Made by a program: the position numbers and the translations under genes. Positions 1-34,073 of a stretch of 34,073 nt of DNA are shown one piece after another (position 1 is the stretch's first letter; each line of letters opens with the position of its first letter). The DNA comes from Nitrosomonadaceae bacterium (GTDB lineage Bacteria > Pseudomonadota > Gammaproteobacteria > Burkholderiales > Nitrosomonadaceae), in NCBI GenBank assembly GCA_919902625.1, contig CAKKRO010000024.1:1-34073 (forward strand). Reading direction: 5' to 3'. The notes beneath the pieces are model-generated. The model saw only the letters and a list, made by a program, of their open reading frames with translations, was not told the DNA's origin and searched no databases.

Positions 1-248
1 CGCTGTTTGCCGGAAAAATCGACGTGGATGAAGAACTGTCCCGCCTGCAAGCGCATCTGGATGAAGTCGAACGCATCCTGAATAAAGGCGGCGCCGCCGG
101 CAAACGGCTCGACTTCATGATGCAGGAACTGCACCGCGAAGCCAACACCATCGGCTCGAAATCGGTGGATCTGGAAATATCCCGGATTTCGATGGAACTC
201 AAGGTAATTATCGAACAAATGCGTGAGCAGGTGCAGAATATTGAGTGA
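1..248 (+). CDS. yicC: YicC family protein, C-terminal fragment (5' truncated by window edge)
   Basis: Open frame continues upstream of the ORF-track ATG at 24 (LFAGKIDVDEELSRLQAHLDEVERIL...GKRLDFMMQELHREANTIGSKS); typical YicC/DUF1732 C-terminus. Confidence 0.9.
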   Translation, partial: LFAGKIDVDEELSRLQAHLDEVERILNKGGAAGKRLDFMMQELHREANTIGSKSVDLEISRISMELKVIIEQMREQVQNIE

Positions 249-312
249 TAGAGGTTAAATAAGTTTAGGTTGATTCGTTTTTTATCGTACACTTTGACTA
301 TCAGAGGCAAGT

Positions 313-1179
313 ATGTTCAATCTACTAGTTACTAGTGGCATCGGCTGGAGTTCCTCCCGTGGAACTATGAGCAGCAGTCGAACTCTCGAATTTACTGAAG
401 AGTATCTCGAAATACAGTTCGCGCCAAATGGAGTACTTGATCTACGCGCTGTAATGGAGTTGCCAACTGTCTTTGCGTGGGAGAACAGTTGGGATGGCAA
501 TCAACCATCAGCTCGAGTTGGAACTCTCACACGCATTCAACTGATCGGCCATGAGTATCAGCTTGAGTATATGTTTGATTCAGACATTCCACCGATCCCT
601 AACTCAATACTGTTCTCCACCGCTGCTGACGACTTGCACATCGACACCAAAAAAGCTAATTTTCCTGAATCTTCTCGCAATCATTGGTCCATTAAAGATG
701 TTGACCTTTTCAAGATCCTGCTAAAACACAGAATCGGTCAATGCTCCAAGCCGAAAGTATTTACCTTTACCGACGAACCTATAAATGATAACTTGGCCGC
801 CGTAATGATGCCATTTGATGCTGCCTTTACGCCGGTTTACAAAGCTCTACAAACCGCTATTGGTGAAGTGGACATGACCTGTCAACGTGCAGATGACATC
901 TGGGAAAACGATCACGTCGTTCAGGATGTCGCTCTCCTGCTCTGTAAAGCAGCAGTCGTTGTTTGCGACCTCAGCGGACGCAATGCCAATGTATTCTATG
1001 AAATGGGCATCGCGCATACGCTTGGCCGGGAGGTTATCCTGATCGCACAATCGGCAACTGATATTCCATTCGACGTGGCAGCAATCAGGCATATCAGATA
1101 TCTGCCAAACGGTGAGGGCCTAGCCAAGTTGAGCGCAGATCTGAAGCGCCGCTTGGAAACCCTGAAAGCACGAAAATAG
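313..1179 (+). CDS. Two-domain protein with C-terminal TIR-like / nucleoside 2-deoxyribosyltransferase-like domain; putative defence effector
   Basis: C-terminal half: VMMPFDAAFTPVYKALQTAI...ADDIWENDHVVQDVALLLCKAAVVVCDLSGRNANVFYEMGIAHTLGREVILIAQSATDIPFD, a Rossmann-like pattern with D(L)SGRNANVFYE(M)G as seen in TIR-like/NDT-like proteins. AGAGG Shine-Dalgarno at about 303-307 supports the ATG at 313. N-terminal ~150 aa not confidently assigned. Confidence 0.72.
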   Translation: MFNLLVTSGIGWSSSRGTMSSSRTLEFTEEYLEIQFAPNGVLDLRAVMELPTVFAWENSWDGNQPSARVGTLTRIQLIGHEYQLEYMFDSDIPPIPNSILFSTAADDLHIDTKKANFPESSRNHWSIKDVDLFKILLKHRIGQCSKPKVFTFTDEPINDNLAAVMMPFDAAFTPVYKALQTAIGEVDMTCQRADDIWENDHVVQDVALLLCKAAVVVCDLSGRNANVFYEMGIAHTLGREVILIAQSATDIPFDVAAIRHIRYLPNGEGLAKLSADLKRRLETLKARK

Positions 1180-1282
1180 CATGAGTGAAACATAGCGAAA
1201 TCAATCAATGGATAGATGGAACGTTGAATAATAGGCTTCGGCGACACTTCACCTATTCTTCAGTCTGCATAAGCCCGCGTAG

Positions 1283-1302
1283 GGCGCAATCCGTATTGCG
1301 CC
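1283..1302. repeat. Short perfect hairpin GGCGCAAT-CCGT-ATTGCGCC (REP-like)
   Basis: 8-bp perfect inverted repeat with 4-nt spacer, flanked by GTAGGG (1279-1284) and CCCTAC (1344-1349). Confidence 0.5.
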
Positions 1303-1413
1303 GAATGAAAACGACACCCGGTGCAATGCATTTTCCTTTTGGTACCCTACAAAACCTTATTCTCGTGTGCATTCCACCCGGAAGGAATTCACACATACTG
1401 GTAAAGTTGCTGC

Positions 1414-1441
1414 TTGAATAACATGCGTACCGTGCTATTAT
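1414..1441 (+). promoter_or_regulatory. Putative sigma70 promoter of higBA (TTGAAT - 16 bp - TATTAT)
   Basis: -35 TTGAAT 1414-1419, -10 TATTAT 1436-1441, followed by palindrome ATGCTAGCAT (1440-1449) that overlaps the higB start codon. Confidence 0.5.
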
Positions 1442-1447
1442 GCTAGC

Positions 1448-1741
1448 ATGATAGTTTCCTTCAAGAATCAAGCGACTGAAGACATTTTTAACGGAAAAAA
1501 CTCCAAGCTGGCTCGTAACTTACTTCCTCAATCTTTGTGGAAAGTGGCTTTCAGAAAGCTGGATCAACTGGATTCAGTTTTGTTTCTGGAGGAATTAAGG
1601 ATACCACCCGGTAACTATCTCGAAAGCCTGTCAGGTGACAGAAAAGGGGAATTCAGTATCCGTATCAACGATCAATATCGGGTTTGCTTCAAATGGAGTG
1701 ATTCAGGCCCTCATAATGTTGAAATTATCGATTATCACTGA
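1448..1741 (+). CDS. higB: HigB/RelE-superfamily toxin of type II toxin-antitoxin system
   Basis: 97 aa; MIVSFKNQATEDIFNGKNSKLARNLLP...RKLDQLDSVLFLEELRIPPGNYLESLSGDRKGEFSIRINDQYRVCFKW...VEIIDYH; directly upstream of a HigA-type antitoxin. Confidence 0.9.
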   Translation: MIVSFKNQATEDIFNGKNSKLARNLLPQSLWKVAFRKLDQLDSVLFLEELRIPPGNYLESLSGDRKGEFSIRINDQYRVCFKWSDSGPHNVEIIDYH

Positions 1742-1757
1742 TAAAGGTCTTGTTACC

Positions 1758-2072
1758 ATGCGCATCCCAACCGATAGAGAACCTACACACCCCGGTGAAA
1801 TGCTTCGCGCCGAATTCTTGCAACCGATGGGCATCAGCCAGCGGGAATTGGCGGAGGCTATCCATGTTCCTTATCAGCGTGTCAACGAGCTGGTCAATCA
1901 AAAACGGGGTGTCACGCCGAGCACGGCGTTAAGATTGGCGAAGTTTTTCAATGTCTCCGCAGATTATTGGCTCAACCTGCAATCCCGCTGGGATTTGTAT
2001 TGGGTTCAACAATCCGAAATGGATGACATTGAATCTATCTCAGACTTTAGTCAGGTAAAAGAATTGGCCTGA
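1758..2072 (+). CDS. higA: HigA-family HTH antitoxin
   Basis: MRIPTDREPTHPGEMLRAEFLQPMGISQRELAEAIHVPYQRVNELVNQKRGVTPSTALRLAKFFNVSADYWLNLQ; the ORF-track start at 1635 lies inside higB, and ATG 1758 gives the canonical HigA N-terminus. Confidence 0.9.
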   Translation: MRIPTDREPTHPGEMLRAEFLQPMGISQRELAEAIHVPYQRVNELVNQKRGVTPSTALRLAKFFNVSADYWLNLQSRWDLYWVQQSEMDDIESISDFSQVKELA

Positions 2073-2264
2073 CAATGTACTCACGGATGCATTACACGCA
2101 CCGTTTAGCTTAGTGTGCGACTCGAAGAGGTAAGCAGGGCTTTGGATAGGCCGGTATCAACACGAGAATGACACAATTCACAGTTAAACAGATGAAATGT
2201 TTGCTGTCACCGTTACTTCTCACCCCCTTTGATTGGCTCCTATTCCTGCATCAATTTAAAAAAA

Positions 2265-2282
2265 CTGTGATTTTTATCACAG
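2265..2282. promoter_or_regulatory. Putative CRP/FNR-superfamily operator CTGTGATTTTTATCACAG
   Basis: Perfect TGTGA-N6-TCACA dyad; a possible -10 TGTAAT lies at 2301-2306. Confidence 0.45.
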
Positions 2283-2555
2283 CATAAATCATTCTGACTC
2301 TGTAATTTTGCTTTCTACTACAAATATAGAACAGAGTTTTGCAAAGATCTTATAAGATTTCCGTTGCACGAAGAGGTAAAGTAATTCCAGGTCTTATGTT
2401 TCAAATGATATTTCAAAATTCCCCGAAGGTTTTTCTATAGTCATCTATGTGGTTTGTAGTTTTAGGCTCTAAAACATCAAAGAGATCAACAATGACAGAA
2501 TCTTCACAGCGGGCAACAAAGTAGTCTATTTTTAAAATGTGAAAGGAGTGTAAAA

Positions 2556-3023
2556 ATGTTAAACAGTAGAAAAATTGAAGATTTGCACCCTCAGGTGCAA
2601 AAGTTATGCAAAGAATTTCTGGCACGATGCGAAGCTGAAGGGATTGAAGTTCTCATTACCAGCACATACCGCGACCATGAATCGCAAGCAGAGCTTTACG
2701 CACAGGGTCGCACCAAACCAGGTTCCGTCGTGACAAACGCCAAACCTGGCCAATCTTGGCACAACTGGCGCGTGGCATTTGACATTGTGCCGCTTCGCCA
2801 TGGAAAGCCAGTTTGGGGCACAGCTGGAAATGGCATAGACAGCGATCCTACGGATGATAATACAGATGATCTGGAATTGTGGCAGCGCATCGGAAAAATA
2901 GGTAAATCCGTGGGACTTGAATGGGCCGGGGATTGGAAAACTTTTCGCGAGTTTCCGCATTTTCAGTATACCGGAGGCCTAACTCTTGCTGAGTTCGCAG
3001 AGGGGAAAACACTTCTAGCCTAA
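2556..3023 (+). CDS. M15-family peptidase / phage-type L-alanyl-D-glutamate endopeptidase (endolysin-like)
   Basis: LITSTYRDHESQAELYAQGRTKPGSVVTNAKPGQSWHNWRVAFDIVP...WAGDWKTFREFPHFQYTGG: metal-binding H/D pattern (SWHNWRVAFD, FPHFQ) of T5-endolysin-like VanY/M15 peptidases. Confidence 0.88.
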   Translation: MLNSRKIEDLHPQVQKLCKEFLARCEAEGIEVLITSTYRDHESQAELYAQGRTKPGSVVTNAKPGQSWHNWRVAFDIVPLRHGKPVWGTAGNGIDSDPTDDNTDDLELWQRIGKIGKSVGLEWAGDWKTFREFPHFQYTGGLTLAEFAEGKTLLA

Positions 3024-3087
3024 CAAGTAAGGTGATTGCACAAGCGAAACGTATCTCAATGATAACTGCGGGATAAGCTTATTCACC

Positions 3088-4206
3088 TCATTGTGTCAAA
3101 GTATCGAGCGCACTGACATACGCCAGTCCCAGAGCATGCGCCACCGCTTCATGCGTCAACCGGCCTTGGCAAACATTCAGACCATTGCGCAAATGCGGAT
3201 CATCCATCAGTGCTTTGCGATAGCCTTTATTGGCCAGCGCCAGGACGAACGGCAAGGTCGCGTTATTCAGGGCAAAGGTGGAGGTGCGCGCGACCGCTCC
3301 GGGCATGTTGGAAACGCAGTAATGCACGACACCGTCTAGGATAAAAATGGGATCGGCCAGCGTGGTGGGTTTGGAGGTGGCGAAACAGCCGCCTTGGTCG
3401 ATTGCAACGTCGACCAGCACGGTGCCGCGATTCATGCGGCTGACCATTTCACGGGTCACCAGTTTGGGGGCGGCGCCTCCGGGAACCAGCACCGCGCCGA
3501 TGACCAGATCGGCGGTTGTAACATGTTCTTCCAGCGCATCTACGGTTGAGAAAACGGTATTGATTCTGGAGCCGTACTGGGAATCCAGTTGCTGCAAGCG
3601 ATGAATCGATTTATCCAGCACGGTCACATGCGCTTCCACGCCCATGGCGATACGGGCGGCATTGGTGCCGACGACACCGCCGCCGAGGACCACGACGCGC
3701 GCCGCAGGCACGCCGGACACACCGCCGAGCAGCATGCCGCGGCCGCCCTGATCCAGTTCCAGCGCATGCGCACCAGCCTGAATCGCCATGCGTCCGGCCA
3801 CTTCGCTCATCGGCGCCAGCAGCGGCAATCCGCCAAAGCTGTCGGTGACTGTTTCGTAGGCGATAGCGATACAGCCGGAATCCATTAAGCTTTTGGCTTG
3901 CACCGGATCAGGCGCGAGGTGCAGATAGGTGAATAGCACCTGCCCTGCGCGCAGCAATGGAAGCTCGGAGGATTGCGGCTCCTTGACTTTGACAATCAGA
4001 TCGGCTTTGGCGTAAATCTCCTGCGGCGTTTCCACGATCTCCGCGCCTGCGTTCCGATACTTGTCATCGCCCAAATCAATTTGCATCCCGGCGTTTTTTT
4101 GCACCATCACATGATGACCGCTGGCAACCAGCTCGCGTACCGCCGGCGGCGTCAATCCCACACGGGATTCATGTATTTTAATTTCCTTAGGCACGCCGAT
4201 ATGCAT
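3088..4206 (-). CDS. ald: Alanine dehydrogenase
   Basis: MHIGVPKEIKIHESRVGLTPPAVRELVASGHHVMVQKNAG...VVLGGGVVGTNAARIAMGVEAHVTVLDKS...DVAIDQGGCFATSKPTTLADP. Confidence 0.95.
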   Translation of the reverse strand: MHIGVPKEIKIHESRVGLTPPAVRELVASGHHVMVQKNAGMQIDLGDDKYRNAGAEIVETPQEIYAKADLIVKVKEPQSSELPLLRAGQVLFTYLHLAPDPVQAKSLMDSGCIAIAYETVTDSFGGLPLLAPMSEVAGRMAIQAGAHALELDQGGRGMLLGGVSGVPAARVVVLGGGVVGTNAARIAMGVEAHVTVLDKSIHRLQQLDSQYGSRINTVFSTVDALEEHVTTADLVIGAVLVPGGAAPKLVTREMVSRMNRGTVLVDVAIDQGGCFATSKPTTLADPIFILDGVVHYCVSNMPGAVARTSTFALNNATLPFVLALANKGYRKALMDDPHLRNGLNVCQGRLTHEAVAHALGLAYVSALDTLTQ

Positions 4207-4227
4207 CTGATTCTCCCTTTCTGTCCG

Positions 4228-4977
4228 TTAAATAATCCCGCCATTAACACCGATATTCTGTCCCGTAATCCAGCGGGCTTCGTCACTGGCCAGAAACAAC
4301 ACCACTTGAGCAATATCATCCGCTTCACCAATCCGCCCCAGGGCTGCCATCGCCGCCATGCGTTCGATGTCCGCCGCGGTTTTGCCCGCGCGGAACAATT
4401 CCGTATCGACCGGACCCGGTGAAACGGTATTGGCGGTGATGCCTCGTTTTCCTGCTTCACGGGCAAAAATCCGCGTCAATTGTTCCACGGCGGCTTTGGT
4501 TGCGGCATAAGCGCCGTATTTGGGCAGCATCAAGCGCGTCACAGTACTGGAAATAGTCACCACGCGCCCATGATCCGCCAGTTTGGTAGCCGCCTCGCGC
4601 AGCATATAAAAAACGCTCTTGAAATTCACGTCGACAATGTGATCAAACTCATCGTCCTGGATGTCCGCGATTTCCTTGAACAGCAGGACTCCGGCGTTAT
4701 TCACCAGAATATCAATCCGTCCGAAATATTCGGAAGCGATTTCAAACAGCTTCCGCACCTCAACAGGATTGCAGACATCGGCTTGCACGGCCCTGCACTC
4801 ACCGCCAGCATCCGAAATAGCGGCACAGATTTTGTCGGCTGCCAACTTATTTTCCACATAATTAATCACGACTTTTGCCCTTGCATTGGCTAAAGTTAAC
4901 GCAATCTCCGCACCGATCCCTCTCGAAGAACCGGTAACAATGGCGACTTTTCCATGCAGAGATTTCATTTTAAGCAT
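4228..4977 (-). CDS. SDR family oxidoreductase
   Basis: GKVAIVTGSSRGIGAEIALTLA...DILVNNAG...YAATKAAVEQLTR...VSPGPVDTEL...DEARWITGQNIGVNGG: classical SDR motifs (TGxxxGIG, NNAG, YxxxK). Confidence 0.92.
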   Translation of the reverse strand: MLKMKSLHGKVAIVTGSSRGIGAEIALTLANARAKVVINYVENKLAADKICAAISDAGGECRAVQADVCNPVEVRKLFEIASEYFGRIDILVNNAGVLLFKEIADIQDDEFDHIVDVNFKSVFYMLREAATKLADHGRVVTISSTVTRLMLPKYGAYAATKAAVEQLTRIFAREAGKRGITANTVSPGPVDTELFRAGKTAADIERMAAMAALGRIGEADDIAQVVLFLASDEARWITGQNIGVNGGII

Positions 4978-5004
4978 CTTCGAATACCAGCGGGTATACC
5001 CTAT

Positions 5005-5658
5005 TTATTCCGATACACCATGGCTTTTAAGAAATTTTACAATATTCTGATGATTGCGTTTTTCTGCCCAGTTGAGCGCGTTGTCGCCGTGCTCATTTTT
5101 AATATTCGGGTCTGCCCCATTGTAAAGCAGGAAGGTCACCGTATCGAAATGATTTCCTCTGACCGCCATCATCAGCGCAGTGGTTCCATTGTCTGAAGTC
5201 GAGTTGATATTTGCTTCAGCGGTCAACAACAATCGAATGGTCTCCAAGTGACCGCCTGAAGCGGCATAAATCAGGGGATTCCATCCGTTGTGATTAATTT
5301 CCGCCCCTCTGATATAAAACTGCCGCACCATTTCGGTCTGGCCATGATAGCTGGCTAACATGATGGCTGTTTCGCCATACCGGTTGCGAATATTCAGTTT
5401 TGCGCCGGCATGGATCAAAAGCTCCGCGAGTTTCAAATTCTTGCTTTGCGCGGCCATCATCAAGGGCGTATACCCTTCCCTATTGGGAATATCAGGACTG
5501 GCGCCTTTCTTCAGTAATGCGGATGCATCTGATACATTCCCCTTTTCTATCGCCCATATCAGGTCCTCCTGAATGCCGGCGGAAACATTGAGCGGCAGGC
5601 AAAAAAGAACTGCCACGGCCAATAGGAATAGAAAACGTGATTTAGGCCGGTCATCCAT
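5005..5658 (-). CDS. Secreted ankyrin-repeat protein
   Basis: Signal-peptide-like N-terminus MDDRPKSRFLFLLAVAVLFCLPLNVSAG followed by tandem ankyrin repeats (REGYTPLMMAAQSKNLKLAELLIHAGAKLN..., DNGTTALMMAVRGNHFDTVTFLLYNGADPN). Start set to the internal ATG (5658) rather than ORF-track 5709; overlaps the tatD 3' end. Confidence 0.85.
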   Translation of the reverse strand: MDDRPKSRFLFLLAVAVLFCLPLNVSAGIQEDLIWAIEKGNVSDASALLKKGASPDIPNREGYTPLMMAAQSKNLKLAELLIHAGAKLNIRNRYGETAIMLASYHGQTEMVRQFYIRGAEINHNGWNPLIYAASGGHLETIRLLLTAEANINSTSDNGTTALMMAVRGNHFDTVTFLLYNGADPNIKNEHGDNALNWAEKRNHQNIVKFLKSHGVSE

Positions 5659-6424
5659 TTCCGGATAGTTTGAATAAGTTAAAAAAATTATCCGTGGTCG
5701 CAGTTGCAATTTCTTCTAACGTTACGGCGCGTAACCGCGCAATCTCTTCCGCTACATGACGCACAAACGCAGGCTGATTTTGTTTGCCGCGAAACGGCAC
5801 CGGCGCAAGATAGGGTGAATCTGTTTCAATCAGCATTCTATCCAATGGAATATTCCTGGCAACTTCTTTTAAGGCTACAGCATTCTTGAATGTCACGATG
5901 CCTGAAAATGAAATATAAAAATTCATCGCCATCGCTTGTTGCGCCACTTCCCAACTCTCGGTAAAGCAATGCATCACCCCGCCCACCTGATCAGCACCCT
6001 CTTCCTGCATAATCCGCAGCGTATCGGCTGCTGCTGAGCGGGTATGAATGATCAACGGTTTATTCACTTTCCGCGCTGCGCGGATATGCTGGCGGAAACG
6101 TTCACGCTGCCATTCCAGATCGCCTTGCAAACGAAAGTAATCTAAACCCGTTTCGCCAATGGCAATCACTTTGGGATGGCGACCCAGATCAGCCAATTCA
6201 GCAGCTTGCGGTTCAATTTCATCTTCGTAATCCGGATGAACTCCGACGGAGGCAAACAAGTTTTCATGCGCTTCCGCCAAAGCGCGTACACGAGGGAAAT
6301 CCGGCAAATTAACACTGACACAAAGTGCGTGCGTCACATGATTTTCCTGCATGTTAAGTAACAGCTCATCCAGATCCTTGGCAAGATCAGGAAAATCAAG
6401 GTGACAATGTGAATCAATAAACAT
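5651..6424 (-). CDS. tatD: TatD family hydrolase
   Basis: MFIDSHCHLDFPDLAKDLDELL...IGETGLDYFRLQGD...PLIIHTRSAAADTL...MHCFTESWEVA...IETDSPYLAPVPFRGKQNQPAFV. Confidence 0.92.
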   Translation of the reverse strand: MFIDSHCHLDFPDLAKDLDELLLNMQENHVTHALCVSVNLPDFPRVRALAEAHENLFASVGVHPDYEDEIEPQAAELADLGRHPKVIAIGETGLDYFRLQGDLEWQRERFRQHIRAARKVNKPLIIHTRSAAADTLRIMQEEGADQVGGVMHCFTESWEVAQQAMAMNFYISFSGIVTFKNAVALKEVARNIPLDRMLIETDSPYLAPVPFRGKQNQPAFVRHVAEEIARLRAVTLEEIATATTDNFFNLFKLSGNG

Positions 6425-6447
6425 GGGAGTAAAAAATCCTTTAAAAA

Positions 6448-6897
6448 TTATAGCGCCCCGCGTAGTGCATCAGCCCAACAATTGGGAGTTTCAAATAATC
6501 GCACCTGCTCGAGTTGAAGATGATTGCCGTAGCTATCCTGATAAGCTTCATCTAAAATACCAAAAGCAATCAAAGCCAGATTTTCTGCGGTGGGCTGAAC
6601 GTCGAGCACAACTGTTTTGTGACCTTCAATGGATTGAAGAAATTGCAATACCCGTGTATCCCCCGAGTAAACCAGAAAAGCATGATCCCATTGATCCACC
6701 AGTACGGATTTGGCAATACGTTTCACTTCCGAGAAATCCATGACCATGCCTTGCTCAGCAACGCCTTCGTCAGCGATAATGTTACCCGATAGTGTAATTT
6801 CGATCTTGTAGCGGTGACCGTGTAAATGGCGGCACTGGCTGTTATGCGTCGAAATACGATGACCGGCATCAAATTCCAGCTTGCGTGTGATTAACAT
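6448..6897 (-). CDS. queD: 6-carboxytetrahydropterin synthase
   Basis: MLITRKLEFDAGHRISTHNSQCRHLHGHRYKIEITLSG...GMVMDFSEVKRI...LDQWDHAFL-like motif (LVDQWDHAFLVY)...PTAENLA: QueD/PTPS signatures. Confidence 0.93.
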   Translation of the reverse strand: MLITRKLEFDAGHRISTHNSQCRHLHGHRYKIEITLSGNIIADEGVAEQGMVMDFSEVKRIAKSVLVDQWDHAFLVYSGDTRVLQFLQSIEGHKTVVLDVQPTAENLALIAFGILDEAYQDSYGNHLQLEQVRLFETPNCWADALRGAL

Positions 6898-6942
6898 ACG
6901 TACAATTTTAATAGCGCGAAATAAACAGGTAGGATTGTAACA

Positions 6943-7803
6943 TTGCCATCAAAATCTGAACGACTGAATACGGCTGATCACAGTCGCGATAACGTTGGGC
7001 TCACTTATGTTTATCCGGTGATCTCACGTCGCGCGGGTGGCGTTTCCATCGGCATCAATCTGAATCCTAACAATGCATGTAACTGGCGATGTGTTTATTG
7101 CCAGGTACCTGATCTTAAACGTGGTTCCGCACCGCGCGTTGATTTAAACAAACTGGAAATTGAATTGCGTTCTTTTCTGCATGAATTGGTCGATGGCGAT
7201 TTCATGCAAAAATATGTGCCATTGGAAGCACGAAAAATTCACGATATTGCTTTGTCCGGTAATGGTGAACCAACCAGTGCGTTGGAATTTGATCAAGTCA
7301 TCGCATTGATTGCCCGTGTAAAAAAAGATTTTAAGTTGCCCGCTGATCTAAAAACAGTGCTCATTACCAATGGCAGTTTAATGAATCGGCCCGCCGTGCA
7401 GGCAGGATTGAAACTGATGGCCGAACTGAATGGAGAAGTCTGGTTCAAATTTGATCGCGCGTTATCCGAAGAAAGACAACACATCAATAATACCCACATA
7501 AGCCTGAAAAGAATTCGCAATCACCTGCAAATCGCAACCTCACTTTGCCCCACCTGGCTACAGACCTGCGTGTTCCAAATAAACGGAGAACCCCCCAGTG
7601 AACTGGAAATCAATGCTTACCTTAAGTTCATCAGGAGCCTAAAAGATGAGGGGTTACCGCTCCAAGGCGTTTTATTGTATGGCATCGCACGCCCTTCTTT
7701 GCAACCCGAAGCGCCATTATTGTCCCGAGTCAGCGAGTCATGGTTAATCGCTTATGGCGAGAAAATCAAAGCGCTGGGCCTGACTGTTAAGCTTAATCCA
7801 TAA
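6943..7803 (+). CDS. Radical SAM protein (TTG start likely; COG0731-like)
   Basis: CNWRCVYC (CX3CX2C) cluster motif, ALSGNGEPT, VLITNGSLMNRPAV; frame begins with TTG at 6943, divergent from queD across a 45-bp spacer. Confidence 0.85.
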   Translation: MPSKSERLNTADHSRDNVGLTYVYPVISRRAGGVSIGINLNPNNACNWRCVYCQVPDLKRGSAPRVDLNKLEIELRSFLHELVDGDFMQKYVPLEARKIHDIALSGNGEPTSALEFDQVIALIARVKKDFKLPADLKTVLITNGSLMNRPAVQAGLKLMAELNGEVWFKFDRALSEERQHINNTHISLKRIRNHLQIATSLCPTWLQTCVFQINGEPPSELEINAYLKFIRSLKDEGLPLQGVLLYGIARPSLQPEAPLLSRVSESWLIAYGEKIKALGLTVKLNP

Positions 7804-7834
7804 TAACTTCCGTTAAATCCGGCATCCAGATTCC

Positions 7835-7851
7835 TTGTAACTAATTTACAA
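7835..7851. promoter_or_regulatory. Dyad TTGTAA-CTAAT-TTACAA upstream of the porin promoter
   Basis: Perfect 6-bp inverted repeat with 5-nt spacer. Confidence 0.3.
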
Positions 7852-7864
7852 CAAAGAATATTTT

Positions 7865-7906
7865 TTGATATTTATCAATGCTCATTTCCTATATAGCTGA
7901 TATAAA
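7865..7906 (+). promoter_or_regulatory. Putative class II FNR-dependent promoter (FNR box TTGATATTTATCAA 7865-7878; -10 TATAAA 7901-7906)
   Basis: Exact TTGAT-N4-ATCAA centred at 7871.5; a start site 7 nt after the -10 hexamer (7913) places the box at -41.5. Confidence 0.6.
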
Positions 7907-8077
7907 TTGCATTTATGTGCAACACATTAATAAATCAGAGTAAAGATACCCAATCTAGGCTTTAAGATAAATTGTTATCACTTATAATGGCGGCCTGGAT
8001 TATTTAAGAAAAGTAATACCGTACGTATTAAAAAGTGTTTTGCCAATAAAAATAAGCTACAAATTTTTGCACAGCAT

Positions 8078-8097
8078 AACCCTGAAATATCAGGGTT
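8078..8097 (+). promoter_or_regulatory. 5'-leader hairpin AACCCTG-AAATAT-CAGGGTT upstream of the porin ribosome-binding site
   Basis: Perfect 7-bp stem ending about 14 nt before the CAGGAG Shine-Dalgarno. Confidence 0.35.
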
Positions 8098-8123
8098 GGC
8101 ATTCAGACAACAGGAGTCCCGTA

Positions 8124-9797
8124 ATGAATTCATCAAGCATTTTTCCTTTTTCAGCAAAGCTTATTGCTGAATTAAAAGTGCGTTTGGTAAAAAGCTCACA
8201 GCATTGGTTGCCTAAACTATGCTTATGTATGATCAGCCTATCAGGTGTAACCCTTCAGGCTTATGCATCAAACCCTTCCGCGCCTTCTGCTGATTCTTCT
8301 GCAACAAAAGTTGCCGAAAGCAAGTTTGACATGTCAAAAGTTCCACCGGTGACACCTATGCCGCGCCCTGGTTTATTCATTATGCCCCCAACCAGTCCCG
8401 GCTATTATTCACTCTGGGATATGGTCACCGGTAATAAGCGCGAGAAACCGCCGGTCGCGCCTTATGCTCCCTTTGCACTACTACCTACTTCAGCCTACGA
8501 CATTGATTTTCGTTATCTGGATACGCCAGGGCATGAGAAAGATATTTTTGATCCCATCAAAAGAATGGATCTAGGCAATGATTGGCTGCTATCTTTCGGA
8601 GGTAATTTCTGGTACCGCTACACGCATGAAACGGACAGCCGTTTAAATGCAGCCGGCACCAATAATGACTTCCATATGTTACGCACGCGATTCCACGCAG
8701 ACTTATGGTACAAAGACAAAGTACGTTTATTTGCAGAAGGTATTGACGCGCGCGCTTTCGGTTCTGAATTGCCTCCGCTCGTGACGGACAGGAACCATGC
8801 GGATATATTGAATCTGTTTACCGATATCAAACTGGCTAATGTCAATAATGGCCCCGTTTATGTCCGTGCGGGTCGCCAAGAATTACTGTATGGTTCACAA
8901 AGACTGATTTCCACTTTGGATTGGGTCAATACCCGCAGAACCTTTCAGGGTGTAAAAGCATTCTGGCGCACACCGGGATGGGATATTGATGCATTCTGGA
9001 TGCGCCCCATGGTCATCGAAAAAGGTAATGTCGATAATTGGGACACAAATCAGAATTTTTATGGATTATGGGCTTCTCATAGACCCAAACCAGGTCATTT
9101 GATTGATCTCTATTATCTCAGTCTGGATAACAATCGAAATGTTTCCCCTACCAATCTATCGCTGGGCAACATCATGCAAGGAAACTCGCTTGTCCATACG
9201 CTGGGTGGCCGTCTTGTAGGAAATATCGATAGCTTCCTGTATGAATTGGAAGGCATGTATCAGTTTGGTCAAAGATCGAATCTGGATATCTCTGCCTTTG
9301 CCGTGGCTACGGGTGTAGGTTATCGCTTACCCATGCCTATGAATCCGCAAGCCTGGATACGTTATGATTTTGCATCAGGCGATGGTAAATCCACTGATGG
9401 CCGAAGCAATACATTTAACCAGCTGTTTCCTTTTGGCCATTATTATATGGGCTTCCTGGATCGGGTAGGACGTCAGAATATACACGACTTCAATGCACAA
9501 TTTACTATGCATCCTGTTCCTTGGATCACATTCATTTCCCAATATCATCGATTCTATCTGGCGAACAATCGCGATTATTTGTATAACGCAGCCGGACTTG
9601 CCACATTGCGGGATATCACCGGTCAATCGGGTAGTCATATCGGGGATGAGATTGACTTCCGGGCAAATTTCCATGTAAATCGCCACCAGGATGTATTGGT
9701 TGGATATTCAAAAATGTTCAGTGGCAATTTCCTGGAAAAACAAGCCCCAGGAATTTCCCCTGACCTTTTCTATGTTCAGTACAACATTCGCTTTTAG
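8124..9797 (+). CDS. Alginate-export-family outer-membrane beta-barrel protein
   Basis: AlgE-like features: FGGNFWYRYTHETDSRLNAAGTNNDFHMLRTRFHADLWYKDKVRLFAEG, RAGRQELLYGSQRLISTLDWVNTRRTFQGVKAFWR, QLFPFGHYYMGFLDRVGRQNIHDF, C-terminal YVQYNIRF. ATG 8124 preceded by CAGGAG; the ORF-track start at 8040 lies in the leader. Confidence 0.88.
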   Translation: MNSSSIFPFSAKLIAELKVRLVKSSQHWLPKLCLCMISLSGVTLQAYASNPSAPSADSSATKVAESKFDMSKVPPVTPMPRPGLFIMPPTSPGYYSLWDMVTGNKREKPPVAPYAPFALLPTSAYDIDFRYLDTPGHEKDIFDPIKRMDLGNDWLLSFGGNFWYRYTHETDSRLNAAGTNNDFHMLRTRFHADLWYKDKVRLFAEGIDARAFGSELPPLVTDRNHADILNLFTDIKLANVNNGPVYVRAGRQELLYGSQRLISTLDWVNTRRTFQGVKAFWRTPGWDIDAFWMRPMVIEKGNVDNWDTNQNFYGLWASHRPKPGHLIDLYYLSLDNNRNVSPTNLSLGNIMQGNSLVHTLGGRLVGNIDSFLYELEGMYQFGQRSNLDISAFAVATGVGYRLPMPMNPQAWIRYDFASGDGKSTDGRSNTFNQLFPFGHYYMGFLDRVGRQNIHDFNAQFTMHPVPWITFISQYHRFYLANNRDYLYNAAGLATLRDITGQSGSHIGDEIDFRANFHVNRHQDVLVGYSKMFSGNFLEKQAPGISPDLFYVQYNIRF

Positions 9798-9960
9798 GAG
9801 GCTGTCGGACTTAAGCAATCGTCACGAGCCAAGTGGGAGAACGAGTACAGATTTTCTTAATTTTGAGGCGCATAGCTAGACTATGCAACGAAAAATTGAG
9901 GAAATATGAACCGTTATCCCATTGGCGCAGTAGATTAGTCTTAAGTCCGACAGGCTCGTA
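9797..9960. mobile_element. MITE-like long imperfect palindromic element (~160 bp)
   Basis: Arms 9798-9875 and 9881-9958 pair over nearly their full length around a centre at 9878; terminal GAGGCTGTCGGACTTAAG / CTTAAGTCCGACAGGCTC; TA dinucleotides abut both ends. Confidence 0.65.
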
Positions 9961-9984
9961 GGATTCTTTAATCTGAACCAAACA

Positions 9985-10025
9985 ACAACGGCAGCAGTTT
10001 TATTGGCTGCCGTTGTCGCTTTTCT
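9985..10025 (+). terminator. Rho-independent-type hairpin ACAACGGCAGC-N10-GCTGCCGTTGT
   Basis: Perfect 11-bp GC-rich stem (9985-9995 / 10006-10016) followed by CGCTTTTCTT; lies between convergent genes. Confidence 0.7.
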
Positions 10026-10043
10026 TCCCAGTAAACCAACGAA

Positions 10044-10937
10044 TCAACGCGACAACAACCAATCCCGTACAATTTTAATTTGGTTGTCGTCCATAAGCAT
10101 GGGGGCATGACCGATCCCTGGCAGCTCAATAATTCTGGCTTTCGCGCCCCGCACCTGCATCTGCGCAGCAATCTCAGCCGTTAATACATCCGACTCAATT
10201 CCGCGCAGAACCAAGGTGGGTATATTCAACTGATCCCACTGTTCCCATAAATTAATGTCCTTGATCTCATGTTCTTTAAAACTTATTGCGATTTTTGGAT
10301 CATAGCGAAAACCGTAAGATCCATCCGCATATTCACGGGTGCTATGAATGGCCATATGATCCCACTGCTCTTCAGTCAGCGGACCAAAAGACACAGAAAT
10401 TACTTTCATGTACTTTTTAAATGCTTCAAAACTATCAAAACGAGGATCTTTGCCAACGTAATCAGCAATTCTTTTGAGAGCAACCGCAGGAATCAATGGA
10501 CCAATATCACTCATCACCAATTTATGGATTGGCGTTGGTATAGCCGTCTGTATCGCCAAGATCCACCCGATTAATCCGCCCATGGAAATGCCTACCCAGT
10601 CAAGCGTAACACTTGTAGCGTATTGAGCCTGAATATGCGCAATTAAAGACATGGCGTCAGAAAGATATAAAGGATAGTAATCATAGTCATGAGCATGCTC
10701 CAACCAGTCACTTTGACCGCGTCCCACTACATCAACACAAATCACTCTACAATCCGATTGGAGCGCACGCGCCAGATAATCGAAATCACGGCAGTTACGC
10801 GTTAATCCATGCGCACATACAACGATATGCGGGTTCTGTGGATCCCCCCAATCGGTATAAGCAATATAATGGGGTTCTTTTTGCTTGCCATCGGCTGATA
10901 GCGTGGGCACAAGTAATCGTTTCACAGGTATCTTCAT
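10044..10937 (-). CDS. Alpha/beta hydrolase
   Basis: VVCAHGLTRNCRDFDYLARAL, DVVGRGQSDW, WVGISMGGLIGW nucleophile elbow, VLRGIESDVLTAEIA, PGIGHAPML. Confidence 0.92.
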   Translation of the reverse strand: MKIPVKRLLVPTLSADGKQKEPHYIAYTDWGDPQNPHIVVCAHGLTRNCRDFDYLARALQSDCRVICVDVVGRGQSDWLEHAHDYDYYPLYLSDAMSLIAHIQAQYATSVTLDWVGISMGGLIGWILAIQTAIPTPIHKLVMSDIGPLIPAVALKRIADYVGKDPRFDSFEAFKKYMKVISVSFGPLTEEQWDHMAIHSTREYADGSYGFRYDPKIAISFKEHEIKDINLWEQWDQLNIPTLVLRGIESDVLTAEIAAQMQVRGAKARIIELPGIGHAPMLMDDNQIKIVRDWLLSR

Positions 10938-11154
10938 GATCTTGCTCTTATACTTATTCTCATCAGTCTTATATTTGAGCCGTTGAGTGCTCGGATTGAG
11001 GCTTTCTTATTTTCATGGCATGGAGTACATGGTTTCATGAAATGAGGGATGAAAACGGGATTACCCCGTACCCCATATAACCGGGAATTCCGGGAGCGGT
11101 CAGTCAAGTTTCCAGAAGACAGTGGGCTAACTCTGATTGTATTGATCGCTTGTG

Positions 11155-12609
11155 TCACATCAGAATCACGTCATATTGTTCTTGGGTATAGGATTCTTCA
11201 ACCTGCAGACTTATTGGCTTTGCTATAAAATCACCCAGTTGAGCCAGACTTTGCGACTCTTCATCAAGAAACAAATCAATCACTTGCTGTGACGCAAGAA
11301 TACGGAACCCGTTCGCCTCAAACTGCCTGGATTCTCGCAGCAATTCACGCAAAATCTCGTAACAAATTGTTTGCGCGGTTCTAATCTCCCCCCGCCCTTG
11401 ACAGGTCGGACAAGATTCACATAGTACATGTGCAAGACTTTCACGTGTACGCTTACGCGTCATCTCAACCAACCCAAGCGCACTAAACCCATTGACTGTT
11501 ATCCGCGTACGATCCCTCAGCAGGGCTTTATTGAATTCTGTTAATACCGCATTCTTATGCTCTTCGGAATCCATATCGATAAAATCAATGATGATAATTC
11601 CGCCGAGATTGCGCAAACGAAGCTGTCTTGCAATAACTTGAGCCGCTTCAAGATTTGTCTTGAAAATAGTGTCATCGAAATTGCGCACACCGATAAATCC
11701 GCCTGTGTTGACATCCATAGTCGTCAATGCTTCGGTTTGATCAATAATCAGGTATCCCCCTGATTTTAAATTGACTCGTTTGGCCAATGATTTGTCAATT
11801 TCTTCTTCAACGCCATATAAATCAAATAATGGGCGATCCCCGGTATATAAAGTGATCCGTTCAGTGTTATAAATCATATAATTTTGCGAGAATTTCACAA
11901 GTCTTTGAAAATTCTCACGCGAATCCACCAGAATCCGTGCCGTATCTTCATTCACGAAATCCCGCAATACCCGATGACTAAGATCCAGATCTTGATAAAG
12001 TAAAACAGGTGCTGCAATTGTTACGGATTTCTTCTGAATGTCATGCCACAACTTATGCAAGTATTCGAGATCTGCACGCAAATCACTTTCATCCGCTGCT
12101 TCAGCCATGGTCCTGATGATATAACCACCCTTCTCTTCCGCAGGTATGATTTGCTGTAATTTTTTGCGCAGTAATTCACGCTCACTATCATCTTCAATGC
12201 GTTGAGAGATGCCAATGTGAGATTCCTGAGGCAGATAAACCAACAGGCGGCCTGCCAAACTTATCTGTGTAGATAGTCGCGCTCCTTTTGTACCAATTGC
12301 ATCCTTAATGACTTGCACCAGAATACTATTACCTTCGTGCAATAATTTCTCGATAGGCTTGGCAGCATCACCATCCTGATTTGAATTCCAGATATCTGCA
12401 ACATGTAAAAATGCCGCCCGGTCAAGACCAATATCAACAAAAGCAGATTGCATTCCGGGCAGAACCCGGCTGACACGCCCATTATAAATATTTCCCACAA
12501 TGCCACGACCGCTCGTTCGCTCAATATGCAACTCTTGCGTTACACCTTGCTCTAACATGGCTACTCTGGTTTCTTGCGGGGTGATATTTACAAGAATTTC
12601 ATTGTTCAT
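11155..12609 (-). CDS. rng: Ribonuclease G
   Basis: MNNEILVNITPQETRVAMLEQGVTQELHIERTSGRGIVGNIYNGRVSRVLPGMQSAFVDIGLDRAAFLHVADI...GGIIIIDFIDMDSEEH...VEMTRKRTRESLAHVLCESCPTCQGRG. Confidence 0.95.
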   Translation of the reverse strand: MNNEILVNITPQETRVAMLEQGVTQELHIERTSGRGIVGNIYNGRVSRVLPGMQSAFVDIGLDRAAFLHVADIWNSNQDGDAAKPIEKLLHEGNSILVQVIKDAIGTKGARLSTQISLAGRLLVYLPQESHIGISQRIEDDSERELLRKKLQQIIPAEEKGGYIIRTMAEAADESDLRADLEYLHKLWHDIQKKSVTIAAPVLLYQDLDLSHRVLRDFVNEDTARILVDSRENFQRLVKFSQNYMIYNTERITLYTGDRPLFDLYGVEEEIDKSLAKRVNLKSGGYLIIDQTEALTTMDVNTGGFIGVRNFDDTIFKTNLEAAQVIARQLRLRNLGGIIIIDFIDMDSEEHKNAVLTEFNKALLRDRTRITVNGFSALGLVEMTRKRTRESLAHVLCESCPTCQGRGEIRTAQTICYEILRELLRESRQFEANGFRILASQQVIDLFLDEESQSLAQLGDFIAKPISLQVEESYTQEQYDVILM

Positions 12610-12768
12610 AGTTAATACAGATTATTCTTAAAATAAACCTAAATCTCAGGATTTGAGAACTTATCAAGCTAACGACAAGGTTTGTTGAAGCAATCCACAA
12701 GATATATCTGACTGAAATGCTACTTATAGTTTACTTATCGTTGAAACGGATGCAAAAAGCTACGATCA

Positions 12769-12784
12769 CTTAAGTCCGGCAGGC
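12769..12784. repeat. Solo terminal end related to the palindromic element at 9797-9960
   Basis: CTTAAGTCCGGCAGGC versus CTTAAGTCCGACAGGC (1 mismatch); extended ACGATCACTTAAGTCCGGCAGGCCCC matches the reverse-complemented left arm at about 21 of 26 positions by eye. Confidence 0.45.
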
Positions 12785-12827
12785 CCCCGTCTTGTTATCA
12801 AATTGCAGAACCGTGACAAACTGATAA

Positions 12828-13448
12828 TCATGGGAAAAGCTCTATGCCAATTTCCTCTAACAACTGCGCCGTCTCATAGAGGGGCAATCCCATTACTCCA
12901 CTATAACTGCCGGATATTTCCACGATAAAGGCGGCAGCCATACCTTGCACAGCATAGGCGCCTGCTTTATCCAGAATATTATTATTGGCCAGATAGTTAC
13001 GAATTTCACGTTCACTAATTTCACGAAATCGTACTGTTGTTGTCGATAATCTCACCTGCACCGTATCTTTGACTCCGACACCGATTGCCGTCAGAACCTG
13101 ATGTGATCGTCCTGACAAGGCTGTCAGCATTTCTTTTGCATGCTCGATATCTCTTGGTTTACCTAAAATACACCCGTCAAGAGTGACAATCGTATCAGCC
13201 ACCAATACCGGCAATAAAGGTAATCTGCGTTGCATTACCCGCCTCCATCCTTCATTGGCTTTGGATCGAACGATACGATAGATATAATCCGCCGGAGTTT
13301 CATCAGTGAGCGGCTGTTCATCAATATCGACAGGACGGCCAAGCGTCTCTCGCATCAATAAAAGATTAAATTTCACGCCGATTTGCCTCAATAATTCACG
13401 TCTTCTGGGACTTCTTGAAGCAAGGTATATTTGGTTGTCAGAAAACAT
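12828..13448 (-). CDS. maf: Maf family nucleotide pyrophosphatase
   Basis: IYLASRSPRRRELLRQIGVKF...VLVADTIVTLDGCILGKPRD...MLTALSGRSHQVLTAIGV...DKAGAYAVQGMAAAFIVEISGSYSGVMGLPLYET. Confidence 0.95.
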   Translation of the reverse strand: MFSDNQIYLASRSPRRRELLRQIGVKFNLLLMRETLGRPVDIDEQPLTDETPADYIYRIVRSKANEGWRRVMQRRLPLLPVLVADTIVTLDGCILGKPRDIEHAKEMLTALSGRSHQVLTAIGVGVKDTVQVRLSTTTVRFREISEREIRNYLANNNILDKAGAYAVQGMAAAFIVEISGSYSGVMGLPLYETAQLLEEIGIELFP

Positions 13449-13564
13449 CGCGATAAATACAGTCTCTAAAAATCGGATACGCTAAACCTATTGATATTAT
13501 CTCATCAATGACAGCTTAAAATGAGGATGAGAAGTAATTCTAGCCTATATTTCCATGATTTCAT

Positions 13565-14035
13565 TCAAGCCCGATGATAAGGGTGGCCCTTGATGATCGA
13601 TATGGCGCGATATAGCTGCTCCGCCAGTAATACACGAACAAGACCATGCGGCAAGGTCAATTTCGATAATGCGATCATTTCGCTAGCTGTCCGTTTGATA
13701 TCATCATGCAACCCATCTGCACCACCAATAACAAATGCAATAGCACCGCCATCGGTCGTCCACTGTGTGATTACATGAGCGAATCTTGCTGTAGTCCATT
13801 GCTGCCCCCTTTCATCAAGAACCACAATCCGGCAATCTGGTGGCAGTGCTGCACGAATCCTCTGACATTCCGCAAATAACAATTGCCCGGTTTGTTTACC
13901 GCTCACACGCTTCTCCGGCTTAATTTCAAGCAAATGAACTGTTATTTCACGTGGCAAGCGTTTGATATATTCGGAATAGGCCGTTCTAACCCAATCAGGC
14001 ATCTTATTTCCCACCGCGAGTATGAAAAATTTCAT
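13565..14035 (-). CDS. rlmH: 23S rRNA (pseudouridine1915-N3)-methyltransferase RlmH
   Basis: [31 protein letters not shown]...[14 protein letters not shown]...[58 protein letters not shown]. Confidence 0.96.
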
Positions 14036-14094
14036 AATAAGGAAGAATCAGAAAGACTCACAACTTGCCTATTTTTATAAGTAAATTGACGGTA

Positions 14095-14421
14095 TCAATT
14101 TTTTCCAGACCATAAAGCCTTCAGATTGTAGTATTCACGTACAGCGGGCAGCATAATATGAACGATAACATCGCCCAAATCAACGAGAAGCCACTCCCCT
14201 GTTTGCTCTCCCTCCACACTATATACATTCCCCCCGGCAGCCTTAACTTTCACTTGTACATTGTTTGCCAATGATTTTGCCTGGCGGGTAGAATCCGCAC
14301 TGGCAATAATCATATACCCAAACATGGAAGTTATTTTTGAAACATCAATTACATCAATATCATATGCCTTAATATCCTCAAGGGCATCAACAATGGTATT
14401 TACCAGTTCTTCTGAATTCAT
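14095..14421 (-). CDS. rsfS: Ribosome silencing factor RsfS
   Basis: VNTIVDALEDIKAYDIDVIDVSKITSMFGYMIIASADSTRQAKSLANNVQVKV...GEWLLVDLGDVIVHIMLPAVREYYNLKALW; ATG overlaps the nadD end (14418-14421). Confidence 0.96.
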   Translation of the reverse strand: MNSEELVNTIVDALEDIKAYDIDVIDVSKITSMFGYMIIASADSTRQAKSLANNVQVKVKAAGGNVYSVEGEQTGEWLLVDLGDVIVHIMLPAVREYYNLKALWSGKN

Positions 14422-15095
14422 GTTTCTCCAGCATACAAACGATTGGATTGAATATAATCAGAGACATTTCCAGGAAGCAAATAACGTATGCTTTTTCCAG
14501 TTTTGATCAATGATCGTATTTGTGAGGCGGATATTTCCAGCAGTGATGTCTGCGCGGTAAATATAAAACCACTTGATTGAAGCGCCAGATCACCGGCGTC
14601 TGGAACACAGCGAGCAATAAACTCTTTTCTTATATCGGCAGGTAGATTCTGATCATCGTTTATGGCAGCGTAACCTGGGCGTGCGACAATAACAATATGG
14701 CATAAACCGAACAGTTCTTGCCAGCAATACCACTGATTTATTTTAATAAACGCGTCTATTCCCAATATAAAACAGAGTATTGCACCATCACCCAATTCGC
14801 TTTTATATTCGCGCAACGACTCCACCGTTGCACTGACTCCGGGACGATTTATTTCACGCTCATCCAGCGAGAACATCGTGTTATCCTGGATTGCCAAGCG
14901 AACCATTGCAGCGCGATGATTCCTCGATGCAACAGGGGTTGCCCGCAAACGAGGCGCACCGGAAGGAACAAAAATGATCCGGTTCAGACCGATGCTATCA
15001 AGCAGTTCTTCAGCAATACGAAGATGGCCATAATGGATAGGATCAAATGTCCCGCCATAAATACCAACCATGGGGATCTTATTGAGAGTCACCAC
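14418..15095 (-). CDS. nadD: Nicotinate-nucleotide adenylyltransferase
   Basis: MVGIYGGTFDPIHYGHLRIAEELLDSIGLNRIIFVPSGAPRLR...ILGIDAFIKINQWYCWQELF...SASQIRSLIKTGKSIRYLLPGNVSDYI. Confidence 0.95.
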   Translation of the reverse strand: MVTLNKIPMVGIYGGTFDPIHYGHLRIAEELLDSIGLNRIIFVPSGAPRLRATPVASRNHRAAMVRLAIQDNTMFSLDEREINRPGVSATVESLREYKSELGDGAILCFILGIDAFIKINQWYCWQELFGLCHIVIVARPGYAAINDDQNLPADIRKEFIARCVPDAGDLALQSSGFIFTAQTSLLEISASQIRSLIKTGKSIRYLLPGNVSDYIQSNRLYAGET

Positions 15096-15160
15096 CTATG
15101 CCCATACAAAACCCATTAATATTCGATTCCTTTTCACGAATAAATATTCGTCACATTTTC

Positions 15161-16468
15161 TTATAGTAAAGCCAAGCGCATATCTGTTAACACTTCCACC
15201 AGATGGGTGGTAAAGCGTGCTGCAGTTGCGCCATCAATGACCCGGTGATCATAGGACAATGACAGAGGCAGCATTAAACGCGGAACAAATTGATTTTCCC
15301 GATAAACAGCTTTAATGCTTGCCTTTGAAATACCCAAAATAGCCACTTCTGGCGCATTGATAATGGGAGTAAAAGCGGTCCCGCCAATTCCACCCAGACT
15401 GGAAATAGTGAAACTTGCACCTTGCATATCCGTTGGTTTTAATTTACCTTCACGCGCCAGCAAAGAAAGTTTAGCCAATTCCTCAGCTATGGTGATTATT
15501 CCTTTCTGATCAACATCCTTAATAACAGGAACAACCAATCCGTTCATCGTATCAACCGCAAAACCAATATGATAAAAGTGCTTAATAATCAGATTGGCTT
15601 CTCCATCAGCACCACTATCCAGCGAAGCGTTAAACTCCGGAAATTTTTTCAGAGGCGCAATGAGTGCTTTCATCAAAAAGGCCAATAATGTCAGCTTTAC
15701 TTTATTTTCCTTATCAATCTCATTGGATTCCTTTCGCAAGGCCTCTAAATCAGTAATATCCGCTTCATCAAATTGAGTGACATGCGGAATCATCACCCAA
15801 TTCCGGTGCAGATTCGCACCAGAAATTTGCTTAATGCGTGTTAAAGGTTTTAGCTCAATCGGGCCAAATTTCGCAAAATTGACTTGTGGCCAGGGCAATA
15901 GATTAAGTACCGATCCAACGCCACCACCTTGAGATTTTGATAATTCAGCTTTCACATAGGCCTGAACGTCTTCTTTAAGAATACGATGTTTAGGTCCGCT
16001 TCCCGTGATCAGATCCAGATTTACACCAAGCTCGCGCGCAAAGCGGCGAATCGACGGACTGGCATGTGCCTTGGACAACGGGGTTCCTTCAACGGATCCA
16101 TTACGTTGTGGTAATTTTTGTATCGATTGTGCAGAAATTTGTTTTACTTCGGCTTCGGGAGGAATCGCGCCTTTCCTGATGAGTTCATCTGCAGAAACTT
16201 GAGTTGAGGTTTCCGTATGATCCTTGTCCGAGGTTTCAATGACTAAAACTAAGGTGCCTTGTGAAACTTTATCTCCAGGTTTAACTAATACTTCCTTGAT
16301 TAAACCGGAATAAGGAGACGGTATTTCTATGGTCGCTTTATCGGATTCTAACGATACCAATGAATCTTCAGTTTTAACTTCATCGCCCGCTTTTACCAGT
16401 ACTTCGATAACCGGAACATCTTTAAAATCACCAATATCAGGAATTACTACTTGTTTTAATTCAGCCAC
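15161..16468 (-). CDS. aceF: Pyruvate dehydrogenase E2 (dihydrolipoamide acetyltransferase), single lipoyl domain
   Basis: One lipoyl domain (SLVSLESDKATIEIPSPYSG), E3-binding domain (ASPSIRRFARELGVNL...GPKHRILKEDV), catalytic LSYDHRVIDGA; downstream of aceE. Confidence 0.95.
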   Translation of the reverse strand: MAELKQVVIPDIGDFKDVPVIEVLVKAGDEVKTEDSLVSLESDKATIEIPSPYSGLIKEVLVKPGDKVSQGTLVLVIETSDKDHTETSTQVSADELIRKGAIPPEAEVKQISAQSIQKLPQRNGSVEGTPLSKAHASPSIRRFARELGVNLDLITGSGPKHRILKEDVQAYVKAELSKSQGGGVGSVLNLLPWPQVNFAKFGPIELKPLTRIKQISGANLHRNWVMIPHVTQFDEADITDLEALRKESNEIDKENKVKLTLLAFLMKALIAPLKKFPEFNASLDSGADGEANLIIKHFYHIGFAVDTMNGLVVPVIKDVDQKGIITIAEELAKLSLLAREGKLKPTDMQGASFTISSLGGIGGTAFTPIINAPEVAILGISKASIKAVYRENQFVPRLMLPLSLSYDHRVIDGATAARFTTHLVEVLTDMRLALL

Positions 16469-16554
16469 AGGCTTTCCTTAAATTGCTTCGATATAAAAGA
16501 CAATGATGTGATCATCTTACTCAGGCTATAGATTCTATTAATGATAGCCGATGA

Positions 16555-19215
16555 CTAAACAGTCACTGGATTAGGCTTCTCTGGATCAATGCCATATTTT
16601 TGTATCGCCTGCACGACCTGTTGATTTGGAATTTTTCCCTCCTCAGCCAGTGCCTTGAGTGTTGCAACGGTAATATAAAATCGATCCACTTCAAAGAAAC
16701 GGCGCAATTTCTCGCGGGTATCAGAACGCCCAAAACCATCCGTTCCCAAAACACGATATTTGCCAGGAATAAATTCACGGATTTGATCAGCATAAATTTT
16801 CATATAATCGGTGGATGCCACCACAGGCCCTTCTCGACCTTTGAAACAATTTTCCACATGAGAGGCCTTGGCGGGTTGATCAGGATGCAGCATATTCCAA
16901 CGAGCCACACTCAATGCCTCGCGCCTTAATTCATTAAAGCTGGTCACGCTCCAGATATCTGCATTCACGTTATATTCTGTTTTGAGTATCCCTGCAGCGG
17001 CAATCACTTCGCGCAGAATGGTACCGGCGCCCAGCAACTGCACATGTGGCTCACTGCTGCTTATACTGCCCTCGCTGAATAAATACATGCCTTTCAGGAT
17101 GTCTTTTTCAGCGCCAGCCGGCATTTCAGGGTGTGAGTAGTTTTCATTCATTACAGTAATGTAATAATAGATATCTTCCTGCTCCTGATACATGCGGCGC
17201 AATCCGTCCTGAATGATGACGGCCAGTTCATATGCAAATGCCGGATCATACGATATACAATTGGGAATCGTTGAAGCGACCACATGACTGTGCCCATCTT
17301 CATGCTGCAATCCCTCTCCGTTCAAGGTGGTACGTCCAGCCGTCCCTCCCAGCAAAAAGCCACGGCAGCGCATATCCCCGGCAGCCCAGGCCAAATCGCC
17401 AATACGCTGAAATCCGAACATGGAATAAAATATAAAAAATGGAATCATCTGAACGCCGTGGGTACTATAGGCTGTTGCCGCAGCGATCCAGGATGACATG
17501 GCGCCTGCTTCATTAATACCTTCCTGCAAAATCTGCCCGTGTTTGTCTTCCTTGTAATACATTAGCTGGTCGGCATCCTGAGGTGTATACAATTGGCCGA
17601 CAGATGACCAGATACCCAACTGACGAAACATGCCCTCCATGCCAAAGGTACGTGATTCATCGGCGACGATCGGAACAATATGCCTGCCAATTTGCTTGTC
17701 TTTAACCAAGACGTTCAGAATACGCACAAAAGCCATGGTCGTTGAGGATTCATGGCCTTCCCCACTGGCTTTCAGCAGCGCTTCAAAAGCTGACAAGGGC
17801 GGTATCTGCAATGCCTGAGCACTTGTCTTACGACGATGAAAGGTACCCCCCAATGCTTTGCGGCGTTCTTGCATATAAGTAAATTCAGGTGAATCTTTTG
17901 CCAAGGTGAGATAAGGCACTTCATCAATTTTGTCATCTGGAATTTCCAGGCCAAAACGATTGCGAAAAGCTTTTAATGAAGTTGTTCCCATCTTTTTCTG
18001 TTGATGCGTAATATTCTGCGCTTCCCCTGCTTCACCCATGCCGTAGCCTTTAATGGTTTTGGCCAGTATCACGGTAGGCTGACCGGTATGCTTAACCGCA
18101 GCCGCATAGGCAGCATAGACTTTATAGGGATCATGCCCGCCCCGGTTCAAACGCCAGATATCATCATCCGACATATTGGCAACCATTTCCAATAATTCCG
18201 GGTATTTACCAAAAAAGTGCTTGCGAACATAAGCGCCATCTCTGGATTTAAAATTCTGGTACTCACCATCAACGCATTCCATCATGCGTTTTTGCAGTAA
18301 CCCCTTCGTATCTTTAGCCAATAATGGATCCCAATAAGAGCCCCAGATAACCTTGATCACATTCCAACCCGCACCACGAAAAGCACCTTCCAGTTCCTGA
18401 ATAATTTTTCCATTTCCCCGCACCGGACCATCCAGACGCTGAAGATTGCAATTCACAACAAAGATTAAATTATCCAGATTCTCACGTGAAGCCAATGGAA
18501 TAGCGCCCAGTGACTCGGGCTCATCCATTTCGCCATCGCCCATAAACGCCCAAATTTTGCGGCCTTCGGTATTGACCAATCCCCGGCTGCCCAGATACTT
18601 CATAAATCGCGCCTGGTAAATGGCCATTAAGGGGCCTAAGCCCATAGAAACCGTAGGAAACTTCCAGAAAGAAGGCATCAACCAAGGATGCGGATAGGAA
18701 GACAAACCGTTGCCGCCTGTTTCCTGACGAAAGTTATCCAGTTGTTCCTGACTTAATTGTCCGAAAAGAAATGCATAGGCATAGACACCAGGGGAAGAAT
18801 GTCCTTGTATATAAACCAAATCCCCACCATGTGCCTCACAAGGAGCATGCCAGAAATGGTTATAGCCGACATCATAGAGCGTCGCAGCGGATGCAAAACT
18901 GGCAATATGACCGCCCACATTGGTCTTTTTGTTGGCGCGTAATACCATCGCCATCGCGTTCCACCGGACATAGGAACGGATACGATGCTCTATCGCATTA
19001 TCACCGGGTGACCGTTCTTCCTTACCGGTCGGGATCGTATTGATATAGGCCGTAGTGGCGCTGTAGGGCAGATAGGCGCCTGAACGGCGGGCCTTCTCAA
19101 TCAGTTTTTCCAGCAAAAAATGAGCACGTTCCCCACCGCCATTTACGAGTACTGAATCCAGCGCGTCCAGCCATTCCTGTGTTTCCTGTGGATCTATATC
19201 AGGTTGCAATTCCAT
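16555..19215 (-). CDS. aceE: Pyruvate dehydrogenase E1 component, homodimeric type
   Basis: 886 aa; IDPQETQEWLDALDSVL...NVGGHIASFASAATLYDVGYNHFWHAP...GDGEMDEPESLGAI...PIVADESRTFGMEGMFRQLGIW...LLGGTAGRTTLNGEGLQHEDGHSH...VLGTDGFGRSDTREKLRRFFEVD. Confidence 0.97.
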   Translation of the reverse strand: MELQPDIDPQETQEWLDALDSVLVNGGGERAHFLLEKLIEKARRSGAYLPYSATTAYINTIPTGKEERSPGDNAIEHRIRSYVRWNAMAMVLRANKKTNVGGHIASFASAATLYDVGYNHFWHAPCEAHGGDLVYIQGHSSPGVYAYAFLFGQLSQEQLDNFRQETGGNGLSSYPHPWLMPSFWKFPTVSMGLGPLMAIYQARFMKYLGSRGLVNTEGRKIWAFMGDGEMDEPESLGAIPLASRENLDNLIFVVNCNLQRLDGPVRGNGKIIQELEGAFRGAGWNVIKVIWGSYWDPLLAKDTKGLLQKRMMECVDGEYQNFKSRDGAYVRKHFFGKYPELLEMVANMSDDDIWRLNRGGHDPYKVYAAYAAAVKHTGQPTVILAKTIKGYGMGEAGEAQNITHQQKKMGTTSLKAFRNRFGLEIPDDKIDEVPYLTLAKDSPEFTYMQERRKALGGTFHRRKTSAQALQIPPLSAFEALLKASGEGHESSTTMAFVRILNVLVKDKQIGRHIVPIVADESRTFGMEGMFRQLGIWSSVGQLYTPQDADQLMYYKEDKHGQILQEGINEAGAMSSWIAAATAYSTHGVQMIPFFIFYSMFGFQRIGDLAWAAGDMRCRGFLLGGTAGRTTLNGEGLQHEDGHSHVVASTIPNCISYDPAFAYELAVIIQDGLRRMYQEQEDIYYYITVMNENYSHPEMPAGAEKDILKGMYLFSEGSISSSEPHVQLLGAGTILREVIAAAGILKTEYNVNADIWSVTSFNELRREALSVARWNMLHPDQPAKASHVENCFKGREGPVVASTDYMKIYADQIREFIPGKYRVLGTDGFGRSDTREKLRRFFEVDRFYITVATLKALAEEGKIPNQQVVQAIQKYGIDPEKPNPVTV

Positions 19216-19251
19216 ATTCAGGCATACTCATCAAAATTTAACTTATCCATT

Positions 19252-20109
19252 TTAACCGCGGGCTTGCGCACGTTCAGCAGCCAGGATGGTATTACATAGC
19301 AGCATGGTAATAGTCATGGGGCCCACTCCTCCCGGAACCGGAGTAATATAGCCTGCAACATTCTTAACAGACTCATAATCGACATCACCACAGAGCTTTC
19401 CATCAGGCAATCGATTGATACCTACATCAATCACTACGGCGCCAGACTTTACCATTTCAGCAGTAATCATCCGTGGCTTACCAGTCGCCACCACCAGAAT
19501 ATCAGCATTCTTTGTAAACTGAGGCAAATCACGTGTCTTTGAGGTACAAATGGTAACCGTGGCCCCTTGTTCCAGCAACATCAATGCCATGGGCTTGCCC
19601 ACAATATTGCTACGCCCAACCACTACGGCATGTTGACCTTCAATTGGAATATGATTTCTTTCCAGCATGACCATCACGCCGTAAGGCGTGCAAGGCGAAA
19701 ATATGGTATTCCCGGTGGCTAATGCACCGACATTGTAAAGATGAAAACCATCGACATCTTTCTCAACGGCAATGGAAGTAATGACTCGATTATTCTCAAA
19801 ATGAGAAGGCAGCGGTAACTGAACCAGAATGCCATGAATATGCGGATTCTCATTGAGTGCCTGAATACAATTCAGCACTTCATCCTGCTGTGCATCCGCT
19901 GTAAAACTATGCACTTCTGAGTAAATACCGATTTCACTACAGGCTTTTACCTTATTCCTGACATAGATATCCGATGCGGCATCATTCCCTACTATGATCA
20001 CTGCCAACCCTGGCTTGGTACCTAGCCGGGTCAGCTTCTCAGCGCGCAACTTCCATTCAGCACGCACCAACGCGGCTATTTTTTTGCCATCTATAATCTG
20101 AGCGCTCAT
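19252..20109 (-). CDS. folD: Bifunctional methylenetetrahydrofolate dehydrogenase/cyclohydrolase
   Basis: [14 protein letters not shown]...[30 protein letters not shown]...[12 protein letters not shown]...DVDGFH...[17 protein letters not shown]...[21 protein letters not shown]...[20 protein letters not shown]. Confidence 0.96.
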
Positions 20110-20201
20110 TTCTGCACTAACAGCCGATTATATAAGTTAATCGGCGTTCTTCGTTTGCACAGGGGAGTCTCAAACATATCCACATAAGTTCATGCTTAAA
20201 A

Positions 20202-20891
20202 TTAATCGGCCTGTTTTGCTTTCTTAATTTTTGTGCGATACAGAAATATGCCGATCAAGAATACCGGTATCACAAAAAGTGCCGCTGAAATAAGCCCGGC
20301 AGCAAGAATTGCAATCGCACTATTCCCTGGCATAAATAATGTCACAAACCAGATTACTATAAAGGCTACCGATAAGCCGCCATAAAGCATGGTTTTTCTA
20401 CCGCGGTCATAAAGCCTCCAGAAGGCGCCGGAAACTTGTGTATCGTCAATATAATGGTCAAAAACCTCTGCCAGACTGTTATCGTCAGGCACAGATTCAT
20501 ATCCGATAGCTACTGCCAGAGCATTGTGATCATCTTCAATCTTGGACATCTTTTTTAGAAACTCAATACGCTTGGCTACCTTGCGTTTTTGCATGCCCTC
20601 TTGTATCAGCAGGGTTCCCAAAGCTGTAAAAGCCAATTCTCGTGCATCATTCGTATTTCCCAGATTCTCGGCAAATTTCCACATAACCCCAAACAAATAA
20701 AGCTGAATGGTCATATCTTTGAACTCAGGCGCAAAATCATAGCCTTTACTTTTGATAAGCTCAAGTTGAACAGCTATCACTTCCTTGCCGTGTTCTATAC
20801 AAGCATCCATTGTTGATCTGTCTGAAGTAACCGTCTTTGGGGTTGATACTTCCGGAGCCGATTTATCCGAATCAGTTTTTGTTTCTTTCAT
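20202..20891 (-). CDS. Uncharacterised protein with two C-terminal transmembrane helices
   Basis: 229 aa; soluble N-terminal region then TMLYGGLSVAFIVIWFVTLFMP and AIAILAAGLISAALFVIPVFLIGIFLY; co-directional between metF and folD; no family recognised. Confidence 0.75.
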   Translation of the reverse strand: MKETKTDSDKSAPEVSTPKTVTSDRSTMDACIEHGKEVIAVQLELIKSKGYDFAPEFKDMTIQLYLFGVMWKFAENLGNTNDARELAFTALGTLLIQEGMQKRKVAKRIEFLKKMSKIEDDHNALAVAIGYESVPDDNSLAEVFDHYIDDTQVSGAFWRLYDRGRKTMLYGGLSVAFIVIWFVTLFMPGNSAIAILAAGLISAALFVIPVFLIGIFLYRTKIKKAKQAD

Positions 20892-21067
20892 CTCAAAACC
20901 TCATGCCTATTTATTTTAATCATGTACATTGATGAGCATTATATACCGGCTTAAGCAATCTGGAAAAAGATCATTCCAGTTTAATTACTTATGTCCATAC
21001 CGCTCCAATCTTGATTTCATGATAACCATTCTGCTGATTTGATTAATAAACAACAAATAAACGCAGA

Positions 21068-21934
21068 TTAATCAGTATTTCCTTTGAGATTGAGACGCTG
21101 CCATATGATGGATGTCAGGCTGGCCGAATTTAAAGTATAAAAATGCAATCCTGGCGCCCCTGCTGCTAATAGGCGTTCACAAAGATCCGTCACGATGTCC
21201 AGGCCAAAAGCTTGTATAGAAGCACTATCATCGCTGTAGCCCTCCAGTTTCTTGCGAATCCAGCGGGGAATTTCAGCACCGCAAGTATCTGAAAACCTGA
21301 CCAGTTGGGAGAATTTATTAATCGGCATGATTCCAGGAACAACCGGTATATTCAAACCGGCTGATTCACACGATTCAACAAAATAGTAATAAGCATCAGC
21401 ATTGTAGAAATACTGGGTAATCGCTGAATTAGCCCCCATTTCAATTTTACGCTTGAAATTTTCAAAGTCTGTCTGAGCAGATCGAGCCTGCGGATGATAT
21501 TCAGGGTAGGCCGCCACATCGATATGAAATGAAGATCCAAATTCCTGCCTGATAAAAGCCACCAGTTCACTTGCATAACGAAACTCTCCAGCCTGCGCCA
21601 TGCCCGACGGCAAGTCCCCACGCAGCGCAACGATATGACGGATACCTGCCTGGTAATACTTTTCCAGAATCATTCGAATATTTTGCCGGGTCGATCCGAT
21701 ACAAGAAAGATGCGGCGCCACCACATGCCCTTCAGCTTGAATTTCCAATACTGTTTCAAGTGTCCGCTCACGCGTGGAACCCCCTGCGCCAAAGGTTACA
21801 GAAAAAAACTTGGGGTTACACTGAGCGAGCTGCTTACGTGTTAATCGCAGTTTCTCGACACCTTGCGGAGTCTGGGGCGGGAAAAGTTCGAAGCTAAAAG
21901 CAGGGGGGAATTTTTTTTGTGATTCCATCTTCAC
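21068..21934 (-). CDS. metF: Methylenetetrahydrofolate reductase
   Basis: FSFELFPPQTPQGVEKL...FFSVTFGAGGSTRERTLETV...HLSCIGSTRQNIRMILEKYYQAGIRHIVALRGDLP...AAYPEYHPQA...ITQYFYNADAYYYFVE...VPGIMPI. Confidence 0.96.
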   Translation of the reverse strand: MKMESQKKFPPAFSFELFPPQTPQGVEKLRLTRKQLAQCNPKFFSVTFGAGGSTRERTLETVLEIQAEGHVVAPHLSCIGSTRQNIRMILEKYYQAGIRHIVALRGDLPSGMAQAGEFRYASELVAFIRQEFGSSFHIDVAAYPEYHPQARSAQTDFENFKRKIEMGANSAITQYFYNADAYYYFVESCESAGLNIPVVPGIMPINKFSQLVRFSDTCGAEIPRWIRKKLEGYSDDSASIQAFGLDIVTDLCERLLAAGAPGLHFYTLNSASLTSIIWQRLNLKGNTD

Positions 21935-22056
21935 AAGTCTATCAATCCAGAATTATTGCCATATCCATATAAATCACCTTTGTTTCGCTCAATACAACCT
22001 GTTTAACCCTCTGAATGAAATAAGTTCTCACATTCCCATTCAGAAGGATAGAATGA

Positions 22057-23490
22057 TCAATATCGATACATCTCTGGTTTATAGGGGCCATTCTTATCAA
22101 GATTCAAATAGTTTGCCTGCTCATCCGTCAGTTCAGTGAGTTTTACACCCAACTTTCCAATATGCAGACGGGCAACCTTTTCATCCAGATGTTTTGGTAA
22201 GACATAAACATTCTTTTGATAATTATCTCCATTCTGCCAAAGTTCCATCTGCGCCAGCACCTGGTTGGTAAATGAACTGGACATCACAAAGGAAGGATGA
22301 CCTGTCGCACAACCCAGATTCACCAACCGGCCTTGCGCCAATACGATGATGCGGCGTCCCGTCGGAAATATGACATGATCGACCTGCGGCTTGATATTCT
22401 CCCATGGGTATTTCTGGATTGAGGCGATATCAATTTCAGAATCGAAGTGTCCAATATTACAAACAATCGCCTGATCCTTCATTTTCAGCATATGATCATG
22501 CGTGATTACTCTCAGATTGCCGGTAGCGGTCACAAAAATGTCCGCCTGATCGCAGGCATCATCCATAGTCACCACACGATACCCTTCCATAGCCGCTTGC
22601 AGCGCACAGATCGGATCAATCTCGGTAATCCATACCGTTGCGCCCAGGCCACGTAATGACTGCGCACAGCCCTTGCCGACATCACCATACCCGCAAACCA
22701 ATGCGATTTTTCCCGCGATCATGACATCCGTTGCACGTTTGATGCCATCAACCAGTGACTCTCTGCAACCGTAAAGATTATCAAACTTTGATTTAGTCAC
22801 AGAATCGTTCACATTAAAGGCTGGGAATGGAAGCTCACCATTTTTATGCATTTCATATAAACGATGCACCCCTGTTGTGGTTTCTTCGGTGACACCTCTT
22901 ATCCTGGCAAGGTTCCTTGAATACCAATTGGGCTGAGTAGCCAATTTATTTCGGATCGAGGCAAACAGCACAGTTTCCTCTTCATTGGTGGGATTTGCGA
23001 TCACAGAAGGATCTCTCTCGGCTTTAGTGCCCAGAATCAATAGCAATGTGGCATCACCCCCATCATCCAGAATCATATTGGCACCATCCGGCTGGCCGGC
23101 CACTGTCCATTCAAAGATCTTATGGGCGTATTCCCAGTAGTCTTCCAGAGACTCCCCTTTATAGGCAAATACTGGAATATTCTTGGCTGCAATGGCTGCA
23201 GCGGCATGATCCTGCGTGGAAAAAATATTGCATGAAGCCCAGCGTACTTCCGCGCCTAATGCCACTAATGTTTCGATCAGCACAGCCGTTTGTATCGTCA
23301 TATGTAAAGAACCGGCGATACGCGCACCCGCCAGCGGCTTCTGGCTTGCATATTCTTTACGTAACGCCATCAGACCCGGCATTTCTGTTTCGGCGATAGC
23401 GATCTCTTTACGCCCCCATTCAGCCAATGCAATATCGGCAATCTTATAGTCAGTAAAAAAACCACCCTCTGGATTGAGCACAGCGTTCAT
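22057..23490 (-). CDS. ahcY: Adenosylhomocysteinase
   Basis: [75 protein letters not shown]...[17 protein letters not shown]...[13 protein letters not shown] 23490 has an AAGGAG Shine-Dalgarno; the ORF-track start (23583) lies inside the riboswitch. Confidence 0.97.
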
Positions 23491-23510
23491 AATTATCTCC
23501 TTAAAATATG

Positions 23511-23583
23511 AACGAGCGCCGTTGTAACCATACCCAATTATGCCGAGCCTCACGGAACAATCCGTTGCAGCGCTCCTCAACAT
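23511..23583 (-). promoter_or_regulatory. S-adenosylhomocysteine (SAH) riboswitch
   Basis: Minus strand: GAGGAGCGCTGCAACGGATTGTTCCGTGAGGCTCGGCATAATTGGGTATGGTTACAACGGCGCTCGTT, matching the recalled SAH-element core (GAGGAGCGCUGC...AGGCUCGG...CAACGGCGCUC) directly 5' of ahcY. Confidence 0.93.
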
Positions 23584-23640
23584 AGTGGAAAAATTCTTTA
23601 ATACCTATTAATGTCGATACCTATTACTAAAACTAAAAAT

Positions 23641-24804
23641 TTATATACCGGCATCAGCACGTAGTTGAGCCGCCTTGTCCGTGGCTTCCCAGGTAAAATC
23701 AGGGTCTTCACGCCCGAAGTGTCCATAGGCTGCCGTCTTGGCGTAAATTGGGCGCAATAAATTCAGCGCATGAATGATACCGCGGGGCCGCAAATCAAAA
23801 TGTCTTTCGATTAACTGAACAATTCTTTCATCAGAAATCCTGCCGGTACCAAAGGTATCGACCATCAATGAAACGGGTCTTGCGACACCAATGGCATAAG
23901 CCACCTGTACTTCACATTTGCTGGCAATCCCGGCAGCCACAATATTCTTGGCCACGTAGCGTCCTGCATAGGTCGCTGATCGATCCACCTTGGAAGGATC
24001 TTTGCCAGAAAAAGCACCACCGCCATGATGTGCCGAGCCACCATAACTATCGACAATAATTTTACGTCCGGTCAACCCGCAATCACCCATCGGGCCGCCC
24101 ACAACAAAACGTCCGGTTGGATTAACCAGATATTTAATCTGATCACTGATCAATTCAGGGGGCAATACGGGTTTAATAATTTCCTCAATCACGGCTTCGG
24201 TCAATGCCTGATGTGAAATATCAGGATCATGCTGGGTTGAGATCACAACCGTTTCAATACGCTGCGGTTTACCATCCCGGTATCGCACCGAAACTTGCGA
24301 TTTGGCATCAGGGCGCAACCATGCCAGTTGCCCTTTTTTCCTCAGTTCCGCTTGGCGTTCCACCAGACGATGCGCATAAAAAATGGGCATTGGCATCAAT
24401 TGCGGCGTCTCGTCGCAAGCAAAACCAAACATAAGCCCTTGATCACCGGCTCCTTGCTCCATTTCTTCTTCTTTGGTGCGATTAACCCCCTGAGCAATAT
24501 CAGGGGATTGTTTGTTGAAAGCCGTTAAAACAGCACAGGTGGTAGAATCAAAGCCGATATTGGAACTGGTATAACCAATTTTTCTTACTGTTTCACGCGC
24601 AATAATGTTGTAGTCGACGGAAGCATTCGTTGTTATCTCTCCCGATAACACAATTAAACCGGTGCTGCATAATGTCTCGCAGGCAACTCTTGCGTTGGCA
24701 TCCTGGCTCAGGATCGCATCCAGAACAGCATCGGAAATTTGATCAGCAACCTTATCAGGGTGGCCTTCGGAAACAGATTCGGAAGTAAAAAGATATTCAC
24801 TCAT
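23641..24804 (-). CDS. metK: S-adenosylmethionine synthetase
   Basis: [32 protein letters not shown]...[31 protein letters not shown]...[57 protein letters not shown]. Confidence 0.98.
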
Positions 24805-24859
24805 AGTTTAATCAATTAAAATTGTGAAAAGCGGCTAAGTATACCCGATTGTGTTTTTT

Positions 24860-24889
24860 ATAATAGATTGGGCTAATCACAATTTTCAA
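24860..24889 (-). promoter_or_regulatory. Putative sigma70 promoter of metK
   Basis: Minus strand TTGAAA (24889-24884), 18-bp spacer, TATTAT (24865-24860). Confidence 0.4.
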
Positions 24890-24944
24890 TATTTATCCGA
24901 AAATTTGCACTATTATTGTTTCTGTAATCGGAATTACGCTATCA

Positions 24945-25535
24945 ATGGATCCGCTCGTGAAATATTATTCCGCACCCTCGGTACCTGCTTGTACTCCAGA
25001 TCCAGGTCTTAACGACATGATACTCAGCATATTATCTTTGACAATGTCCGATACACATGCCCTATCAACCCTGGCTGAGAGAATTTGGCATCATCATTAT
25101 GATGGCATCATTTCACTTGAGCAGATCGACTATATGCTGGCACAGCGCTATCATCCCCTATTGATACAACAGCAAATATTAAATCAAGACATTTGGTGGA
25201 GAAAACTGGTTCTGGACGAAATGATGATTGGTTTTTCTTGCTGTATACGCACGGGCAAACCGGATGAACTTAAAATTGACAAACTTTATATCCATTGTGA
25301 TTACCAGCGCAAAGGTTATGGAATGCTGCTGGTTGCCGATGCGGTTGAGACAATGCGCGAAAATAACCTGCGATCACTTGTCCTGACGGTCAATAAGCGT
25401 AACCATACTGCCATTTCCGCCTACCAACGGTATGGATTTGAAATCACAGGGGATAGCATTGTGGATATCGGAGGCGGGTTTATCATGAATGATTATTTGA
25501 TGACGATGACTGATTTCACTCGCTGGCGGAAATAA
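24945..25535 (+). CDS. GNAT family N-acetyltransferase (start uncertain)
   Basis: LDEMMIGFSCCIRTGKPDELKIDKLYIHCDYQRKGYGMLLVADAVETMRENNLRSLVLTVNKRNHTAISAYQRYGFEITGDSIVDIGGGFIMNDYLM; an internal ATG (MSDTHALSTLAERIW) may be the true start. Confidence 0.87.
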   Translation: MDPLVKYYSAPSVPACTPDPGLNDMILSILSLTMSDTHALSTLAERIWHHHYDGIISLEQIDYMLAQRYHPLLIQQQILNQDIWWRKLVLDEMMIGFSCCIRTGKPDELKIDKLYIHCDYQRKGYGMLLVADAVETMRENNLRSLVLTVNKRNHTAISAYQRYGFEITGDSIVDIGGGFIMNDYLMTMTDFTRWRK

Positions 25536-25538
25536 CCG

Positions 25539-26369
25539 ATGAAATTGAAATTTACGAAAATGCACGGACTTGGCAATGATTTCATCGTTCTGGATGGAAT
25601 CCATCAAGCGATCCATCTGAACCAGCAGCAGATTCGCTTACTCGCAGATCGTCACTTCGGTATCGGCTGCGACCAGATATTATTGGTTGAAAAAGCATCG
25701 GGGCAGGCTGATTTCCGTTATCGCATCTTCAACGCAGATGGCGGTGAAGTTGAACAATGCGGCAATGGCGCGCGTTGTTTCGTCCGCTACGTGCATGATC
25801 ACGGCCTGACCTCAAAAAATGAAATTCGCATCGAAACGCTAAGCGGCACCATCTCTCCCAAACTGGAAACCGACGGAGAAGTTACCGTGAACATGGGAGA
25901 GCCCATCTTTGAACCCAAAGCAATCCCTTTTGCCGCTGAACAATATGCACCGGCATATCAACTTGAAATACAGGGTGGTGGGCCAGTTACAATCAGTGTG
26001 TTATCGATGGGTAATCCGCATGCCGTGCGCGTTGTGCCGGATATTGACAACGCGCCGGTCAATACGGAAGGGGCCTTAATTGAAGCACATCCCCGTTTCC
26101 CCAAACGGGTTAATGTGGGCTACATGCAGGTCATTGACCGCAAGCATATCCAGTTACGTGTTTTTGAGCGAGGCGCCGGAGAAACTCTGGCTTGCGGGAC
26201 AGGTGCCTGCGCAGCCGTTGTGGCTGGCATCACTCTGGATTTGCTGGATCATCAGGTCACCGTCGGTACACGTGGCGGTGAGTTGAAGATAAGCTGGAAT
26301 GGACCGCATGAGCCGGTTTGGATGACAGGCCCGGCAATCACGGTATTTGAAGGCGAAATAAATTTGTAA
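25539..26369 (+). CDS. dapF: Diaminopimelate epimerase
   Basis: [20 protein letters not shown]...[12 protein letters not shown]...[22 protein letters not shown]...GNPHAVRVV...[24 protein letters not shown]. Confidence 0.97.
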
Positions 26370-26383
26370 CCCACCAAGGAAGT

Positions 26384-27091
26384 ATGATGAAAGCGGAAGA
26401 TGTCGCGCACTATTTACAGGATCACCCACAATTCTTCGATGAGTACGCTGACTTGCTGGCGGATATTCATATTCCCCACCCGCAAGATGACCGGGTGGTT
26501 TCCATCAATGAACGGCAAGTGATCGCACTCAGGGAAAGAAATCGCGTATTGCAGGACAAGTTACTAGAATTAATCAGTTTTGGTGAAGAGAATGATGCGA
26601 TCGGTGAGAAAATGCATCGTTTAGCCATCGCACTGCTTTCCGTCTCCAGCATGGATGAATTCTTTACTGCACTGAATTTCAGCCTGCGCGAGGATTTTAC
26701 GGTTCCGCTGGTTGCAATGCGTTTATGGAATATTTCCTGTGGTGATCAGACTTATGTTGAATTGACTCCTGCCAGCAAGGATGTGCATAGCATTGCCGGA
26801 AGCCTGTCACAGCCTTATTGCGGCAATCATATCGCCGATGAAATCAAGCAATGGTTTGGTGAAGGTGCTGAACACCTCAATTCATTCTCGATGATCCCTC
26901 TGAATACCGCACAAACGATCGGCCTGCTTGTTCTGGGCAGCCCTGACGCAGAAAGATTTTATCCTGAAATGGGAACGCTGCATTTAAAACGGCTGGGAGA
27001 ACTTGTGTGCACGACCATCGCCCGCTATGACTTAACCGCCTCGGGTAGCAAAGCCATTCAAGACTCCCTATCCAATGAGCAACAAACCTGA
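26384..27091 (+). CDS. DUF484 family protein
   Basis: MKAEDVAHYLQDHPQFFDEYADLLADIHIPHPQDDRVVSINERQVIALRERNRVLQDKLLELISFGEENDAI; located between dapF and xerC as usual for DUF484. Confidence 0.92.
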   Translation: MMKAEDVAHYLQDHPQFFDEYADLLADIHIPHPQDDRVVSINERQVIALRERNRVLQDKLLELISFGEENDAIGEKMHRLAIALLSVSSMDEFFTALNFSLREDFTVPLVAMRLWNISCGDQTYVELTPASKDVHSIAGSLSQPYCGNHIADEIKQWFGEGAEHLNSFSMIPLNTAQTIGLLVLGSPDAERFYPEMGTLHLKRLGELVCTTIARYDLTASGSKAIQDSLSNEQQT

Positions 27092-27968
27092 GTCACTCGC
27101 CGCTGCTTTTATCCATCACCTTGCTTATGAGCGGCGTTTATCTCCGCTCACCGGAGAAAATTATGCACGCGACATCCGTGTTCTGCTGAAATATTTAAAT
27201 AAAGATAATTTAGAACAAGTTCAAGCGCCTAACATTCGTCAGGTAATAGCCCAACTCCATGGCAAAGGCCTCTCGGGTAGAAGTCTGGCCAGAATGTTAT
27301 CGGCATGGCGCAGTTTTTATAATTATTTAATTCGCGATCATCATTACCGGCACAATCCCTGTATTGGCCTGCGTGTCCCCAAATCACCGCAGAAATTACC
27401 CAATGCGCTTTCTCCTGATGAAGCTGTACGATTATTAACATTCACGACTGATACTGTTTTGACAATACGTGACAGTGCCATGTTTGAGTTATTTTATTCT
27501 TCCGGTTTAAGGCTAGCAGAACTGGCGCAACTCAAGCCAGCAGATATCAGCTTCCCTGAAGGAACGGTAAGAGTTATGGGTAAAGGAGGGAAAACACGCA
27601 TTGTCCCGGTAGGCGATTTTGCAATTCAGGCGTTAAGAATCTGGCTTGAGCAACGCTCGCGGATCATCAAACCTGGCGTGATGGCGCTTTTTCTATCCCA
27701 TCGAGGCGATGCCATCAGCATTCGCACGATCAGTCATCGTTTGAAAATCAGGGGTGGATTACAGGGTATTCATCAAAATGTGCATCCGCACATTTTACGG
27801 CACTCGTTTGCTTCCCATCTGCTGCAATCCAGCGGTGACTTGCGAGCCGTGCAGGAAATGCTCGGACACGCCCACATCACTTCCACGCAGATTTATACCC
27901 ATCTGGATTTCCAGCATCTCACAAAAGTTTATGATACAGCGCACCCGCGCGCGAAGAAAAAAAGTTAA
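27075..27968 (+). CDS. xerC: Tyrosine recombinase XerC
   Basis: FIHHLAYERRLSPLTGENYARDIRVLLKYL...LFYSSGLRLAELAQLKPADIS...VMGKGGKTRIVPVG...VHPHILRHSFASHLLQSSGDLRAVQEMLGHAHITSTQIYTHLDFQHL. Confidence 0.95.
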   Translation: MSNKPESLAAAFIHHLAYERRLSPLTGENYARDIRVLLKYLNKDNLEQVQAPNIRQVIAQLHGKGLSGRSLARMLSAWRSFYNYLIRDHHYRHNPCIGLRVPKSPQKLPNALSPDEAVRLLTFTTDTVLTIRDSAMFELFYSSGLRLAELAQLKPADISFPEGTVRVMGKGGKTRIVPVGDFAIQALRIWLEQRSRIIKPGVMALFLSHRGDAISIRTISHRLKIRGGLQGIHQNVHPHILRHSFASHLLQSSGDLRAVQEMLGHAHITSTQIYTHLDFQHLTKVYDTAHPRAKKKS

Positions 27969-28048
27969 CCACTGGCTAATGTTTTCTATCTGAGCCGGCT
28001 ATGTTTTATACGGTATAATTATTTTTTGTAATAAATTAAGAAAATTCC

Positions 28049-28570
28049 ATGACAACAATTGTTTCAGCAAGGCGCGGCCGTCAAGTTGCACTGGGTGGTG
28101 ATGGTCAGGTTACACTGGGCGCCGTAGTGGCCAAATCCAGCGCACGTAAAGTTCGCCGGCTTTATCATGACAAAATCCTGGCTGGATTTGCGGGCGGCAC
28201 TGCGGATGCCTTTACGCTGTTTGAGCGATTTGAGGGCAAACTGGAAGCCCATCATGGGCACATTATGCGTGCAGCCGTTGAACTGGCCAAAGACTGGCGC
28301 ACCGATCGAATCCTGCGCAGACTGGAAGCCATGCTGGTTGTTGCTAACGAAGATGCCACGCTGATTATAACCGGCGCTGGGGATGTGATCGAACCGGAAT
28401 TGGGTCTTGCCGCGATCGGCAGCGGTGGCTCTTATGCCTTAGCAGCCGCCCGCGCATTATTGGAGAATACGGACTTACCTCCTAAAGAGATTGTAAAAAA
28501 AGCGCTCACCATAGCGGGCGACATTTGTATTTATACCAACCAGGATCATGTTATCGAAACCATAGATTAA
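28049..28570 (+). CDS. hslV: ATP-dependent protease subunit HslV
   Basis: [24 protein letters not shown]...[36 protein letters not shown]...[19 protein letters not shown]. Confidence 0.97.
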
Positions 28571-28685
28571 TTCATTTCTATCAAACAGTTAATACTATAA
28601 TCCTTACAGATATTAAATAACAAATCTACCTGAGCCTGCAATTTAAAACCCTGTTCATATTACATCTATCGCAGAATTTAAAACT

Positions 28686-30017
28686 ATGTCTCAAATGACT
28701 CCACAGGAAATTGTCCATGAACTGGACAAACATATCATCGGGCAAGATTCAGCCAAACGTGCTGTGGCTATCGCACTGAGAAACCGCTGGCGCAGACAAC
28801 AAATCGCTGATCCATTGCGTCAGGAAATCACACCCAAGAATATTCTGATGATTGGTCCAACAGGCGTCGGCAAAACCGAAATCGCACGTCGTCTGGCAAA
28901 GCTGGCTCATGCGCCTTTCATCAAAATTGAGGCCACCAAATTTACTGAAGTCGGGTATGTTGGGCGCGATGTCGATTCGATTATCCGTGATCTGGTTGAA
29001 ACAGCCATCAAAGAATCCCGGGAAAGGGAAACCCGGAAGAAACAACCGCTCGCGGAGGATCGTGCAGAAGATCGCATTCTGGATGCGCTATTACCTGCGG
29101 CCAGAGATTTCGACTCCCATTTAAATACCGAGGATCGCGATAATTCAACGCGGCAAAAATTCCGCAAGAAATTGCGTGAAGGCGAATTGGATGACAAGGA
29201 AATTGAAATAGAAGTGGCCGCACCGCGTGCCAATATGGAAATCTTTGCGCCACCCGGAATGGAAGATCTGACCTCTCAGATCCAGGGAATGTTTCAGAAT
29301 ATGACCGGCGATAAAAAGAAAACCCGCAAACTGACAATTCGCGAAGCGAAAAAGATGCTGCTTGAAGAAGAAGCTTCGAAGCTGGTCAATGATGAAGAAT
29401 TGAAGCTGACCGCCATACAGAATGTAGAACAGAATGGCATTGTCTTTTTGGATGAGATCGATAAAATCGCCAGCCGCGCGGGCAATACAGGAGGCGATGT
29501 TTCACGCCAGGGTGTACAGCGGGATTTACTGCCACTGGTTGAGGGCACAACCGTTTCAACCAAATATGGCATGATTAAAACAGACCATATCCTGTTCGTT
29601 GCCAGCGGCGCGTTTCATATGTCCAAACCGTCTGATCTGATTCCCGAACTGCAAGGACGCTTTCCCATTCGGGTCGAACTGTCCAGTCTGAGTGTCAGTG
29701 ACTTTGAACAAATTTTGACCAATACCGACGCATGCCTCACCCGGCAGTATGAAGCGTTACTGGCCACCGAAGGCATACAACTCCAGTTTTCCGGTGATGC
29801 CATCAAACGTTTGGCTGAGATCGCCTTCTCCGTTAACAGCAAAACGGAGAATATCGGCGCCAGACGTCTGCATACCGTCATGGAAAAACTGCTGGAAGAA
29901 GTGTCTTACAGTGCGCCCAAACATAGCGGGGAAACCATCGTCATTGATGCAGCGTATGTGGATACACGCCTCAAGGATCTATCGCAAAGTGAAGATCTGG
30001 CACGGTATGTGCTGTAA
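28686..30017 (+). CDS. hslU: ATP-dependent protease ATPase subunit HslU
   Basis: [36 protein letters not shown]...[54 protein letters not shown]...[12 protein letters not shown]...[12 protein letters not shown]. Confidence 0.97.
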
Positions 30018-30074
30018 TCTTGAGCAAATTGATGTTAGCTGCCGGGCAGATTGAGTTTAGATAATCAAGGCTTA

Positions 30075-31295
30075 TTAAACCGCTTGCCCCGCTGCATAGC
30101 CCGACGACCAGGCCCACTGAAAATTAAATCCACCGAGGTGACCGGTGACATCCACCACCTCCCCAATAAAATAAAGCCCCGGGATGCGCCTGGATTCCAT
30201 TGTTTTGGATGATAATTCATGCGTATCAACGCCGCCCAACGTGACTTCCGCTTTTTTATAGCCGGCGGTTCCGCTGGGAGTGACTTGCCAGTCGTGCAGT
30301 TGATCTGCAACCTGGCGTAACTCACTGTCACGATATTGACTTATGGGTTTCGAAGCCAGGGATAATTGAGCCAGCATTGTTGAGCACCAGACTTGCACAA
30401 AACGTTTAGGTAAATAACGGGTCAGTAGATTGGATAATAATGCCGCACTTTGCCTCTGCATTGAGAAAATCTGCCGCACATCCTGAAGAGGCAACAAATT
30501 AATATGGATAGATTCCCCGGGCTGCCAGTAGGAGGAAATCTGCAAAATCGCAGGACCGCTTAAACCGCGATGCGTAAACAATACATTTTCACGGAACGAA
30601 ACGCCCTTGCAACTGACCTCAGCATCCACCGCCACTCCCGCAATATCTTTAAAACCAGCAAAGTCTCCGGCTGAAAAAGTTAAGCCGACCAAAGCGGGAC
30701 GTAAGGGTGTGACACGAATATTAAATTGATTGGCCACTTGATAGCCTAATGCGCTGGCACCAATCTGCGGAATGGATAAACCACCGGTAGCAACCACTAA
30801 TGAGCTGGCTTCTATCGTATTACACTCGGTGGTCAGTATGAATTTCTGACCGGCACTCTGCGTTTCTTTATTCGCCGGTATATATTCAATCCGCTTAACC
30901 TGTGAGGGCATCTGCCAAATCACACCAGCCGCCTCACACTCACATTGCAGCATATTGATGATTTGCTGTGAACTGTCGTCACAAAACAACTGCCCCGACT
31001 TTTTTTCATGATAGCGAATACCATGCTTCTCAAGCAGAACAATAAAATCCTGGGGTGTAAAACGGGCAAGCGCAGAACGGCAGAAATGAAGATTGCTGGA
31101 AAGAAAATTATCCGGCTTGGTATATCGATTAGTAAAATTGCAGCGGCCACCGCCGGAAATACGAATTTTCTCTGCCAGTTTACGGGCATGATCAACCAAC
31201 ATGACTTGGCGGCCTCGTTTACCGGCTTCCATCGCACACATCATTCCTGCAGCACCCGCACCAATAATGACAACATCCTTGAAAATTCTTTTCAA
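30075..31295 (-). CDS. NAD(P)/FAD-dependent oxidoreductase, BaiN/HI0933 family
   Basis: DVVIIGAGAAGMMCAMEAGKRGRQVMLVDHARKLAEKIRISGGGRCNFTNRY...VVATGGLSIPQIGASALGYQVA...LFTHRGLSGPAILQISSYW...PGLYFIGEVVDVTGHLGGFNFQWAWSSGYAAGQ. Confidence 0.93.
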   Translation of the reverse strand: MKRIFKDVVIIGAGAAGMMCAMEAGKRGRQVMLVDHARKLAEKIRISGGGRCNFTNRYTKPDNFLSSNLHFCRSALARFTPQDFIVLLEKHGIRYHEKKSGQLFCDDSSQQIINMLQCECEAAGVIWQMPSQVKRIEYIPANKETQSAGQKFILTTECNTIEASSLVVATGGLSIPQIGASALGYQVANQFNIRVTPLRPALVGLTFSAGDFAGFKDIAGVAVDAEVSCKGVSFRENVLFTHRGLSGPAILQISSYWQPGESIHINLLPLQDVRQIFSMQRQSAALLSNLLTRYLPKRFVQVWCSTMLAQLSLASKPISQYRDSELRQVADQLHDWQVTPSGTAGYKKAEVTLGGVDTHELSSKTMESRRIPGLYFIGEVVDVTGHLGGFNFQWAWSSGYAAGQAV

Positions 31296-31346
31296 AATTG
31301 CTGTGTGAGATTTAGACGTTGACGCTTTCTGACGGAAGCGGGTATT

Positions 31347-31535
31347 TTAGCTGGATACCATATCCAAACGATACGATATCATCATGACAATAAACAGAAA
31401 AAGCGACAACCCAATCCGTATGCTCAAGGATTTGAGCATACGGTTCGATTGGCCTTTATCTTTGTACATATAATACAGAGCCGATCCCAGGCTATATAAT
31501 ATGAAGAAAAATACTATGGCTGCGAAGATTTTCAA
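31347..31535 (-). CDS. Small twin-transmembrane protein (DUF2909-like)
   Basis: 62 aa with two hydrophobic helices: IFAAIVFFFILYSLGSALYYMYKDKGQSNRMLKSLSIRIGLSLFLFIVMMIS. Confidence 0.78.
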   Translation of the reverse strand: MKIFAAIVFFFILYSLGSALYYMYKDKGQSNRMLKSLSIRIGLSLFLFIVMMISYRLDMVSS

Positions 31536-31697
31536 CGGTTTATTCCTGCAATAAATTGAATCTGGCGAAGTTTAGCCGAGTTTCTCCGATTGTCCAATGA
31601 CTATTTAACGATAAAACCTGAATATATTTCCACTTTCGATTAGTTATTAGATTACTGATACTTGGCTTCAATACCTATTCATCACTTGACTTCCTGA

Positions 31698-32648
31698 ATG
31701 CAAAATTTAACGCGCTTACCCCTCGCAATCTTTTTGATGGGCCCCACCGCGAGTGGTAAGAGCCAAATTGCCCTGGATATTGCAAAGAATTTTCCAGTTG
31801 AAATCATTAGTGTTGATTCTGCACAGGTTTATCGCCATATGGATGTCGGAACAGCCAAACCCGATCAGGCAACCCTGGCCAAAGTACCCCACCATCTGAT
31901 TAATCTCATTGACCCTGATCAGTATTACTCCGCGGCACAATTCCGTAACGATACGCTGAATGTCATGCATGCAATCACCCGGCGCAATAAAATTCCATTA
32001 CTGGTAGGCGGCACCATGCTTTATTTCCGCGCATTAACGGATGGCCTTTCAGTATTGCCTTCGGCTGACAAGCATGTTCGCTTAACGATTGAGAGTAGCG
32101 CTAAAGAACTCGGCTGGCCAGCCATGCATCAGCAACTCGCGGAGCTGGATCAGGAAAGTGCCGCGCGTATTAAGCCGACGGATAGTCAGCGCATCCAGCG
32201 AGCTTTGGAAGTTTGCTATCTGACCCAGCAGCCCATGTCCGAGATTCTAAAAACTCCCCGGCAAACAGACTTCCCCTACCATGCAATTAATATTGCACTT
32301 ATCCCCAGCGACCGCAGCCAGTTGCATCTGCGTATTGCAGAACGCTTTGAAGCTATGTTGAATTGCGGATTAATCAATGAAGTTCAATTGATCCGCAAAC
32401 AGTTTCCACTGAGCATTGAATCCCCCTCGCTGCGATGTGTCGGTTATCGTCAGGCCTGTCTTTACTTGGACAGTAAAATAAACGCATCTGAATTGCAGGC
32501 GATGGGAATTGCCGCCACCCGGCAGTTGGCCAAGCGGCAACTCACCTGGTTACGCAGCATGAAGACTGATAAAACAAAAGAATTTGATTGCCTGGCGAAT
32601 GATTTACCCGATCAAGTGCGGCGCTTTCTACATGAAATAACCATATAA
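31698..32648 (+). CDS. miaA: tRNA dimethylallyltransferase
   Basis: LMGPTASGKSQIALDIAKNFPVEIISVDSAQVYRHMDVGTAKPD...PHHLINLIDP...YYSAAQFRNDTLNVM...PLLVGGTMLYFRALTDGLSVLP...QRIQRALEV...RCVGYRQACLYL...TRQLAKRQLTWLR. Confidence 0.97.
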   Translation: MQNLTRLPLAIFLMGPTASGKSQIALDIAKNFPVEIISVDSAQVYRHMDVGTAKPDQATLAKVPHHLINLIDPDQYYSAAQFRNDTLNVMHAITRRNKIPLLVGGTMLYFRALTDGLSVLPSADKHVRLTIESSAKELGWPAMHQQLAELDQESAARIKPTDSQRIQRALEVCYLTQQPMSEILKTPRQTDFPYHAINIALIPSDRSQLHLRIAERFEAMLNCGLINEVQLIRKQFPLSIESPSLRCVGYRQACLYLDSKINASELQAMGIAATRQLAKRQLTWLRSMKTDKTKEFDCLANDLPDQVRRFLHEITI

Positions 32649-32820
32649 ATTCAGGCTACTGACGACTATCCACCCATAGTATTCCATTGGTCTCCAGATA
32701 GGTTGACTTGTCTATATCCCACCTGTGGCGTTATGATTCAGTACATTTCACAAGACACGATATAAGCCATAAAGAAAATACTTTTGATTCAATTAGAACA
32801 TACTGATAGGAAGAAACACC

Positions 32821-33156
32821 ATGCAAAACCATTACAAGTTATTTAATCTAACCATATTATTCATGATCTTATTAGTTCTGAACGGCTGCGGAAATTATGC
32901 CGAGAAAACTCATGAATCCTGGATCGCTCCACCCGCTGGCATTGTTTACGATGATTCGACCATTTTTGCGCGCATCACCCAAGCAGTTCAATCAGATCCT
33001 GTTTTACAAGGCGCTGATGTCGAAATCAAGGTCAAAGATGGCCATGTCACCTTAAGTGGTACCGTAAACAATGAAGATCAGCTCACCCGCGTCAACATGC
33101 ATACCTGGATCGTGGATGGGGTCAAGAAAGTGGATAATCAAATCACTGTAAAGTAA
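32821..33156 (+). CDS. BON-domain lipoprotein
   Basis: Lipobox-like ILLVLNGCGNYAEK; BON-like RITQAVQSDPVLQGADVEIKVKDGHVTLSGTVNNEDQLTRVNMHTWIVDGVKKVDNQITVK; AGGAAG Shine-Dalgarno upstream. Confidence 0.87.
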   Translation: MQNHYKLFNLTILFMILLVLNGCGNYAEKTHESWIAPPAGIVYDDSTIFARITQAVQSDPVLQGADVEIKVKDGHVTLSGTVNNEDQLTRVNMHTWIVDGVKKVDNQITVK

Positions 33157-33176
33157 TCCGGGCTATCCATTCAAAT

Positions 33177-33208
33177 AAAAATCCCCAATTACGGGGATTT
33201 TTATTTTG
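33177..33208. terminator. Bidirectional Rho-independent terminator
   Basis: AAAAATCCCC-AATTAC-GGGGATTTTT followed by ATTTTG; lies between the convergent BON lipoprotein and dapD. Confidence 0.85.
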
Positions 33209-33229
33209 TTTAACCGGTGGGAAATCCAA

Positions 33230-34051
33230 TCAAATTCCACGCAGCAACTCATTAATGCCTGTTTTTGACCGTGTCTTGGCGTCTACCTGTTTAACAATCA
33301 CCGCGCAATAAAGACTGTATTTTCCGTTCTCAGCCGGCAGGTTGCCTGACACCACAACCGATCCGGCAGGAATGCGGCCATAAGTCACTTCCCCTGTTTC
33401 GCGATTATAAATTTTTGTACTTTGACCAATGTAGACCCCCATTGAAATCACTGAATTCTCACCCACAATCACGCCCTCTACAACCTCTGAACGCGCACCG
33501 ATAAAACAATTATCTTCAATAATGGTCGGACTTGCCTGTACCGGCTCCAGCACCCCGCCAATACCTACACCACCGGATAGATGCACGTTCTTGCCAATCT
33601 GGGCACAGGACCCTACTGTTGCCCAGGTATCGACCATGGTGCCCTCATCCACATACGCACCGATATTGACATACGATGGCATCAATACCACGTTGCTGGC
33701 AATAAACGAGCCTTTGCGTACAGCCGCAGGGGGCACCACACGAAAGCCGCCGTCCCGGAAATCCCTGGAACTGTAATCTGCGAATTTTGACGGTACTTTG
33801 TCGAAATAATTGGAGAAACCGCCTTTGATAAAGCTGTTATCTTCGATACGAAATGACAGCAACACCGCTTTCTTGATCCACTGGTGCGTCACCCAGTCGC
33901 CATTGATTTTCTCAGCCACACGCAGCTTACCACCATCGAGCAGATTCAGAACTTGTGCGATGGATTCTTTCAAATGGGCATCGACATTGCGCGGTGTAAT
34001 TTCAGCACGGCGGTCAAAGGCTTCTTCAATGATGGTTCTCAATTCATTCAT
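33230..34051 (-). CDS. dapD: 2,3,4,5-tetrahydropyridine-2,6-dicarboxylate N-succinyltransferase
   Basis: [62 protein letters not shown]...[68 protein letters not shown]. Confidence 0.97.
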
Positions 34052-34073
34052 AATTTTTCCTAATAATTTAAAT

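Follow-up and report, generated by a model that had tools for sequence, protein, structure and literature searches.

The porin gene at positions 8124–9797 (forward strand) appears to be read from two promoters: P1, a class II promoter predicted to depend on FNR, and P2, a separate basal promoter. We give this model a probability of about 0.72. At low oxygen, FNR carrying its 4Fe-4S cluster would dimerise on the box TTGATATTTATCAA (7865–7878, forward strand), an exact TTGATN4ATCAA, and would recruit RNA polymerase to the extended -10 element TG-A-TATAAA about 30 bp downstream. Transcription from P1 would then begin near 7911–7913 and yield a leader of about 211 nt, and P2, with its TATAAT at 7983–7988, would start near 7995, the expected outcome being basal porin expression plus an extra contribution at low oxygen. 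FNR binding to the box is very likely and FNR activation of P1 at low oxygen is likely; given a conserved FNR box on the porin gene, the gene is probably turned up at low oxygen. The window, which is the whole 34,073-nucleotide stretch analyzed, is contig 24 of a 2.09-Mb assembly that is 85% complete, and the nearest named relatives of the source genome are Nitrosomonas.

The 557-residue product matches PF13372 (Alginate_exp) with 383.5 bits against a cut-off of 25.2 (E 1.3e-114), with barrel residues 156–549 covered, which bears out the assignment to the alginate-export family made in the sequence-only reading. The surroundings do not fit an AlgE-type role in alginate secretion: the porin gene stands isolated beside radical-SAM and hydrolase genes, with no alginate operon. 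Searches bearing on the porin substrate gave no NCBIfam match and no PDB chain matching by sequence. Translation would use the ribosome-binding site AGGAG (8112–8116, forward strand), 7 nt before the ATG at 8124, and ACAGGAG is kept in most syntenic porin promoters. Because the gene 3′ of the porin gene lies on the opposite strand, the porin gene is apparently monocistronic and probably transcribed alone. On its 5′ side is the radical-SAM gene (6943–7803, forward strand, PF04055), which served as the synteny marker and adjoins the porin gene in 41/41 of the promoters compared; no terminator was found between the two genes, and no Rfam match at E<=1 was found in the porin leader. Four genomes (G020, G027, G016, and G033; loci L049–L052) carry a second porin copy elsewhere, 72–89% identical, without an exact box or the upstream element described below.

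The box owes its weight to conservation. We compared 41 distinct promoters from Nitrosomonas genomes in which the same porin gene lies beside the same radical-SAM gene; 12 of these were gathered with a box-containing pattern, and the remaining 29 were collected through protein homology and synteny with the box unused. Among these 29, the box is exact in 22, matches at 9/10 positions in one, and is missing from six that belong to two lineages; the corresponding counts over all 41 promoters are 34, one, and six. Conservation in homologous promoters was a check proposed in the earlier reading, and it came out in favor of the box. The two half-sites average 1.97 bits per column, compared with 1.21 for the four spacer columns and 0.59 for the flanks. 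When the promoters are mapped onto a radical-SAM protein tree, the box need have switched state only twice, and its presence on several well-supported branches indicates that it is old. The lineages without it are the N. oligotropha group and G006/G002, both of which keep FNR. From this pattern, selection acting on the box is close to certain. In the N. oligotropha lineage (L025, L026, L032, and L065), where the box has been lost, the upstream element is now a better inverted repeat, TTGTTGATTTACAACAA.

Numbers alone do not make the box significant. The sequence confirms that it is centered at 7871.5 and that TATAAA lies at 7901–7906, both as first described, and it is the sole exact TTGATN4ATCAA within the window. 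From the 67 TTGAT and 108 ATCAA occurrences in the window, 0.21 exact boxes would be expected there and 13 in the assembly, in which 16 are found, several of the other 15 falling within reading frames. We therefore dropped genome-wide enrichment as a proof; a reversed-pattern control, which gives one box, greatly overstates the enrichment. Another exact box (L005:1501, equivalent to G000:C127:14916) lies 111 bp upstream of a second Alginate_exp gene. Coregulation of that gene was considered and rejected, as the box is absent from 19/19 related loci and is probably a chance match. These observations would suit the view that the porin box, too, arose by chance, a view already refuted by conservation, since the box has been kept over deep splits in the genus with only two state changes on the tree.

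The genome also supplies the regulator. Three genes carry an HTH_Crp_2 domain, and the product of one passes the NCBIfam FNR cut-off (NF008365, 251.7 bits against 228). In an alignment with E. coli FNR (43% identity), its C31/C34/C40, C133, and ETVSR fall on the corresponding residues; judged by its four cluster cysteines and its E..SR recognition helix, this protein is a true FNR. Homologues occur in 83/85 genomes of the genus and in 70/70 of the good genomes, so that an absence of FNR homologues, which the sequence-only reading had named as grounds for abandoning its proposal, does not arise. In 6/6 loci examined, fnr carries its own TTGATTCAGATCAA-type box just upstream, with the cysteine motif 111–128 bp further on; such boxes are seen at L014:1501–1514 (equivalent to G000:C238:36574–36587) and in L111–L116. 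This suggests that fnr is autoregulated and favors TTGATN4ATCAA as the sequence recognized by the Nitrosomonas FNR. The porin box could in principle be bound by another protein of the CRP/FNR family, given that the genome has two more HTH_Crp_2 genes and that the recognition helix of the C127 protein contains REAVSR. We regard this as very unlikely: both extra proteins score below the FNR cut-off and lack the FNR cysteine motif, and it is fnr itself that bears the same box motif.

The spacing between the box and the P1 -10 element (7898–7906, forward strand) is conserved with it. The offset from the start of the box to TGATAT is 33 in 32 of the 35 box-bearing promoters and 32 in a single lineage, represented by two promoters; L067 carries TGATTT in place of TGATAT, at offset 33. 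This spacing stays near-constant while the distance from the box to the ATG ranges from 185 to 287 bp. Taking TG-n-TAT as an extended -10 gives the box a position of roughly -39.5 to -41.5 relative to the start that it predicts, within a putative start region at 7911–7913 (forward strand). Of the 23 E. coli promoters that FNR activates directly and whose starts are known, 19 have the FNR site at -41.5 ± 4 (PMC3688515). The figure of -41.5 had been given for this promoter at the outset, and position 7913 does lie 41.5 bp from the box center; the start itself, however, was assumed, and 7913 is a T. As T7913 is an untypical start base, A7911 is the likelier start purine, which would put the box at -39.5. 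Bases 7878–7883, located 17 nt before TATAAA, read ATGCTC and form no -35 hexamer, as expected of a class II promoter, and a promoter scan returned no promoter using 7901–7906 as its -10. The P1 -10 closes with A rather than the usual T in 96% of the promoters, which makes for a poor sigma-70 match and implies that P1 should depend on an activator. The poor sigma-70 match also counts against the two-promoter model, as do the absence of the box from two lineages that keep FNR and the phasing of P2 described below.

The same stretch of DNA can be read as a site of repression, in which the box would overlap the -35 region of a promoter with its -10 at TATATA (7890–7895) and FNR would block that promoter at low oxygen, or, in a variant, would sit over the -10 element of a promoter whose -35 is TTTACA (7845–7850). 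Upstream of TGATAT, TATATA/TATAAY shows moderate conservation, and TTTACA-16-GATATT, spanning the box, is picked up by the promoter scan. These hexamers, however, decay in several species (TATGTA, CAAATT, GATCTT) where TGATAT stays, and TTGATA would require a spacer of 19–21 nt; both forms of the repression reading taken together are therefore improbable. TTTACA with GATATT was rejected as a promoter in its own right, the second hexamer being lost in the TTGATC lineages.

The conservation of two further features went unnoticed in the sequence-only reading, which is incomplete to that extent. The first is P2 (7961–7988, forward strand), which consists of TTTAAG, a 16-nt spacer, and TATAAT (7983–7988), followed by the G+C-rich GGCGGCC. 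The TATAAT is present in 39/41 syntenic promoters, including 5/6 of those without the box; TTTAAG lies 16 nt upstream of it in many promoters, and a G+C-rich stretch usually follows. A basal promoter is the best interpretation of the hexamer. It had been mentioned earlier as an alternative start that would replace P1; it does appear to be a real, conserved promoter, additional to P1 rather than a substitute for it, and the leader of approximately 210 nt proposed at that time would accordingly belong to transcripts from P1, only a part of the total. The second feature is the element TGTnnCnnATTTACAACA (7836–7853, forward strand; TGTAACTAATTTACAACA in the window), whose TGT and TTTnCAACA are invariant or nearly so in 40/41 syntenic promoters, the box-less lineages among them. 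It is absent from the nonsyntenic porin copies and is probably the site of a second factor. As a genome-wide motif, TGTnnC...TTTACAACA was set aside, since its counts with 3 mismatches equal those of the control.

The spacing between the upstream block and P2 takes values in three ranges, 130–135, 141–143, and 150–157 bp. Parsimony on the tree gives eight large changes in this distance (-11, -22, +10, +10, -12, +10, +8, and -11), which at 10.5 bp per turn have a mean cosine of 0.79 (p about 1e-4 against a simple null of uniform sizes from 4 to 25); seven independent pairs picked by hand give p = 0.014. The control distances, P2 to ATG and block to ATG, show no such phasing. Because the test was made post hoc, once the pattern had been seen, and the ancestral states are uncertain, it is suggestive only that the distance shifts mostly by about whole helical turns, and it hints that the upstream block may also act on P2. 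If the phasing is true, the block would touch polymerase at P2, perhaps via a loop.

One might go further and suppose that the box acts mainly on P2, with FNR and the TGTnnC...TTTACAACA factor placed on the helix face that polymerase occupies at P2 and repressing or tuning P2 from afar, for instance by DNA looping, and with P1 weak or silent. The phasing of block to P2, unmatched in the distances to the ATG, fits this idea, and, measured from the predicted P2 start, the position of the box is about -123.5, -135, or -144.5; repression of P2 by FNR is conceivable because E. coli ompW is repressed through a distal FNR site, at -126.5 (PMC4886647). Besides the post hoc nature of the test, the phasing holds in a box-less lineage as well, and the constant 33-nt spacing from box to TGATAT is left unexplained, so we consider this arrangement rather unlikely. 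Somewhat doubtful is a combination in which FNR activates P1 as a class II regulator while the block and the TGTnnCnnATTTACAACA factor reach P2 over about 12–14 helical turns, with phase kept across the genus by whole-turn insertions and deletions.

The proposed FNR switch resembles known systems. In the E. coli class II FNR promoters narG, nirB, and dmsA, TTGATN4ATCAA is centered about 41.5 bp upstream of the start (PMC3688515), and a comparable placement is predicted here; unlike those promoters, the target is a porin in a lithotrophic ammonia oxidizer, with an extended -10 TGnTAT and a second promoter. Control of an outer-membrane porin gene by FNR is known from E. coli ompW (PMC4886647) and is predicted here from sequence. 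OmpW, however, is an unrelated small β-barrel, and FNR acts there at -81.5 and -126.5 (PMC4886647), whereas the porin gene here has class II geometry. For Nitrosomonas itself, an earlier prediction from a partial-nitritation anammox reactor includes an FNR and assigns FNR sites to the upstream regions of 65 genes (PMC8510549); the main text of that report names no porin or alginate-export gene, and the parts covered, unlike the analysis here, describe no cross-species conservation test. In the text searched of papers on Nitrosomonas at low oxygen and on comparative proteomics, the porin is not mentioned. The porin gene would thus be a new target for an ordinary, well-known switch, and the two-promoter layout is unusual.

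At low oxygen, ammonia oxidizers switch to reducing nitrite and produce N2O, so that a channel induced under these conditions would be a candidate for the passage of nitrite or other small solutes. The conserved box and its predicted FNR would tie an outer-membrane channel of an ammonia oxidizer to oxygen sensing, a link absent from the main text of PMC8510549.
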